DNA of 64,000 bases from Flammeovirgaceae bacterium (GTDB lineage: Bacteria > Bacteroidota > Bacteroidia > Cytophagales > Cyclobacteriaceae): NCBI GenBank assembly GCA_024638265.1, contig JAHEKQ010000002.1:33785-97784 (forward strand), written 5' to 3'. The translations under genes were made by a program, and so were the position numbers. The first letter of the stretch is position 1. Each line of letters opens with the position of its first letter. The notes under the pieces are model-generated. The model had not been told where the DNA came from and made no database searches. It saw nothing but the letters and a program-made list of their open reading frames with translations. Shown here in pieces: positions 1 to 64,000 of the stretch.

Positions 1-504
1 TCGAACGTCAATGGTGTTCGGGCGCATACATTTTCAAGTGCGCGCTTGACGGACGTAAAGATCAATGGTGTATCCATTAGCGAGGGAACTTATGCAGCAT
101 ATCTTGCAGGTCATTTCAATGTCCCCATCGTCATGGTGACTGGCGATGAATATGCCACCGCTGAGGTTAGAGAACTGATACCGAATATAGAGACAACCGT
201 TGTTAAACAGGCATACGGATTTCATTCTGCCAAAACTTATACCCCCTCAAAAGCTGCCAAAATGATAAGGGAGAGTGCTAAAAGGGCTATAGGCAATGTT
301 AATAAAATCAAGCCAGTGAAAATTGATGGAGAGGTGGAGTTTGATGTAAGTTTCAAACATTATCGGCCGGTAGAGGCTCTCGGATATCTTTCACTCGTAG
401 AAAAAATTGACTCACATACTATTCGATTCAGGGGAAAGAACATGGTGGAAGTGGCCGACTTCTTTACCTTTCTGATGGAATATGGGAGTAGTATTGAACC
501 GTAG
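1..504 (+). CDS. M55 family D-aminopeptidase (DppA-like), 3' part
   Basis: The gene runs in from before the window. The frame is open from base 1, so the TTG at 46 is not its start. The 167 visible residues begin just before an HTFSS segment and continue through INGVSISEGT and IVMVTGD, the typical second half of the DppA/M55 family. Known members are zinc aminopeptidases that release D-amino acids from peptides and form ring-shaped oligomers. The HTFSS histidine and the SEG glutamate fall where the family has active-site and metal residues. The remaining N-terminal metal ligands lie outside the window. A dispersed repeat begins at the last base of the stop codon. Family call is fairly sure; substrate unknown. 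Confidence 0.8.
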   Translation, partial: SNVNGVRAHTFSSARLTDVKINGVSISEGTYAAYLAGHFNVPIVMVTGDEYATAEVRELIPNIETTVVKQAYGFHSAKTYTPSKAAKMIRESAKRAIGNVNKIKPVKIDGEVEFDVSFKHYRPVEALGYLSLVEKIDSHTIRFRGKNMVEVADFFTFLMEYGSSIEP

Positions 505-545
505 GGAAGTAAAAAGGCAGAAGGCAGAAGGCAGAAGTTAAAAGT
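504..545. repeat. Dispersed 42-bp repeat, copy 1 (AAGGCAG units)
   Basis: The sequence GGGAAGTAAAAAGGCA leads into three tandem AAGGCAG-type heptamers and ends in AGTTAAAAGT. A near-identical block lies at 5093-5134, where each heptamer has A for one G. Both copies start at or just after the stop codon of a plus-strand gene. The bases after it (about 556-620) are a low-complexity run of CCCAT/CAACC words. No gene is seen between 505 and 679. Confidence 0.75.
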
Positions 546-679
546 TTAAAGTGTTTAAAATTCCCATTTACACATCTACCCTTTTACCCATCAACCTATC
601 AACCCTTCCACCCATCAAGCTTTTATTCCATCCCAACTCAAAAAATTACTAATTGATTTTTCAATCGAATTTTACATTA

Positions 680-2233
680 ATGACTATGAAAAAAATATTA
701 CTAATCCTTTTATCCGCTAGCCTGATTAGTGGATCTTTTGCCCAGTCGGCGGATGAAATCGTTGAAAAGATTGTCGCCGAGGCAAATGAGAATTCACAAT
801 TGGAGGTACTGGCACATGAACTTCTGGACGTTGTCGGGCCAAGATTGGTGGGTACCCCGCAGATGGAAAATGCCCACAACTGGGCAGTGGAAAAGTTTAA
901 TAGCTGGGGAATAGACGCCGAGAATGAAGAGTGGGGTAAGTGGAGGGGCTGGGAACGAGGAATCTGTCATATCGATATGACTTATCCCCGCGTGAGAACC
1001 CTCAGTGGAATGCAGCTGGCCTGGAGCGCACCAACGCCAAAGAATGGAGTGGAAGCAGAGTTGGTAATAATTCCCGATGTAGCCGATTCAAATGCATTCA
1101 AGGAATGGCTGCCAACGGTAAAAGGTAAATTTGTGATGGTCTCAATGGATCAACCTACCGGAAGGCCTGACTACAACTGGGAGGAATTTGCAACCGATGA
1201 ATCCTGGGAGAAAATGCAGGAAATGAAGTCTGAGGCACAGACAGCCTGGCGTGCACGTATCAGGAAAACGGGGTACGGGACCCGCTCACTACCCGGAGCG
1301 CTTGAGGAAGCTGGTGCAGTAGGCATTATCCAGTCAAACTGGTCCAGAGGATTTGGTGTCAATAAGATATTCAGTTCACGAACCAAAGATATTCCCACCA
1401 TTGATCTCGATCTTGAAGATTATGGAATGCTTTTCAGGATGGTAGAATATGGTGATAAGCCAAAAATCAAAGTAGTAGCTGAGTCCCGTGATCTCGGAAA
1501 AGTTCCAACCTTTAATACAATTGCCACCATTAAAGGCACAGAAAAACCGGAAGAATATATCGTATTGTCAGCCCATTTTGACTCATGGGATGGTGCCACA
1601 GGTGCCACCGATAATGGTACGGGAACAATCACCATGATGGAAGCTGCAAGAATACTTAAGGAGATCTATCCTGAGCCAAAAAGAACGATCATCGTGGGCC
1701 TTTGGGGAAGTGAGGAACAGGGATTAAACGGCTCCAGGGCTTTTGTGGAAGATCATCCGGAGATAGTAGAAAACCTACAGGCATTATTCAACCAGGATAA
1801 TGGCACAGGCCGCGTAGTGAACATTTCAGGCCAGGGGTTTCTTCATTCCTATGAGTACCTGGGAAGATGGCTGGAAAAGGTTCCACGGGATATTACCGCA
1901 CATATTGAAACGAATTTCCCCGGGGCCCCGGGGCGTGGAGGTTCAGATTATGCATCCTTTGTGGCTGCCGGAGCTCCTGCATTCTCACTGAGTTCACTGA
2001 GTTGGTCATACTGGAACTATACATGGCATACCAACAGGGATACCTATGATAAGATCGTATTCGATGATGTGCGAAATAATGCAATCCTGACCGCCATCCT
2101 CACTTACATGGCAAGCGAGGACCCTGAAAAGACATCCAGGGAAAGGGCAGTTCTTCCTCAAAGTCGCAGGACCGGACAGCAGATGACATGGCCAACGAAA
2201 CGAAGTCCGAACCGGGATGGGGGAAATAATTAA
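680..2233 (+). CDS. Secreted M28 family zinc peptidase
   Basis: The start is ATG at 680 or 686, giving a signal peptide of MKKILLILLSASLISG type with cleavage near FAQ. A TTG at 653 would only add an unlikely hydrophilic prefix. The middle part (about residues 130-280) resembles a protease-associated domain. The C-terminal half carries M28 metal motifs: HFDSWDGATGATDNGTGT (His and bridging Asp), GSEEQG (catalytic Glu and Glu ligand), NQDNGTG (Asp) and WHTNRDTYD (His). It should be an exported aminopeptidase or carboxypeptidase with two zinc ions, working in the periplasm or outside the cell. It stands alone and is followed by a strong terminator. Substrate cannot be told. Confidence 0.88.
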   Translation: MTMKKILLILLSASLISGSFAQSADEIVEKIVAEANENSQLEVLAHELLDVVGPRLVGTPQMENAHNWAVEKFNSWGIDAENEEWGKWRGWERGICHIDMTYPRVRTLSGMQLAWSAPTPKNGVEAELVIIPDVADSNAFKEWLPTVKGKFVMVSMDQPTGRPDYNWEEFATDESWEKMQEMKSEAQTAWRARIRKTGYGTRSLPGALEEAGAVGIIQSNWSRGFGVNKIFSSRTKDIPTIDLDLEDYGMLFRMVEYGDKPKIKVVAESRDLGKVPTFNTIATIKGTEKPEEYIVLSAHFDSWDGATGATDNGTGTITMMEAARILKEIYPEPKRTIIVGLWGSEEQGLNGSRAFVEDHPEIVENLQALFNQDNGTGRVVNISGQGFLHSYEYLGRWLEKVPRDITAHIETNFPGAPGRGGSDYASFVAAGAPAFSLSSLSWSYWNYTWHTNRDTYDKIVFDDVRNNAILTAILTYMASEDPEKTSRERAVLPQSRRTGQQMTWPTKRSPNRDGGNN

Positions 2234-2260
2234 TAGGAGATTTAAATTAACTGAAAAGGA

Positions 2261-2290
2261 AAGCGCAGGAATATCCTGCGCTTTTTTTTG
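2261..2290. terminator. Rho-independent terminator after the M28 peptidase
   Basis: A perfect 9-bp stem, AGCGCAGGA / TCCTGCGCT with loop ATA (2262-2282), is followed by a run of T. It ends the plus-strand gene. The other strand has TTTCCTTTT after the stem, so it may also stop the minus-strand gene ending at 2327. Confidence 0.88.
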
Positions 2291-2326
2291 TGTCAGAAAT
2301 GACACGACCACTTACATAATCTCTTT

Positions 2327-3421
2327 TTATTTATTTAATTGAGGTTTGGCCATAGTGTTAAATCCGAATGTAACACCAACAATGCCTCCATTCTTTCTCG
2401 GTGAATAATACACATTAAATGGAACATTCAGATAACCGGATTTATAGGTCTTCCCCAGTGCTATGACCATACTCAGTGAGGGTTTCATCGTGCCTCTTGA
2501 ATCAATTCTCTCTACTACCGGGTAACCGGGGCTATCATCTCCATTTATAAGATTCCAATTACCATTGTCATCATAATATCCTTCTGCAGTTTTTGACACT
2601 CTCACCACTGGTCCAAGTCCAAATTCCCAGCCACTCTCATTGAACCTGAATCCATTTAAAAATGCTATGCTTGGTATGAGCTTTCCTGTTTCAAGTCCGT
2701 TCAATGTTGCTACTACTTCGATCAATGCCTGAAAATTACCCGCACTCAGATATTGAGTTTCAAACTGATATCCAAACATTGTAGCCACGGGAAACATATC
2801 ATATCCCCCAATATCCTTGGAATCTCTTAAACGATCTCCATTTTCCCCCATGAAGTAGACAGCCCCCATCCTGGGTCCACTCAAATTCACGTTGGTTTTC
2901 ATGTTGGTGATAGGTACGTTATAATCAATAAGCAGGTCCACCAGGTGTGGATCATTAGGAATATCGAGCAATTCATTCAATGTGATTTTAACCATCGTCT
3001 GCACTTCCTTCTGAACATCCAGGAATTCCATCACACTGGTTTTTTCAATTCGGGCGGCCTTCACATCAATCAATCGTAAAATGATAATGATCTTATCCCC
3101 AAATTTTTCCGCACTTCCGGTTAACATCTTGTCCGAATTAAGTAGGCCCCCTGCCTCTATAACCTTAGTCTTTCCAAAAGCAGTTTTTGGATCGAGGTTA
3201 TGATCAACAATCAGGTCGGCCACATCATACTTATCAAGTACTTCAAAGCGGTCAATTTTCTCCAATTCAAGCCTGACAAGATTAGCCATGGCTTCTCCTG
3301 TGATTTCAATACCCTTGGTATCGATACTTATCAGGGCAATGCTCTTCTTTTCTTGTGCAAAGGTAATTACTGTAATTCCCCACAAGAAAACTCCGATTAA
3401 TATATTCCATCTCAATTTCAT
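2327..3421 (-). CDS. Secreted CsgG/LpoB-like protein of unknown function
   Basis: A 364-aa protein with signal peptide (MKLRWNILIGVFLWG..., cleavage after FAQ). Residues about 25-160 have the layout of the CsgG/TolB-N/LpoB-type nucleoside-like fold: a strand KKSIALISID, a helix with NLVRLELEK, FEVLDKYD, then SDKMLTGSAEKFGDKIIIILRLID and KTSVMEF. The second half (about 190-364) is rich in aromatic and Gly residues and ends in phenylalanine-containing strands like an outer-membrane or surface beta domain. The role may be envelope assembly or lipoprotein-like scaffolding. This is a fold-level guess only. It converges on the M28 gene and shares its terminator region. Confidence 0.55.
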   Translation of the reverse strand: MKLRWNILIGVFLWGITVITFAQEKKSIALISIDTKGIEITGEAMANLVRLELEKIDRFEVLDKYDVADLIVDHNLDPKTAFGKTKVIEAGGLLNSDKMLTGSAEKFGDKIIIILRLIDVKAARIEKTSVMEFLDVQKEVQTMVKITLNELLDIPNDPHLVDLLIDYNVPITNMKTNVNLSGPRMGAVYFMGENGDRLRDSKDIGGYDMFPVATMFGYQFETQYLSAGNFQALIEVVATLNGLETGKLIPSIAFLNGFRFNESGWEFGLGPVVRVSKTAEGYYDDNGNWNLINGDDSPGYPVVERIDSRGTMKPSLSMVIALGKTYKSGYLNVPFNVYYSPRKNGGIVGVTFGFNTMAKPQLNK

Positions 3422-3650
3422 AATGTTTTTGTTTTAGTGATCGGAAGCAAGTTGAAGCAGATCAGCGGGTTTCAATAATTAGTTTTTGAGCTCTGAGGAC
3501 TGTGTTTTGCAATTATTACTAATCAACGCCCCTTCAGTGGGAATTTATGGCACGATTTAATATCAAGCACTCCTCTCAAAGCAAAATCGAGGTTTTCATT
3601 CCAACCAATTCCAAGGAGAATGAGTCTAATAATAAAGCATTAGTACCCCC

Positions 3651-4019
3651 ATGAGAGGCCTATTTATCCTGATAATCATATTGAATATTTCAGCCTGCGA
3701 AGAGATCGAGGTGATACCCAAGTGTGAGTTGGAAGCTACCGTACTTGATATGTCAGAAATTGATGGATGCAGGTACGTATTTCAGACCGACGCAGGTGTG
3801 AAATATGAACCGACTTATACTATTGGCTTCTGTGCTACCGGGGACTATGCCAGCGGACAAGCATGGACCGACCCTATGCGGGATTTCAATTTGCACCATG
3901 GTCAGCGCATAAAATTCAATTTCGAAGAACTGGATATGACAACCAATTGTATGATGGGAACAGTAATACGGGTAACATGTATCACCGAGATTGAACGTAG
4001 CGCCGATACTACACTTTAA
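3651..4019 (+). CDS. Small putative lipoprotein, unknown function
   Basis: A 122-aa protein with a short hydrophobic leader and lipobox ISAC at residues 13-16, so it is probably lipid-anchored. After the anchor Cys it has further Cys residues (KCEL, DGCRY, GFCATG, TNCMM, VTCIT), consistent with disulfides in the periplasm. The mature part looks like a small beta-barrel (RIKFNFEELD...GTVIRVTCI). I do not recognise the family. It lies 64 bp before the cytochrome gene and could be cotranscribed with it. The preceding 229 bp (3422-3650) show nothing I can name. Confidence 0.6.
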   Translation: MRGLFILIIILNISACEEIEVIPKCELEATVLDMSEIDGCRYVFQTDAGVKYEPTYTIGFCATGDYASGQAWTDPMRDFNLHHGQRIKFNFEELDMTTNCMMGTVIRVTCITEIERSADTTL

Positions 4020-4083
4020 TTAAAATTTCACGGAATTTCTTATCTTGAGGGTAACCTAAACTATCCACTTACCCCTATCTATC

Positions 4084-5088
4084 ATGTTCAAGAAAATCAT
4101 CCTTGGTCTTCTGGCACTTATCGTTGTGCTCGGAGTTATTGGTTTTGTTTACATTCAAAGTTCGTGGGATAAAACCTACGACATTGCTTATCCCGATCTA
4201 AAAGTGAGTAATGATTCTGACGTCATTGCCCGGGGGGAATACCTTGTAAAAGGTCCCTCCCACTGTGTGCACTGCCATGTTAACAATGTCGATCAAGTGC
4301 TGGAAGCTGAAGCTACGGGAAACGTTGCCCTTGTTGGAGGACTTAACTTTCCGCTGGGTCCTGTCGCTACTCTTTATCCGCCGAATCTTACACCTGACGA
4401 GAAAACAGGGATCGGCCGGTATGAAGACGGGGCGGTTTTCCGAATGATGCGCCATGCAGTAAAACCGGATGGCACCGTTACGGTTCCTCCACTTATGCCC
4501 TTTTACAATCTTGCCGATGAGGACCTGGTAGCCATTGTTTCCTACCTGAAAGCCCAGGAACCGGTAGTCAATGAAGTAAAACCGGCAGAATATTCATTTT
4601 TGGGAAAATTCGTAAGGACCATCAACCCACTTTTCAAGCCTATTGAAGATCCGCAAAACGCTGTAACCGCCCCACCAATGGAAGCAACCGTAGAACGTGG
4701 GGAATACCTGGCACGCTATGCGGCAAACTGTGTAGGTTGCCATACAAGCGTTGACCTCGAGTCCATGAAGTTCGATGGCCCGGAGTTTGCCGGAGGAAGT
4801 GAATTCCTGGAAGTCAATCTCAATCAGAAATTCGGGATGCCGGCTAATAGCATGACGAGGTCGCCTAACCTCACTACACACGAAACAGGTGTGCTCAATA
4901 AATTCCCTTCAGTAGATGATTGGATTGCCCGATTCCGCAAAGGTCGCGCAGTGCAGCACTCACCAATGCCATGGGGTGCGTTCAGCAGGATGACCGATGA
5001 AGACCTTGGGGCATTGTATGCATTTCTCAAGAGCCTGGATCCGGTAGATTATGATCCGGGACCGGTTGTTTTTGCAGGTGAAGAATAG
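4084..5088 (+). CDS. Membrane-anchored diheme cytochrome c
   Basis: A 334-aa protein with an N-terminal transmembrane anchor (about residues 5-25) and two class I cytochrome c domains. The heme c motifs are CVHCH (about residue 61) and CVGCH (about residue 217). Each is followed by a Met-containing loop that can give the axial ligand (VPPLMPFYN and SPMPWGAF). The arrangement matches the soluble diheme electron carriers that serve alcohol or aldehyde dehydrogenases or terminal oxidases. No partner dehydrogenase is next to it. It should sit on the periplasmic face of the inner membrane and pass electrons; partner unknown. Confidence 0.85.
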   Translation: MFKKIILGLLALIVVLGVIGFVYIQSSWDKTYDIAYPDLKVSNDSDVIARGEYLVKGPSHCVHCHVNNVDQVLEAEATGNVALVGGLNFPLGPVATLYPPNLTPDEKTGIGRYEDGAVFRMMRHAVKPDGTVTVPPLMPFYNLADEDLVAIVSYLKAQEPVVNEVKPAEYSFLGKFVRTINPLFKPIEDPQNAVTAPPMEATVERGEYLARYAANCVGCHTSVDLESMKFDGPEFAGGSEFLEVNLNQKFGMPANSMTRSPNLTTHETGVLNKFPSVDDWIARFRKGRAVQHSPMPWGAFSRMTDEDLGALYAFLKSLDPVDYDPGPVVFAGEE

Positions 5089-5092
5089 AGGT

Positions 5093-5134
5093 GGGAAGTA
5101 AAAAGGCAAAAGGCAAAAGGCAAAAGTTAAAAGT
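5093..5134. repeat. Dispersed 42-bp repeat, copy 2 (AAGGCAA units)
   Basis: This is the second copy of the block at 504-545: GGGAAGTAAAAAGGCA, three tandem AAGGCAA heptamers, then AGTTAAAAGT. The differences are G-to-A changes repeated once per unit, which suggests the units evolve together or that slippage spread one variant. It lies 4 bp after the cytochrome stop codon, and a minus-strand gene ends at 5145. Confidence 0.75.
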
Positions 5135-5144
5135 TAAAGTTAGG

Positions 5145-6146
5145 TTAGAGTGCCCCGACCTGGTCTTTGATTTGGCTTTTGATGTTGTTAAACACATGGG
5201 TTCTTTTCCTTTCGGAGGTGCCACTGAGTAGCTCTGATCGCTTTATGAGGTTTTCAACGATTCTCTTATTATAGTCATAGAATGCTTTGTTGGTAGATTT
5301 CATTACGTTGATCAGATTATTGGTGAGATACGATACCCTTTCTTCATCATATTCTCCCAAAATAATATTATCTACGGTCATAAGGTCATTGTAATAAAGC
5401 AGGTATTCTCCATTCGATGGATCAATGGAGTAACCAAATGCATGTTTGCGACCGGTTTCCGCCTGATATTGTAGATGATCTGATAATTCGAGTAGTTTTT
5501 CCATTAGGTAAATGGCTTGCTTGCGATCCGGGATAAATCCCATATCATGATAATACACAATCTGTTTCATCGCACTGCTCATTATATCTGATGAAAATAA
5601 TTCAATGGTATTTATCTTCAAGTAAGCTTTAAGAATATCCCTTGTAACTTCACTATTTCCATCACTCAACTCGTCCAGGTTGAATTTACGATCCTTCATT
5701 TCCTCGGAACCCAATCCTGATTTCTGCCAGAAATAAAATTTGAATGCTGCCAATTCAGGGACCTGGAGAAGTTGAAACAGATTGAGATCATTGATCAGGA
5801 AAATAAAACCTCCGGATTCGGCATTCGATGCCTTATTCATTTCTGAAAGCACAGAATTGAAAAGTCGATCTATAGATTTTCCATCTTCTTCAATAAATTG
5901 AGTTCTGAAGGATACCAGCTTATTGTTTGATACTTCTACTAACTCATTTATGGGAACTTCGAAATGTTCACACAATTTTATTAACTCTGGCAGCAACATG
6001 AACTTATCTCCCCTCATTCTGCGGTATGCACTGTCGGTACTAATACTCAATACATCCGCAACTTCATCAACGAATGAACTACCGGGTTCTTGATGCGATT
6101 TTAAATAATCAAATAGGTCGGTCTGAAAACTTTTCTCGTCGATCAT
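5145..6146 (-). CDS. HTH-domain protein, putative transcription regulator
   Basis: A 333-aa cytosolic protein. Residues about 15-60 form a Cro/C1-like helix-turn-helix (VADVLSISTDSAYRRMRGDK then LIKLCEHFEVPINELVE). The remaining 250 residues are an alpha-helical domain of unknown type with no transmembrane segment. Such HTH plus long helical C-terminus proteins are common in Bacteroidota and mostly uncharacterised. It is divergently transcribed from the S1P lyase/TonB receptor pair across about 88 bp, so it is the natural candidate regulator of that pair. That link is inference from position. Confidence 0.6.
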   Translation of the reverse strand: MIDEKSFQTDLFDYLKSHQEPGSSFVDEVADVLSISTDSAYRRMRGDKFMLLPELIKLCEHFEVPINELVEVSNNKLVSFRTQFIEEDGKSIDRLFNSVLSEMNKASNAESGGFIFLINDLNLFQLLQVPELAAFKFYFWQKSGLGSEEMKDRKFNLDELSDGNSEVTRDILKAYLKINTIELFSSDIMSSAMKQIVYYHDMGFIPDRKQAIYLMEKLLELSDHLQYQAETGRKHAFGYSIDPSNGEYLLYYNDLMTVDNIILGEYDEERVSYLTNNLINVMKSTNKAFYDYNKRIVENLIKRSELLSGTSERKRTHVFNNIKSQIKDQVGAL

Positions 6147-6234
6147 AGCCAGAGATTTATTGTGATAATTTCGGGATTTTTTATAGCCTTTCCAATGTCA
6201 TACTCCTAACAAGACCAATCGTTTTTTGCATTTT

Positions 6235-7764
6235 ATGCAAATTGGTAAGCCAAAGGTCCCTTATCTGGCATATTCTGCAAGCGATAGACTATGCACTTAT
6301 CAATTCAATAATAACTTGCCGGGAGGAGTCGATACCTTCATAGCAAGAACAAAGCATATGAAGGAAAAAGGAATTCCAGCAGAAGATCTTATTGGATATG
6401 CAAGATCACTGAAAGAATCAGATACAATTTGGCAAAACGGTAAGTATTTCGGTTTTAGCTATCTGCCTGATAAAGAGATTATTCAAGCGCGTCGAAAGAT
6501 CAGTCAACTCTTTGAAGGTGGAAGCACCCTGAATCCCATGCTATTCCATTCCCTTAGTAAAATGGAAAAGGAGCTAGTAACATCAATAGGTCAATTATTG
6601 AATGCCCCTAAAGGTTTCGGCGGACATTTCACAAGTGGGGGAACAGAGAGTATCATATTGGCTGTGAAAGCAGCCAAGGAGCACTTTAAAAAACGGAGTT
6701 TAGATGAAAGAATGCAGGTGATCATTTCCGATACCGCACATCCGGCATTTCAAAAAGCATGTGAATTGCTTGCTGTGGACCCTGTGATTTGTGAAACTGA
6801 GGAAGGTTACCAAATGAATTTGGAGGTATTGAAATCTTCAATTACCAACTACACCGGGCTTATTGTCGCTTCAGCACCTAACTATCCCTTTGGAATCATT
6901 GACCCTATTGAATCAATTTCCAATCTGGCAGATCAACACAACATCCCACTTCATGTAGATGCTTGTTTGGGAGGTATGATCATCCCGTTTATTGAAGAAA
7001 TTACCGGGGCGGAGTTACGCTTTGATTTTAGATGCCACGGAGTAACCAGTATCAGCGTGGATTTACATAAATATGGATATTGCCCAAAGGGATCCAGCTT
7101 AATTTTATACCGAAATCACGACTATGGTTCGGGGCAATATTTCGTCACCGAAGCCTGGCGGGGGGGAGTCTATGGTTCAGTGAGGATAACAGGTACTTCC
7201 GGGGGTCAGACTCTGGCAGGAGCGTGGGCAACCGTTAATCTACTTGGTAAAGGGGGTTATCGAAAGATGACCGAAGAATTGATAAGTGCGTACCATTATA
7301 CCCTTTCCAGGATTGAGAATAGTAAAGACCTTCAGTTAATATCCGATCCCCGGTTACCCATCATTTCATTTAAATCTGATAATGTAAACGCGTTACTTCT
7401 TGGAGATCAACTTGAAAAACAGGGATGGTATGTTGAGCGGATGGCTCAACCTGATCGTTTGCATATCATCTTAGCCAAGAACAACATCAGTAAGCTTCCG
7501 GAGTTATTTGATGCTATCTCGGGGATTATCGATCTAGAAAAATCCGATTCAAAGGCATATTACAGGAATATTAGAATATTGAAATATCTATTCAAATTGC
7601 TGCCTCACACGAGGCTAGAATTGCTTTTGAAAAAGTTCGCCAGTAAAAACAGGAATGAGAATAAAAGGTGGATTTACGGTCTTAATGGCCCCCTGGTTTC
7701 CACGAAAAAGAAGAAAATCGTACTCAAATACTTGTTGAAAAATATGAACGCTTTAGATCACTAA
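6235..7764 (+). CDS. Sphingosine-1-phosphate lyase (PLP-dependent, group II decarboxylase fold)
   Basis: A PLP enzyme of about 509 aa. The central part reads closely like eukaryotic S1P lyase: TSGGTESIILAVKAAKE (phosphate-binding loop, about residue 130), IPLHVDACLGG (PLP-ring Asp, about 245) and SISVDLHKYGYCPKGSS with the Schiff-base Lys in HKYG (about 285). The family splits phosphorylated long-chain bases into a fatty aldehyde and phosphoethanolamine. Unlike the animal enzyme it has no N-terminal membrane helix, and it carries about 60 extra basic C-terminal residues. ATG at 6235 is preferred to TTG at 6226. It is followed after 3 bp by a TonB-dependent receptor gene, so the two look cotranscribed. 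A plain amino-acid decarboxylase is less likely given the motifs. Confidence 0.85.
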   Translation: MQIGKPKVPYLAYSASDRLCTYQFNNNLPGGVDTFIARTKHMKEKGIPAEDLIGYARSLKESDTIWQNGKYFGFSYLPDKEIIQARRKISQLFEGGSTLNPMLFHSLSKMEKELVTSIGQLLNAPKGFGGHFTSGGTESIILAVKAAKEHFKKRSLDERMQVIISDTAHPAFQKACELLAVDPVICETEEGYQMNLEVLKSSITNYTGLIVASAPNYPFGIIDPIESISNLADQHNIPLHVDACLGGMIIPFIEEITGAELRFDFRCHGVTSISVDLHKYGYCPKGSSLILYRNHDYGSGQYFVTEAWRGGVYGSVRITGTSGGQTLAGAWATVNLLGKGGYRKMTEELISAYHYTLSRIENSKDLQLISDPRLPIISFKSDNVNALLLGDQLEKQGWYVERMAQPDRLHIILAKNNISKLPELFDAISGIIDLEKSDSKAYYRNIRILKYLFKLLPHTRLELLLKKFASKNRNENKRWIYGLNGPLVSTKKKKIVLKYLLKNMNALDH

Positions 7765-7767
7765 GTC

Positions 7768-10191
7768 ATGAAACGCCTATTAATTGCATCCGCCATATTA
7801 CTCTATTTACCTGCATCACTTGCACAGGTCCCTTCTCAGAATTTAAAGGGAACAATCACAGATCTTCTAGGTGAACCCGTCCTGGGAGCTACGATAAAAT
7901 GGCTAGGAGATTCAGTCAATGTGAGAGGAACTGCTTCCGACCTCGATGGCAATTTTGTTATTCCCAGTATTCCGGTCGGCCGTCAGTCTTTCCTGGTGGA
8001 AAGCGTCCAGTATCGGAATCAGCTGATAGAAAACGTGATCATCACCTCAGCTAAGGAAGTAGTCCTCAAGATCGTACTCGAAGAGGATACCTATATGATG
8101 AATGATATTGTAATAGTGGACAAGCAGGTCGGAGATGCTGGTAATGCTTTTACAAAAGTAAGTTCAATTGCCTTTAATATAGCAGAAACTGACCTCTATG
8201 CCGGGTCAAGAGGAGACCCATCCCGGATGGCCAGTAATTTTGCCGGGGTACAGGGAGCAGATGATTCCCGAAATGACTTGATTATCAGGGGCAATTCCCC
8301 CCTGGGTGTAGTAAACCTGGTGGAGGGGATTCCTGTTCCGAACCTGAATCACTTTGCAATACCGGGATCGACGGGTGGCCCATTGTCCATTCTGAATAAT
8401 AAAACCCTGGACAATTCAGCCTTCTATACGGGAGCCTTCCCTTCCCAATATGGGAATGCTTTGGCGGGTATATTTGATCTAAACCTAAAAAGTGGTAATG
8501 ATGAAAACCATGAGTTCAGTGGCCAATTGGGTTTTCTCGGTACTGAACTTTTTGCAGAAGGACCCATCACAAAAAATAAATCGAGTTACCTGGCGACTTA
8601 CCGATACAGCACCCTGGATCTTTTCAATGGCCTCGGTATTCAAATTGGCACCGATGCGTTACCCATATACCAGGATGCTGCATTTAATGTAAAGCTGATT
8701 GGAAACAACCGTCTGAAAATGAACTTGTTCGGACTTGGAGGAACCAGTAAGATCAGTATTAAAGTCAGTGGTAAAGATTTTAAGGAGATCATTGAAAATG
8801 AAGGAACGTACAGTGAAGTAGACCGCGATCAGGAATTCCGTACATCCATGGGAATGACCGGGCTCAACGCCAAGTGGACTTTTGCAAATAATATACCTGT
8901 CGAGGCAGCAATCGCTTACTCTACAAGTCAACAAGGGGCCACACATTTTCTCACCCAGGTTGATAACGATAACAAATACGTTATTGCAGATCCAGATAAC
9001 CCGTTTATTAATTATCAATTCCAAACCAATAAAGTTGCGGGAACCTTTGATATTGCCAGGGAATTTCCATCCAAAAACCTGATCAATGCTGGCTTTATCC
9101 TGGAACATAAGTGGTACGACTTCCAGGATAGCATACTTACCGTTTGGGACCAGGCAGACCCCCAATATGGGAATTATACGGTGCGATGGAATAGCGAGGA
9201 GACAGCAACTTTACTCCAAACCTATGCTCAATTTAAAACTGAATTCTCATCTGAAATAGATATGAGTGTGGGAATTCATTCACAGTTTCACTCCCTAAAC
9301 AACTCCACAAGCTGGCTTGAGCCGCGGTTGAGCATAAATTACACTCCTACGAAATCGGCGAGGTGGAGCTTGGCATTTGGAGTGCATAGTCAAACCCAAC
9401 CCGACTACCTGTATTTCTACCGCGGAGATAAGACTTCCCCCTATAATCGTGACCTTGACTTCACAAGAAACATGCATTTCATCTCCGGGTATGAAAAAAG
9501 ATTAGAGAATAAAATAAGAGTAAAAGTAGAGGCTTATTTCCAAAAGCTGGATAATATTCCCATCTACGACGATTCGAATTCTTCCTATTCAATAGCAAAT
9601 ATGGGATCAGGATTTACCCGATTGTTTCCCGATGAATTAATTAATGCCGGGAAAGGGGAAAATTACGGACTGGAACTCACCGTAGAGAGACCCTTCTTAA
9701 ACGGCTTTTATTACATGGTTACTGCTTCACTTTACGAATCGAAATATGTGGGTGGAGACGGAATTTGGAGGGACACTGAGTTTAATGGTAATCATGTTCT
9801 TAACATCCTGGGAGGCAAAGAGTGGCAATCACCAAAGGGAAATTCCTTCTTTGCGGGGGCGAAATTCACTACAGCCGGAGGCCGCAGGTACGGAGAAGTG
9901 GATTTGGAAGCTTCCTCGGTTTTCAGGGAAATTGTATTCATGGACGCAAACAGAAATGAATTCCAGTTTGATGACTATTTGCGCTTCGACCTCAATGTCA
10001 ATTACAAAATAAACCGGCTCCGCATGGCTCATGAGATCGGTCTTGATCTGGTGAATGTTACCAATCGAAGAAATTTCCTCAAACTCACCTATATACCTCC
10101 CGTCGGGGGAGATATTAACCCGAACGGGGAAACCCGGGAAGAAAGCCAATTGGGGTTTTTACCTATATTCTTTTACAAACTTAGTTTCTAG
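7768..10191 (+). CDS. TonB-dependent outer-membrane receptor
   Basis: An 807-aa protein with signal peptide (cleavage near SLAQ), an N-terminal carboxypeptidase-regulatory-like beta domain (about 25-110: LKGTITDLLGEPVLGATI), a plug domain (about 140-240, with LIIRGNSPLG and PSQYGNALAG) and a long beta-barrel ending in the terminal aromatic motif FFYKLSF. It takes up a ligand across the outer membrane using TonB energy. There is no SusD-type lipoprotein next to it, so it is not a classical glycan-uptake pair. The 3-bp spacing to the S1P lyase gene suggests one transcript and a lipid-related ligand. The ligand is inference. Confidence 0.88.
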   Translation: MKRLLIASAILLYLPASLAQVPSQNLKGTITDLLGEPVLGATIKWLGDSVNVRGTASDLDGNFVIPSIPVGRQSFLVESVQYRNQLIENVIITSAKEVVLKIVLEEDTYMMNDIVIVDKQVGDAGNAFTKVSSIAFNIAETDLYAGSRGDPSRMASNFAGVQGADDSRNDLIIRGNSPLGVVNLVEGIPVPNLNHFAIPGSTGGPLSILNNKTLDNSAFYTGAFPSQYGNALAGIFDLNLKSGNDENHEFSGQLGFLGTELFAEGPITKNKSSYLATYRYSTLDLFNGLGIQIGTDALPIYQDAAFNVKLIGNNRLKMNLFGLGGTSKISIKVSGKDFKEIIENEGTYSEVDRDQEFRTSMGMTGLNAKWTFANNIPVEAAIAYSTSQQGATHFLTQVDNDNKYVIADPDNPFINYQFQTNKVAGTFDIAREFPSKNLINAGFILEHKWYDFQDSILTVWDQADPQYGNYTVRWNSEETATLLQTYAQFKTEFSSEIDMSVGIHSQFHSLNNSTSWLEPRLSINYTPTKSARWSLAFGVHSQTQPDYLYFYRGDKTSPYNRDLDFTRNMHFISGYEKRLENKIRVKVEAYFQKLDNIPIYDDSNSSYSIANMGSGFTRLFPDELINAGKGENYGLELTVERPFLNGFYYMVTASLYESKYVGGDGIWRDTEFNGNHVLNILGGKEWQSPKGNSFFAGAKFTTAGGRRYGEVDLEASSVFREIVFMDANRNEFQFDDYLRFDLNVNYKINRLRMAHEIGLDLVNVTNRRNFLKLTYIPPVGGDINPNGETREESQLGFLPIFFYKLSF

Positions 10192-10237
10192 TTGGATCGA
10201 TATACAAAAGAATTTTGCCTACTCAAATAACCTATCA

Positions 10238-11686
10238 CTAGTTACGATAATCTAATGCCGGCTCACGTTCGCCGATCATGGCTTCGTATACGAAATCCTC
10301 ACCCCTACTTTTCACCAGCTCGTCCATGGCCTTTTGAAGTACCTCAGGAGATAGAAAAAGCTCCATCCCGGTAATTGCCATGGTCTTGGCAGCTATCATC
10401 ATACCTTTCTGGCCAATACTCATGCCCGTGCATGCCACTGCTTGCCAACTATGACTGGGTGTACCGGGAACATAGGTAGCCGCGCGTAAACCCACAGTAG
10501 GGACTGTCCAACTTACATCACTTACATCCGTAGAACCTCCACCTTTAGTTCGGGATTCCAATGGGCGTATTTCAGAGGTGGCAGTCAGGGGAGCTTTATT
10601 ATCGATGGTCTCCTGGATTTTTTTTGCGAAGGCGAGTTCTCCCTCATTGTATTCGTATCCCCCTACCCTTTCAAGGTTCTTTTGCATAACCTCTGCAAGA
10701 GTTTCATTGATCATCATATTGTAGACCCCACCGGTAATCTCGTATTCCATGCGTGTTTCAGTTCCGAGTGCAGCTCCTTCGGCAATTTTCACAAGCCTGT
10801 CCCAAATCTGTCGGACTTCTTCCATCTCGGGGTGTCGTATATAGAAGTACACTTCTGCAAAATTCGGGACGACATTGGGTGCATCTCCACCTTTGGTGAT
10901 AACATAGTGTATCCTCGTTCTTTCAGGGACATGTTCCCTCATCATGTTGGCCATGAAATTCATTGCTTCTACAGCATCCAAAGCCGACCTTCCTTGCTCG
11001 GGCGCACCTGCAGCATGTGCAGATTTACCGTAAAACCTGAATTTTCCTGTCTTATTTGCCAGGCTTGACGCCGAAGTCACTCCGTTCCCAGAACTGGGAT
11101 GCCAGTGCAACACGGCATCTACATCATCAAACAAGCCTTCTCTCACCATGTACACTTTACCCGATCCGCCTTCCTCGGCAGGTGTTCCATACACCCTGAT
11201 CTGCCCGTCAATGTTGTTCGCTTGCATCCATTCCTTAATAGCTATTCCGGCTGCCACCGATGCCGTTCCAAAGAGATTATGTCCGCATCCGTGCCCGGCG
11301 TTCTTGTTTTCAATTGACTGCTGCATGGGAACATCCGCTTGTGATAATCCTGGAAGCGCATCGTATTCCGCCAGGATTCCCATTACTGTTTCCCCACTGC
11401 CCCAGGTAGCAATAAATGCCGTGGGAATATCTGCAACACCTGCGCTAACCTCAAAACCCGCCTTTGTCAGTTGATCCTGTAATAACTTCGAACTTTTATA
11501 TTCCTGGTAACCCACTTCAGAGAACTCCCAGATTTCCCTCGAAATCGAAGCCCATCGATCAAACTCACTATCGAGTTTCTGGATGGTTGTGCTCTTGTCG
11601 GCATCAAGTTGCTTAAGTATCTTTTTGGATTGCCCGAGGAGCACTGTGCATAAACAAACCAGGAGGATAACAAGTACATTTTTCAT
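10238..11686 (-). CDS. Secreted M20 family amidohydrolase (AbgB/indole-acetyl-hydrolase-like)
   Basis: The start at 11686 gives MKNVLVILLVCLCTVLLG, a clear signal peptide; the longer frame to 11767 would bury it. The mature protein has M20 zinc-dependent amidohydrolase features: GILAEYDALPG, GHGCGHNLFGTAS (His and Cys ligands), GTPAEEGGSGK (Glu pair) and a C-terminal SHSWQAVA. The best family match is the AbgB/p-aminobenzoyl-glutamate hydrolase group, which cuts amide bonds of small N-acyl compounds or dipeptides. It is divergent from the Tat-exported aminotransferase gene. Substrate is unknown. Confidence 0.82.
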   Translation of the reverse strand: MKNVLVILLVCLCTVLLGQSKKILKQLDADKSTTIQKLDSEFDRWASISREIWEFSEVGYQEYKSSKLLQDQLTKAGFEVSAGVADIPTAFIATWGSGETVMGILAEYDALPGLSQADVPMQQSIENKNAGHGCGHNLFGTASVAAGIAIKEWMQANNIDGQIRVYGTPAEEGGSGKVYMVREGLFDDVDAVLHWHPSSGNGVTSASSLANKTGKFRFYGKSAHAAGAPEQGRSALDAVEAMNFMANMMREHVPERTRIHYVITKGGDAPNVVPNFAEVYFYIRHPEMEEVRQIWDRLVKIAEGAALGTETRMEYEITGGVYNMMINETLAEVMQKNLERVGGYEYNEGELAFAKKIQETIDNKAPLTATSEIRPLESRTKGGGSTDVSDVSWTVPTVGLRAATYVPGTPSHSWQAVACTGMSIGQKGMMIAAKTMAITGMELFLSPEVLQKAMDELVKSRGEDFVYEAMIGEREPALDYRN

Positions 11687-11835
11687 ATGATGGATTTTAG
11701 GATGAAAAGATAAGATCGTGAATTCAACGAGACAAAGAGAATTTTGGGAACGGTAAGGCAGCCACACACCCCATGTTTGACTGTCAACGATTACATGTGT
11801 AAATTATGGAATTGTACCCTCTTAATTCCTACCCT

Positions 11836-12954
11836 ATGACTAAACTTGATCGAAGACAATGGCTTAAAAGTTCTGGATTATTATCGACTGCCCTCCTCGG
11901 AGGAATTTCGGGTATGGAGGTGTTGGCTGAGGAAAAAAAATTCAATCCACGTCCGCTTTCAACTCCCGTGAGGCTCAGTTCAAATGAAAACCCCTATGGC
12001 CCTTCTGAATTTGTAAGGAAAGCAATGACCGAGTCTTTCGACCTTGGCTGTCGTTATCCGGGATCTTATGCAGGTACGCTGGTTGATCTGATCGCCGAAA
12101 AGGAGGGTGTAAGCGCAGACCATATCGTAGTCACAGGAGGATCTACAGAAGGATTGAAGATTACAGGATTGACCTATGGAATTGATAGTGGTGAAATCAT
12201 TGCAGCTCGTCCTACATTTCTATCCATGTTGAATTATGCTGAACTATTTGGCGCCCACATTAACTGGGTACCGGTGGGTAAAGATATGGGACTTGACCTG
12301 GAAGAGATGGAGAAAAGGATCAGCAACCGCACCAAGCTTATATTTCTATGTAATCCAAATAATCCAACATCCACCGTTCTTCCCAAGGAGAAACTTTGGG
12401 ATTTCTGCAGAAGTGTTTCGAAGAATACAGTCGTTTTTTCTGACGAAGCTTACTATGAGTTCATTGAGGAGGACGATTACCCTTCCATGGTAGAACTCGT
12501 AAAAGAGGGTCAACATGTAATAGTCAGCCGGACTTTTTCGAAAGTCTATGGCCTGGCAGGACTCAGGATCGGCTACTTAATTGCACGGCCTGATATTGCA
12601 CAGATGTTGCAGAGACGGGTGGTAGCATATACCAATATCCTTGCGATCAAAGCTGCTCAGGCTTCCATGATGGACAAGGAATTCTATGGTCATAGCATTT
12701 CAAAAAACCGGGAAGCGAAAAAAATCATCTATGACACTCTTGACGAACTCCAACTTCGGTATGTAAAATCCCATACGAATTTCGTTTTCTTCCAATCCGG
12801 AAGGCCGATCCAGCAACTTATAGGGGAAATGAGAAATGAAGGTGTTCAGATTGGAAGGCCTTTCCCTCCTTTTATGGATTGGTGCAGGATAAGCACGGGA
12901 ACACTTGACGAGGTAAGGATTTTTGCTAATTCCCTTAAGAAAGTATTATCGTAA
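11836..12954 (+). CDS. Tat-exported HisC-like aminotransferase
   Basis: From ATG 11836 the N-terminus is a twin-arginine signal (LDRRQWLKSSG, then a hydrophobic stretch ending MEVLAEEK). The rest is a class I/II fold-type I PLP aminotransferase most like histidinol-phosphate aminotransferase: SSNENPYGPS (substrate cap), NPNNPTS, FSDEAYYEF (PLP Asp), SRTFSKVYGLAGLRIG (Schiff-base Lys) and a C-terminal Arg in WCRISTG. Tat export suits an enzyme that folds with cofactor before crossing the membrane. A separate cytosolic HisC is encoded in the his operon at 28772, so this one is not the biosynthetic enzyme. Periplasmic substrate is unknown. A start at 11806 adds only ten residues before the twin arginines. 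Confidence 0.8.
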   Translation: MTKLDRRQWLKSSGLLSTALLGGISGMEVLAEEKKFNPRPLSTPVRLSSNENPYGPSEFVRKAMTESFDLGCRYPGSYAGTLVDLIAEKEGVSADHIVVTGGSTEGLKITGLTYGIDSGEIIAARPTFLSMLNYAELFGAHINWVPVGKDMGLDLEEMEKRISNRTKLIFLCNPNNPTSTVLPKEKLWDFCRSVSKNTVVFSDEAYYEFIEEDDYPSMVELVKEGQHVIVSRTFSKVYGLAGLRIGYLIARPDIAQMLQRRVVAYTNILAIKAAQASMMDKEFYGHSISKNREAKKIIYDTLDELQLRYVKSHTNFVFFQSGRPIQQLIGEMRNEGVQIGRPFPPFMDWCRISTGTLDEVRIFANSLKKVLS

Positions 12955-12971
12955 GATATTTCTGAATTTCG

Positions 12972-13488
12972 TTATTGAAACCAAACAATGTAAATCACCT
13001 GGTAAAGCTCCCCGAGTAATCCCATGGAGGCAATAAATACACCGAGAGATCCAATTGCATGACCTTCGGAAAATTTATTCAATGAAGTTATCCAGGCACT
13101 GACGATGATAACAAACATTCCCAGGAAAAAACGGGCAACAATGGGAAGGGCTACCATTTGCAGGGCAAAAACGATATCTTCAATCCTGTCTTTTTCTGCT
13201 TAAGTATCTCCTAAATTGCCCCACAGGTCAAATACCGTAGGTATTTCAAGGCAAAAGATGAAAAAGACAAAGAGAGTAACCAGGGTGGAAAAGCTCTTGT
13301 GCTCAAGGAATTTATAAGCGAAATCCCTGACCCTTCTATCAGCAACACCAATCCAGTTTTCAATCCTTAAAGCCAATGGGCGTACGCGCAGATCAATAAA
13401 AGCAAGGCCAATGCCAACCACTTCCAGGAACATGGATGAACTGTACAAAATTAGCTACAGTTTCGAGGGAGTCTTTAGATAAAGCCAT
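12972..13488 (-). pseudogene. Broken membrane-protein gene (in-frame stop, probable frameshift)
   Basis: Two open pieces lie in the same reading frame. The upstream one (13433 or 13448 down to 13200) gives MFLEVVGIGLAFIDLRV... and ends DLWGNLGDT with a TAA at 13200-13202. The downstream one continues without another stop as AEKDRIEDIVFALQMVALP... to 12972 and adds two hydrophobic segments (about 13140-13080 and 13040-12975). Together they would make a membrane protein of about 150 aa. Upstream, ATG at 13488 in another frame gives MALSKDSLETVANFVQ, a reasonable N-terminus that would join after a frameshift near 13440. So the gene seems inactivated, or it is two small coupled proteins, or the sequence has errors. 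Family not recognised. Confidence 0.55.
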
Positions 13489-13534
13489 GGCTGAACTATT
13501 CAATTTAACAAAAATCACAATCTTGATAAACTTG

Positions 13535-13542
13535 TATATTTG
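13535..13542 (+). promoter_or_regulatory. Candidate -7 box TATATTTG before the M23 lipoprotein gene
   Basis: TATATTTG matches the Bacteroidota sigma -7 consensus TAnnTTTG exactly and sits 37 bp before the ATG at 13580. No good TTTG -33 box is seen at the usual 19-21 bp spacing. Confidence 0.35.
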
Positions 13543-13579
13543 AATCGTACCATTTAGTGGATGTTGGATTATTAGATTG

Positions 13580-14905
13580 ATGGTAAAGAAACTGCACCCA
13601 TTTTTTTTCTTTTTCGTATTGACTTTGCTGGGAGCTTGTGACAGTTGGGAGTCTGTTCCAGAAGATTATAAGCCCGAAAATGCTTATGAATCCTACCTGT
13701 CAGGACTTAAATCAAGCGGAATCGACAAAACGACCCTTGGGAAGATGTGGATTTCTTCTGCTGAAGCGGCCCTGGACTCCCCGGTAAGGATTCCCCTACC
13801 CTACAGCGAAATAACGTATCTCAGGAAGGATCAACCCAGCAGCATAGGATTTATTTTCAACGCTATCCGAGGTCAGAAAATTGAGGTTGACATTTCGGGA
13901 CTTGAAGAAGACAGTTCTCTTCTTTTTGTGGATGTTTTCAGAGTCCCCTCCGATTCACTTGGTTCACTGGTTAAGGTGGCCAGCGCCGACAGTAGCTTCC
14001 ATGACCTGGTATTCGAACCCAAACGGGAATCTGAATATGTCCTTCGGATAATCCCTGAAATCCTCGGGGGAGGAAAAATTGAGATTACCATTAAATCGGT
14101 ACCCCTCCTGGCATTCCCGGTTTCAGGAAAAGACAAATGGGCTATTCAAAGCAGGTTTGGTGCTCCTCGTGAAGGAGGAAGACGAACACATCACGGGGTA
14201 GATATTTTTGCAAAACGACATACACCCATTATTGCCCCTGTGAACGGATATGTTACCCGAGTGGATACCGCCCGACTGGGAGGCAGGGTTATTTGGTTGA
14301 GAGACTGGAAAAGGGGCAACAACCTCTATTTCGCTCATTTGGAGGATCAACGGGTAAAAGAGGGAAAATATGTTCAACGTGGAGATACCATCGGAACAGT
14401 TGGTAATACAGGTAACGCACGAACTACGCCACCCCATCTGCATTTTGGAATATATTCCCGTGGCCCCGTCGATCCATTCCCCTATATCGTCCCCGGAGAC
14501 ACTATACCAGACCGATTGAGGCAGACCGACCTGGTTGGTCAATGGGCACGAGTAGAACAGAAAGTATCTCTCAGATCAGCCTACGGAACCAAATTTGAGA
14601 TTGTTAAAGATTTCGAACCCGGACTTGTTATCTACATTGAAGGTTCTTCAGGAAGATTTTTAAGGGTAAAGCAGGCAAACGGAAATCGGGGCTATGTGCT
14701 TTCCTCAGTGATCGGTGATCTGTCTGAACCACTGGAGAAACTCACGACAAGTAATTCCGTTACGCTCATTGAACATCCGTTAAATTCAAAACCTGGTCCG
14801 GTATTAAATGCTGGTGAAGCACTCAAAATTCTTGGTCGTCACGATAATTTTTTAATGGTCGAGACCAGCGGAGGAGAGACCTGGTGGACCGAAGCAGGGG
14901 AATAA
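13580..14905 (+). CDS. M23 (LytM) peptidase lipoprotein with SH3 domain
   Basis: A 441-aa protein with a hydrophobic leader and lipobox LGAC near residue 20. Residues about 90-180 look like a beta-sandwich of the pre-peptidase type (GQKIEVDISGLE). The LytM domain follows at about 190-320 with both zinc motifs intact (HHGVDI = HxxxD; PPHLHFG = HxH), so it should be an active metallo-endopeptidase for peptidoglycan cross-bridges. The C-terminus (about 325-441) reads like a bacterial SH3 domain (VSLRSAYGTKFEIV). Membrane-anchored and periplasmic, it probably trims cell wall. ATG 13580 follows an in-frame TTG at 13577. Confidence 0.85.
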   Translation: MVKKLHPFFFFFVLTLLGACDSWESVPEDYKPENAYESYLSGLKSSGIDKTTLGKMWISSAEAALDSPVRIPLPYSEITYLRKDQPSSIGFIFNAIRGQKIEVDISGLEEDSSLLFVDVFRVPSDSLGSLVKVASADSSFHDLVFEPKRESEYVLRIIPEILGGGKIEITIKSVPLLAFPVSGKDKWAIQSRFGAPREGGRRTHHGVDIFAKRHTPIIAPVNGYVTRVDTARLGGRVIWLRDWKRGNNLYFAHLEDQRVKEGKYVQRGDTIGTVGNTGNARTTPPHLHFGIYSRGPVDPFPYIVPGDTIPDRLRQTDLVGQWARVEQKVSLRSAYGTKFEIVKDFEPGLVIYIEGSSGRFLRVKQANGNRGYVLSSVIGDLSEPLEKLTTSNSVTLIEHPLNSKPGPVLNAGEALKILGRHDNFLMVETSGGETWWTEAGE

Positions 14906-14950
14906 ACTTTTTGCGGAACAACCGGGTTCAATTATTGTACTAATGATGTT

Positions 14951-15691
14951 TTGGTTAACGATCATTCATCCATATCGCTCGAACAGGAAGAATTCGCCAG
15001 GTATTACTCTTTAATGCCTGATGGAGGTCCGGTTTACGCTGAAACTAATCCAGACTGGTTAATTGTAGAGCCGTGGAATGGTATTTCCTCGCTTTTTATC
15101 CTCCTCCCGGCCATTATCTGGCTCTGGAAGATTCGCAAAGAATGGCGTGGCCATAAATTCCTGCTGGCTTGTATTCCATTTCTTTTTCTTGGGGGATTGG
15201 GAAGTACATTGTTCCACGCTTTCAGAAGTTCATATTTTTTGTTGCTGATGGATGTCTTGCCTACAGCCATCCTTACTTTATTGATTGGAATTTATCTCTG
15301 GATAAGAGTGCTTCCCCATTGGAGTTACATATTTCTTGTCTTTGCAATAAGTATCGGAATGAGGTTACTGACGTTTGAGATCCTATCACCCCATACTGCA
15401 ACCAATATCAATTACGTTATAACCGGGATTACTCTATTTATTCCTCTTATTATTATCCTGAAGAGAACCCGCTTTAACAGGTCGGCTTCCATATTTGTCA
15501 GTATTACTGCACTTGCCATATCACTGGCTTTCAGGGAACTGGATGCAAGGGCCTCTATTCAATTCTTACCTATGGGGACTCACTTTCTTTGGCATATATT
15601 TTCTGGGATCGGAGCCTACTTCCTGGCTGATTACCTGTTTTATTTCAGTAAGACATATGCAAGAAAAAAGCCGGTAGTTACCGGCTTTTGA
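14951..15691 (+). CDS. Alkaline ceramidase-family (CREST) membrane protein
   Basis: About 220-246 aa with seven likely transmembrane helices. It carries signatures of alkaline ceramidases: VEPWNGISS after the N-terminus (compare the family's AEFWNTISN), GLGSTLFHAF and LMDVLP in the third and fourth helix region, and GTHFLWHIFSG (HxxxH) near the C-terminus. The Ser, Asp and His set forms the zinc site of the CREST hydrolase superfamily. The reaction would be hydrolysis of a membrane lipid amide such as ceramide, in the inner membrane. The start is unclear: TTG at 14951 or ATG at 15014, which still keeps the PWNG motif. The last codons overlap a terminator hairpin. Confidence 0.7.
   Translation: MVNDHSSISLEQEEFARYYSLMPDGGPVYAETNPDWLIVEPWNGISSLFILLPAIIWLWKIRKEWRGHKFLLACIPFLFLGGLGSTLFHAFRSSYFLLLMDVLPTAILTLLIGIYLWIRVLPHWSYIFLVFAISIGMRLLTFEILSPHTATNINYVITGITLFIPLIIILKRTRFNRSASIFVSITALAISLAFRELDARASIQFLPMGTHFLWHIFSGIGAYFLADYLFYFSKTYARKKPVVTGF
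15666..15689. terminator. Bidirectional terminator inside the ceramidase stop region
   Basis: AAAAGCCGGTA / TACCGGCTTTT forms a near-perfect palindromic hairpin with A and T flanks on both strands. It covers the last codons and stop of the ceramidase-like gene and sits 21 bp from the end of the convergent ytxH-like gene, so it can end both transcripts. Confidence 0.85.
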
Positions 15692-15709
15692 GATCAAGAG
15701 AAGGATTAT

Positions 15710-15964
15710 CTATTTGACAGACAACCTCTTCTTCATTGAATCCACGCCCTCTTTTACTTGTTCGAGGTTTTTGTCTACAGTTTTATTGTAGCCTTTCTTC
15801 AAATCCTCAAGCTCTTCTTCAAATTTGTGTTTCATGTCGGAAGAAGTCTTAAGTAATTTATCGCGGGTTTTGGACCCCTTGTCTGGTGCCAGTAATATTC
15901 CCATTAAGGCACCGGCAGTAGCTCCCAATAAAAATATTCCGAGTTGCTTACCTGTATTGCTCAT
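15710..15964 (-). CDS. YtxH domain protein
   Basis: An 84-aa protein with one N-terminal Gly/Ala-rich transmembrane helix (LGIFLLGATAGALMGILLAP, about residues 8-27) directly followed by the DKGSKTRDKL basic motif and a long charged helix with coiled-coil character. This is the classic YtxH layout. Members are small envelope proteins, often stress-linked, without known activity. It is a single gene, convergent with the ceramidase-like gene. Confidence 0.8.
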   Translation of the reverse strand: MSNTGKQLGIFLLGATAGALMGILLAPDKGSKTRDKLLKTSSDMKHKFEEELEDLKKGYNKTVDKNLEQVKEGVDSMKKRLSVK

Positions 15965-16193
15965 AATTACCGAAATGCTTAGTTAACTAATTAATTCCAG
16001 AGAAGTTAAATTATTATCACTAGTAATCCCACCAATTATCTTTGACATAGATCATCATCAGAATTGATTTTTTTCAATAGTGTAGTCGTGTAAGAGCCTG
16101 ACCACATAATCGCTGCATCCGGTTGAACTTCTGAACCGCAGAACCGCTGAACCTAACCCTAAACCCTTCTTACCTCAAAACTGTTAATCAAAT

Positions 16194-16613
16194 ATGATCA
16201 AGAACATGTCCTATAAAGACAAGGAGTTGAAACAGGAAATTGAAAAGCTGGTTGGCAAATCCTTTGGTATTAAGACTATTTGGAAACTCAAGGGCGTGGG
16301 ATCGCCAAAATTCAGAATTCGGGAGGCGAGCCGTTCATTCATTCCGTACCTACCAAAAATTGTCCACGGTGAATATTGTAATATCGAATTAAGACCCTCA
16401 GGGATTATACTGCGTTTCAGGTATCACCTGGATAATATGGGGTGGATTATACCTTTTCATCACCTCAGTATTTATAAATCTGGTGATTATTACACAATTC
16501 ATGGAGCAGGGGAATACCTCAAGGTTGATAAAGCTCATAGTAATGTCAACCTTGACGGTTTTATGGATAAAATGTTGAAGTTAAAGGCAGAGCGAAGTCC
16601 GGAAGAAATATGA
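16194..16613 (+). CDS. Unknown 139-aa protein at the head of the photolyase cluster
   Basis: A soluble 139-aa protein with no signal peptide or transmembrane helix. It is basic, with a helical N-terminus ([15 protein letters not shown]), a central run of alternating beta strands ([37 protein letters not shown]) and a helical end. The strand pattern suggests a PH-like or small beta-barrel fold. I do not recognise a family. Its TGA overlaps the ATG of the DUF2256 gene (ATGA), so translation is probably coupled and it belongs to the cluster that continues to Cry-DASH. In the 229 bp before it (15965-16193) I see only degenerate GAACC-type words, no gene. Confidence 0.6.
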
Positions 16614-16738
16614 GAAAGTCGGATCTCCCCACCAAGATTTGTCCTGTTTGCCAAAGATCCTTTGCCTGGAGAAAGAAGTGGAGAAAAGACTGGGAAAATG
16701 TTAAATACTGTAGCAAGAGATGCAGATCGATGGCGTGA
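16610..16738 (+). CDS. DUF2256 small zinc-binding protein
   Basis: A 42-aa protein starting [18 protein letters not shown] and ending CSKRCRSMA. The pattern LPTKxCxVCxRxFxWRKKW...VxYCSxRC is the DUF2256 signature, with four Cys (CPVC and CSKRC) arranged as a small zinc finger. DUF2256 genes often lie next to photolyase/cryptochrome genes; that is family knowledge and fits here. It overlaps the upstream stop codon by ATGA and overlaps the start of the DUF429 gene by 19 bp, so the three genes are tightly coupled. Its function is unknown; a nucleic-acid or repair role is inference. Confidence 0.85.
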
Positions 16739-17424
16739 TAAGGGGTGTGGGTATCGACGGTTGTCCTGGGGGCTGGATTGCAAGCGCATTTAATCATGAT
16801 AAGCTTGAATTACACCATTTTATAAATATCAGTGAACTGTACGATTACTACGGTGACGCTTGTTATCTGATTGACATTCCAATTGGTTTAAGCGACCTCA
16901 AAGTTTCAAGAACCATCGATTCCGAATTAAGAAAAATTCTGAGGCCGGTCAGACATCATTCTGTTTTTACTCCTCCCTGCAGGCCAGCCATAAATAAGAA
17001 GGATTATCAGACAGCACTCGAAGAGAATCGTAGAGTAACAGGAAAAGGCATATCCATACAGTCCTGGAATATTGTGCCTAAGATCCGGGAAGTCGATAAC
17101 TTCCTTAGGGGGAATAAGACAGCAAACTCAAGATTTTATGAAGCCCACCCTGAACTTTGCTTCTTTAGATTGAATGGAAAACATCTCGATAGTAGTAAAC
17201 ATTCCACAAAGGGTATTCATGAAAGAATTGAAATTCTTAGAAAGTATGCTGGATCAATCGACGAGCTGGTGGATAAACCGTTGCCTGGCAATGCCAGAAA
17301 AGATGACATACTCGACTCAATCGTCCTTGCAATCACGGCAAGATTAGGAATTAAAAAGGGATTCAAATTCATTAATGGAGAAAGCGATTCCGAACAATTA
17401 CTTATACGACTAGTTTATTTTTAG
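16720..17424 (+). CDS. DUF429 protein, predicted RNase H-fold nuclease
   Basis: A 234-aa soluble protein. The N-terminus [14 protein letters not shown] is the first strand of the DUF429 family with its conserved Asp. YLIDIPIGL gives the second acidic strand, and [17 protein letters not shown] and [12 protein letters not shown] supply the later conserved Glu and Asp residues. DUF429 is predicted to have an RNase H-like fold, so a nuclease acting on damaged DNA or RNA is plausible but not shown. The start at 16720 lies inside the DUF2256 gene. Two bases separate its stop from the photolyase start. Confidence 0.75.
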
Positions 17425-17426
17425 GA

Positions 17427-18950
17427 ATGAGAGAGATAAGACTAATCCTGGGTGACCAACTGAATGTTAATCATTCATGGTTTGATACAAAAGACGATAA
17501 CATCCTGTATGTCATGATGGAAATATTGCCTGAATCGGAATACGTACGTCATCATATACAGAAAATTACGGCAATTTTCCTCGCCATGAGGGAATTCTCC
17601 TCGGATTTGTCCAACAAGGGCCACAATATCAGGTATTTCAAGATTAGTGATCAGGATAATGCGCATTCCTTTAAGGGGAATCTTGAGACCCTCATAAAAG
17701 AATTTCAACCGGATGCTCTCTCATTCTTAGAACCTGATGAATATCGCCTGGACAATTTACTGGAGGACGTATTCGGATCGTTTCAGGTTCCCTACTCAAA
17801 ATGTTCTACCGAACACTTTTTTACCGGTCGATATGATCTGAAAGACATTTTTAAGGGTAGAAAACAATGGGTGATGGAATATTTCTACCGCCACATGAGA
17901 AAGAAGCATCAGATAATGGTCGATGACGGGGAACCCTGGGGGGGTGATTGGAATTATGATACCTCCAACAGAAAAAAATTACCGAAAGACCATACTCCTC
18001 CGGAGCCATTAATTATTAAAACTGATATTGATGACGTCGTATCTGAAATTCACGATGCGGGGATATCCTTTATTGGAAATATAAAGCCTGAAAACTTCCA
18101 TTGGCCTGTAACACGGGCACAAAGCTTGCAGCTACTCTCCTACTTCCGGGAAAATCTTCTCCAGCATTTCGGAGACTACCAGGACTCCCTGTCCAACGAT
18201 TACTGGAGCCTTTATCACAGCCGGATTTCCTTCTCTTTGAATGTGAAGTTAATCAGCCCCTCGGAGGTCATTCATTCAGTTATTGAATACTGGCAGGATA
18301 ATCCTGATATATCTATTAACCAGGTCGAGGGTTTTGTAAGGCAGATACTAGGTTGGCGAGAATATATGCGTGGTATGTACTGGTGCAGAATGCCTGAATT
18401 CGGAATAGAGAACTACCTGGAAAACAAAAGAAAGCTACCTGGATGGTACTGGACGGGCAAGACAAAAATGAATTGTCTTTCACATGCTATTAACCAATCA
18501 CTGAACTATGCTTACGCTCATCACATTCAACGATTAATGGTTACGGGTAATTTTGCCCTGCTGACCGGGATAGATCCTGACTTTCTTGACGAGTGGTACC
18601 TGGGAATATATGCCGATGCATTTGAATGGGTCGAAATGCCTAATACCCGGGGAATGAGCCAGTTTGCTGACGGTGGTAAAATCGCAACCAAGCCTTACGT
18701 CAGCTCAGCGAGCTATATCAATAAAATGGGCGACCATTGTAAGTCTTGCCATTATAATCATAAGTTGAAGATCGGTGAAAAAGCTTGCCCCTTTAATTCT
18801 CTGTACTGGAATTTCCTCGATGAACACCGCGACAAACTTTCCGAAAATCCCCGAATGGGAATGATGTACCGCCTGCTTGAAAAAATGAATGACAAGGAAC
18901 AGATACTAGAGAAGGCAGCAGAGCACCTGGATAATCTGGAGAATCTATGA
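17427..18950 (+). CDS. FeS-containing photolyase/cryptochrome (PhrB-type (6-4) photolyase)
   Basis: A 507-aa protein whose N-terminus (MREIRLILGDQLN) is typical of the iron-sulfur bacterial cryptochrome/photolyase group rather than of CPD photolyases. Four Cys placed at about residues 349, 437, 440 and 453 (MNCLSHA, CKSC, ACPFN) match the spacing of the [4Fe-4S] ligands known for this class. FAD-binding residues lie in VEGFVRQILGWREYMRG and in GNFALLTGIDP. Known members use blue light, FAD and a lumazine antenna to repair (6-4) photoproducts. It is followed with ATGA overlap by Cry-DASH. Confidence 0.88.
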   Translation: MREIRLILGDQLNVNHSWFDTKDDNILYVMMEILPESEYVRHHIQKITAIFLAMREFSSDLSNKGHNIRYFKISDQDNAHSFKGNLETLIKEFQPDALSFLEPDEYRLDNLLEDVFGSFQVPYSKCSTEHFFTGRYDLKDIFKGRKQWVMEYFYRHMRKKHQIMVDDGEPWGGDWNYDTSNRKKLPKDHTPPEPLIIKTDIDDVVSEIHDAGISFIGNIKPENFHWPVTRAQSLQLLSYFRENLLQHFGDYQDSLSNDYWSLYHSRISFSLNVKLISPSEVIHSVIEYWQDNPDISINQVEGFVRQILGWREYMRGMYWCRMPEFGIENYLENKRKLPGWYWTGKTKMNCLSHAINQSLNYAYAHHIQRLMVTGNFALLTGIDPDFLDEWYLGIYADAFEWVEMPNTRGMSQFADGGKIATKPYVSSASYINKMGDHCKSCHYNHKLKIGEKACPFNSLYWNFLDEHRDKLSENPRMGMMYRLLEKMNDKEQILEKAAEHLDNLENL

Positions 18951-20206
18951 AAAATGTATTGTATTGGTTCAAAAACAATTTGCGACTGAAGGATAATCCT
19001 TCATTACAACATGCTCTTGAAAAAAGTGACAGAGTGTGTTTGGTTTACATTATTGAAGACCGTTTGCTTGGTAGGCATCCTCTTGGATTTGATGCTATGG
19101 GTGATTATCGGGAGCAATTTCTCTATCAATCATTAAAGTCCTTATCCGAAGAGATCATAAAACTGGGTGGAAAACTGGTAATCAGGTCCGGTGATCCCGT
19201 TGAGGAAATCCTAAGATTGGCAACAGAATTCAAAGCTGAGGAAATCGTAACGAGTCTGGATCCCGGGGATTACGAAAGGTCATGGGATGAGGAAATTGCC
19301 AATAAATACAAACTGACTGCAATCGACGACGGGAGCCTTTACAGTCAGGAGGATCTTCCTTTTAGCTACCTGGATCTTCCTATGAGTTTCACTGCTTTTA
19401 GGAAGAAAGTTGAAAAGAGAGCAAAAGTGAGAACTGAGGTAGGGCCTCCATCTGACCTTTCAAAAGGGTTCCATAAGCTGGATATGGAAAACTTAAACAA
19501 TTCTTCTTTGAATGTTGATGAGCGTTCTGCTTTCCCCTATGAAGGAGGTGAGGTCTCGGCATGGAAAAGGATCGAGAACTACATTTGGCTCAGGCAGAGG
19601 ATCAAGTCCTACAAAAAGACAAGGAACGGCTTGGTGGGAACAGAATATTCTTCCAAATTTTCTCCCTGGCTGGCTAATGGCAGTATTTCACCGGTTAGTA
19701 TATATCACCAGATAAGGAAATACGAGTCAGAGGTGGTATCAAATATGAGTACTTACTGGTTGTACTTCGAGATTCTCTGGAGGGACTATTTCCGCCATGT
19801 CGGTTTTAAGTTCAGGGAGACGATTTTCCATCTGAGTGGGATCAGGAATATTCCTATCGACATGAACCAGGATCAGAATTTATTTAATAAATGGATTGCC
19901 GGAAATACAGATGATGCATTTGTAAATGCCAACATGAATGAATTGGCCGGGACCGGGTTCATGAGTAACCGGGGACGTCAAAACGTGGCCAGTTATCTTA
20001 TTCATGACCTGGGAGTAGATTGGCGCTGGGGAGCGACATATTTCGAGTCTCAACTTGTCGACTATGACACCTGCAGCAATTGGGGCAACTGGATGTACAT
20101 AGCGGGAGTTGGCAATTCACGGCAACCTCAAGTCTTTGACACAAAAAAGCAAGCATGTATGTACGACCGAGATAAAAAGTATACCCGCCTATGGTCAGGC
20201 GAATAA
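18947..20206 (+). CDS. DASH-family cryptochrome/photolyase
   Basis: A 419-aa protein with N-terminal Rossmann-like antenna domain (VLYWFKNNLRLKDNPSL) and C-terminal FAD domain. DASH features are YWLYFEILWRDYFRH, NANMNELAGTGFMSNRGRQN and WGNWMYIAGVGNSRQPQVF. Cry-DASH proteins repair cyclobutane dimers in single-stranded DNA and may also act as photoreceptors. Overlap with the upstream gene (ATGA) makes it the last gene of the five-gene light cluster. It is convergent with the SDR gene, 51 bp away, with no clear terminator between them. Confidence 0.9.
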   Translation: MKNVLYWFKNNLRLKDNPSLQHALEKSDRVCLVYIIEDRLLGRHPLGFDAMGDYREQFLYQSLKSLSEEIIKLGGKLVIRSGDPVEEILRLATEFKAEEIVTSLDPGDYERSWDEEIANKYKLTAIDDGSLYSQEDLPFSYLDLPMSFTAFRKKVEKRAKVRTEVGPPSDLSKGFHKLDMENLNNSSLNVDERSAFPYEGGEVSAWKRIENYIWLRQRIKSYKKTRNGLVGTEYSSKFSPWLANGSISPVSIYHQIRKYESEVVSNMSTYWLYFEILWRDYFRHVGFKFRETIFHLSGIRNIPIDMNQDQNLFNKWIAGNTDDAFVNANMNELAGTGFMSNRGRQNVASYLIHDLGVDWRWGATYFESQLVDYDTCSNWGNWMYIAGVGNSRQPQVFDTKKQACMYDRDKKYTRLWSGE

Positions 20207-20257
20207 TTTCTTATCCCGCTATGATTTGATGGTCAAAGGATAATCTTCCGAAAGAAT

Positions 20258-20950
20258 TTAGCTTCCGATTGCACTCATTCCACCATCAACATGAATTACC
20301 TGCCCTGTAATCCAGGTTGACTTATCCCCTAGCAGAAACATGCTCATATCAGCAATGTCACTGGCATTTCCCACTCGCTTCATAGGGTGGCGATCTGCAC
20401 TTGCCTGTTTGCGGTCGTCATTAGAAAGTATCCTTCCGGCCAGCGGTGTATCAGTTATTGAAGGCGCAATACAGTTGAAGCGAACAACCGGGGAATATTC
20501 TGCTGCCAATGACCTTGTAAGTCCCTCTATTGCTCCTTTTGCAGCAGCTACTGATGCATGATAGGGCATGCCATTCTGTACTGCTACAGTGCTAAAGAAA
20601 ACTACAGATGGATTGTTTCCCTTCTTCAATGCCTTTTCGAGACCCTGAACTGCGTGGACAGCACCCATAACATTAATATTCCAATCTGAGGTGAAGTCTT
20701 CATTCCTCAATCTGCCAAATGGTTTAAGATTGATAGTGCCAGGACAGTAAACCAGACCATCAACAGAATCGGCTACATTTTCAGGAAATTCACCTGATTC
20801 AGCATCCCAATGGATAAATTTTACTCCTGATGGCAAATCCCCGGGATTATTCCTAGCCATTACAATTACCTGGGAACCATCCCGGGAAAGTTGATCAGTG
20901 ATTTCTCTTCCTATCCCCTTGGTTCCACCAATTACAATATATGTAGCCAT
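20258..20950 (-). CDS. SDR family oxidoreductase with altered catalytic motif
   Basis: A 230-aa Rossmann protein with GGTKGIGREI for NAD(P) binding, DGLVYCPGTIN in place of the usual NAG, and the typical end TGQVIHVDGGMSA. In the active-site strand the usual S...YxxxK reads FFSTVAVQNG... then SVAAAKGAIEGL. Counted back from the conserved Lys, the Tyr position holds Val and the Ser position Thr. So it is either a family with other chemistry or non-catalytic. SDRs of this type are often found beside photolyase/DUF2256 genes. It lies 47 bp downstream of the AraC-type gene on the same strand. Confidence 0.82.
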   Translation of the reverse strand: MATYIVIGGTKGIGREITDQLSRDGSQVIVMARNNPGDLPSGVKFIHWDAESGEFPENVADSVDGLVYCPGTINLKPFGRLRNEDFTSDWNINVMGAVHAVQGLEKALKKGNNPSVVFFSTVAVQNGMPYHASVAAAKGAIEGLTRSLAAEYSPVVRFNCIAPSITDTPLAGRILSNDDRKQASADRHPMKRVGNASDIADMSMFLLGDKSTWITGQVIHVDGGMSAIGS

Positions 20951-20953
20951 AAT

Positions 20954-20984
20954 TTGTCTGTTTTATAAGTTTTTTAACAGACAA
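20954..20984. promoter_or_regulatory. Perfect 9-bp inverted repeat before the SDR gene
   Basis: TTGTCTGTT (20954-20962) and AACAGACAA (20976-20984) are exact reverse complements with a 13-bp A/T-rich spacer. The element ends 3 bp before the SDR start codon and follows the AraC-type gene. It could be an operator, or an mRNA hairpin covering the SDR ribosome site. It lacks a T run, so it is not a good terminator. Confidence 0.45.
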
Positions 20985-20997
20985 CTCGGGATATCGT

Positions 20998-21867
20998 TTA
21001 GACAGTAAGTGTAATTTCCTTTCTGTAGAGCGAAGGACTCTTGCCCGTGTAGGCCTTAAATTTCTTATTAAAATGAGAGAAGTTATTGAATCCGCTCTCA
21101 TAACAGGCTTCTGTAATACTCATTGAAGTTTCTGCCAGTAATTTTGATGCATGCACCAGTCGGTATTCATTGACAAACTGAGTAAATGTCTTCCGGGTCA
21201 TTTTCTTGAAGTATCGGCAAAAAGCAGGGACTGTCATATGTGATACATCAGCGATTTCATCCAATGTGATAGGTTCTTTGAAATTTTCACGAACATAGTT
21301 ATACACCTGTCGCATACGATTTGTATCCTCAGCATGTACCTCAACTACAATGTCATCAGCATTTAATACTTCGTATTCCGTAGTATTTGCCATTTCCTTG
21401 AGGATGTACAGCAAGTGAATAAGCCTGTGAAAAGGTTCCATATATGGCATTTTGAGTACCTCCGCGCCTATTCGCGCCTTGGTTTCACCATGGAAAACCA
21501 GGCCGCTTTTTCCCCTTTCAAAAAGGCGCCCGATGGGAGCCATTTCCGGGAGTCTTAAAAATTCTTCACCGAGGAAATCCTTCCTCAATTGAATAATAGT
21601 CTCTGAATTATTTCCTGTAAGTCGATCAGTGAACCCGTGATGTGGCAGGTTGGATCCAATAAATATTAATTCCCCACCCTGGAAATAGGACATATGATTT
21701 CCAACATGCCTTTTGCCGTTCCCTCCTTCGATGTAACAAATTTCGACTTCAGGATGAAAATGCCAGAATGGTTTTTTGTCCCGGCAGGGGTCGTTGTAGT
21801 GTTTGACATGAAAAGATGATCCGAATGCCGGATTGATCTTTTCGAGGGTTGGTTTTACAGGTTTCAT
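20998..21867 (-). CDS. AraC family transcription regulator with cupin domain
   Basis: A 289-aa protein. The N-terminal cupin (about 20-110) shows FWHFHPEVEICYIEGG and GELIFIGSNLPH, a possible small-ligand or metal site. The C-terminal AraC DNA-binding domain (about 190-289) has two helix-turn-helix parts (ITLDEIADVSHMTVPAFCRY and SITEACYESGFNNFSHF) and ends in the typical TGKSPSLYRKE. It is divergent from a secreted-protein gene and lies upstream of the SDR gene on the same strand, both of which are possible targets. Confidence 0.88.
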   Translation of the reverse strand: MKPVKPTLEKINPAFGSSFHVKHYNDPCRDKKPFWHFHPEVEICYIEGGNGKRHVGNHMSYFQGGELIFIGSNLPHHGFTDRLTGNNSETIIQLRKDFLGEEFLRLPEMAPIGRLFERGKSGLVFHGETKARIGAEVLKMPYMEPFHRLIHLLYILKEMANTTEYEVLNADDIVVEVHAEDTNRMRQVYNYVRENFKEPITLDEIADVSHMTVPAFCRYFKKMTRKTFTQFVNEYRLVHASKLLAETSMSITEACYESGFNNFSHFNKKFKAYTGKSPSLYRKEITLTV

Positions 21868-21983
21868 AACTCTAATATTCTACACAAATTTCATGAGATA
21901 TTCAGAGAGTGTATTGTATTGATTTAACCACAATATGTGCAAAATTAACCCATGTTATCTAAATGATCTAATAAGAGGTTAAT

Positions 21984-22005
21984 ATTTTACATAAACCTGT
22001 AAAAT
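21984..22005. promoter_or_regulatory. 7-bp inverted repeat in the AraC/secreted-protein intergenic region
   Basis: ATTTTAC (21984-21990) and GTAAAAT (21999-22005) are perfect reverse complements with an 8-bp spacer, between two divergent genes and about 30 bp upstream of a TACATTTG -7-like box (22035-22042). It may be an operator for the adjacent AraC-type regulator. A/T-rich repeats of this size can arise by chance. Confidence 0.25.
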
Positions 22006-22071
22006 CAGATCAAATCTAATTGCCGCTCCAGGCATACATTTGTGCTATTCAAATTTAAACTCGAATTGAAA

Positions 22072-22665
22072 ATGAAACGATTATTCATTACAGGTGCTCT
22101 TGCTCTAGGATTAGCAGGATCACCCATCGCACAGACTGCCAATACAAGTCCCGATATAGTTATTGTAAGTCTTGAAGGAAAGCAGTTCGGACTACTTATA
22201 GAAGAATCTCCTTCACCATTCAAATTAAGGATTATCAGTGAAAACGGAGCGATCTTATATAAGGAATCCAATAAGGACAGTGATTTTGCCAAGCGATTTG
22301 ATGTTGCACTACTCGAAAAAGGTGAATACAGGCTCGAGGTTGAATCAGACAGGGAGATTAGTTCATTTCCCCTGAAAGTTTCAAATAGCCGAATCAATAT
22401 CAAAACGTCTGACAAGCAGGTCTTCATCAAGCCGGTAATTGAAAGTGATGGCTTGACTATGAAATTGAAGATGGAAACGGGAAATCTCCCGGTCGATGTT
22501 AGGATTTATGATGAATTCAATAATAAAGTTCACGATAAATCATACGTCAACGTTCCGGCTATCAATACCACTTTTGATTTTCAAAAGCCCGGAAGGGGTA
22601 CCTACCGTATGGTAGTGAGTTTTAACTCAAAGTCCTTTTCCGAAACAGTGACCCTTCATCAGTAA
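22072..22665 (+). CDS. Secreted beta-sandwich protein, unknown function
   Basis: The start at 22072 (MKRLFITGALALGLAG, signal peptide to IAQ) is preferred over 22042. The mature 175 residues show no catalytic motif. They contain two similar beta-strand halves: FGLLIEESPSPFKLRIISENGAILY and later LPVDVRIYDEFNNKVHDKSYV, each followed by a GEYRLEVES or GTYRMVVSF strand. This pattern resembles the Ig-like or T9SS sorting-domain-type modules that describe tension in secreted Bacteroidota proteins, here without a larger enzyme. A candidate -7 box lies at 22035-22042, and a strong terminator follows. Confidence 0.6.
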   Translation: MKRLFITGALALGLAGSPIAQTANTSPDIVIVSLEGKQFGLLIEESPSPFKLRIISENGAILYKESNKDSDFAKRFDVALLEKGEYRLEVESDREISSFPLKVSNSRINIKTSDKQVFIKPVIESDGLTMKLKMETGNLPVDVRIYDEFNNKVHDKSYVNVPAINTTFDFQKPGRGTYRMVVSFNSKSFSETVTLHQ

Positions 22666-22682
22666 TTTGTTCATACTAGGTG

Positions 22683-22717
22683 AAAAGGCCGCCCAAACGA
22701 GGGTGGCCTTTTTTTTG
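22683..22717 (+). terminator. Rho-independent terminator after the secreted-protein gene
   Basis: The stem AAGGCCGCCC (22685-22694) / GGGTGGCCTT (22701-22710) has one G-U pair and loop AAACGA, followed by eight T. It ends the plus-strand transcript just before the repeat block. Confidence 0.9.
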
Positions 22718-22962
22718 GTTAATGGGTTGGTGGGTTGATGGGTTGGTGGGTTATAGGTGATAGGTGGTAAGTGATAGGTGGTAAGTGATAGGTGGTTGGG
22801 GGTAGGTGTAAAGTTGTAGGCATAAGCGCATCAAAAATTATTATCTATCATCTATACTCTATACTCTATCATCTCTCACCCGCCGAAGCGAAGCGAAGGT
22901 GGGTCAACTGTTAGTTGTTAGTTATCAGTTATCAGTTATCAGTTATCAGTTATCAGTTATCA
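22717..22962. repeat. Compound tandem-repeat block before cysS
   Basis: This gene-free stretch holds several short repeats in series: GGTTGGTGGGTTGATG words, three copies of GTGATAGGTG joined by GTAA, ATCTATACTCTATACTCTATC words, a hairpin-like ACCCGCC...GGTGGGT around GAAGCGAAGCGAAG, and finally six perfect copies of the heptamer GTTATCA (22921-22962), preceded by GTTAGTT variants. No open frame with gene character is seen from 22666 to 22998. Confidence 0.85.
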
Positions 22963-22973
22963 GCTATTCTTTT

Positions 22974-22981
22974 TAAGTTTG
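22974..22981 (+). promoter_or_regulatory. Candidate -7 box TAAGTTTG for cysS
   Basis: TAAGTTTG fits TAnnTTTG exactly and lies 18 bp before the cysS ATG. The region 19-21 bp upstream, where the -33 box should be, lies inside the GTTATCA heptamer array. Confidence 0.4.
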
Positions 22982-22998
22982 TCGGCGATTAGATAAAG

Positions 22999-24495
22999 AT
23001 GAAGCGCTACGAAAAATTCCCGATCCGCCTGACCAACTCCTTGAGTTCTAAGAAAGAAGAGTTTAAGCCCATCCATGAAGGGAGGGTTGGAATCTACGTC
23101 TGTGGACCAACGGTCTACAGTGATGTACATCTGGGGAACGTAAGGACATTTCTTTGCTTCGATGTAATTCAACGATATTTCAAATACCTCGAATACAAGG
23201 TCCGATATGTTCGTAATATAACGGATGTGGGACATTTGGAAGGTGATGCTGATGAGGGAGAAGATAAAATTTCAAAAAAGGCGAGACTGGAACAGCTTGA
23301 GCCCATGGAGATCGTTCAGCGATATACGAATGATTTTCACAGGGTATCTGAGGTTTTCAACATCCTTCCACCCGATATTGAACCCACCGCAACAGGTCAC
23401 CTTATTGAACAAATCAGACATATAGAGGCTCTCCTGGAAAAAGGCCTGGCCTATGAAGTAAATAGATCAGTTTACTTTGATGTAAAGAAGTACAATGAAC
23501 ATCAACAATATGGTAAACTTTCGGGTCGCAATATCGATGAGCTGAGAGATAGCGGAAGATCATTGGACAGCCAGGACGAGAAAAGGGATAAAATAGATTT
23601 TGCCCTGTGGAAAAAAGCCAGTCCAAAACATATCATGAGATGGGACTCACCCTGGGGAAAGGGTTTCCCCGGTTGGCACCTGGAGTGTACAGTGATGAGT
23701 ACCAAATACCTGGGTGAGACATTTGACATTCACGGAGGCGGAATTGACCTTAAATTCCCGCATCACGAATGTGAGATTGCCCAGCAGGCTGGAATAACAG
23801 GTACAGACCCGGTTAATTATTGGCTTCACAGCAACATGCTGACCGTGAACGGACAAAAGATGTCTAAATCCCTAGGTAACTCATTTCTTCCAAACGAACT
23901 CTTTTCAGGTAAACATGAACTCCTCGAGAAAGGATACAGCCCAATGACTGTTCGATTTTTCATGCTTCAATCTCACTACTCATCCACCCTGGATTTCAGT
24001 AATGATGCCCTAATGGCAGCTGAGAAGGGATACAAAAGACTTATGTCCGGGTTAAAAAATGCTGAAAGTCTTGAAGCACCCGATGGAAATGACAAGGAAT
24101 CAGGCCAGACCATGTTGCAACTGGCAGATCAGTGTTTCCTCGAAATGAGCGATGACTTTAATACGGCAAAAACCCTGGCGGTTCTTTTCGAGATGACCAC
24201 CAGGATCAATGATCTTATGACCAAGCCTGATGAACTTTCAAAAATTCCAGCGGATGCCTGGAAATATTTTGTCGGGACATATTCTGAATTTATTCAGGAG
24301 GTTCTCGGTTTAAAGAAAGAGACCGCTGAAGATGATAAGATGCTTGAAGGAATTGTCAATCTTCTTATTAAACTTAGATCAGAGGCCAAAATTTCAAGGG
24401 ATTTTGCAAAATCAGATATGATAAGGGATGAACTGGGGAAAATGGGAGTTAGGCTGATGGATGGAAAAGATGGCACGACTTTCTCTATAGATTAA
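22999..24495 (+). CDS. cysS: Cysteinyl-tRNA synthetase
   Basis: A 498-aa class I synthetase. The zinc/adenylate motif YVCGPTVYSDVHLGNVR (HIGH equivalent HLGN) lies at about residues 32-50. HGGGIDLKFPHHECEIAQ gives the remaining zinc ligands, and KMSKSLGN is the KMSKS loop at about 288. Length and order match bacterial CysRS. It charges tRNA-Cys in the cytosol. The stop overlaps the yidD start (TAATG), so the genes are likely cotranscribed. Confidence 0.97.
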   Translation: MKRYEKFPIRLTNSLSSKKEEFKPIHEGRVGIYVCGPTVYSDVHLGNVRTFLCFDVIQRYFKYLEYKVRYVRNITDVGHLEGDADEGEDKISKKARLEQLEPMEIVQRYTNDFHRVSEVFNILPPDIEPTATGHLIEQIRHIEALLEKGLAYEVNRSVYFDVKKYNEHQQYGKLSGRNIDELRDSGRSLDSQDEKRDKIDFALWKKASPKHIMRWDSPWGKGFPGWHLECTVMSTKYLGETFDIHGGGIDLKFPHHECEIAQQAGITGTDPVNYWLHSNMLTVNGQKMSKSLGNSFLPNELFSGKHELLEKGYSPMTVRFFMLQSHYSSTLDFSNDALMAAEKGYKRLMSGLKNAESLEAPDGNDKESGQTMLQLADQCFLEMSDDFNTAKTLAVLFEMTTRINDLMTKPDELSKIPADAWKYFVGTYSEFIQEVLGLKKETAEDDKMLEGIVNLLIKLRSEAKISRDFAKSDMIRDELGKMGVRLMDGKDGTTFSID

Positions 24496-24746
24496 TGAGC
24501 AGATTTTTTGGTAAAATATTCATCTTTCTCGTTCGTATCTATCAATACACCATAAGCCCCTTGTTCGGTGCAAATTGCCGGTATACTCCGACGTGTTCTG
24601 AGTACGCAGTGAAAGCTATCAAAGTCTGGGGACCATTTAAAGGATCATGGCTGGCCATCAAAAGGATTAGCCGTTGTCATCCCTGGGGATCCCATGGATA
24701 CGATCCTGTTCCTGAGAAAAATGAATTTAGCTCTGGAAATACATGA
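24495..24746 (+). CDS. yidD: Membrane protein insertion efficiency factor YidD
   Basis: An 83-aa protein with the full YidD signature: FGANCRYTPTCSEYA (Cys pair) and SRCHPWGSHGYDPVP. It is a small membrane-associated protein that helps YidC-dependent insertion. It overlaps cysS by one base and the next gene by ATGA. The usual partners (rpmH, rnpA, yidC) are not here, so in this genome yidD sits with cysS instead. Confidence 0.95.
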   Translation: MSRFFGKIFIFLVRIYQYTISPLFGANCRYTPTCSEYAVKAIKVWGPFKGSWLAIKRISRCHPWGSHGYDPVPEKNEFSSGNT

Positions 24747-25360
24747 AATATTTAAAATATCCTCTTACCGGTTTATTGCTCCTTACCCTCATCCTTCCAG
24801 GCATATCTCAAACTGATAATGCCGACCAAATCAAGGCTGCAAAACGCGCAGATCTTCTGCGTCAAATGGATAAAGGGGTCAGTTTCATGGAAACGGGCAA
24901 TTACACCCTGGCAGACAAGCAATTTCGTTTCCTGCTGGAGAATATGGAAGCAGTTCCAGCGAACCTTGCTTATTACATTGGAAAGAATTCCTATTACCTC
25001 AAGCAATACAAGCAAAGCATAGATTGGCTCAATAAATACATACAATTAAAAGGTACCAAAGGACAATTCTATTTAGAAAGCGTTGAATTGCTGAAATCTG
25101 CAGAAGAGCAATTTCTTGAGATGAACTCACCATCTACCAGGAGTCCGCAGAAACTCGATTCCCTGTTGAACAACAACAAAATTGATTGTGGGCCAGCCGG
25201 ATTGGTAATCTGCCCGGTATGCAAGGGCCGATCAGTAATTATTGAAAAGGGAGTACTCGGTGATTCCTACCGGCCTTGTCCCTACTCTGATGAAAGTGGA
25301 TTTCTCACCTGTGACGAATATAACCTTCTTTTGAACGGCAAATTAAAACCCAAATTTTAG
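24743..25360 (+). CDS. Secreted TPR-like protein with C-terminal Cys motifs
   Basis: A 205-aa protein with signal peptide (cleavage near GISQ). Residues about 30-125 form two to three TPR-like helix pairs (SFMETGNYTLADKQFRFLL, NSYYLKQYKQSIDWLNKYI). The C-terminus has CGPAGLVICPVCKGRSV and CPYSDESGFLTC, a CxxC-type zinc or disulfide module like half of a DnaJ zinc ribbon. In the periplasm it may bind partner proteins. It is the last gene after yidD (ATGA overlap). Family not recognised. Confidence 0.6.
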   Translation: MKYLKYPLTGLLLLTLILPGISQTDNADQIKAAKRADLLRQMDKGVSFMETGNYTLADKQFRFLLENMEAVPANLAYYIGKNSYYLKQYKQSIDWLNKYIQLKGTKGQFYLESVELLKSAEEQFLEMNSPSTRSPQKLDSLLNNNKIDCGPAGLVICPVCKGRSVIIEKGVLGDSYRPCPYSDESGFLTCDEYNLLLNGKLKPKF

Positions 25361-25412
25361 TATATTTCCTTCCCCTTTATCCTTACAAAAAGATTTAAGG
25401 AAACTATTGTTT

Positions 25413-25457
25413 ACTTAAATCCGTTTAAGTGGCCGTGATCGGTAAAACACGTTTTAC
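25413..25457. promoter_or_regulatory. Two palindromes before the M23 peptidase gene
   Basis: ACTTAAA-TCCG-TTTAAGT (25413-25430) and GTAAAAC-AC-GTTTTAC (25442-25457) are both perfect in their arms. The second ends 11 bp before the ATG at 25469. They could be paired operators or mRNA hairpins near the ribosome site. Neither has a T run, so they are not terminators. Confidence 0.4.
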
Positions 25458-25468
25458 TGCAACTCGCT

Positions 25469-26449
25469 ATGGCAAGAATAAAGTATTACTACGATACTGA
25501 AACCTGTAAGTACGAACGGATAAAAACCCGTACGAGCGACATTGTGCTCAATTTCATGGGCTTTGGGGTCCTTTCCCTTGTATTTGGAGTTGGCATATAT
25601 ATCATCTTCAATACCTATTTTGAATCACCCCAGGTTCTCTCTTTGAAAAATGAAGTAGGGGAGCTGAAGTATCAGATATCTGCGATGGAAGAAGACCTGG
25701 ATCAACTTGACCGGATCGCTTCCGCGCTGGAATACAGGGATAACAATATTTATCGTGTGATTATGGGAGTTGAACCCATTCACCCGGATATCAGGAATGC
25801 GGGAATTGGAGGCAGTGACCGGTATTCCAGTTTGGTAGATTCAGAAATTGAGAACCGGGAGATTATATTAAAAACACGGGAAAAGATCGACAAGATCAAG
25901 CGGAAATACTTCATCCAGGTCCAATCATTTGAAAAACTGGAAGACCTCGTAGAGGACAAGGAGTTAATGCTTGCCGCTATTCCGGCTATTCAACCTATTT
26001 CCAACAAGGAATTGATCAGACTGGCATCGGGCTATGGCCGACGTTTTCACCCGGTATACAAAGTGAGAAAAATGCACTGGGGTATTGATTTCTCTGCCCC
26101 CACTGGGACTCCAGTCTACTCTACAGCTGACGGAAAAGTCGATCACCTCGAGGTAAGTTTCAGAGGTTATGGTAAGCAAATCGAGATCGATCATGGTTTC
26201 GGCTTTAAAACTAAATACGCTCACCTCCATGAATTCGCTGTTAAAAAGGGACAGGAAGTTAAACGAGGTGAGCTAATTGGTTATGTAGGCAATACCGGGT
26301 TATCCACGGCACCTCATTTACACTATGAAATTACACGCAATGGGAAGAAAGTGAATCCGGTTCACTATTTCTTCAACGATCTCACCCCCGAAGAGTATGA
26401 AAGAGTGGTAGAACTCGCCTCAATTGAAAATCAATCACTGGGAATGTAA
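25469..26449 (+). CDS. Membrane-anchored M23 (LytM) peptidase
   Basis: A 326-aa protein with cytosolic N-tail, one transmembrane helix (about 28-50, VLNFMGFGVLSLVFGVGIYI), a coiled-coil region (about 60-90 and 125-175) and a C-terminal LytM domain. Both zinc motifs are intact (HWGIDFSAP = HxxxD; HLHYEI = HxH), so it should cut peptidoglycan peptides. The layout is that of MepM/NlpD-like cell-wall enzymes in Bacteroidota. It is a single gene between the yidD operon and the his leader. Confidence 0.88.
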   Translation: MARIKYYYDTETCKYERIKTRTSDIVLNFMGFGVLSLVFGVGIYIIFNTYFESPQVLSLKNEVGELKYQISAMEEDLDQLDRIASALEYRDNNIYRVIMGVEPIHPDIRNAGIGGSDRYSSLVDSEIENREIILKTREKIDKIKRKYFIQVQSFEKLEDLVEDKELMLAAIPAIQPISNKELIRLASGYGRRFHPVYKVRKMHWGIDFSAPTGTPVYSTADGKVDHLEVSFRGYGKQIEIDHGFGFKTKYAHLHEFAVKKGQEVKRGELIGYVGNTGLSTAPHLHYEITRNGKKVNPVHYFFNDLTPEEYERVVELASIENQSLGM

Positions 26450-26469
26450 TACCATTTGTAACTTTTTCA

Positions 26470-26501
26470 TTTGGAGGTTGTTGAATCTTCATATTTCTTT
26501 G
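26470..26501 (+). promoter_or_regulatory. Candidate his operon promoter
   Basis: TTTG (26470-26473), a 20-bp spacer and TTTCTTTG (26494-26501, seven of eight bases of TAnnTTTG) fit the Bacteroidota promoter spacing. The start of transcription would fall a few bases before the leader ATG at 26513. Confidence 0.45.
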
Positions 26502-26512
26502 CAACAAAATTA

Positions 26513-26563
26513 ATGAGAATGATAAACAGGGGTCACCATCACCATTTTTTGCTCGTGCAATAG
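26513..26563 (+). CDS. hisL: his operon leader peptide
   Basis: This 16-codon frame reads MRMINRGHHHHFLLVQ, with four consecutive His codons (26534-26545) and a TAG at 26561-26563. It is placed just before the hairpins at 26531-26616 and 79 bp before hisG. Its only likely role is to sense His-tRNA supply by ribosome pausing. ATG at 26519 is an alternative start that does not change the idea. Confidence 0.88.
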   Translation: MRMINRGHHHHFLLVQ

Positions 26564-26622
26564 CATGACAAGGGTGACCTGTATACATAAAATGGGGCTT
26601 GTCGTGCGACAAGCCCTTTTTT
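26531..26622 (+). promoter_or_regulatory. his attenuator: alternative antiterminator/terminator hairpins
   Basis: Four segments can be read. Segment 1, GGTCACC (26531-26537), overlaps the first His codons and pairs with GGTGACC (26573-26579). Segment 2, GCATGACAAG (26563-26572), can pair with segment 3, CTTGTCGTGC (26598-26607), over 10 bp with one G-U. Segment 3 instead forms the terminator stem GGGCTTGTCG / CGACAAGCCC (26595-26616), followed by TTTTTTATTT. A ribosome stalled at the His codons covers segment 1, frees segment 2 to pair with 3, and transcription continues into hisG. With enough His-tRNA the terminator forms. Confidence 0.88.
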
Positions 26623-26641
26623 ATTTCAACAATAAGCGTAG

Positions 26642-27499
26642 ATGACACAGTTAAAAATTGCAATTCAGAAGTCCGGTAGATTAATGGAGGGAAGCCTTAG
26701 ATTACTGGCTGAATGTGGATTAAAAATTCAAAATGGTAAAAACCAATTGAAAAGCCAGGCTATTGACTTCCCGGCCGAATTACTGTTTCTCCGCGATGAT
26801 GATATCCCCGAATATGTTCAGGATGGCGTCGCAGATATCGGCATCGTCGGAGACAACGTCCGTCTTGAGAAGGGAAAAAATAACGAAATGGTATTGCCCC
26901 TGGGTTTTTCCAAATGCCGGTTATCATTGGCCGTATCACGCGATAGTGATATCAAAAAGCCCGAAGACCTCAATGGAAAACGTATAGCTACTTCCTACCC
27001 GGTAATCCTTGAAAAATATCTCGAAGAAAAGAATATCAGTGCGGAGATTCACGAAATCAGCGGATCGGTTGAAATAGCGCCCGGTATCGGTTTGGCCCAG
27101 GCGATATTTGATATTGTCAGTACCGGCAGCACCTTATTGAGCAATGGCCTTGTTGAGCTGGCTACAGTGGCAAAGAGTGAGGCAGTTCTCATCAAGAATA
27201 AGAATCTATCGGCTGAAAAGAGCCTGCTACTGGAGAGTTTACTGTTCAGGATAAAGTCTGTCCACAGTGCCAGCAACAACAAATATATTCTCCTGAATGC
27301 CCCGAACAGTGCTGTAGATACCATTTCAGAACTGTTACCTGGAATGGAGAGTCCAACAGTGTTGCCGCTAAAGAAAGAGGGATGGTCATCCATTCACTCT
27401 GTTGTCAATGAATCAGATTTCTGGACGATTATCGATCAGTTAAAGGAAGCCGGAGCCAGGGGAATCCTGGTAGTACCTATAGAAAAAATGATCTTATAA
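26642..27499 (+). CDS. hisG: ATP phosphoribosyltransferase, long form
   Basis: A 285-aa protein catalysing the first step of histidine synthesis (ATP + PRPP). KIAIQKSGRLMEGS at the N-terminus, DGVADIGIVGDNV and the PRPP loop DIVSTGSTLLSNG (about 160-172) are typical. The C-terminal about 75 residues form the ACT-like feedback domain, so this is the hexameric long form that binds histidine and does not need HisZ. First structural gene after the attenuator; overlaps hisD by one base. Confidence 0.97.
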   Translation: MTQLKIAIQKSGRLMEGSLRLLAECGLKIQNGKNQLKSQAIDFPAELLFLRDDDIPEYVQDGVADIGIVGDNVRLEKGKNNEMVLPLGFSKCRLSLAVSRDSDIKKPEDLNGKRIATSYPVILEKYLEEKNISAEIHEISGSVEIAPGIGLAQAIFDIVSTGSTLLSNGLVELATVAKSEAVLIKNKNLSAEKSLLLESLLFRIKSVHSASNNKYILLNAPNSAVDTISELLPGMESPTVLPLKKEGWSSIHSVVNESDFWTIIDQLKEAGARGILVVPIEKMIL

Positions 27500-28779
27500 T
27501 GAATATTCTAAAGAATCCTCCCAGGGAAGATTGGGAAGAAATTTGTACCCGTCCCGGACTAGATGCGGAATTTCTGCGGAGCTCACTCCGAAATCTTATT
27601 GAGCGGGTAAGACTTGGTGGAGATGATGCGGTCCGGGAATTTACTTCCCAATATGACCGGGTGAACATAAGAGAATTGCGCGTATCTGAAGAAGAAATCT
27701 CTGAAGCCGTTCAAATTCTTGATGACGATTTGAAAAATGCTATTCAGGTAGCAGCCGATAATATCTGGAAATTTCACGAAAAGCAAGTGCCCCCAACTGC
27801 CCATGTTGAGACCATGCCAGGTGTTAAGGTTTGGAGAAAAGCCGTTCCTATTGAAAAGGTTGGAATATATGTGCCTGGAGGTACGGCACCACTTTTCAGT
27901 TCAGTTCTAATGATGGCGGTTCCTGCTTCAATTGCAGGATGCCACGAAATTGTGCTTTGTACACCTCCCAATAAGGAGGGCAGGGTTCATCCCGCCATAT
28001 TGTACGCTGCACAACTTACCGGAGTAAAAAACATTTTCAAGATTGGTGGTGCCCAGGCCATCGCAGCCATGTCTTGTGGCACGGAATCTGTTCCCTCAGT
28101 ATATAAGATCTACGGTCCTGGTAACCAGTACGTAACTATGGCTAAGCAGTTAGTCAGTGAAGATGGAACTGCTATTGATATGCCCGCAGGGCCATCGGAG
28201 GTAGCGGTTTTAAGTGACCACACCGCTCAACCATCCTATATTGCGGCGGATCTTCTCTCTCAGGCTGAGCACGGGTCGGACAGCCAGGTAATATTTGTTA
28301 CAACAGATCCCTCTCTCCCAGAAAAAGTAAAAGCGGAAGTGGACCGGCAAGTAGCTGAATTACCCCGTAAGGAAATGGCCCGAGAAGCATTAAAATCGAG
28401 TAAGATAATCTATATGGATAATTTGGATAACGCAGTCGCATTGATCAATTTTTATGCAGCAGAACATCTGATCGTTCAAACTGAAAACCTGGACAATGTC
28501 GCGGAAAAGATTACTAATGCAGGAAGTGTTTTCCTTGGAAACTATACCCCTGAATCTGCCGGGGATTATGCATCCGGAACTAACCACACACTTCCTACCA
28601 ATGCGAATGCACGGGCTTACTCAGGGTTGAGTACCGAGAGCTTCATGAAATATATTACCTTCCAGCAAATTTCGAAGGAGGGGTTGTCCATATTGGGGCC
28701 AATAGTAGAAAAAATGGCTGAAGCTGAAGAACTTCAAGCCCACAAAAATGCAGTATCTATCAGGTTGACTAATGGATAA
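27499..28779 (+). CDS. hisD: Histidinol dehydrogenase
   Basis: A 426-aa zinc enzyme for the last two steps (histidinol to histidine, NAD). It shows KVGIYVPGGTAPL, IYGPGNQYVTMAKQLV, DLLSQAEHGSDSQ (zinc Gln/His) and GTNHTLPTNANARAYSGLS with the catalytic Glu/His region. Length fits the family. It overlaps hisC by 8 bp. Confidence 0.97.
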   Translation: MNILKNPPREDWEEICTRPGLDAEFLRSSLRNLIERVRLGGDDAVREFTSQYDRVNIRELRVSEEEISEAVQILDDDLKNAIQVAADNIWKFHEKQVPPTAHVETMPGVKVWRKAVPIEKVGIYVPGGTAPLFSSVLMMAVPASIAGCHEIVLCTPPNKEGRVHPAILYAAQLTGVKNIFKIGGAQAIAAMSCGTESVPSVYKIYGPGNQYVTMAKQLVSEDGTAIDMPAGPSEVAVLSDHTAQPSYIAADLLSQAEHGSDSQVIFVTTDPSLPEKVKAEVDRQVAELPRKEMAREALKSSKIIYMDNLDNAVALINFYAAEHLIVQTENLDNVAEKITNAGSVFLGNYTPESAGDYASGTNHTLPTNANARAYSGLSTESFMKYITFQQISKEGLSILGPIVEKMAEAEELQAHKNAVSIRLTNG

Positions 28780-29827
28780 ATCAAATCTGAATATTAAAGA
28801 CCTTGTCAGGGATAATATTCTGAACCTTGTCCCCTATTCATCTGCCCGTTCAGAGTATAGCGAACATGCTGATATCTACCTCGATGCTAATGAATCCCCT
28901 TTTGATACAGGCTACAACCGCTATCCTGATCCACTCCAAAAAGAGTTGAAGAAGGAAATCGGGAAACTGAAAAATATTGGGACCGATAAGGTATTTATTG
29001 GGAATGGAAGCGATGAAGCTATTGACCTTATAATCCGTGTCTTCTGTACTCCCCTGCTTGAAGAAGTATTGCTTGTGGAGCCCACTTATGGCATGTATTC
29101 GGTCAGTGCCGCTATAAATAACATCGGCATTGTCCGAACAAATCTCAACGAAGATTACACCCTGGATGCGGACCGCGTACTCAATTCGGTCACCAGTACA
29201 ACGAAGGTCATATTCCTTTGCTCTCCCAATAATCCTTCTGGGAATCTTTTTGAACCTGAACAGATAATCAGAATTCTAGAGGGATTTCATGGGATTGTGG
29301 TAATCGATGAGGCGTATATCGATTTCAGTCAACGAGATTCGTGGTTACAAAAGATTGACGATTATCAAAAGATGATAGTACTTCAGACATTCAGCAAGGC
29401 ATGGGGACTGGCCGGTTTGCGTGTTGGAATGGCATTCAGCAACCCATCAATTATTCAACTTCTCAATAAGGTGAAGCCTCCGTATAATATCAGCAGCCTG
29501 GTTCAGGAAAAGGTATTGAAAAGTATTATCAATGATCAAAGCAAGGTAAATGATCGAGTAAATGTCATCCTCCGGGAACGGAAAAAAATGCGGGAGGAAT
29601 TGCTTAAACTGGATTTTGTCAAAGAGATTTACCCAAGCCAGTCCAATTTCCTGCTCGTTCAGGTTGATGATCCCAACAAAACATATCAGTATCTTGTAGA
29701 TTCCGGCATTATTGTCAGGAACAGATCCAGGCTGATCCTCTGCGAGGGGTGTTTACGGATCACGATTGGCCTTCAGGAGGAAAACCGCAGACTTATGGAA
29801 GCCTTAAAATCATACGGGAAAATATGA
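28772..29827 (+). CDS. hisC: Histidinol-phosphate aminotransferase
   Basis: A 351-aa fold-type I PLP aminotransferase: YLDANESPFD, CSPNNPSGNLF, VVIDEAYIDF (PLP Asp) and LQTFSKAWGLAGLRVG (Schiff-base Lys). Its place between hisD and hisB fixes the role: imidazole-acetol phosphate to histidinol phosphate. A Tat-exported relative is encoded at 11836. The stop overlaps the hisB ATG (ATGA). Confidence 0.96.
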   Translation: MDKSNLNIKDLVRDNILNLVPYSSARSEYSEHADIYLDANESPFDTGYNRYPDPLQKELKKEIGKLKNIGTDKVFIGNGSDEAIDLIIRVFCTPLLEEVLLVEPTYGMYSVSAAINNIGIVRTNLNEDYTLDADRVLNSVTSTTKVIFLCSPNNPSGNLFEPEQIIRILEGFHGIVVIDEAYIDFSQRDSWLQKIDDYQKMIVLQTFSKAWGLAGLRVGMAFSNPSIIQLLNKVKPPYNISSLVQEKVLKSIINDQSKVNDRVNVILRERKKMREELLKLDFVKEIYPSQSNFLLVQVDDPNKTYQYLVDSGIIVRNRSRLILCEGCLRITIGLQEENRRLMEALKSYGKI

Positions 29828-30960
29828 AACGCGTGCTATTTATTGACCGGGATGGAACGATTGTAAGAGAACCTGCGGATGAACAACTGGATTCCTTTGA
29901 AAAACTGAGTTTCCTTCCGGGCACTATCAGGAGTCTTTTCACTATTGCATCAGAGTTAAATTTCGAATTGGTGATGGTGACGAACCAGGATGGCCTTGGT
30001 ACGGATTTATTTCCCGAAGACAAATTCCTGCCAATCCATAACCTCATTATGACAACCCTTGAGAATGAAGGGATAACCTTCCGATCTGTACATATAGACC
30101 GGTCCTTCCCCAAGGATAATTTACCTACCAGGAAACCAGGAACCGGGATGTTGAAGGAATATATTGAGGGGGATTTTGACCTTGAGCACAGCTTCGTTAT
30201 TGGAGACAGGTACACTGATATGGAACTCGCCCGGAACCTGGGTTGTAAAGGAATTTTGATTCGCGAGGATGACAGAAACCTGGGTTCAGGGGAAACGGAG
30301 CTATCAGAATTAGAGCTTAACGATCACATTGCCCTTAAGGTTGGATCATGGAAGGAAATAAGTCATTGGCTACTCAATAAAGACAGGATAGTATCTATTG
30401 AAAGGAATACCAATGAAACTCAAATCCATATTGAACTTAACCTCGAGGGGGAGGGAAATTATCAAATCGCTACTGGCCTGGGCTTTTTTGATCATATGTT
30501 GGAACAACTTGCCAGGCATGGCGGAGTGGATCTGAATGTATCCGTAAATGGTGACCTGCATATCGATGAACACCATACAATCGAAGATACTGCACTCGCA
30601 TTGGGTTCCGCCTTTGACCAGGCAATGGGGAAAAAGGCCGGCATGGCTCGTTATGGTTTCCATTTACCGATGGATGATTGCCTGGCGGACGTGGCAATTG
30701 ATTTCGGTGGCCGTCCCTGGCTGGAGTGGAAAGCCGAATTTAAAAGGGAAAAAATCGGTGAGATGCCCACTGAAATGTTCCCGCATTTTTTCAGGTCATT
30801 TTGTGAAACTGCCCGCTGCAACCTGCACATAGGATGCGATGGAAATAATGAACATCACAAAATTGAAGCTATTTTCAAGGCCTTTGCCCGATCTGTTAAA
30901 CAGGCAATCGCGCGCGAAGAAGGTAAAGGTGGTATACCGACTACGAAAGGGATCTTGTAA
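29824..30960 (+). CDS. hisB: Bifunctional histidinol-phosphatase / imidazoleglycerol-phosphate dehydratase
   Basis: From ATG 29824 (MKRVLFIDRDGTIV) the 378-aa protein has an N-terminal HAD phosphatase (DxDGT motif at about residues 8-12, FVIGDRYTDMELA) and a C-terminal dehydratase from about residue 185 with the metal motifs DEHHTIEDTA and EHHKIEAIFKAF. It performs two steps of the pathway, like the enterobacterial HisB. A longer frame to 29749 reads into hisC and is not the real start. It ends one base into hisH (TAATG). Confidence 0.96.
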   Translation: MKRVLFIDRDGTIVREPADEQLDSFEKLSFLPGTIRSLFTIASELNFELVMVTNQDGLGTDLFPEDKFLPIHNLIMTTLENEGITFRSVHIDRSFPKDNLPTRKPGTGMLKEYIEGDFDLEHSFVIGDRYTDMELARNLGCKGILIREDDRNLGSGETELSELELNDHIALKVGSWKEISHWLLNKDRIVSIERNTNETQIHIELNLEGEGNYQIATGLGFFDHMLEQLARHGGVDLNVSVNGDLHIDEHHTIEDTALALGSAFDQAMGKKAGMARYGFHLPMDDCLADVAIDFGGRPWLEWKAEFKREKIGEMPTEMFPHFFRSFCETARCNLHIGCDGNNEHHKIEAIFKAFARSVKQAIAREEGKGGIPTTKGIL

Positions 30961-31544
30961 TGAAGATAGCAATCATAAAATATAATGCGGGAAATACCCA
31001 ATCTGTAATCAATGCATTAACAAGACTGGGTATCGATCCTATTTTGACTGACGATAAACAAGAAATTCTATCAGCGGATAAGGTAATCTTTCCAGGTGTA
31101 GGGGAAGCAGCAACCACTATGAACCATTTGAATGAACTGAAGCTGGCTGAGTTTATTCCTTCCCTAAAACAACCGGTTTTGGGCATCTGCCTGGGTATGC
31201 AATTGATGTGTCGGTATTCCGAGGAGAATAATACCAAATGTATGGGCATATTTGAACTGGATGTACTGAAATTCAAACCCCTGAATAGTGAGCAGGTCCC
31301 GCATATGGGTTGGAATACCTTGAAAAATACCTCCTCTCCTCTCTTAACAGGCCTTGAAGATGAGCACGTCTATTTCGTCCACAGCTACTATGTCCCGTTA
31401 AATGATAATTCTATTGCAACAACTGACTATATCCACCCATATTGCTCAGCGATAAACAAAGATAATTTTTATGCCGTACAATTTCACCCCGAAAAAAGCT
31501 CAATTGCCGGGGCGAGAATACTTGATAACTTTATAAAGCTATGA
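30960..31544 (+). CDS. hisH: Imidazole glycerol phosphate synthase, glutaminase subunit
   Basis: A 194-aa class I glutamine amidotransferase. The nucleophile Cys lies in LGICLGMQLM (about residue 80), and His and Glu in VQFHPEKSS near the C-terminus. It makes ammonia and channels it to HisF. The usual Gly-rich oxyanion part and PGVGEAATTM are present. Overlaps hisA by ATGA. Confidence 0.96.
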   Translation: MKIAIIKYNAGNTQSVINALTRLGIDPILTDDKQEILSADKVIFPGVGEAATTMNHLNELKLAEFIPSLKQPVLGICLGMQLMCRYSEENNTKCMGIFELDVLKFKPLNSEQVPHMGWNTLKNTSSPLLTGLEDEHVYFVHSYYVPLNDNSIATTDYIHPYCSAINKDNFYAVQFHPEKSSIAGARILDNFIKL

Positions 31545-32266
31545 TAACCGTAATTCCAGCAATTGACCTCATCGATGGTAACTGTGTTCGTTTGACAGAA
31601 GGTAACTTTGACACGAAGAAGATTTATTATCGGGACCCTGTAGATGCAGCCAAACTTATTGAAGGATGTGGCCTGACACATTTGCATGTAGTAGATCTGG
31701 ACAATGCGAAAGCCGGGAAGGTCCTTTCCCTGGAATCCCTTGAGAGAATTGCCAGCAGTACTTCCCTTACTATAGATTACGGAGGAGGAGTGAAAACGCT
31801 GGAAGAATTAAAATCAGTGTTTGAAGCAGGTGTTGACCAAGTTAATATTGGGAGTCTTGCTGTCCATGACCCAGACCTCGTAAAAGAATGGCTACATGAT
31901 TACAGTGGGAAGATCATCCTATCGGCAGACGCAAAAAACAATAAAATCGCTACTGCCGGCTGGCAGAGTGAATCCGAACTACAATTGCAGGATTTTATCC
32001 AAATATTTACGGAGCACGGACTTGAGTATATCACATCTACAGACATCAGTAAGGATGGAAAGTTGGGTGGGCCATCCTTTGAAATGTATGAAATTCTGAG
32101 GAAGGAATTTCCATCACTGAATATTTGCGCTTCGGGAGGTGTTACAAGGTCCGAGGATATTGAAAAACTCCAGGATATGGGTATAAACCGGGTGATCGTG
32201 GGTAAGGCCATTTACGAGGGGGTACTTACTTTCGGAGACCTGGCAAAATTTACCGATGATGCTTAA
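31541..32266 (+). CDS. hisA: ProFAR isomerase
   Basis: A 241-aa (beta-alpha)8 barrel. The N-terminal [18 protein letters not shown] has the catalytic Asp, and the two half-barrel phosphate sites are DYGGGV and CASGGVTR. It catalyses the Amadori rearrangement in histidine synthesis. Its C-terminus overlaps the hisF start by 11 bp. Confidence 0.96.
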
Positions 32267-33014
32267 AAAGCGCATTATTCCCTGTCTTGATGTCAACAAT
32301 GGCAGGACGGTAAAAGGTATCAATTTCATCGATCTGAGAGATGCCGGTGATCCCGTAGAGTTGGGTGAGGCCTATGCTAAAAAAGGGGCCGATGAATTGG
32401 TGTACCTGGACATATCTGCAACGAATGAAAATCGATCGACCTTTACCGAACTTGTACGATCTATTGCACGCCATGTAGATATACCTTTCACAGTAGGAGG
32501 AGGAATCTCTACTGTGGAAGATGTAAAGCCGTTGCTCGAAGCGGGAGCGGACAAGGTATCCGTAAACTCTGCTGCCGTAAAAAACCCTGGGTTGATTGAC
32601 AAACTCGTAAATGCCTTCGGTAGTCAATGCATCGTAGTGGCAATAGACGCCAGATATACCGGGGATAGATGGATTGTGCATACACACGGGGGTAGCAAAC
32701 CCACAGATAAAGAGTTGTTCTCATGGGCTGCGGAAGTGGAATCAAGAGGTGCCGGGGAAATCCTCTTTACCAGTATGGATCATGATGGTACGAAAAAGGG
32801 ATTTGCAGTAGAAGCACTCAACCGTCTAAGCCAGGAAGTCGGGATTCCCGTTATTGCAAGTGGTGGCGCAGGTGAAATCGAGCACTTCACCGAGGTGTTT
32901 ACAAAAACGCCTGTGACAGCCGCACTGGCTGCCAGTATTTTTCACTTTGGTGAAATTGAGATAGGAACCCTGAAAAAAGAATTATCAAATAAAGGAATTG
33001 CCGTAAGACTATGA
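32256..33014 (+). CDS. hisF: Imidazole glycerol phosphate synthase, cyclase subunit
   Basis: A 252-aa (beta-alpha)8 barrel with [18 protein letters not shown] (Asp), [23 protein letters not shown] (second Asp) and ASGGAGE. It closes the imidazole ring and releases AICAR, working with HisH. ATG at 32256 or 32259 both fit. ATGA overlap with hisIE. Confidence 0.96.
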
Positions 33015-33595
33015 ATCCCGATTTTGAAAAACATAAATTAATCCCTGCTATAGTGCAGGATCAAATCACGAAAAACGTATTGATGCTTGCCTTTATGAAC
33101 CGGGAGTCATTTGATAAGACCTTGGAAACCGGGAAGGTGACATTCTACAGTAGAAGCCGTGATAGCTTATGGACGAAGGGTGAAACCTCCGGTAATTATC
33201 TCCAATACCAATCACACTACATTGATTGTGACCGGGATACCATCCTGATCTTTGCTACCCCTGAAGGGCCGGCCTGTCATCTCGACAATGACACGTGTTT
33301 TGGAGAATTTGAAAATACGGGAACTGACCTTGGCTTTCTAACCGATATAATCAGTGAACGAAAGCATAACCCTTCCGATTCATCGTATACAAACAAACTT
33401 CTTGATAATCTGGATAAAGCAGCACAAAAAGTAGGGGAAGAAGCTGTTGAACTGGTCATCGAGGCGAAAGACAACCGCAATGAGAGATTCCTTGAGGAAG
33501 CTGCAGATCTCATGTATCATTACCTCGTGCTGCTAGCAGCAAAAGACATGGATCTCTCGGAAGTTATTTCAATTCTGAGAAAAAGGATGAAGTAG
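33011..33595 (+). CDS. hisIE: Phosphoribosyl-AMP cyclohydrolase / phosphoribosyl-ATP pyrophosphatase
   Basis: A 194-aa fusion. The HisI part (1-~105) has [11 protein letters not shown] and DCDRDTIL with [10 protein letters not shown] (zinc/magnesium ligands). The HisE part (~110-194) has [13 protein letters not shown] and [14 protein letters not shown], the MazG-like helix bundle. It catalyses the second and third steps of the pathway. It is the last gene of the operon, with only one base between its stop and the stop of the convergent otsAB gene. Confidence 0.96.
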
Positions 33596-33596
33596 T

Positions 33597-35771
33597 TTAA
33601 AGCAGTCCCTTTAACAATTCACGAACTGATGCAGGGTCTTTTATACTATAAGAGGCCGATGACCTGTTACCACCTACTTTAACGGTATAAGCTCCTTTAG
33701 GCATGGCCTCAAAAGTGTCTTCGTCTGTCCTGTCGTCACCTACGGCGAGTATATAATCGTACTTCTGATCCTTTAACCATTTGGCAGCAGCCCTACCTTT
33801 ATCGACCTGGGCATTCTTTATTTCAACTACCTTATCTCCTTCCAATACATGAAGGTTCATATCTTCGGAAAGGAACCGTAGATGGCTGAATATTTCCCTG
33901 GACCTTAACTCACCCAGTCCCGTTTCCACTTTTCTGAAGTGCCAAACCAGGCTGAAATCCTTCTCTTCTATCAAAGATCCTGGAGTTTTAGAAACGTACA
34001 TTTCCAATATTGGCTTAATTTCTTCCTTCCAATCAGAATTCAAATCATCTATAGTCTCCCATTTACTTCCTTTCTGGCGTAGCCAGATTCCGTGTTCGGC
34101 AATTATATCTACATTAAGCGAACCCAACCAGTTCTCAAGAGAATGTCTTTCCCTTCCACTAATAATCACCACCTTAGTTCCCTTTTTCTCTGAAAGTGAT
34201 TTAAGCAAATCTATTAATTCCTTATCGGGTTTTGCTTTCTCAGGTGAATTCTGAAATTCTACAAGAGTACCATCATAATCGAGGAAAATGATCTGGCTCT
34301 TTGAACTTTGGAAATCCTTGAACAGCTTCTGCCTGGTACTTTCATCAATAAGTTTGGTCCTGAACTCATCTTGCTGATGTGTCACCTGATCAAGCCGGGT
34401 AAGAAAGAGATCCACCCAGTGATGTACATTATACCTTTTGATAGTTTTTTGCATTGATTCAAGAGCGCGCCTCTGATCTTTTAATGACATCTCAAGGGCT
34501 GTTTTTATAGCGTCGGCTACCTGGTGTTTATCATTGGGATTGATCAATATGGCATCGCTCAACTCCTTCGAGGCACCGGCCATTTCACTCAGAATCAATA
34601 CTCCCTTTTTATCTAGTTTGCTGGCGACAAATTCTTTACATACGAGGTTCATCCCATCTCTCATAGGAGTTACCATAGCTACATCAGCCATTCTGTAAAG
34701 GGCCGAAAGTTTGGGTAAATCGAGGGAGCGATAGAAATAATGGATTGGGGTCCAATTCATAGACCCATATGTTCCATTAATCCTACCTACCAACAAATCT
34801 ACTTCCTCTTTCAGGGCCATATACTGTGCAACTTTGTCCCTTGAAGGCACTACCAGTAGGATCAGTGAGACTTTTCCCTGGTATTGTGGGTATTTTTTTA
34901 AGAACAGGTCAAATATTACTAGTCGTTGTGGTATTCCCTTGGAGTAATCCAGGCGGTCAATCGAGAGTATCAATTTTTGCTGGCCCAGTGAAGTTCGATA
35001 CTCTACTTCATTGGATATGGTCTCAGGGTCAGCAGCAGCTTTTGCATATTTATCATAATCAATGCCCATGGGAAAGGGATCCACCTGCACAATCCTGTTG
35101 GCCATATTGATTTGTCCCTGGTGATTACCAAGAGATACAAGCCGGTTTACCGCGCTGAGAAAGTGTCGCATGTCATCATAGGTATGAAATCCTATGAGAT
35201 CTGCACCCAGTACACCAAAAAGCAATTGCTTTCTCCACGGTATTAAACGGAATACTTCATGTGATGGAAATGGAATATGAAGGAAAAAGCCTATGCTTGC
35301 GTTGGGCAATTTATCCCTTATCAGCTGTGGAAGTAAGAAAAGTTGGTAATCATGGACCCAAATCCTGTCGCCATCTTCTGCAATATCAAGAACTGCATCA
35401 CGAAACTTCTCATTAACGGCTACATAGCTCTCCCAAAGATTCCTTTTGTAAATCGCATACTGGTTGAAATAGTGGAAGTTCGGCCACAAAGTGGAATTAC
35501 AGAAACCTTCGTAGAAATCCTCAATTTCCTTTTTAGAGAGGAATACTGGTTGCATATTTTCTGAAAGCAGCTTCTGTTTAGTTTCATCCTTCAAGTCCGG
35601 ATCCGTCATATAGATCCCCGGCCAGCCGATCCACATATTTCCACCACCCTTATACACGGATCCCAAACCTGTGGCAAGTCCGCCTTCACTTGGAATATAA
35701 CTGAGTCCTTCTTCCGGATTTCCCTCTACCCTGACGGGTAGCCTGTTTGAGATAATAATTGTTTTTCCCAT
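33597..35771 (-). CDS. Trehalose-6-phosphate synthase/phosphatase fusion
   Basis: A 724-aa protein in two parts. OtsA-like GT20 (about 1-480) has IWVHDYQLFLLPQLIR, SIGFFLHIPFPSHEVFR, DRLDYSKGIPQRL and MRDGMNLVCKEFVASK (the UDP-sugar site). OtsB-like HAD phosphatase (about 490-724) starts IIFLDYDGTLVEF (DxDGT) and has VVIISGR and VGDDRTDEDTFEAM. Together it makes trehalose from UDP-glucose and glucose-6-phosphate via trehalose-6-phosphate, giving an osmo- or desiccation protectant. It is tail-to-tail with hisIE. Confidence 0.95.
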   Translation of the reverse strand: MGKTIIISNRLPVRVEGNPEEGLSYIPSEGGLATGLGSVYKGGGNMWIGWPGIYMTDPDLKDETKQKLLSENMQPVFLSKKEIEDFYEGFCNSTLWPNFHYFNQYAIYKRNLWESYVAVNEKFRDAVLDIAEDGDRIWVHDYQLFLLPQLIRDKLPNASIGFFLHIPFPSHEVFRLIPWRKQLLFGVLGADLIGFHTYDDMRHFLSAVNRLVSLGNHQGQINMANRIVQVDPFPMGIDYDKYAKAAADPETISNEVEYRTSLGQQKLILSIDRLDYSKGIPQRLVIFDLFLKKYPQYQGKVSLILLVVPSRDKVAQYMALKEEVDLLVGRINGTYGSMNWTPIHYFYRSLDLPKLSALYRMADVAMVTPMRDGMNLVCKEFVASKLDKKGVLILSEMAGASKELSDAILINPNDKHQVADAIKTALEMSLKDQRRALESMQKTIKRYNVHHWVDLFLTRLDQVTHQQDEFRTKLIDESTRQKLFKDFQSSKSQIIFLDYDGTLVEFQNSPEKAKPDKELIDLLKSLSEKKGTKVVIISGRERHSLENWLGSLNVDIIAEHGIWLRQKGSKWETIDDLNSDWKEEIKPILEMYVSKTPGSLIEEKDFSLVWHFRKVETGLGELRSREIFSHLRFLSEDMNLHVLEGDKVVEIKNAQVDKGRAAAKWLKDQKYDYILAVGDDRTDEDTFEAMPKGAYTVKVGGNRSSASYSIKDPASVRELLKGLL

Positions 35772-35789
35772 GGTGTAGAAACGTGGCTT

Positions 35790-35820
35790 TTATAATACTG
35801 GCGTTGAGATAGAATTACAA
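35790..35820 (-). promoter_or_regulatory. Candidate promoter of the trehalose gene
   Basis: Read on the minus strand, TTG and TATTATAA are 20 bp apart, with the -7-like box about 20 bp before the ATG at 35771. Spacing is right but TATTATAA only partly fits TAnnTTTG. Confidence 0.25.
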
Positions 35821-35882
35821 GTAATTAGTGTGAAAGTTATGTCCATAGGTATATGAAGATGGCGGAGTGTGGAAAGCAAGTG

Positions 35883-38800
35883 TTAAAACCTGGCAGTAAG
35901 CCTTACCGAGGCCCGGTTGATCCATTGGCTTGATGAAGTCCTCCCCATGTATATCATATGGATCATGAGACCTGAATTCAACTCTTGTCGGACATTAAGT
36001 GTTACCCGGAAATTATTTCCCGGATGGAAAGCCTCCAGCATGTCATAGGCAAGGGCTGAATTCGGGTTTCCTTTGTATTCGATGTGTGCATATTCCGATT
36101 TCAGTATCAGATCACGACTTTTACCCAATCTCCATTGCGATTCCAGGTTCAGTTCGTGTAGTTCTGCATCTATATTTTCTTCACTGGTTCCACCTTTTCC
36201 CACTTTGAACCGGTATGCAGATTTCACAGACCAACGAAGTGTAGGTCTAAGCTCCCACCCCGTTGAATATGTGGATTTTATAAATGAATAATTGCGCGAA
36301 TTCAGTACATCCGAACTGTTCTTTCTTACTTCCCGGAGACTACCTATTTTCCATGATAAGACAGAACTTAGCTTGAAAACCGTATTTGCTTCAATCCTCT
36401 CGCCAATTCTCAATTCATGACCATCGAGAACCCAGTTCTTTCGACCATTATTGCTGTAGCCCATGTCAAAAGACAAGAACTCAAACAAATCATTGGCAAA
36501 CAGGCGATACTTCAGACGTCTTAACCCCGAAAGAACTTCATTATGATCGAGTGGATTCATAACACTGCTAAACCTGGTCCTGAACTTGTCCCCCATAGAT
36601 TTGCCTCTCAGGTCCCATCTGATAGTAGACTTCAGCTTCTTCAAAATATCATTTGCCGTCTTCGCCGGCCATCGAATATTGAATACCATATTGAGGCGAT
36701 TCTCTGTTGCTATTATTCGTTCCGGTGTGGTCACGAAGAATCGGGTGTAGTTCATTTCATCGGGATTGATCGCTTCAAAGAATTCATCCAGTTGCTGAAT
36801 GCCATCATCATTAAGATCTCTCCACGTATAAAATCCCTGACCGGAGGGCACTTCCCGATAAACATATTCCCTCCTTGGCTCCCAACCATTTTGAGTACTG
36901 AGATTCAGGTTTGTTTTTATCGCACCATCGAACAGACTGAAATTTGAGGTCGTTCCGCCCATTAGACTTTCAGATACCTGGTTGTTACCCTCTTTCAAGG
37001 TTCGATGACTTAGCACCAAGTCAATAAACCCTTTGCTGAACTTTCTCCTGTATTTCGATGATAGAGTTTCAGATCTGAGTTTTTCATCCCAATCACCATG
37101 TAAAGGTACTTTATCATCCCTGAGTGTATATGAAACCCTGAAATTCGAATCCTTGTCCTCATTGCTGTTTAGATACCAGGAATGCTCGTCAAAATACTGT
37201 AATGAAGAAACCAGTGATTTACCGACGGGATCCATTACAGTATTTTTCTCGGACCGGTAACTGTATCCAGGTCTTCCCACCAAAGTGGGAATGGATATAT
37301 CAATCCTAACTCTATTCCAATCCGCATCTCCCGTGGAATTCTTGTTTTCCATCCTGTAAAATTGATTTTCCAACCACACTTTACCTCGGTACTTCAAATC
37401 GAAAAGGCTATTCCATCCATTGATAATATCGCCTCTATTTCGCAAGTTTCCCCTCCAGGATACATGATTGCTTGCCAGATCTGATACGTTGAAACCTGCA
37501 AAGACCCTGGTCTCTTCAACATTTTCACCAATTTGAGTTACAGACCAGTCACGGTCAAAATCCACAGGGCGAAACGGGTCGGCTTGCCTGAACTTGTCAT
37601 CTATCCACTCGGTTCCTAGATCCGCTGAAAAACGGTATTTCTTTTGTGGGCCTAACAACCTCCCCTCCGTCTTCAAACCCGCTTTGATTGCCAGGCCTCT
37701 CAAGGGGCTGATATTTCCGAGGGTATTTGAATTAAAGGAAGAATAGGTAAGTTCAGAAAAGGCAGACTCATGGGTAGTGAGCTTCGATGTAGCTCCCAAG
37801 GTCAGTAGTTCAAGCGATGTAGGGGCATTTATTCGTTTATAGGGTGAGTAATCTCCCCCTGGTTTTCCGTCTATTGGTGCAACCCATTTAAAGAGTGGTT
37901 CGTTGTAGTTTCCATAATCCCTTACGTAATCGCCTTGATTGGGTCCGACATACGTGAACTTTACACTGTAATGTAATTGCGTAGCATCGCGACTGAATAC
38001 AAGGATATTTTCAAATCCCAGGGAGTCGGTCATAACATAACTCACCTTCTCTGTGCTGAAAGGCACTTCCACAAAGCTAGGAGCTTCCTTAAACCACTCC
38101 TGGGATCCGGATATCAGTTCCAGTTCTTCATTAGTGAGTGTATTATTAAAATGTGTATTATCCTTTTCCCTGAAATACCCGAGATAGACTTCCGTATTCA
38201 ATCCCCTGTAGCGGTAATCAACTGTCCTTGCAGATCGCTGAAATGATTGGTTCATGTATTCAAAATCAATCCGTACACGGCTAAAACGCGTAATTACAAT
38301 TGTTGGTAAAAAGCTGATCTCTCCAAGGTTGTAATCAATTTCGTAATCTTCTCCCCTGTTCATTTTTCGACCATCCAGGTACACCTGTTCTGAAGCAGCG
38401 AGAATGATTATAAATGGATCACTCACTGGTCCGGAAATCTTGTAGGGGCCATTAAGTCCCTCCTCACCATTGAAAACAAAGGAATGAAATCTGCCCTTGT
38501 TCATTCCGGTCTGAATATTTACACGGTGGATGGAATCCTTCCACTGAAAACCTGTACCCATTAAACCGCGACGGAACCGGTGGAAACTATATCCGTCATT
38601 TTCCAGTTGAATATCACCCGCTTCTACCGATAGGTTTTCATTGTATACATTGATATATAATCGATTAAAATTTTTGAGTGAATTCGTATTCCCCTCAGGT
38701 TGATATGGAATATTCTGGTCAAATATGTGGGCCTTCAACCTGAGGTCATCCGTTATTTTACCCTCAATTCTAAGGTCCATTCTCGAGTCGACTGACATGT

Positions 38801-39203
38801 CCTGGCGATTTCCCAGGTTCACTCCCCTGCTCAGAATCCCTGACTTGATATACTTATTCCCCAACTTATTGGAGGATCGAGATGGTGACTCGCTAACAGC
38901 GGAATTATCAAATTGAATTGAGTCACCCGGACTACGATGGGAAACTTTTCGATTCAGCAACAGGGGGAAAACTGTATAGCAAACACGAATAGAATCAACT
39001 TTGCCTTCCGGTCTTATTCGAATTGTATTCCTGTTTATATCATAATCAACCCCGGCCGGTACCGACAATGAAAAGGACCCGGGTACAATTGTGAGACTAT
39101 CGGCACGGAACTCCCTGTCAAATTCCGTAAACCATTGACATCGCTCTTGTTGAGCCAGCAAGGGCGTACTAACCAACAATAAAATAAATGTGTACCATCT
39201 CAC
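35883..39203 (-). CDS. Large outer-membrane beta-barrel protein, unknown function
   Basis: A 1106-aa protein with signal peptide (LLVSTPLLAQ). After about 100 residues that form a beta domain, repeated amphipathic strands rich in Tyr, Phe, Arg and Gly run to the last residue (NRASVRLTARF, a terminal-Phe ending typical of outer-membrane barrels). No plug or TonB box is seen. Segments such as IDFEYMNQSF and DFDRDW recall the SprA/translocon-like barrels of gliding Bacteroidota, but I cannot claim homology. Its start overlaps the end of the sensor-kinase gene by 4 bp, so both are made from one transcript. Confidence 0.6.
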   Translation of the reverse strand: MRWYTFILLLVSTPLLAQQERCQWFTEFDREFRADSLTIVPGSFSLSVPAGVDYDINRNTIRIRPEGKVDSIRVCYTVFPLLLNRKVSHRSPGDSIQFDNSAVSESPSRSSNKLGNKYIKSGILSRGVNLGNRQDMSVDSRMDLRIEGKITDDLRLKAHIFDQNIPYQPEGNTNSLKNFNRLYINVYNENLSVEAGDIQLENDGYSFHRFRRGLMGTGFQWKDSIHRVNIQTGMNKGRFHSFVFNGEEGLNGPYKISGPVSDPFIIILAASEQVYLDGRKMNRGEDYEIDYNLGEISFLPTIVITRFSRVRIDFEYMNQSFQRSARTVDYRYRGLNTEVYLGYFREKDNTHFNNTLTNEELELISGSQEWFKEAPSFVEVPFSTEKVSYVMTDSLGFENILVFSRDATQLHYSVKFTYVGPNQGDYVRDYGNYNEPLFKWVAPIDGKPGGDYSPYKRINAPTSLELLTLGATSKLTTHESAFSELTYSSFNSNTLGNISPLRGLAIKAGLKTEGRLLGPQKKYRFSADLGTEWIDDKFRQADPFRPVDFDRDWSVTQIGENVEETRVFAGFNVSDLASNHVSWRGNLRNRGDIINGWNSLFDLKYRGKVWLENQFYRMENKNSTGDADWNRVRIDISIPTLVGRPGYSYRSEKNTVMDPVGKSLVSSLQYFDEHSWYLNSNEDKDSNFRVSYTLRDDKVPLHGDWDEKLRSETLSSKYRRKFSKGFIDLVLSHRTLKEGNNQVSESLMGGTTSNFSLFDGAIKTNLNLSTQNGWEPRREYVYREVPSGQGFYTWRDLNDDGIQQLDEFFEAINPDEMNYTRFFVTTPERIIATENRLNMVFNIRWPAKTANDILKKLKSTIRWDLRGKSMGDKFRTRFSSVMNPLDHNEVLSGLRRLKYRLFANDLFEFLSFDMGYSNNGRKNWVLDGHELRIGERIEANTVFKLSSVLSWKIGSLREVRKNSSDVLNSRNYSFIKSTYSTGWELRPTLRWSVKSAYRFKVGKGGTSEENIDAELHELNLESQWRLGKSRDLILKSEYAHIEYKGNPNSALAYDMLEAFHPGNNFRVTLNVRQELNSGLMIHMIYMGRTSSSQWINRASVRLTARF

Positions 39204-42200
39204 AGCACCGGTAATTCAATGTAAAAGGAAGTCCCTTTACCCTTCCGGGATTCAAACCAGATTTTGCCTCCGGCATGTTCAACACCGTGTTTGGCAATCG
39301 CCAGACCAATACCCGATCCACTATCCTTTGTTGTAAAATTTGGTACAAACACCTTATTCCTGATCTTTTCATCAATCCCATCACCATTGTCACTAATCTC
39401 CAACAATACTTTCTTTCCTGACACTTGCAATGTGACCCTTACCTCTACCTCCCTGTCATCTGAAACCGATTGTGCGGCATTGAGTATTATGTTTGAGAGG
39501 ATTCTTCCCATTAATTGCTCATCACCGGAAACTGTAACCGAATCGGTCTTAAAATCTACCTCAAGTCTGACATCAGACATGTTGTGATGCAGGTGAAGCG
39601 TCTTGCGTACGAGCTCTACCAATTCGAATGGCTCATTTTCAGGGATTGGCATGGTAGCAATAGAGCTGAAAGATGAGGCTATGTCATTAAGTGTATCCAC
39701 GTGATGTAGTAGGGTATTTATAGGCTTTTCTACATCCTCCCCATTTTCTTCGATTTTTCTCTGCAAGTGCTGAAGGGTAAGTTTCATCGGGGTCAGTGGG
39801 TTCTTGATCTCGTGAGCCACTTGCTGGGCCATTTCCCTCCAGGCACTTTCTTTCTGTGATTTCGCCAGTTCCCTTTTACTCTCTTCAAGGTTTTCCAGCA
39901 TTTTGTTGTATTCGCTTACCATCAGCCCAATTTCATCATCTGCCTCCCATGAAAGTGGTTCATTGAATTGTGTCAGGGTGGTTTTTCTCAGCTTATGTGT
40001 TATTAAGCGCAATGGGAACGTCAAGCCCTTGGTGACGAAATAAGATATCACAAGAAAAATAATAAATACGACGGTAAATATATTGATGATCGTGGTGACT
40101 ACTTCCACCTGTTCGTCATCAAGATGGTCTTCCGATTCAAAAAACGGGACGCCGAGAACCCCTATCAAATCTCCGGTTGTAAATGATTTTATGGCCAGGT
40201 AGTTCACATTGTAATTGAGTAATCCAACAGTTTCTGCAGTTATCCACTCACTTTCGTCACTCTCCAGCAGGGCAGCGTAAGCCTGCGGATTCAGGAACCG
40301 TGAAATGAGATCATTCTCGAAAATCAGGGGTTTGGATGAAACCACCAATTGGCCCCTGGTGTCAAATAAATTGACATCGGCCCCGGCATACCTCGATGCG
40401 AGCAACAGTTCGTCGTTAAGGTCTTCATCTGACTGCGCCCCGTTGATAAACTCGTCAAGTGCCGGGGTAATGTTATTGGCTATGTTGCTGGCCTTTTTCG
40501 CACTTTCATATGTGACCTCTTCACGGAAGGTATTGCTCATCAAACTCATGGTTACGAGACTGATAGTGAGGAGTGGAACGAAGAAACCGAGGTTGAAATA
40601 GAGCTGAATTCTCGAGGTATAATTGAGCTTTACATGTTTATAGTAGAGATAGATAGAATAGGCAATTCCAAATAGAAGCAAAACAAATATCTGGATCAGG
40701 AATAAGAATGAAAAGTTTGAAATAAATCGTTCTATCCCGTATTTATCCGAAGTTACTACAATGACCCTATTCTCCTCATCCATAAGGGCTACGTGCCTGT
40801 GGCCGGCATACTCCAGGCTTTTATCAAATATCTTCGGTTGTTGATCAAATATTGCGAAGTCAAATTCGGTCAGGTAATTGAAATCACCAGAATTATAAGT
40901 AAGACGACCATTATTGTATACCGCGTAGCTGTAATCCTGGCCCATGAATGGTTGAATAAAACGACTGTCCATCAACAGTTCGAAGTATACATCATTGGGG
41001 ATAATCTTTTTTAGTTGAAGGTCCATCGTAATATACCCCACCACGTTATCACGTCTCGCTATTTGTACTTTGTTGAGGTAACGTTTTACTAAATCCCCCC
41101 TTGAACGTGTGATGTAGTAGATATTGTCATATTCTGATACAGGATCAAAAGGCGGACCTTCGCTCCTGATTAAGGCCAACTCTTCATCACTGGGATCACC
41201 ATGCAAAATTTGACCATCAGATCCATATACTGAGATATTCACATCATATTTATCAAACACGGTGCCGAGGTAAACCTTTCTGATCTTTCCCTCGATAATA
41301 TCCTTGGAAAGGAATGGACTGGACATCCTGGATGAAATAAAGAGATCAGATTGAATCCTTCTGTTCAGGTCATCCAGGTAGTATTCTGTAATATTATCGT
41401 TCTTGATTAGAAAATAATCCGCGAAACGAATCTTATTCGTTGTCACCCGTTCCCTTTCAAACTCGTAAACCCCAAAGCTCCCAAGAAAACTGGTAAGGGC
41501 CAGTATTGAAAAAATGTATATAAAACTCCGATACCTCCATTGCATGAAAGTCCGGTAGATCTTCGAGAAGTATATAATATTGGTAAAAACGAAAGCACAG
41601 ATAATCACGACCCAGAAATGTTGGGACGTTTTAAGCTGATAGAGGGTAAAAATGAGGATACCTGCAATGTATATAAGTGACAGGGTGAGATACCTTCCTG
41701 AAAAGAGATGGAAAATGACCCGGTTCACAACATACCAGACCAGGAACAGGGAAAAAGCACTTATCATAAAGATTAGTAGGCTGATTATCCTGGGAAAACC
41801 GAACTGGATACTGTTCGTGATGTCCAGTGTTACCTGTGAATTATAATAGATCGTCTGTATAACCACGTGTGGATACCAGGTAGCGAATAGTGTAAATACC
41901 ACTGCTACTATGGATAAGACTACCTTCCACAGTGTATTACCTGAAATAACCTTCTTCAATACGCGTGATCTTGTGTAGTAATTGAAAAGGAAAAGGGCAA
42001 TGAGCATAAGTACTGTCCCGTTAACGAGCATATCACCCAGCGAAGGATTGATCCGGGAAGCTGCAAAGAGCATTGAACCAAATAGTCCGGTTTCCATTAT
42101 GGCATCCGGGATATCCAGAACCAGCATAATATACCTGAGGAAGAACAGGAATGATATCCAGCCCAGAAAACTACTCTCAAATTCACCGGATTTCACCCTT

Positions 42201-42868
42201 AACGCCAGGCTGGACCATACCCAGGCCCCCAACAAAACAAAGCTCGCTGTGGTAAGCAGCAGTACTATTATAGACTTCAATTGGTATTGTGGATATTGCA
42301 ATCCCTGGTCAACAAGGTAAAACAGGGTTACATCTTCGAGATCGACGGATTTCTGCCCTCCTTTACTGCTGATTGAGAATCCCTCCTGTATTGGAAAGAT
42401 CATCTCATTAAAGTGTGAATTGAGGTAATCGTTATTGATCCTTGCTTCCTGGTAAAGCTCGATCAGACCAAATAATTGATATTCTCCAAAACTCGGGTAC
42501 CTCTTTACAAGGTAGTGACCTTCGTCCAATTGAATATATGATATACTCTCGATGCCGGACAGTTGGTAATAGTCTGGCATCAATTGGTTTGTAGACCAAA
42601 ATTCTGGTTCACCATTGTGGTAAATGAAGAAGAAACCCTCTATATCTGAATTCTCACTAAAAGTAGCCTCTCCCCTTCCGATTCTTGAGAGAATGGAATC
42701 AGCCTCCACATCAGACTTGACTAATTCCGATTCCAGGTTCCTGGACACACTGGATGCGAGCTTTTGAATCGACTCTTCCCCTGAATTGAATGACGCGTGA
42801 AGTACGATCGCCAGCACAATTAAAACACCGGCTAACACCGGCAACACATATTTGCTCCCTTCTTTCAC
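39200..42868 (-). CDS. Large multi-spanning sensor histidine kinase (NtrY-like C-terminus)
   Basis: A 1222-aa protein. One N-terminal helix (about 10-28) is followed by a periplasmic stretch to about 210, a group of transmembrane helices (about 215-460), a second extracytoplasmic domain (about 480-780), more helices (about 785-870) and a HAMP-like segment near 960. The cytosolic end has the H box MAQQVAHEIKNPLTPMKLTL, N box NIILNAAQSV, DNGDGID and GSGIGLAIAKHG. All kinase residues are present, so it is likely active. No response regulator is adjacent. It precedes and overlaps the barrel gene. Confidence 0.82.
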   Translation of the reverse strand: MKEGSKYVLPVLAGVLIVLAIVLHASFNSGEESIQKLASSVSRNLESELVKSDVEADSILSRIGRGEATFSENSDIEGFFFIYHNGEPEFWSTNQLMPDYYQLSGIESISYIQLDEGHYLVKRYPSFGEYQLFGLIELYQEARINNDYLNSHFNEMIFPIQEGFSISSKGGQKSVDLEDVTLFYLVDQGLQYPQYQLKSIIVLLLTTASFVLLGAWVWSSLALRVKSGEFESSFLGWISFLFFLRYIMLVLDIPDAIMETGLFGSMLFAASRINPSLGDMLVNGTVLMLIALFLFNYYTRSRVLKKVISGNTLWKVVLSIVAVVFTLFATWYPHVVIQTIYYNSQVTLDITNSIQFGFPRIISLLIFMISAFSLFLVWYVVNRVIFHLFSGRYLTLSLIYIAGILIFTLYQLKTSQHFWVVIICAFVFTNIIYFSKIYRTFMQWRYRSFIYIFSILALTSFLGSFGVYEFERERVTTNKIRFADYFLIKNDNITEYYLDDLNRRIQSDLFISSRMSSPFLSKDIIEGKIRKVYLGTVFDKYDVNISVYGSDGQILHGDPSDEELALIRSEGPPFDPVSEYDNIYYITRSRGDLVKRYLNKVQIARRDNVVGYITMDLQLKKIIPNDVYFELLMDSRFIQPFMGQDYSYAVYNNGRLTYNSGDFNYLTEFDFAIFDQQPKIFDKSLEYAGHRHVALMDEENRVIVVTSDKYGIERFISNFSFLFLIQIFVLLLFGIAYSIYLYYKHVKLNYTSRIQLYFNLGFFVPLLTISLVTMSLMSNTFREEVTYESAKKASNIANNITPALDEFINGAQSDEDLNDELLLASRYAGADVNLFDTRGQLVVSSKPLIFENDLISRFLNPQAYAALLESDESEWITAETVGLLNYNVNYLAIKSFTTGDLIGVLGVPFFESEDHLDDEQVEVVTTIINIFTVVFIIFLVISYFVTKGLTFPLRLITHKLRKTTLTQFNEPLSWEADDEIGLMVSEYNKMLENLEESKRELAKSQKESAWREMAQQVAHEIKNPLTPMKLTLQHLQRKIEENGEDVEKPINTLLHHVDTLNDIASSFSSIATMPIPENEPFELVELVRKTLHLHHNMSDVRLEVDFKTDSVTVSGDEQLMGRILSNIILNAAQSVSDDREVEVRVTLQVSGKKVLLEISDNGDGIDEKIRNKVFVPNFTTKDSGSGIGLAIAKHGVEHAGGKIWFESRKGKGTSFYIELPVL

Positions 42869-42920
42869 TCCGTCAATTTGTTAAATTTAACAGTTAGCGG
42901 GGATATGGGAAAGGCAAATG

Positions 42921-43313
42921 TTATGCCTCGATCTTTTCAGACTCGAATTTTTCTTCCTCAAAGGGTATTCCCCCGAAGATATGAAGGAACAAAATCCTAC
43001 CTGCCCGAAAGATTACGGGTAGCAGAATTATACAGGTTGCCGGGCTGAGAATGTATAACCAGATAGTATCCATCGCACCCAAAAGGTAAAGTGCCGTGGT
43101 TTCCACCGCGAAAATGGCTACGACAAATGCATAATTGATATACGATGCACCCCAAAAGAATCCCGGTTGGATCTCATATCTGAATCCACAGTGATGGCAG
43201 GTTTCATTCATCTCAAGGGTTTTAGATGAATAAATGCCATTTGAAAACATTTTTCCCTTCCTGCACCTGGGACACCTACCGCCCAAAATGGCATTAAATT
43301 TACTTGGCGGCAT
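42921..43313 (-). CDS. DUF983 membrane protein
   Basis: A 130-aa protein beginning with a zinc ribbon: GGRCPRCRKGKMF and, about 20 residues later, CHHCGFRYEIQPGFFWGAS, then two transmembrane helices and an acidic tail. This is the DUF983 layout. DUF983 genes in Bacteroidota often lie near cytochrome oxidase assembly genes; function unknown. It overlaps the upstream gene by 14 bp. Confidence 0.85.
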   Translation of the reverse strand: MPPSKFNAILGGRCPRCRKGKMFSNGIYSSKTLEMNETCHHCGFRYEIQPGFFWGASYINYAFVVAIFAVETTALYLLGAMDTIWLYILSPATCIILLPVIFRAGRILFLHIFGGIPFEEEKFESEKIEA

Positions 43314-43527
43314 TCAATTTACTGTTCCTGTACCAGAGTAATGCTATCAGGCCCACCGCCAGGTATGGAGTGACAAACAGATACAATATTCCGGTGTTGA
43401 TTGACGATCCAACTTCCAATTCACCATCAGACAGGTTATTTTCGAGCGTTGCCCTGCACATGGCGCACTGAGCATTTACTACAAGTGAGATCGCGCCAAA
43501 GATCAATGTCAGGAATAATTTCCTCAT
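43300..43527 (-). CDS. Small membrane protein with CxxC, oxidase-cluster type
   Basis: Starting at MRKLFLTLIFG (43527) gives a 75-aa protein with a signal-type helix, the motif QCAMCRATLENN just after cleavage, and a second helix (about 45-65) ahead of a short basic tail. The longer frame to 43554 would put the start in the upstream gene. The CxxC could bind copper or heme-side metals, but this is inference. Neighbours are DUF420 and DUF983. Confidence 0.6.
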   Translation of the reverse strand: MRKLFLTLIFGAISLVVNAQCAMCRATLENNLSDGELEVGSSINTGILYLFVTPYLAVGLIALLWYRNSKLNAAK

Positions 43528-43546
43528 GGATACAAATTTACTCATT

Positions 43547-44077
43547 CTAGACATAATATGGAGAGATCATCATATAAACCACAACTCCGGTAACTGCGAC
43601 ATATAGCCAAATGGGAAAAGTAATCTTTGCAAGCCTCCGATGACGCTTAAACTCTCCGGTCAAAGCCCTCAGAAGTGTGAAAAGTACAAGGGGTACGACT
43701 CCGATAGATAGGAATATATGGGAGATCAATATGAAATAATATATATACCGGAGAAACCCTTCACCTCCATACGGAGTAGAATCAGAAGTTACGTGGTAGG
43801 CAACATACATGACCAGGAAGGCTAATGAAAGCAGTAAACATAAACCCATCAGCAACCTGTGCAGTTTAACCTTGCCCTTTTTTATGGCAATTAGCGCAAA
43901 TACAAGGGCTAATGCTGTTACACCATTGATCGACGCATATATTCCCGGTAAAAATGATAAATCAAATCCATCGATTTTCACCCGGAATAGAATGGCAACC
44001 ACCAGTGGAATGGCGATTGATGCAATAATAGCAATCCTCTTATAGTTGTTTTTCCTGCGCTGACTTATACTCCTCAT
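43547..44077 (-). CDS. DUF420 membrane protein
   Basis: A 176-aa protein with five transmembrane helices. Conserved His residues are in KLHRLLMGL, YVAYHVTSD and LISHIFLSI, typical of the DUF420 family that accompanies heme-copper oxidase genes (a ctaM-like assembly role is suspected). The ATG at 44077 gives a 38-bp overlap with the upstream SCO-like gene, longer than usual. Confidence 0.85.
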   Translation of the reverse strand: MRSISQRRKNNYKRIAIIASIAIPLVVAILFRVKIDGFDLSFLPGIYASINGVTALALVFALIAIKKGKVKLHRLLMGLCLLLSLAFLVMYVAYHVTSDSTPYGGEGFLRYIYYFILISHIFLSIGVVPLVLFTLLRALTGEFKRHRRLAKITFPIWLYVAVTGVVVYMMISPYYV

Positions 44078-44585
44078 TGTCCAACAATATCTCTGTCTCT
44101 ACTGCCAACCGGTCAATTTCCTCACGGTCGGCCCCATAATAGTAACCTCGTATTCTCCTCTGCCCATCAATTAAAACGGCATCTTTGAGTTCTTCATTGA
44201 TCAACTGGCAGTTGGTTATATCTACATAATCGGTAAGTATCACTTGAAGATGATCATAGCCAACTACCGGTTCACCATTTACTGTAATAAAAACAGTATT
44301 AACAGGGCTATTGTTAAAACGATCTTTAATTCTCAGCATTTGAAGTTTCTGGTCGTCAGTAGGTTTGTCCTTGTAGGTGAAGACAATATTCAGCATCCCT
44401 TCCTTGACAAAATCAGAATATATCTGGTAAGGAACGGGGGTTGGTCCACATAAACTGGGCCTCTTTTTGAGCGAAGTATAGTATACAGGTACGTCAAACC
44501 TGTTTTCACCAAAAATGTGAAGTACAAAAATCACTGCCAGCGGTACAGACAAAATTACAAATACCAGTATCCACCTTCTTTTCAT
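44040..44585 (-). CDS. SCO-like thioredoxin-fold protein lacking the CxxxC motif
   Basis: From ATG 44585 (MKRRWILVFVILSVPLAV, membrane anchor) this 181-aa protein has a thioredoxin-like strand order (LNIVFTYKDK..., PVNTVFITVNG, DAVLIDGQRRIRGYYYG) as in SCO1/SenC proteins that deliver copper to CuA of cytochrome oxidase. The usual CxxxC is absent, and only single Cys residues remain (SLCGP and TNCQL). It is probably degenerate or changed in function. A TATATTTG -7 box (minus strand, 44603-44610) supports the start at 44585 rather than 44645. Confidence 0.6.
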   Translation of the reverse strand: MKRRWILVFVILSVPLAVIFVLHIFGENRFDVPVYYTSLKKRPSLCGPTPVPYQIYSDFVKEGMLNIVFTYKDKPTDDQKLQMLRIKDRFNNSPVNTVFITVNGEPVVGYDHLQVILTDYVDITNCQLINEELKDAVLIDGQRRIRGYYYGADREEIDRLAVETEILLDNEEYKSAQEKQL

Positions 44586-44602
44586 TTCTTTCAATTTTGG
44601 CG

Positions 44603-44610
44603 CAAATATA
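44603..44610 (-). promoter_or_regulatory. Candidate -7 box for the SCO-like operon
   Basis: On the minus strand TATATTTG matches the TAnnTTTG consensus and lies 17 bp before the ATG at 44585. No good -33 box is seen at 19-21 bp. Confidence 0.35.
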
Positions 44611-44741
44611 GCAGGAAAAGGAGCCAATTGCGAGAGTTTAAGCAAAACTGGAACACATGTATTTCAAATGACTCGATCCGTGGTTTTCAAGCATTCCAGT
44701 TATAAATTTCGTAAATTATAATAGGCACTTATCCACCTGGA

Positions 44742-45935
44742 ATGTCAGCAATTAAATTCAAATCAACTTTATTAATTGCATTGCTTACACCCATAATTCT
44801 GATTTTAGGGTGCTCCAATATCTCAAATCAAAACTACCAATATGTAATCCCGGAACTTGGGGATGGCGAAATAAGGACTAGCTCATGGGAGCTACATGAT
44901 GTTGACACTATACAGCTAATAAAGGCTATTAAAAGGATCAGGAGTGGAATTTATAAAGAGGTTCATTCACTGCTTATCTATAAGAACGGAAATCTGATAC
45001 TGGAAGAATATTTCCCGGGCCATGATTACAAATGGGATGCGGAAAAACATCATGGAAAAATAATTGACTGGAATAGAGACTCATTGCATCATCTCCATTC
45101 AGTCACAAAGAGTATTACTTCCGCATGCTTAGGGGCGGCAATCAATAAGGGCATTATAAAGAATGTAAATCAGTCTATTTTCGAATATCTGCCGGAATAT
45201 CAGGATCTTAATAATCAAGGAAGAGAGGACATCACTATCGAACATTTACTTACCATGAGCCCCGGATTAGAATGGGATGAATGGAGTAGTCCCCTGAGAA
45301 GTCCGGAGAATGATATTCTGGGAATTTGGTATAATCATCCGGACGATCCGGTTCGAGGCATACTTCAACGGCCTGTGATTCACAAACCAGGTTCCTTTTT
45401 TAGATATTCAGGTGGAAATATGATTGTTCTTGGTGAGATCATTCGAAATGCTTCTGGCCTTGATATCAGTGAATTTTCAGAAAAATACTTGTTTGGGCCA
45501 ATCGGTTCGGATCAATTTGATTGGGCCCTGCGTTTTCCCAATGGCGTTTACGAAACTGCAGGGGGTTTAAGAGCCTCACCAAGGACGATGCTTAAAATCG
45601 GTATACTTTACTTAAACGACGGGAAATGGAATGGGCAACAAATCCTACCACCAGGTTGGTCGGGGTATAGCGCCTCAACTTTTGGCAACAATAGTGGCAT
45701 CAACATTCCGGGGGAGGATTTGAATAATATGGGGTATGGATATTCATGGTGGACTAAGGAATTCAGGCTGAAGGGACAGAACATCAACTGGTTCAGTGCC
45801 GGAGGATGGGGTGGACAAAAAATTATTGTATTACCTGAAAAGGAAACTATCATTGTTCTTACGGGGGGTACCTTCAGATCCCGGGTAATTCAATTTCGTC
45901 TACTAAAGAATTATATAATCCCTGCCATCTTGTGA
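44742..45935 (+). CDS. Beta-lactamase-family serine hydrolase lipoprotein
   Basis: A 397-aa protein with lipobox LILGC near residue 24. The catalytic SxxK is in HSVTKSITSA (about 124-128), YSGGN is the YxN site, and FSAGGWGGQ near the C-terminus fits the HxG-like third motif. This class C beta-lactamase/esterase fold acts on amides or esters of peptides or lactones. There is no evidence of antibiotic resistance. It stands alone and diverges from the SCO-like gene. Confidence 0.82.
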   Translation: MSAIKFKSTLLIALLTPIILILGCSNISNQNYQYVIPELGDGEIRTSSWELHDVDTIQLIKAIKRIRSGIYKEVHSLLIYKNGNLILEEYFPGHDYKWDAEKHHGKIIDWNRDSLHHLHSVTKSITSACLGAAINKGIIKNVNQSIFEYLPEYQDLNNQGREDITIEHLLTMSPGLEWDEWSSPLRSPENDILGIWYNHPDDPVRGILQRPVIHKPGSFFRYSGGNMIVLGEIIRNASGLDISEFSEKYLFGPIGSDQFDWALRFPNGVYETAGGLRASPRTMLKIGILYLNDGKWNGQQILPPGWSGYSASTFGNNSGINIPGEDLNNMGYGYSWWTKEFRLKGQNINWFSAGGWGGQKIIVLPEKETIIVLTGGTFRSRVIQFRLLKNYIIPAIL

Positions 45936-45940
45936 TTTAA

Positions 45941-46003
45941 TAATTACATAATTAATTCATAGATAATTGCATAATTAATTACATAATTAATTACATAATT
46001 ATT
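45941..46003. repeat. A/T-rich tandem repeat (ACATAATTAATT units)
   Basis: Three perfect or near-perfect copies of ACATAATTAATT and two degenerate ones (TAATTACATAATTAATT, ATAATTGCATAATTAATT) follow the serine hydrolase stop codon. It is a low-complexity, possibly bendable segment with no coding potential. Confidence 0.7.
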
Positions 46004-46056
46004 TTGACGAAGATCTTAAACCCGATTTTTTAATATTGTTCGTAACGGACAATGAA

Positions 46057-46084
46057 ATAAGAAAGGGCCGGCGAGTGCCGGCCC
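46057..46084 (-). terminator. Terminator for the CBS/menA/argS minus-strand run
   Basis: GGGCCGGC / GCCGGCCC (46065-46072 and 46077-46084) forms a perfect 8-bp G/C stem with loop GAGT. On the minus strand it is followed by TTTCTTATTT, a modest U tract, 70 bp after the stop of the cystathionine-synthase-like gene. Confidence 0.65.
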
Positions 46085-46153
46085 CTAAACCCAAATAATA
46101 CTACCATGAATTATCAACCAATTAATATAGTAACAAACGCTGTGCCAAAAACC

Positions 46154-47527
46154 TTAGCTAGCAAGCGCCGACAATACGTCATGTTGGGTGATAATATGGA
46201 TTGACTGCTTTTCATCGCGTACGAGAACTGCACGGGTATCTTTGTTTAGGATGCTTGAAAGCACATCCAGGGTATTATCCATCCCAACGAAGGGCATAGG
46301 TGGATCCATTATGGTCGCCACTGCCTTTTCTCCAAGCCCGGGCTCATCCATGATCTTATTGAGGATCTTCGAAACGCTGATACTGCCTGAAAATTCATCA
46401 GCATGTAAAACGGGTACCTGGTCAATGCCTTTCTCAGAAAGTAATCGAACCACCTCACCTATTTTGTCTTCGCCTTTCACGGAAATAAGTTCACTTTTTC
46501 CATTTCGTCGTTTAATAATATCCCTTGCAGTCGCAAAGTCACGTTCCTCAATAAATCCGTGGTCCCTCATCCAGTTATCATTATAAATCTTTGCGAGGTA
46601 GCGCGTACCGTGATCAGGGAGGATGATGACCATCACATCGCTTTCTTCCATGTTTTCCCTGGCATATTCCAATGCCCCGTGAACTGCTGAACCACATGAC
46701 CAACCAATAAAAAGGCCTTCTTCACGAGCCAGTCTGCGTGTCATTATAGCCCCATCCTTATCGGTAACCTTTACAAAATGATCGATCAGGCTGAAATCCA
46801 CGTTTGCCGGGAGGATATCCTCTCCTATCCCTTCTGTTAGATAGGGATAGATCTCCTTCACATCAAACTCACCGGTTTCCTTGTATTTTTTAAATACAGA
46901 CCCGTAGGAATCTATTCCTACCGTTACTATATCGGGATTTTGCTCCTTTAAGTACTTTGATGTCCCGCACATGGACCCACCGGTTCCAACACCCGCGGCA
47001 TAGTGTGTTATTTTACCTTCTGTATCGCGCCAAATCTCAGGTCCGGTAGTTTCATAATGAGCTCCGGCATTTGCAGCATTATCATACTGATTGGGATAGA
47101 AGCTGTTCTCGGTTTCCTCGTTAAGTTTTTTAGCAACTGAGTAGTATGAACGTGGGTCTTCGGGCGCCACATTTGTAGGACAGACTATCACTTCAGCCCC
47201 GAGAGCCTTCAAAGCGTCGATTTTTTCCTGGGATTGTTTATCGGAAACCGTGAATACACAATGATATCCCTTTGCCTTGGCTGCAAGCGCGAGGCCCATC
47301 CCGGTATTACCCGAAGTACCTTCAATGATAGTTCCACCTGGTTTGATCTTACCTTCTTTCTCGGCATCCACAACCATTTTCCATCCTATCCGGTCTTTCA
47401 TTGAATGCCCGGGATTCATGTATTCCACCTTTACAAGTATGGTGCCTTTGATCCCATCTGTGACATGGTTCAGTTTTACAAGTGGAGTATTGCCAATTGC
47501 TTCTACAATATGATTAAGATATTTCAT
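46154..47527 (-). CDS. PLP-dependent cystathionine beta-synthase/cysteine synthase with CBS pair
   Basis: A 457-aa protein. The N-terminal fold-type II PLP domain (about 1-320) has GHSMKDRIGWKM (Schiff-base Lys), EGTSGNTGMGLALA and GVGTGGSMCGTSK. The C-terminal CBS domains (about 335-457) give a layout like eukaryotic CBS without the heme region. It condenses serine or O-acylserine with homocysteine or sulfide; which substrate cannot be decided. menA lies 16 bp upstream on the same strand. Confidence 0.85.
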   Translation of the reverse strand: MKYLNHIVEAIGNTPLVKLNHVTDGIKGTILVKVEYMNPGHSMKDRIGWKMVVDAEKEGKIKPGGTIIEGTSGNTGMGLALAAKAKGYHCVFTVSDKQSQEKIDALKALGAEVIVCPTNVAPEDPRSYYSVAKKLNEETENSFYPNQYDNAANAGAHYETTGPEIWRDTEGKITHYAAGVGTGGSMCGTSKYLKEQNPDIVTVGIDSYGSVFKKYKETGEFDVKEIYPYLTEGIGEDILPANVDFSLIDHFVKVTDKDGAIMTRRLAREEGLFIGWSCGSAVHGALEYARENMEESDVMVIILPDHGTRYLAKIYNDNWMRDHGFIEERDFATARDIIKRRNGKSELISVKGEDKIGEVVRLLSEKGIDQVPVLHADEFSGSISVSKILNKIMDEPGLGEKAVATIMDPPMPFVGMDNTLDVLSSILNKDTRAVLVRDEKQSIHIITQHDVLSALAS

Positions 47528-47543
47528 TGATATAGTTTAATGT

Positions 47544-48443
47544 TTAGACCTGGAGTCCGGCTCCCACACCGAACAAAATTACAAATACCAGGGTGGAAAT
47601 AGCCAATTGTTTTAATAATGGATCCATATCCCTTGAAGATTCGGCCTTCCAAAGCCTAATTCCGTTCATGAAAAATAATGGAAATGAAACGATGAACATC
47701 CATTGGTGCCATTCACTGAATACCAAACCGGCATAAACAGAGATGCTCAGCATCCCGGATAACAGAAGTACCCAATGATAGACCTTCGCTTTCCGTGGCC
47801 CTATCCGGACGGGTATGCTATACTTCCCGGCAGACCTGTCTGATTCAATGTCACGGGTATTATTGATATTCAATACGGCAACACTGAACAATCCACAGGT
47901 CAATGCAGGTAATATCATTATGAATTCTATTCGGTTGGAGAAAAGATAATAGCTCCCGAGGACACCTGTAAATCCAAAGAAAAGTAGTACCGAAATATCA
48001 CCCAGTCCTGCATAACCGTAGGGTTTCCTACCCACGGTATAAGTTATTGCAGCTACTATACAGAGTATTCCCAACCCAAAGAAAAACAGGAAACTCTCAA
48101 GATTCCACCCCAGTGAAACATACAAAAGGGCCAATCCACTCAAAAGACTCAGCAACCCAAAGGTAATTATGGCATTGCGCATTTGGGATTTGGTAATCAC
48201 TCCGCTTTGCACCGTCCTTGAAGGACCTTCCCGGTTCACATTATCCGCACCGTGAATACTATCCCCGTAGTCATTGGCCAAATTCGATAATATTTGCAGG
48301 AATATGGTAGTAGCTACTGTTAGTAGCATAGTATTCCAGTTGAAAACACCAGTAGAATAGGCGAGGAATCCACCCATTCCTACACTGGATACTGCCAAAG
48401 GCAACGTTCGAAGTCGGAAGGCTGTTAACCAGGCTTTGATCAT
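47544..48443 (-). CDS. menA: 1,4-dihydroxy-2-naphthoate octaprenyltransferase
   Basis: From ATG 48443 the about 299-aa protein is a UbiA-type prenyltransferase with eight or nine transmembrane helices. The first Asp-rich motif is NLANDYGDSIHGAD and the second NNTRDIESDRSAGK. MenA joins a polyprenyl chain to DHNA to form demethylmenaquinone, the quinone expected in Bacteroidota. It starts one base after the argS stop, so the genes form one operon. Confidence 0.9.
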   Translation of the reverse strand: MIKAWLTAFRLRTLPLAVSSVGMGGFLAYSTGVFNWNTMLLTVATTIFLQILSNLANDYGDSIHGADNVNREGPSRTVQSGVITKSQMRNAIITFGLLSLLSGLALLYVSLGWNLESFLFFFGLGILCIVAAITYTVGRKPYGYAGLGDISVLLFFGFTGVLGSYYLFSNRIEFIMILPALTCGLFSVAVLNINNTRDIESDRSAGKYSIPVRIGPRKAKVYHWVLLLSGMLSISVYAGLVFSEWHQWMFIVSFPLFFMNGIRLWKAESSRDMDPLLKQLAISTLVFVILFGVGAGLQV

Positions 48444-48444
48444 T

Positions 48445-50226
48445 TTACATCCTTTGTGGTGACTCAATACCCAATAAACTGAGTCCCCGTGCTATTGTTT
48501 TGGCGGTCTGGAATGATAGCAACAATCGGAAATTCCTCTTATTGATATCTTCCTCTTTCAGAATGATAACGTTTTGCCAGAGTTTATTGTAGTCTTTGGC
48601 CAGGTCATAGACAAATTGCGCCATCAACGAAGGAGAATACTCCTCCCCTGCCTCTTTCACCTTATTTTTGAATTCACCAAGTTGATAGACTAGGTCACGT
48701 TCAATTTCAGTGAGCTCATTCACGTCATTATCAACTGCATAGTCGATCCCAAGCTGATCCGCTTTTCTGAGGAGCGAGTTGATCCTGGCATGTGTATACT
48801 GAATGAAAGGACCTGTATTTCCCTGGAGATCAACGGACTCTGCTGGATTAAATAGAATTCTTTTCCTTGGATCCACCCTCAAGAGGTAGTACTTGAGTGC
48901 TCCCAGGCCTAATTGCCTGTATAGATTCTCCGCCTCGTCTGAATCAAGTTCATCCACTTTACCCAGTTCAGCCGTTTGTTTTGCAGCCGCGTCAATTACT
49001 TCCTGCATTAAGTCATCAGCATCCACTACAGTGCCTTCACGAGACTTCATTTTGCCCGAGGGCAGATCTACCATCCCATAAGAAAGGTGGTGACATTCTT
49101 TAGCCCATTCGTAACCGAGCTTATCAAGGATTAGAAACAGAACCTTAAAATGATACTCCTGTTCATTTCCCACCGTGTATACCTGTCCTGAGATATTAGG
49201 ATAGTCACTGTAACGCAAGATAGCGGTACCAATATCCTGGGTCATATAAACGCTGGTACCATCGCTTCTGAGTAGAAGTTTTTCATCCAGGCCATCCTCT
49301 GTTAGATCCACCCACACCGATCCGTCATCTTTCTGATAAAATATCCCCTCTTTGAGTCCTTTCAATACGACTTCCTTCCCAAGTTTATAGGTCTCAGACT
49401 CAAAATAGAGTTTATCAAATTCAACTCCCATGGCTCTATAGGTTACATCGAACCCTTTGTAAACCCATCCATTCATTGTCTTCCACTTTTCGTAGACCTC
49501 CGGGTCTTTGCTTTCCCACTTTAAGAGGGTTTCCTGTGCCTCTTTCATGATCGGGGCACTTTTCGCAGCATCTTCTTCAGAACTGCCGGATTCTATCAAT
49601 TTGGCGACCTGTTTCTTATACTCCTTGTCAAATTTCACATAATAATCTCCAATGAATTTGTCGCCCTTCATCCCTGTTGACTCCGGCGTTTCACCGTTAC
49701 CAAAATGATCCCAGGCCACCATGGATTTACATATGTGTATTCCGCGGTCATTAATTATCTGCACACGGTGAACCTTTTTACCCGCTGCATTTAACAATTC
49801 TGACAAGGACCATCCTAGAAATATGTTCCTCAGGTGGCCTAAATGGAGTGGTTTGTTGGTATTGGGAGAAGAGAACTCCACCATCATTTCAGAACCGTCT
49901 TCCGGCCAGTCCAAATGAGTTTGTGTCAATTCAACCAATCGCTTCGACCATACTTCATCGGAAATGCTGAGATTGAGGAATCCCTTAACCGTATTGAAAT
50001 TGCTGACCAAGCTGTTGTTCTCTACCAGGAAAGTGCCCAGTATTTTACCACTTTCCTCCGGTGATTTCCTGGTAAATCGCAGGTAAGGAAAACATACGAA
50101 AGTGTAAGTGCCCTCAAATTCCTTTCGGGTCGGTTGTAACTGTATCTCTCCCTCAGGAATTGTCACGCCGAATTCACTCTCAAATCCGTCCCTTATCGTT
50201 TCTATTATGGAAAATTCAATATTCAT
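48445..50226 (-). CDS. argS: Arginyl-tRNA synthetase
   Basis: A 593-aa class I synthetase with an N-terminal Add-1 domain (about 1-90), SPNTNKPLHLGHLRN as the HIGH-type motif (about 125), GMVDLPSGKMKSREGT as the KMSKS region and the C-terminal DALR anticodon domain from about 460. Length and order are normal. It is preceded by the deoxyhypusine-synthase-like gene after 11 bp. Confidence 0.96.
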   Translation of the reverse strand: MNIEFSIIETIRDGFESEFGVTIPEGEIQLQPTRKEFEGTYTFVCFPYLRFTRKSPEESGKILGTFLVENNSLVSNFNTVKGFLNLSISDEVWSKRLVELTQTHLDWPEDGSEMMVEFSSPNTNKPLHLGHLRNIFLGWSLSELLNAAGKKVHRVQIINDRGIHICKSMVAWDHFGNGETPESTGMKGDKFIGDYYVKFDKEYKKQVAKLIESGSSEEDAAKSAPIMKEAQETLLKWESKDPEVYEKWKTMNGWVYKGFDVTYRAMGVEFDKLYFESETYKLGKEVVLKGLKEGIFYQKDDGSVWVDLTEDGLDEKLLLRSDGTSVYMTQDIGTAILRYSDYPNISGQVYTVGNEQEYHFKVLFLILDKLGYEWAKECHHLSYGMVDLPSGKMKSREGTVVDADDLMQEVIDAAAKQTAELGKVDELDSDEAENLYRQLGLGALKYYLLRVDPRKRILFNPAESVDLQGNTGPFIQYTHARINSLLRKADQLGIDYAVDNDVNELTEIERDLVYQLGEFKNKVKEAGEEYSPSLMAQFVYDLAKDYNKLWQNVIILKEEDINKRNFRLLLSFQTAKTIARGLSLLGIESPQRM

Positions 50227-50237
50227 TTAAGAGTGTT

Positions 50238-51209
50238 TTACCAGTCAAGCACATATGCAAATATGAGGGGTGCGACAATGGTCGCATCAGATTCAATTAT
50301 ATATTTGGGTGTATCGATTCCCAACTTGCCCCAAGTGATCTTCTCGTTGGGAACGGCCCCACTATATGAACCATAACTTGTAGTACTATCGGAGATCTGG
50401 CAGAAATAACTCCAGAATGGGGTTTCCTCTAATTGGAGGTCCTGGGCCATCATTGGGACCACGCATATGGGAAAATCGCCGGCTATTCCTCCCCCGATCT
50501 GGAAAAAGCCGATTCCATCATCCCCTGCCTCATTCTTATACCAGTCAGAAAGGTAGATCATGTATTCAATACCTGATTTTACCGTAGAGGGTTTAACATC
50601 ACCGAGAATGCAATGTGCGGCGAATATGTTTCCCATGGTAGAATCTTCCCACCCGGGTACAACCATCGGTATGTTCTTTTGTGCCGCAGCGACCATCCAT
50701 GAATCCGCGGGATCAATTTCATAGTACTGCTCGAGGACCCCACTATTAATCAAATTGTACAGGTATTCATGGGGAAAAAAACGGTCACCGTTCGCCTCTG
50801 CCTCTTTCCAAATATCGAGAATATTTGATTCTATCCTCCGAAAGGCTTCCTCCTCGGGAATACAGGTATCTGTAACCCTATTCAGGCCCCTTTCAAGAAG
50901 GCCCCATTCATCCTCTGCTGATAATTGCCTGTATTCGGGAATGCGTTTGTAATGGCTATGTGCCACGAGGTTCATTACATCTTCCTCGAGATTAGCCCCG
51001 GTACAACTTATAAAATGAACTTTATCATGCCGTATCATTTCTGCAAGACTTATCCCCAACTCACCGGTGCTCATAGCACCTGCCATTGCTAAAAGCATTT
51101 TTTGGCCTCTTTCAACATGATTCTTGTATCCTATTGCAGCATCCTTGAGTGAGGCAGCATTAAAATGCCTGTAATTCTTTTCTATAAACTGGCTAATCGA
51201 ACCACCCAT
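50238..51209 (-). CDS. Deoxyhypusine synthase-family enzyme (probable homospermidine-type synthase)
   Basis: A 323-aa NAD-binding enzyme. GAMSTGELG and GIGFFQIGGGIAGDFPICV are NAD/substrate segments, and the active-site Lys lies in EKITWGKLG, matching the WGK of eukaryotic DHS. Bacteria have no eIF5A, so protein hypusination is excluded. Related bacterial members act on polyamines, moving an aminobutyl group to make homospermidine-like products. The arginase and arginine decarboxylase next door support a polyamine role. Exact product is inference. Confidence 0.78.
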   Translation of the reverse strand: MGGSISQFIEKNYRHFNAASLKDAAIGYKNHVERGQKMLLAMAGAMSTGELGISLAEMIRHDKVHFISCTGANLEEDVMNLVAHSHYKRIPEYRQLSAEDEWGLLERGLNRVTDTCIPEEEAFRRIESNILDIWKEAEANGDRFFPHEYLYNLINSGVLEQYYEIDPADSWMVAAAQKNIPMVVPGWEDSTMGNIFAAHCILGDVKPSTVKSGIEYMIYLSDWYKNEAGDDGIGFFQIGGGIAGDFPICVVPMMAQDLQLEETPFWSYFCQISDSTTSYGSYSGAVPNEKITWGKLGIDTPKYIIESDATIVAPLIFAYVLDW

Positions 51210-51211
51210 AA

Positions 51212-52153
51212 CTACCTGTCTGAAAGCGTCAGTAATACCCTTTCTAAAATACTCACTCCCGCTTCAGCCATTTTATTTTTTTCATCCAACAGTGGATTGA
51301 TCTCTACCATTTCCCAGCAACAGACCTTCGATATTTTGAGCAACATTACATTAAGCGCTATTGCATCCTCCACTGAAAGTCCACCGGGAACCGGTGTACC
51401 TGTTCCACTGCTCACACTCGGGTCCATACTATCCACATCAAAAGAAATATAGATTCGGTCGCAATCTTTAAAGTGGTCCTCCACCTGCTCCTTCACCCAA
51501 TAAGGATTTTCCCTGAATTCCTTAACGCTGAGCCGTGGGATATTGTGCTTATTCATAATATGTTCCTCTTCAGGTTCCACTTCCCTTACGCCAATGAACA
51601 TTACATCATCGAGACTCAAACGGTTGTCGGGCATGGTACCTTTCAATTTCTGCCACTGGCCTGATGTCTCCGGCTTGATATCACGCCGTTTAACTGCTGT
51701 ATTATCCAAACCCGAAGCAATGGCCAGGGTCATCCCATGAAGGTTTCCCGAAGGTGATGTATAAGGGGTATGGAGATCTCCATGCGCGTCGATCCAGATT
51801 ACCCCAATCCTGTCGTTGGGATAAGCCTGTAAGACTCCGGCAATTGATCCTGCGGCAGTCGAATGGTCGCCCGCTAATACCACCGGAAAATTCCCATCCT
51901 CCAATACTTGAGACACTGTATTGGCCGTTTTGGTAATTACGTCCCTGATTCGGCTGATATACTTGGCCCAGGCATGTTCTACATCCTGTTCCAGGAAATT
52001 AAATCCGACATCCTGGTGGACCGCTCTATGTCTCAGGAAAATATTGGATTTCCTGTTGATTGCTGCTGCTTTAAGCGCCTCAATCCCCAGGCTGGCACCT
52101 ACTGTGCCAGCACCTAATTCAAATGGTACTTCGACTATTCTAATATCAGACAT
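51212..52153 (-). CDS. Arginase/agmatinase-family ureohydrolase
   Basis: From ATG 52153 the about 313-aa protein has all manganese motifs: LAGDHSTAAGS (His), WIDAHGDLHTPYTSPSGNLHG (Asp/His) and SFDVDSMDPSVSSGTGTPVP (Asp pair). The SGNLHGM stretch is arginase-like, but agmatinases of this branch exist, so either arginine or agmatine may be the substrate, releasing urea. It lies 2 bp before the DHS-like gene and diverges from the arginine decarboxylase. Confidence 0.85.
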   Translation of the reverse strand: MSDIRIVEVPFELGAGTVGASLGIEALKAAAINRKSNIFLRHRAVHQDVGFNFLEQDVEHAWAKYISRIRDVITKTANTVSQVLEDGNFPVVLAGDHSTAAGSIAGVLQAYPNDRIGVIWIDAHGDLHTPYTSPSGNLHGMTLAIASGLDNTAVKRRDIKPETSGQWQKLKGTMPDNRLSLDDVMFIGVREVEPEEEHIMNKHNIPRLSVKEFRENPYWVKEQVEDHFKDCDRIYISFDVDSMDPSVSSGTGTPVPGGLSVEDAIALNVMLLKISKVCCWEMVEINPLLDEKNKMAEAGVSILERVLLTLSDR

Positions 52154-52240
52154 CTGCTCATAAAAATTGCGTTGCAAAGATTGTAAAATTTGGACAATAT
52201 TGTGCCCTGTTTTGTTGATGTCACGCCGGATTAAAAATCA

Positions 52241-53629
52241 TTGAAGAGTTATTTCGATCTAATTGATCAAACCTTTGAATTTCCCCAGGAGGAATTTAAA
52301 GTTGAGAACGACCATTTAAAATTCCACGATGTCCCCTTGATGGACATTATAAGGGAATATGGAACACCTCTGAAGTTTACTTACCTGCCCAAAATTGGAC
52401 AGAACATCGATAATGCCAGGAGGCTTTTCACCAATGCAATGAAAAAGCACAACTACCCCTCCGATTACGTTTATTGCTATTGCACCAAGTCGTCACATTT
52501 TTCTTTTGTCATGGAGGAGGTCCTGGCACATGGGGCTCATATCGAGACCAGTTCAGCCTACGATCTGGAAATCGTCAGGCACCTACAATTGCAAGACAAG
52601 ATCAATAAGCAGATCATGATAATCTGCAATGGTTTTAAGCGTCCACTGTATACTGAATACATCTGCAATTTGATCAACCAGGGATATGAAAACTGTATTC
52701 CGGTCTTGGATAATATGACCGAGATGAAAATTTATGAAGAGGGCGTAGAGGGTAATTACCAGGTTGGCATCAGGGTGGCTGCGGATGAAGAACCCAATTT
52801 TGAATTTTATACTTCGAGGCTTGGGATTCGCTACAGTGACATTATTCAGCTTTACCAGGAACAGATCAAGCCGAGTAAAAAAGCCAGGCTGAAAATGTTG
52901 CACTTCTTTATTAATACTGGCATAAGGGATACAGCATATTACTGGAGTGAACTGAGCAGATTTGTTTTTAAATACTGTGAATTGAAAAAGATCGCTCCGG
53001 AACTGGATACGATCGATATCGGGGGAGGATTTCCCATAAAGACCTCACTGACCTTTGAATACGACTATGAATACATGGTCGACCAGATCATTCAGAATAT
53101 CAAATGGATTTGTGACAAGAATAACGTGCCTGCTCCAAGAATCAAGACAGAATTCGGATCTTATACGGTAGGAGAAAGTGGCGGCATTCTGTATTCTGTA
53201 TTGGATGAAAAATTACAGAACGACAAGGAATTGTGGTACATGATCGATGGATCATTTATTACACATATGCCCGACAGTTGGGCGATGAGCCAGAAGTACA
53301 TCCTACTCTCTGTAAATAAATGGGATGAGATGTATCATAAGGTAAACCTCGGCGGTTTGACCTGCGACAGCCAGGATTATTATAATTCCGAGGCTCATTC
53401 CTCGGAGGTATTTCTTCCGATGAACCGCAATGGAGAACCACTTTATATAGGTTTTTTCCATACTGGGGCTTACCAGGAATCGCTGGGAGGCTACGGCGGA
53501 ATCCAGCATTGCCTTATTCCTTCTCCTAAACATGTGTTGATCGATCGCGATGATCGTGGAGAAATAAAAACGAGATTATTCTCTGAAGAACAGGGAAGCA
53601 AGGATATGCTGAAAATACTGGGATATTGA
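52241..53629 (+). CDS. Arginine decarboxylase-like PLP enzyme (fold type III)
   Basis: A 462-aa protein of the ornithine/arginine/diaminopimelate decarboxylase family: VYCYCTKSSHFSFVMEEV (the Lys carries PLP), HIETSSAYDLEIVR, TIDIGGGFPI (glycine loop) and GGLTCDSQDYYNSE with the catalytic Cys. Arginine to agmatine would start polyamine synthesis. The only good start is TTG at 52241, because TAA lies at 52232 and the next ATG is about 30 codons in. That is a rare start that may lower expression. Confidence 0.85.
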   Translation: MKSYFDLIDQTFEFPQEEFKVENDHLKFHDVPLMDIIREYGTPLKFTYLPKIGQNIDNARRLFTNAMKKHNYPSDYVYCYCTKSSHFSFVMEEVLAHGAHIETSSAYDLEIVRHLQLQDKINKQIMIICNGFKRPLYTEYICNLINQGYENCIPVLDNMTEMKIYEEGVEGNYQVGIRVAADEEPNFEFYTSRLGIRYSDIIQLYQEQIKPSKKARLKMLHFFINTGIRDTAYYWSELSRFVFKYCELKKIAPELDTIDIGGGFPIKTSLTFEYDYEYMVDQIIQNIKWICDKNNVPAPRIKTEFGSYTVGESGGILYSVLDEKLQNDKELWYMIDGSFITHMPDSWAMSQKYILLSVNKWDEMYHKVNLGGLTCDSQDYYNSEAHSSEVFLPMNRNGEPLYIGFFHTGAYQESLGGYGGIQHCLIPSPKHVLIDRDDRGEIKTRLFSEEQGSKDMLKILGY

Positions 53630-53688
53630 GCATTTTAATATTCCCGTATGACAATTTTGTTACATTGCACTTTTGATTTTGGAACGGT

Positions 53689-56133
53689 ATGCGCAAGCTT
53701 GAATTCAATAAAGATGTTCTTCCCCATCTGGTTGCAGTTGTAGTATTTTACCTGGTTACGGTTGCCTATTTCCAGCCTGTGATATTCTCAAACAAGGATA
53801 TTAACCAGCATGATATTCAACAGTGGGAAGGCTCTTCCAAGGAACTAAGGGATTACAGAGACCGAACTGGTGAAGAGGGATTATGGGCGAACAGCATGTT
53901 CAGCGGGATGCCTGCTTTCCTGATCAATGTAGAGTGGTCTGACCATGTTGTCAGATACATTAAAATCGTAGGATCACTGGGCCTACCTCACCCGGTCCGC
54001 CATATATTCCTGGCATTCGCTTCATTCTACATTATGCTGCTTTGCTTCAAGGTCAAACCATACCTGGCGATTCCTTCCGCTTTGGCTTTTGGTCTATCCT
54101 CGTACATGATGATCGGGATAAGTGCCGGGCACAATGCGCGAATCGGAGCTATTGCATTTACACCTCTTGTGGTAGGAGGATTCCAACTAGTCACTAAATC
54201 CCCACGGAAATGGTTGGGAGCCATGTTGATGTCACTGGGTACGGCACTTCATCTCCGTGAAAACCACCTCCAGATCACTTATTACCTCCTTATTGTTCTT
54301 ATGGTATACGGGATAATCTTACTGGTCGAGGCCTACAGGGAGCAAAAGCTCCGCGAATTTGCCATGAATTTACTTATCCTGGCAGCAGCAGGCCTACTTG
54401 CACTAGGTACTTATTCAGGAAAATTCTGGACTACTCTTGAATACAGTAAATACTCCATGCGTGGCCCAAGCGACCTCAATGAACTTGTACCTGAAGAGGT
54501 GAACAAGGAAGGCTTATCCAAATCATATGCTTTTGAATATTCCAATGGTATATGGGAGCCCATGACATTGCTGATTCCCGATTTTTTTGGGGGTGCCAGT
54601 TCTAATGTACTCGTCAATGACAGGGAAAGTGCCACCTATCGGGCACTCACTCAAAGTGGGGACCCACAAATGGCACAACAACTTGTAAATTATACTTCAA
54701 GTTACTGGGGGAACCAACGTTTATCAGCTCCGTACTACGCGGGTGCCATCATGATTTTTCTTTTTGTCCTTGGAATGCTGCTGGCAGAATCAAAATATCG
54801 GTGGTGGCTTGGAATCATCGCGGTTTTTGGAATTGTCCTGAGTTGGGGTGATTCATTCACGACCTTCAACTATTTCATGTTCGATTATTTCCCGGGGTAC
54901 GATAAATTCCGTTCGGTAACCTTTGCACTTTATTTTCCCTTGTTTGCTATACCTCTCCTCGCCGCTGTCGGATTACAGTCCGTACTGGAAAATGGCATTG
55001 CAAAATCGACAAGAAAAAAATTCCTTATAGCACTTATTAGTATTGGCGGATTATGCCTTTTAGTTCTTTTTTTCAGTGGACTTGCGAGTTTCACCAAAGA
55101 AGGAGAATCACAGCTGCCACAATGGTTTCTTAGTGCCCTGCGCGACGACAGGCAATCACTTATGCAATCAGATGCATTGAGGTCACTTGGTTTTGTACTT
55201 GCGGCCGTAATGGTAGTTTACCTGGGCGCTCTCGGTAACCTGAAAAAATCACTGGTGATTTTTTTGTTGACTTTCCTCGTAGTAATAGACCTTTATACGG
55301 TGTCAAGACGCTATTTGAATGAGGATAACTTTGTAAGAAGTAGCAGGAGCAATATCAGTGCAATGTCGGATGCAGACAGGTCGATCTTGCAGGATAAATC
55401 AGATTACCGTGTTTTCAATATTGCGGGAAATGCCTTTACCGAAGCGGGGACATCCTATTTTCACCAGTCTATTGGAGGCTATCACGGTGCAAAACTAAGA
55501 AGGTACCAGGAATTATATGATTGGCAAATCCAGCCCGAAATCCGGGATCTCGTCACGGCTCTTCAGGCAGGCCGGACTAATTATGACTCGATAGGGGTTA
55601 TTAATATGCTAAACGTAAAATACTTGAAATACGGCACTGGTGCTGACCAGGTGCTATTGAATCCCGCGGCTAATGGCCCGGCCTGGATGGTGGACAACAT
55701 GGTTAGTGTCAATTCGGCCGATGAAGAACTCATTCAAACCGGTGAAATCGATACAAAGTCAACGGCTGTGATTGACCAAAGCAACTTCACAATAGAAGGT
55801 GGTAATTTTGGAGGAGGGATCATTAACCAGGTAGAGAAAACACCGAATTATCTCAAATATAATGTTCAGGCCCGGGACAGGGCATTGGCAGTATTCTCAG
55901 AAATTTATTATCCGGTCGGCTGGAAAGCCACTATTGATGGAAATGAAGTCGATATTCTGCGTGTGAATTATGTCCTTCGTGCTTTGGAAATTCCATCAGG
56001 CGATCATGTGGTGGAATTCAGGTTTGAACCTAGTTCCTATATGACGGGAAACAAACTTGTGATGGCTTCGAATGTACTTCTTGGCCTGCTGCTGATTTTT
56101 AGTTTGTATAAGAGTTTCAGAAAAGAATCATAA
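53689..56133 (+). CDS. YfhO family membrane protein (GT-C fold)
   Basis: An 814-aa protein with about 13 transmembrane helices. The first loop has NKDINQHDIQQWEG and ELRDYRDRTGEEGLW, where Asp and Glu form the GT-C metal site. The C-terminal 250 residues are an extracytoplasmic domain (YRVFNIAGNAFTEAG..., SEIYYPVGWKATIDG) usual for YfhO. Members add sugars to cell-surface polymers. The downstream lipoprotein deacylase overlaps by one base. Confidence 0.85.
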   Translation: MRKLEFNKDVLPHLVAVVVFYLVTVAYFQPVIFSNKDINQHDIQQWEGSSKELRDYRDRTGEEGLWANSMFSGMPAFLINVEWSDHVVRYIKIVGSLGLPHPVRHIFLAFASFYIMLLCFKVKPYLAIPSALAFGLSSYMMIGISAGHNARIGAIAFTPLVVGGFQLVTKSPRKWLGAMLMSLGTALHLRENHLQITYYLLIVLMVYGIILLVEAYREQKLREFAMNLLILAAAGLLALGTYSGKFWTTLEYSKYSMRGPSDLNELVPEEVNKEGLSKSYAFEYSNGIWEPMTLLIPDFFGGASSNVLVNDRESATYRALTQSGDPQMAQQLVNYTSSYWGNQRLSAPYYAGAIMIFLFVLGMLLAESKYRWWLGIIAVFGIVLSWGDSFTTFNYFMFDYFPGYDKFRSVTFALYFPLFAIPLLAAVGLQSVLENGIAKSTRKKFLIALISIGGLCLLVLFFSGLASFTKEGESQLPQWFLSALRDDRQSLMQSDALRSLGFVLAAVMVVYLGALGNLKKSLVIFLLTFLVVIDLYTVSRRYLNEDNFVRSSRSNISAMSDADRSILQDKSDYRVFNIAGNAFTEAGTSYFHQSIGGYHGAKLRRYQELYDWQIQPEIRDLVTALQAGRTNYDSIGVINMLNVKYLKYGTGADQVLLNPAANGPAWMVDNMVSVNSADEELIQTGEIDTKSTAVIDQSNFTIEGGNFGGGIINQVEKTPNYLKYNVQARDRALAVFSEIYYPVGWKATIDGNEVDILRVNYVLRALEIPSGDHVVEFRFEPSSYMTGNKLVMASNVLLGLLLIFSLYKSFRKES

Positions 56134-57704
56134 TGAAAAAGCTACTCATTTTATTGCTCACCGTATCCATACTGGGCTGTACCACTAACAAAACTGCACC
56201 CTATGATGTCGTAATTCTCAACGGAACAGTCTATGACGGCACTGGATCGGAGCCTTTTACAGCTGATATTGGAATCAGAGGTGAAAGAATAGCCACTATC
56301 GGAGACCTCGACGATGCCCAGGCTACCAGGGTAATTGATGCCAAAGGCCTTGCAGTTTCACCAGGGTTTATTGACATGCACACCCACCTCGGCCCCATCA
56401 TGAGGATGCCGCTCGCTGAAAGTCATGTGAGACAAGGGTGCACCACAGCCCTTGGAGGGCCTGACGGGGGTGGGCCGTGGCCGTTTGGGGAGTACCTTGA
56501 TTCGCTGGAGACGTTTGATCTTGGAATTAATGTGGCTTACCTGGTCGGGCACAATACAGTAAGGCGAAGGGTAATGGGTATGGAAGACCGAAAACCTACC
56601 GGTCAGGAGATGGATACCATGAAATCCTTTATTGGCCAGGCAATGGAAGCAGGTGCATTCGGTATATCTACCGGGTTGAAATATTTACCTGGGACCTTTT
56701 CTGAACTGGATGAGGTTATCGAGCTTTCAAAGGTCGCATCCGGGGCAGGCGGTATTTATACTTCACATCTAAGAGAAGAAGGACTCGGGCTTCTGGAAGC
56801 CGTAGAAGAAGCCATTATTATTTCCAGGGAGGCTCAAATACCAGTTGTTCTAACCCACCATAAGGCTATTGGAGTAAAAATGTGGGGTGCGAGCTCAAAA
56901 ACACTATCAATGGTTGACTCCGCACGCCTGGCAGGACTAGATATTATGATGGATCAGTATCCCTATGCAGCGAGTCATACGGGTATAAGCGTATTAATTC
57001 CCAGCTGGGCCATGGAGGGAAACAAGTTTTCAGAAAGAGTGGAAGATCCAGTTTTAAAAGACAGTATTAAATCGGGAATTATTTTCAATATCCTAAATGA
57101 TCGCGGGGGAAATGACCTGAACAGAATTCAGTTTTCCAGGGTCTCATGGAAAAAGGAGTTGGAAGGAAAGACCATGAAAGACTGGGCTGAAATGGAGGGG
57201 CTTGAACCTACTGTCGAAAATGGAGCTGAGCTGGTGATAAAGGCACAATTGAATGGGGGTACCGGTACCATTTATCACGCTATGGATGAGGCTGACGTTG
57301 AAAACATTATGAAGCACCCCATGACAATGACCGGCTCAGACGGCAGGTTATCACAGCCCGGAGAAGGCCATCCCCATCCCCGTGCATACGGTACGTTCCC
57401 GAGAATACTGGGACATTATGTAAGGGATAAGCAATTAATGCCATTGGAAACAGCCATTCATAAAATGACTGGCCTATCAGCTCAGAGGCTGGGAATTGAT
57501 GACCGGGGCTTTCTGAAAGAAGGTAATTATGCCGATATCACCTTATTTGATCCCGAAACCATAATTGACAAGGCGAGCTTTACCGAACCTCATCAATATC
57601 CTGATGGAATTCCATATGTCATAGTCAATGGGACACTTGCCGTAGACGAGGGAAATTTTCAGGGTGTCGGATATGGTAAGGTCCTTCGGAAGACAAAGCA
57701 ATAG
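56133..57704 (+). CDS. N-acyl-D-amino-acid deacylase/dihydroorotase-like amidohydrolase lipoprotein
   Basis: A 523-aa lipoprotein (lipobox SILGC at about 12-16). The amidohydrolase barrel has DMHTHLGP (HxH), GAFGISTGLKYLPGTF and the late metal Asp in TGSDGRLSQPGEGHPH, the N-acyl-D-amino-acid deacylase pattern. It would hydrolyse N-acyl-D-amino acids or D-dipeptides in the periplasm. It is coupled to yfhO (TAATG). Confidence 0.85.
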   Translation: MKKLLILLLTVSILGCTTNKTAPYDVVILNGTVYDGTGSEPFTADIGIRGERIATIGDLDDAQATRVIDAKGLAVSPGFIDMHTHLGPIMRMPLAESHVRQGCTTALGGPDGGGPWPFGEYLDSLETFDLGINVAYLVGHNTVRRRVMGMEDRKPTGQEMDTMKSFIGQAMEAGAFGISTGLKYLPGTFSELDEVIELSKVASGAGGIYTSHLREEGLGLLEAVEEAIIISREAQIPVVLTHHKAIGVKMWGASSKTLSMVDSARLAGLDIMMDQYPYAASHTGISVLIPSWAMEGNKFSERVEDPVLKDSIKSGIIFNILNDRGGNDLNRIQFSRVSWKKELEGKTMKDWAEMEGLEPTVENGAELVIKAQLNGGTGTIYHAMDEADVENIMKHPMTMTGSDGRLSQPGEGHPHPRAYGTFPRILGHYVRDKQLMPLETAIHKMTGLSAQRLGIDDRGFLKEGNYADITLFDPETIIDKASFTEPHQYPDGIPYVIVNGTLAVDEGNFQGVGYGKVLRKTKQ

Positions 57705-57788
57705 GGAAGACAAATAATTAATTAGTACGGCCTTTCACTTTCAGAGCTCTGGAGAATAAAAGATATTGACTTCCTTATCTGAGAAGTC

Positions 57789-59159
57789 ATGCAAAAATTT
57801 AAACATGTTATTGTAGGCACCGGACAGGCTACAGGGACCCTGCTTGGTAAATTGATTGATACCGGCGAATCCATTGCGGTATTCGAAGGGAAGAAAGTTG
57901 GAGGAAGTTGTGTCAACTACGGGTGTACACCAACCAAGACCCTGGTAGCAAGTGCAAAAGCTATTCACCAGGCTCGAAGGGGTCATTTCTTTGGATTTGA
58001 TGCCTCTCCAAAAGTAGATTTTCAGCGTGTAATGGAAAGGATGAATGAAATTCGAAATTCCTCGTCGGATGGGTTGACGGAATGGATTGAGTCGAGTGAA
58101 AATGTAAAGCTGATTCGTGACTACGCTTCTTTTACAGGACCAAAGACTCTCAAAGCAGGAGAAGAAGAGATATCGGGTGAAAATATCTACATCAACGTGG
58201 GAACAAGACCATCCGCTCCACCAATTGATGGTATTGATAGGATCCAATGGTTGGACAGCGCGGGATTACTGGAACTCAAGGAACTGCCTGAACACCTTCT
58301 CATTATTGGAGGTGGGTATATCGGAGTCGAATTTGCCCAGGTTTTCAAAAGACTTGGATCACGGGTAACCATAATTCAGCGCGGTCCGCAACTCATGCCC
58401 AACGAAGACCGGGATGTTGCCGAAAGTATTAAAGAGGTCCTTGAAAGGGAGAATGTAGAAATTTACCTGAATGCATCGGCTAAGAGTGTGACCAAGGAAG
58501 AAAAAGTAATTCTAACCATAGAACATGAAGAAACAGACAAAACCTTGGAAGGATCACAGCTTCTGATAGCTGCTGGAAGAACCCCAAATAGTGATACCCT
58601 GAACCTGGAAAATGCAGGTATTGGTATCTATGGTAAAGGTTTTATTGAAGTAGATGATTTCTGCAGGACTAAGGTCGAGGGAGTTTTTGCCCTCGGTGAT
58701 GTAAACGGTCATGGTGCCTTTACGCATACTTCCGTTAATGATGCTGAGATTGTTCTGGATCACCTTTTTGGCGGGTCCAGGAAAATATCAGACAGGATTC
58801 CAATCTACGGTTTATTCACAGATCCTCCCCTGGGCCGAGTAGGCCTTTCCGAAAAGGGTGCGATAGAAAAAGGCCATAGGGTCCTAAAGGCCACACGTCC
58901 CATGAGTCAGATAAGTAGAGCAAAGGAAATGGGTGAAACAGACGGATTTGCAAAATTGATAGTTGATGCGGATTCTGACCTTATTTTAGGGGCTGCCATT
59001 CATGGTCCCGGTGGGGATGAGATCGTCAATATGTTCGCCGCAATCATGCACAGTCAAATTCCATGCAGGAAATACAGGGAGGTAGTTCTCGTTCACCCTA
59101 CGGTTTCAGAGCTCATGCCCTGGGTGCTGGACGGACTTCAAAACGTGGAAAGCGACTGA
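57789..59159 (+). CDS. FAD-dependent disulfide oxidoreductase (mercuric-reductase-like)
   Basis: A 456-aa flavoprotein with the redox pair in GGSCVNYGCTPTKTL (about 38-50), GGGYIGVEFAQVF for NAD(P)H binding, GDVNGHGAFTHTS for FAD and the interface HPTVSELMPW. It has no N-terminal heavy-metal domain and no C-terminal Cys pair, so true mercury reduction is not supported. A thiol or quinone reductase is equally possible. It lies 76 bp before egtB, so a thiol-redox partner role is conceivable. Confidence 0.85.
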   Translation: MQKFKHVIVGTGQATGTLLGKLIDTGESIAVFEGKKVGGSCVNYGCTPTKTLVASAKAIHQARRGHFFGFDASPKVDFQRVMERMNEIRNSSSDGLTEWIESSENVKLIRDYASFTGPKTLKAGEEEISGENIYINVGTRPSAPPIDGIDRIQWLDSAGLLELKELPEHLLIIGGGYIGVEFAQVFKRLGSRVTIIQRGPQLMPNEDRDVAESIKEVLERENVEIYLNASAKSVTKEEKVILTIEHEETDKTLEGSQLLIAAGRTPNSDTLNLENAGIGIYGKGFIEVDDFCRTKVEGVFALGDVNGHGAFTHTSVNDAEIVLDHLFGGSRKISDRIPIYGLFTDPPLGRVGLSEKGAIEKGHRVLKATRPMSQISRAKEMGETDGFAKLIVDADSDLILGAAIHGPGGDEIVNMFAAIMHSQIPCRKYREVVLVHPTVSELMPWVLDGLQNVESD

Positions 59160-59172
59160 TTAGATTCAAAAA

Positions 59173-59203
59173 TTGTAACCGGAACCATTATCCGCTATAT
59201 TAC
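59173..59203 (+). promoter_or_regulatory. Candidate promoter of egtBD
   Basis: TTG at 59173-59175 and TATATTAC at 59196-59203 are separated by 20 bp, the expected Bacteroidota spacing. TATATTAC matches six of the eight TAnnTTTG positions. The TTG start codon of egtB is 33 bp further on. Confidence 0.35.
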
Positions 59204-59235
59204 TGTTTAGTCAGTAACCTGTAACAAAACGCATT

Positions 59236-60384
59236 TTGAGCTTACTTGATCATTACCGGAAAGTCCGGAAACACTCAGATATAATTTGTGAACCCCTTAA
59301 AACAGAAGACTATATCCCACAGCCCATTGTCGATGTAAGTCCACCCAAATGGCACCTTGGCCACACTACCTGGTTTTTTGAAACATTTATTTTGAAGGAT
59401 TATTATCCCGGCTACGAGGTATTCAGCAAAGACCTCGATTTCCTGTTCAACAGCTATTATGAAAATGTTGGCAAAAGGGTCTTGAGGGACCATAGGGGAT
59501 ATCTTACAAGACCAACGGTTGAAGAAGTTTACAATTACAGGAAATCGGTTGATCAAAAGATGGAAGAACTACTGGTCGGAGACCAGGCTGAAGAAATCAA
59601 CGAATTGGTAATGCTGGGGTGTAATCATGAACAACAACACCAGGAACTACTTTGGACTGACATTAAATACATCCTTGGAACTCAGCCACTGGTACCAGCA
59701 TACAACGGGGCTAACCCTATACCTTCTAAAGAAATTGAAGCCCACGACTGGATTAAAATAGATGATGGTATATATCCAATTGGCTATTCCGGCGATGGCT
59801 TCTGCTTCGATAATGAACTTGGTGTACACGAAGTGAAGCTTGAAGCATTTCAGGTGAGAAATGAGTTGGTATCCAATGGTGAGTATCGGGAGTTCATTGA
59901 TGATGGTGGATATGACAAGGTAAATCTCTGGCATTCAGAAGGCTGGACCTGGGTCAATGAAAACAGCCCTGCCAAACCCCTGTATTGGGAAGAAAAACAA
60001 GGAGAATGGTGTCAATATACTATGGAAGGTATTCAACCACTGAATATGCTGGAACCGGTTTGTCATGTCAACTTTTATGAGGCCAGCGCCTTTGCTGAAT
60101 GGGCTGGAGCACGGCTTCCAAAAGAAGAAGAATGGGAAGTTGCCAGTGATTTGATCACATGGGGAGACCGGTGGGAGTGGACGAATAGTGCATATCTACC
60201 CTATCCCGGTTACAAAAAAGCAGAAGGGGCAATTGGGGAATATAATGGTAAATTTATGATCAACCAGATGGTCCTGAGAGGTTCGTCCGTTGCGACTCCA
60301 CAAGGGCATTCAAGGAAAACTTACCGGAATTTCTGGCACCCAAAGTACCAGTTTCAGTTTTCAGGAATACGACTAGCAAAATGA
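59236..60384 (+). CDS. egtB: Ergothioneine biosynthesis protein EgtB (sulfoxide synthase)
   Basis: A 382-aa protein. The N-terminal DinB-like domain has the iron histidines in WHLGHTTWFFE and NHEQQHQELL. The C-terminal formylglycine-like domain (about 170-382) has CHVNFYEASAFAEWAGARLP and NFWHPKYQFQFSGIRLA. Iron(II) EgtB joins trimethylhistidine to a thiol (cysteine or gamma-Glu-Cys) with oxygen. Start is TTG at 59236; TAA at 59215 in frame leaves no ATG. It overlaps egtD by ATGA. Confidence 0.92.
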   Translation: MSLLDHYRKVRKHSDIICEPLKTEDYIPQPIVDVSPPKWHLGHTTWFFETFILKDYYPGYEVFSKDLDFLFNSYYENVGKRVLRDHRGYLTRPTVEEVYNYRKSVDQKMEELLVGDQAEEINELVMLGCNHEQQHQELLWTDIKYILGTQPLVPAYNGANPIPSKEIEAHDWIKIDDGIYPIGYSGDGFCFDNELGVHEVKLEAFQVRNELVSNGEYREFIDDGGYDKVNLWHSEGWTWVNENSPAKPLYWEEKQGEWCQYTMEGIQPLNMLEPVCHVNFYEASAFAEWAGARLPKEEEWEVASDLITWGDRWEWTNSAYLPYPGYKKAEGAIGEYNGKFMINQMVLRGSSVATPQGHSRKTYRNFWHPKYQFQFSGIRLAK

Positions 60385-61355
60385 CTTTTGACGCGAGTAA
60401 AAGGCAAAGTGAGAATTTAAGTGACTACGAAAGAGAGATCCACGAAGGACTTTCCGCTGAGAACAAACGTATTTCGTCCAAGTATTTTTATGATGGAAAG
60501 GGAGACGAGCTATTCACACGCATCATGAAACTCGATGAATACTATTTGACCGATTGTGAATTGGAAATTTTCAATGAACAGAAATTGAATATTTTTCAAT
60601 CTCTGCCATTCAAGGGGCAAGAGTTTGACCTGGTTGAACTTGGTTCGGGAGATGGCACCAAGACCAAAATCTTATTGAGGGAGTTTATGGAGCATAACGG
60701 CCGATTCCATTATGCCCCCATTGACATATCTGAAAACTCATTGGATCTATTGCATGCAAACCTTCAGGAATTGTTTCCCCTGGAAGTCAAGCCATTTAAT
60801 TATACCTATAAGGAAGGATTGGAAGCAGTCTATGATTGGTCCCCCGACAGACCAAAACTCATCCTTTTCATGGGTTCTAACATTGGAAACCTGACTCCGG
60901 CTGATACAGGGAAATTTCTGCAATCAATAAATGAGATTAAAAATGATAAGGACCTTTTTCTTGTAGGGATTGATCTTAAAAAAGATCCGCGAGTCATAAA
61001 ACTGGCATATGATGATCCCGCGGGGATTACAGGCGAGTTTAACCTCAATGTATTAGACAGAATTAACCGGGAATTGGGAGGGAATTTTAATCGGGATCAA
61101 TTTTATCACTTCCCAACCTATGATCCGAAAAGTGGTGCAGCTAAGAGCTACATTGTATCTAAAATCGACCAAAAAGTAGAGATAGAAGCTACTGGAGGCA
61201 AATATTCATTCTATACAGGGGAGCCAGTATTTACAGAGATATCTCAAAAATATTCACTTGTGGAATTTAAAAAGTTGGCCGAAAATGCTGGCATGGAACT
61301 GGTCCAGGTTTTTACTGATTCAAGGGAATATTTCGCAGATGTCCTTCTGAAGTAG
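60381..61355 (+). CDS. egtD: L-histidine N-alpha-methyltransferase EgtD
   Basis: A 324-aa SAM methyltransferase with DLVELGSGDGTKTK (SAM motif I), APIDISENSL, KLILFMGSNIGNL and TDSREYFADVLL at the C-terminus, the EgtD pattern. It trimethylates histidine to hercynine, the substrate of EgtB. With egtB in one operon the cell should make ergothioneine. No EgtE lyase gene is seen in the window, although that step can be served by other PLP lyases. Confidence 0.93.
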   Translation: MTFDASKRQSENLSDYEREIHEGLSAENKRISSKYFYDGKGDELFTRIMKLDEYYLTDCELEIFNEQKLNIFQSLPFKGQEFDLVELGSGDGTKTKILLREFMEHNGRFHYAPIDISENSLDLLHANLQELFPLEVKPFNYTYKEGLEAVYDWSPDRPKLILFMGSNIGNLTPADTGKFLQSINEIKNDKDLFLVGIDLKKDPRVIKLAYDDPAGITGEFNLNVLDRINRELGGNFNRDQFYHFPTYDPKSGAAKSYIVSKIDQKVEIEATGGKYSFYTGEPVFTEISQKYSLVEFKKLAENAGMELVQVFTDSREYFADVLLK

Positions 61356-61449
61356 TGGTCCACATTCTGTCTAAGCCTTGCGTTTGCAAAGATTTCTGTT
61401 TCGTAAGCAAAATTTTTTGATTAAAATTGGAATCTTAAAAACGTTTGAC

Positions 61450-62334
61450 ATGACTAAACTTTCTACCAGAATCTTTGCCGTAATTGCAGGAATGGCCTTT
61501 ATCTTAAGTTCTTGCGGCGGTGGAGATAAACCCTCCGACGCCAGTAATGAATTTGATGAAGGAGAACAGGCCCTTGAGGACAATATTACCACCGTGGTCT
61601 ACGAAATTCCTCCTCCTTCTGAAATACCCGGTATGTTGGAACGATCAGGGGTTGAATATAATTTTGAATTGCTAAACCCGGAATCCAATGTGGATTCCTA
61701 TATGATCAACAGCGATAAAGCTGCCATGAATCTAGGCGTTTACGCTACCGATGTAGGATATCTTATCGCCTACGAAAAAGTTCAGGAAGCTCTTGATTAC
61801 ATGGGTACGTCAAGAAAACTGGCTGAGGAGCTAGGATTAACCGGATCTTTTGAATCATCAGTAGTTGCCCAATTTGAGAGAAACCTGGATAACAGGGACT
61901 CCCTGGTATACCTGCTTGATAACACTATAAAAAACTCCTCAGAGTACCTGAACAATGAACAACGTAAAAAAACAGCTGCAATGATGCTCACGGGAAGTGT
62001 AGTGGAGGGCCTCCATATCTCATGCCAACTGGTTAAAAACTACCCTTCTGATTTACCTGATGATATTAAGAACATGGTCCTTACCGACTTAATCAGGGCA
62101 ATTCTTGACCAGGAGAAATCTGTTGGTGAAGTAGTGAAAATGCTTGAAACAATCGAACAGACCGGTGACGTTTCAAGTATACTGACTCAATTCAAGAACC
62201 TTAAGGCGCAATATGAAAGCCTGGACATCCAAGAGCAAATCTCCAATAACCAGGGTAGCCTGGTATTGACTGACGAGCATTTGACAGAGATTACAGCAAT
62301 ACTGGAAGATTTACGAGCTGACATAACAATGTAA
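61450..62334 (+). CDS. Lipoprotein of unknown function (helical)
   Basis: From ATG 61450 a 294-aa protein with lipobox LSSCGGG at about residue 21. The mature part is acidic and nearly all alpha-helical, with helices NLGVYATDVGYLIAYEKVQEAL and MMLTGSVVEGLHISCQLV. It has no catalytic motif I can name. It is followed by a strong terminator. The longer frame starting 61378 would hide the signal. Confidence 0.6.
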   Translation: MTKLSTRIFAVIAGMAFILSSCGGGDKPSDASNEFDEGEQALEDNITTVVYEIPPPSEIPGMLERSGVEYNFELLNPESNVDSYMINSDKAAMNLGVYATDVGYLIAYEKVQEALDYMGTSRKLAEELGLTGSFESSVVAQFERNLDNRDSLVYLLDNTIKNSSEYLNNEQRKKTAAMMLTGSVVEGLHISCQLVKNYPSDLPDDIKNMVLTDLIRAILDQEKSVGEVVKMLETIEQTGDVSSILTQFKNLKAQYESLDIQEQISNNQGSLVLTDEHLTEITAILEDLRADITM

Positions 62335-62355
62335 CCTAAACCTAATCAGCGAAGA

Positions 62356-62383
62356 GGGGATTGAGAGATCAATCCCCTTTTTT
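62356..62383 (+). terminator. Rho-independent terminator after the lipoprotein gene
   Basis: GGGGATTGA (62356-62364) and TCAATCCCC (62369-62377) form a perfect 9-bp stem with loop GAGA, followed by TTTTTT. Confidence 0.92.
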
Positions 62384-62417
62384 ATTATCTTTTGTGCATC
62401 TTTTCAATTGATCACCA

Positions 62418-64000
62418 ATGAGCGAACCCTTACTTAATGCCATCATAAAGCTTTTCGCAATTGTCGCAAAGGAAGATGAAGTCACAGAGGATGAACGAGA
62501 CGAGATTAAATTATTCCTCGATGATAATGTCTCAACAGAAGCAAAGGAAAAATACCTGAAGGACTTCGATAGTTATTGTGAAAAAATCCTCTCCCAACAA
62601 GACAGCAACGAAGAAGAGTACCGGAATATTGACGAGTTGTGTACCGAGATCAATGCAGAACTTACTCAGAAACAGAAAATGGTCATTATTATTCAACTCA
62701 TAGGAATAATTCTGGCAGACGGTAAAATTTCTGATCGGGAAGAGGAGTTGGTCAATTATATTGGTTCAAGTTTTAATATTTCCAATGATGAGATTGGACT
62801 TATCAAGCAATTTTTTACCTCCGATTCCTCGCTAAAAGTTAATTCCCAGTCAATTTTAATTGTCGATGGGGAAGAGAAAGCTCAACAACTTCATTATAAA
62901 CATCTCTTAAGGAAAGGGTTGGATGGGTTTATTTCCATTATCTACTTGTCCAATTCGGAGAGCCTGTTTGTCAGATATATAGGTCAGTCTGATCTCTATC
63001 TGAACGGGGTGCCTTTGGCCCAGAGTAAGATAAGGGTCTTTGGAGTGGGGAGCACGATTAGGGGGGAAGGCTTCGAACCCGTGTACTATGGTGACGTCAT
63101 CTCTCAATTCATCGATACATCAGGAGTCCCGAGGATATCCTTTGAAGCGGAGAATATTTCATTCCAGTTTCCCAACGGCAAGCTTGGACTCAGAAATATC
63201 TCGATAAAGGAGGAGTCCGGTGGATTGATCGGTTTAATGGGGGCTTCAGGTGCCGGGAAGTCCACCCTGCTAAATGTCCTTAATGGTGCTGATGCGCCTT
63301 CTGAAGGCAAGGTATTGATCAATGGTGTCGATATCCACAAAGAGAAGAGCCTGATAGAAGGTGTTATTGGCTTTGTACCACAAGACGACTTGTTAATTGA
63401 AGACCTCACCGTCTACCAAAACCTGTACTATGCCGGCAAATTATGTTTCAGGGATCTTTCGGAATCTGAACTGGATGATTTGGTCACAAAAACATTGAGT
63501 AGTCTTGGCCTGCTTGAAACCCGTGACCTGAAAGTCGGATCACCCTTACAAAAAACTATAAGTGGCGGACAGAGGAAGCGGCTCAACATAGGACTTGAGT
63601 TGCTTAGAGAACCTTCGGTTTTATTTGTCGATGAGCCCACTTCAGGGCTATCATCCAGGGATTCGGAAAACATAATGGACCTCCTGAAGGAATTGTCCTT
63701 GAAGGGAAAACTCATTTTTGTTGTAATCCACCAACCCTCATCAGACATATTCAAGATGTTTGATAAACTCGTCATTCTCGATACGGGGGGATACCAGATC
63801 TACTATGGTAATCCCGTTGAAGCGGTTGTTTACTTCAAGAACATTATTAAAATGCTTTCAAGTGAGCAGGGTGAATGTATTACCTGCGGTAATGTCAACC
63901 CTGAACAGATATTTAACATCATTGAGACCAAGGTCATTGATGAGTATGGAAACTTTACCGATGAAAGGAAGGTATCGCCCGAAAAATGGAATGAATATTT
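62418..64000 (+). CDS. TerB-like domain fused to an ABCG-type ABC ATPase (5' part)
   Basis: The open frame runs from ATG 62418 off the window (at least 527 aa). Residues about 1-130 are TerB-like with two acidic metal-binding-type segments (KEDEVTEDERDEIKLFL; ILADGKISDREEELVNYI). A middle part (about 140-225) is beta-rich with SILIVDGEEKAQQ and YLNGVPLAQS, perhaps FHA-like. The ATPase (about 240-450) has Walker A GASGAGKST, Q loop PQDD, signature SGGQRKR and Walker B VLFVDEPTSG. The permease half expected of ABCG proteins would be downstream. Substrate is unknown. Confidence 0.85.
   Translation, partial: MSEPLLNAIIKLFAIVAKEDEVTEDERDEIKLFLDDNVSTEAKEKYLKDFDSYCEKILSQQDSNEEEYRNIDELCTEINAELTQKQKMVIIIQLIGIILADGKISDREEELVNYIGSSFNISNDEIGLIKQFFTSDSSLKVNSQSILIVDGEEKAQQLHYKHLLRKGLDGFISIIYLSNSESLFVRYIGQSDLYLNGVPLAQSKIRVFGVGSTIRGEGFEPVYYGDVISQFIDTSGVPRISFEAENISFQFPNGKLGLRNISIKEESGGLIGLMGASGAGKSTLLNVLNGADAPSEGKVLINGVDIHKEKSLIEGVIGFVPQDDLLIEDLTVYQNLYYAGKLCFRDLSESELDDLVTKTLSSLGLLETRDLKVGSPLQKTISGGQRKRLNIGLELLREPSVLFVDEPTSGLSSRDSENIMDLLKELSLKGKLIFVVIHQPSSDIFKMFDKLVILDTGGYQIYYGNPVEAVVYFKNIIKMLSSEQGECITCGNVNPEQIFNIIETKVIDEYGNFTDERKVSPEKWNEY

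Follow-up and report, generated by a model that had tools for sequence, protein, structure and literature searches.

Ribosome-mediated attenuation of the his operon is textbook knowledge in Enterobacteria, and the his leader of E. coli carries seven His codons. Vitreschak et al., in the abstract of a 2004 study, reportedly mention some attenuator candidates in Bacteroidetes/Chlorobi. A 2010 survey stated that, until the Firmicutes case it presented, leader-peptide systems were known only from Proteobacteria and Actinobacteria (PMC2965389). His attenuators have been predicted in the Bacillus cereus group, Eubacteriales and Erysipelotrichales (PMC9413887). In the Flavobacterium psychrophilum transcriptome (2021), strong clues to leader-peptide attenuation were found upstream of amino-acid operons, and hisG was preceded by a structured 5' element that is conserved in Flavobacteriaceae and has no Rfam hits (PMC9723704); leader-like short ORFs were mapped in long 5' UTRs of B. 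thetaiotaomicron (PMC7366714).

The hisG upstream region was analyzed in the window, the whole 64,000-nucleotide stretch of Flammeovirgaceae bacterium DNA under study, and very probably acts as a ribosome-mediated transcription attenuator of the his operon. It shares with Escherichia coli/Salmonella hisL (RF00514) a short leader ORF with a His run, alternative 1:2, 2:3 and 3:4 pairing and a T-run terminator, followed by hisG. Unlike hisL it has four His codons and a putative Bacteroidota promoter, its 5' leader is very short and shows no Shine-Dalgarno-like site, and it lacks detectable sequence or covariance-model similarity to the enterobacterial element: RF00514 (His_leader) gave no match in this genome, and the control search did match in E. 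coli. The Firmicutes attenuators also combine three to five consecutive His codons with a predicted terminator and antiterminator before his operons (PMC9413887); their origin was probably independent. The F. psychrophilum element lies before hisG in a member of the same phylum, a likeness drawn by description only, whereas no mechanism was given for it (PMC9723704) and the window belongs to Cytophagales. His attenuation in this lineage had thus been hinted at, with the mechanism not worked out in the literature searched.

Anatomy of the locus and its putative promoter

Features are collected in Table 1. The elements proposed by the sequence-only reading (leader ORF, first stem, antiterminator and terminator) were all present with the coordinates and counts it gave, as was its eight-gene his operon, in which the genes lie head to tail (26642-33595) and hisB and hisIE are fused genes. 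Gene names were assigned by recognition of the proteins without a family scan, with the exception of hisG (PF01634). A 724-aa ORF (33597-35771, minus strand) is convergent to the operon end; we take it, by recognition without a family scan, to resemble a fused trehalose-6-phosphate synthase/phosphatase.

Table 1. Features of the hisG upstream region and its surroundings, in window positions.
Feature	Positions	Strand	Basis or remark
M23-type peptidase gene	25469-26449		5' neighbor, co-directional with the his operon
Intergenic region, peptidase gene to hisG	26450-26641		
TTTG, -33-type element (Bacteroidota sigma-A type)	26470-26473	+	Consensus match
TTTCTTTG, -7-type box	26494-26501	+	7/8 to TAnnTTTG
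Leader peptide ORF, MRMINRGHHHHFLLVQ and stop	26513-26563	+	ORF listing, 16 codons, ATG 26513, TAG 26561-26563; His-rich leader in 92/130 relatives
His codons CAC CAT CAC CAT	26534-26545		Within the leader ORF
Segment 1, outer part, GGGTCACC	26530-26537	+	Fold; contains the first His codon
Segment 1, inner part	26548-26558	+	Fold; leader codons past the His run
Segment 2 core, GCATGACAAG	26563-26572	+	Pairs with segment 1 or segment 3
Partner of outer segment 1, GGGTGACC	26573-26580	+	Fold
Segment 3 (terminator 5' arm and loop)	26594-26607	+	Antiterminator partner at 26598-26607
Segment 4 (terminator 3' arm), then T run 26617-26622	26608-26622	+	
First stem	26530-26537/26573-26580		Covers the first His codon plus one base of the second
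Inner hairpin	26548-26558/26563-26572		Closed by the first stem
Antiterminator helix	26563-26572/26598-26607		10 bp; uses the strand needed by the terminator
Intrinsic terminator	26594-26603/26608-26617		10 bp, loop of 4 nt, T run 26617-26622
hisG, first gene of the operon	26642-27499	+	ORF; PF01634 match, E 1.5e-52
hisD, hisC, hisB, hisH, hisA, hisF, hisIE	27499-33595	+	ORFs, head to tail

The leader ORF is presumably translated, and the segment 2 core begins at the last base of its stop codon. The minimum-energy fold comprised a hairpin over and after the His codons (26530-26580) and the terminator (26594-26617). This RNA folding, proposed as a check in the sequence-only reading, recovered both the 1:2 hairpin and the terminator with a z of -3.75, and none of 200 dinucleotide shuffles was equally stable. 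Terminator-like sites numbered 2 (one hairpin, counted on both strands) vs 0.1 expected. Counted over both strands, the 3.63 Mb genome has 31 copies of the motif CAYCAYCAYCAY, so that ~7e-4 copies would be expected on one strand within 172 bases.

Bacteroidota lack the sigma70 consensus, and their primary sigma factor recognizes TTTG at -33 and TAnnTTTG at -7 (PMC7366714). A scan for sigma70 promoters gave sites inside the leader only and none in the right place, and the Bacteroidota consensus was used. Directly upstream, where the sequence-only reading had noted a good promoter spacing, the candidate of the Bacteroidota type is TTTG followed after 20 nt by TTTCTTTG, which is one base off consensus and lies 11 nt before the leader ATG. 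Of 105 loci of relatives, 80 had an exact TAnnTTTG in the 60 nt preceding the leader (3.9 expected), in most cases 4-20 nt upstream of the start codon. Because of the position of this box, the leader RNA should start a few bases before the ATG, and transcription would begin ~5 nt 5' of it.

Conservation, covariation and breadth in Bacteroidota

Regions upstream of hisG were taken from genomes of relatives and 80 named contigs. A short ORF with at least 4 His in 6 residues preceded hisG at 92 of 130 Cytophagales/Chitinophagales loci, compared with 0 on the reverse strand and 0.1 in shuffled regions. His was the sole strongly enriched residue in these short ORFs; the next, Leu, was enriched at 9 loci. 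The window groups in one family with, among others, a genome that has the same leader and matches Chryseotalea sanaruensis, within Cytophagales. A T-run terminator followed the leader at 74 loci. Relatives lacking the His run and paired segments failing to covary had been named in advance as grounds for dropping the attenuator reading; the run is kept, and the segments covary as follows.

Antiterminator pairing between each locus's own segments 2 and 3 summed to -1006 kcal/mol, vs -840 (sd 18.5) when segments were permuted between species, and 0 of 5000 permutations were equally good. The result also held in the 23 loci that lack the common CTTAC arm (the non-Chitinophaga-type subset). In a 17-sequence alignment pairing in the terminator helix was 100%, and five of its pairs had changes in both partners. 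The antiterminator covariation score was 0.350 vs 0.233 when shuffled and at most 0.137 when slid. The two mutually exclusive helices share one strand, so this strand varies in step with both partners.

Many Cytophagales leader peptides end in MF or LF (L020, L029, L048, L069, L077, L089, L109, L126). These leaders carry TATGTTTTGA or a close variant directly after segment 2, and in several of them TATGTTTTGA seems able to pair with AAAACATA, which precedes the His codons, and would then make an outer 1:2 stem. In a separate region (L160:2136-2260, minus strand) the Rfam models of the Leu and His leaders scored 32.0 and 30.7 bits, both below threshold.

Breadth was assessed in an even draw of genomes across the phylum, with a leader threshold of at least 3 His in 6 residues. 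A His-rich leader ORF preceded hisG in 51 of the 57 genomes whose HisG was at least 42% identical to that of the window, and in 0 of the 22 with a more divergent HisG (<42% identity). Judged from these sequences, much of the phylum has conserved a His-codon leader upstream of hisG. With the terminator search used above, terminator-like hairpins were found in 32 of the 79 upstream regions of the draw, among them weak hairpins at L199 and L201, regions without a His leader. Seven Dyadobacter hisG loci (L049, L050, L064, L073, L084, L092, L104) had no His-rich leader ORF, and control there has therefore been lost or changed.

Folding models and alternative explanations

For the full-length leader at equilibrium the terminator always won, at any ribosome position; the switch was therefore modeled on growing transcripts, as for other attenuators. 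The models used a fixed ribosome footprint and equilibrium pairing. With RNA ends at 26607-26613 and a ribosome on any of the four His codons, the co-transcriptional model gave an antiterminator probability of 0.91-1.00, and without a ribosome at most 0.11. With a ribosome at the leader stop codon the antiterminator was impossible and the terminator reached 1.00 by 26613 in the model. A ribosome at the His codons thus freed segment 2 and one at the stop masked it, and this masking follows partly from the geometry of the model.

The same contrast was modeled in 72 loci with terminators (the window and 71 relatives). Segment 3 paired upstream with a probability above 0.5 in 72/72 loci with a stalled ribosome and in 1/72 with a ribosome at the stop, and the stalled and stop states differed in 72/72. 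Mean upstream pairing of the terminator 5' arm was 0.93 when stalled, 0.61 without a ribosome and 0.08 at the stop. The antiterminator was predicted even without a ribosome in 47/72 loci (the window scored 0.37 by the same measure). The stalled state exceeded the no-ribosome state by more than 0.2 in 33/72, so many species may have a leaky untranslated state; the models suggest a less clear untranslated default in many relatives than in the window. The attenuator proposed from sequence is borne out to the extent that the order, overlap and spacing of its elements give a His-dependent switch in folding models of the window and of all 72 terminator loci modeled.

Termination in the cell and its response to histidine would follow from these models in this way. 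When charged tRNA-His is scarce, a ribosome on the transcript from the putative Bacteroidota-type promoter would stall on the four His codons and cover segment 1. Segment 2 would then pair with segment 3 before segment 4 is made, the terminator would be pre-empted and RNA polymerase would continue into hisG. With ample histidine, the ribosome would move on to the stop codon, which borders segment 2, and mask this segment; segments 3 and 4 would pair, and transcription would end at the T run near 26617-26622. If the leader is not translated, the 1:2 hairpin would form and transcription would also end.

The hairpin and T run could instead serve only as the terminator of the upstream peptidase gene, the short ORF being there by chance. 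That gene is indeed co-directional and ends upstream at 26449, and a T-run terminator does exist; but the hairpin lies 145 nt from the peptidase stop with promoter-type sequence in between, covariation links its 5' arm to segment 2 at the leader's end, and His runs recur in relatives, which makes this explanation very unlikely. It is also improbable, if somewhat less so, that the leader controls hisG translation, by translational attenuation or reinitiation, and not transcription termination. Some known attenuators do have a sequestering hairpin in place of a terminator (PMC9413887), yet the downstream hairpin here is GC-rich with a long T run, 74 loci have such a hairpin, the hisG start (26642) lies outside it, and the 78 nt from leader stop to hisG start are far for reinitiation.

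A metabolite- or tRNA-binding leader RNA (riboswitch or T-box) or a free-standing small RNA can be given hardly any credence. The terminated product would resemble a small RNA, and some sRNA families match the region weakly, below threshold. However, no Rfam family reached cut-off in the window, and none of these models gives a role to the His-codon run or to its constancy across the phylogeny. An Rfam scan of the window found no T-box or other riboswitch above the gathering score and nothing credible at gathering or relaxed thresholds. The weak match to the Bacteroides sRNA BTnc231 was followed up and was not a his leader signal: sub-threshold hits were scattered over 6 of 198 phylum genomes, with none in the genome of the window, and were attributed to chance.

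A terminator-less leader type and significance

Thirty-two relatives had a His leader without a recognizable T-run terminator. A TCCY..RGGA hairpin around the leader stop codon was found in 13/32 of these loci vs 0/74 with a terminator, and the C/G ratio of the spacer to hisG in the terminator-less type was raised (median 1.36 vs 0.93). In the last 150 nt before hisG, leaders of this second type (L005, L009, L010, L013, L030, L114, L118, L123, L141, L152) often encode a peptide ending in HHSS, have a TTCCTC..GAGGAA hairpin around the stop, often followed by an ACATATYGCCC-like stretch, and have no T-run terminator. Control through accessibility of the hisG start found no support in the terminator-less leaders, where accessibility was unchanged with ribosome position. 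RNAalifold on a rough alignment of these leaders gave no common RNA structure.

Rho-dependent attenuation in the terminator-less leaders is a guess that fits. On a broader and rather doubtful scenario, the His-codon leader might be ancestral in a large part of Bacteroidota, with translation from nearly leaderless RNAs, and its output might have changed, with T-run terminators in the type seen in the window and, in close relatives, a terminator-less type possibly acting through Rho. Gating of Rho by a His-codon leader, if true, would add a variant to the known forms of attenuation. The terminator-less relatives are the more surprising lead.

This analysis adds the breadth of the leader across the phylum and the second, terminator-less type in close relatives, and marks out a leader family absent from Rfam. 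Through this comparative evidence, a textbook mechanism now reaches a phylum with promoters of its own. Bacteroidota mostly start translation without Shine-Dalgarno sites, and the his leader offers a ready way to probe the tightness of transcription-translation coupling in them.
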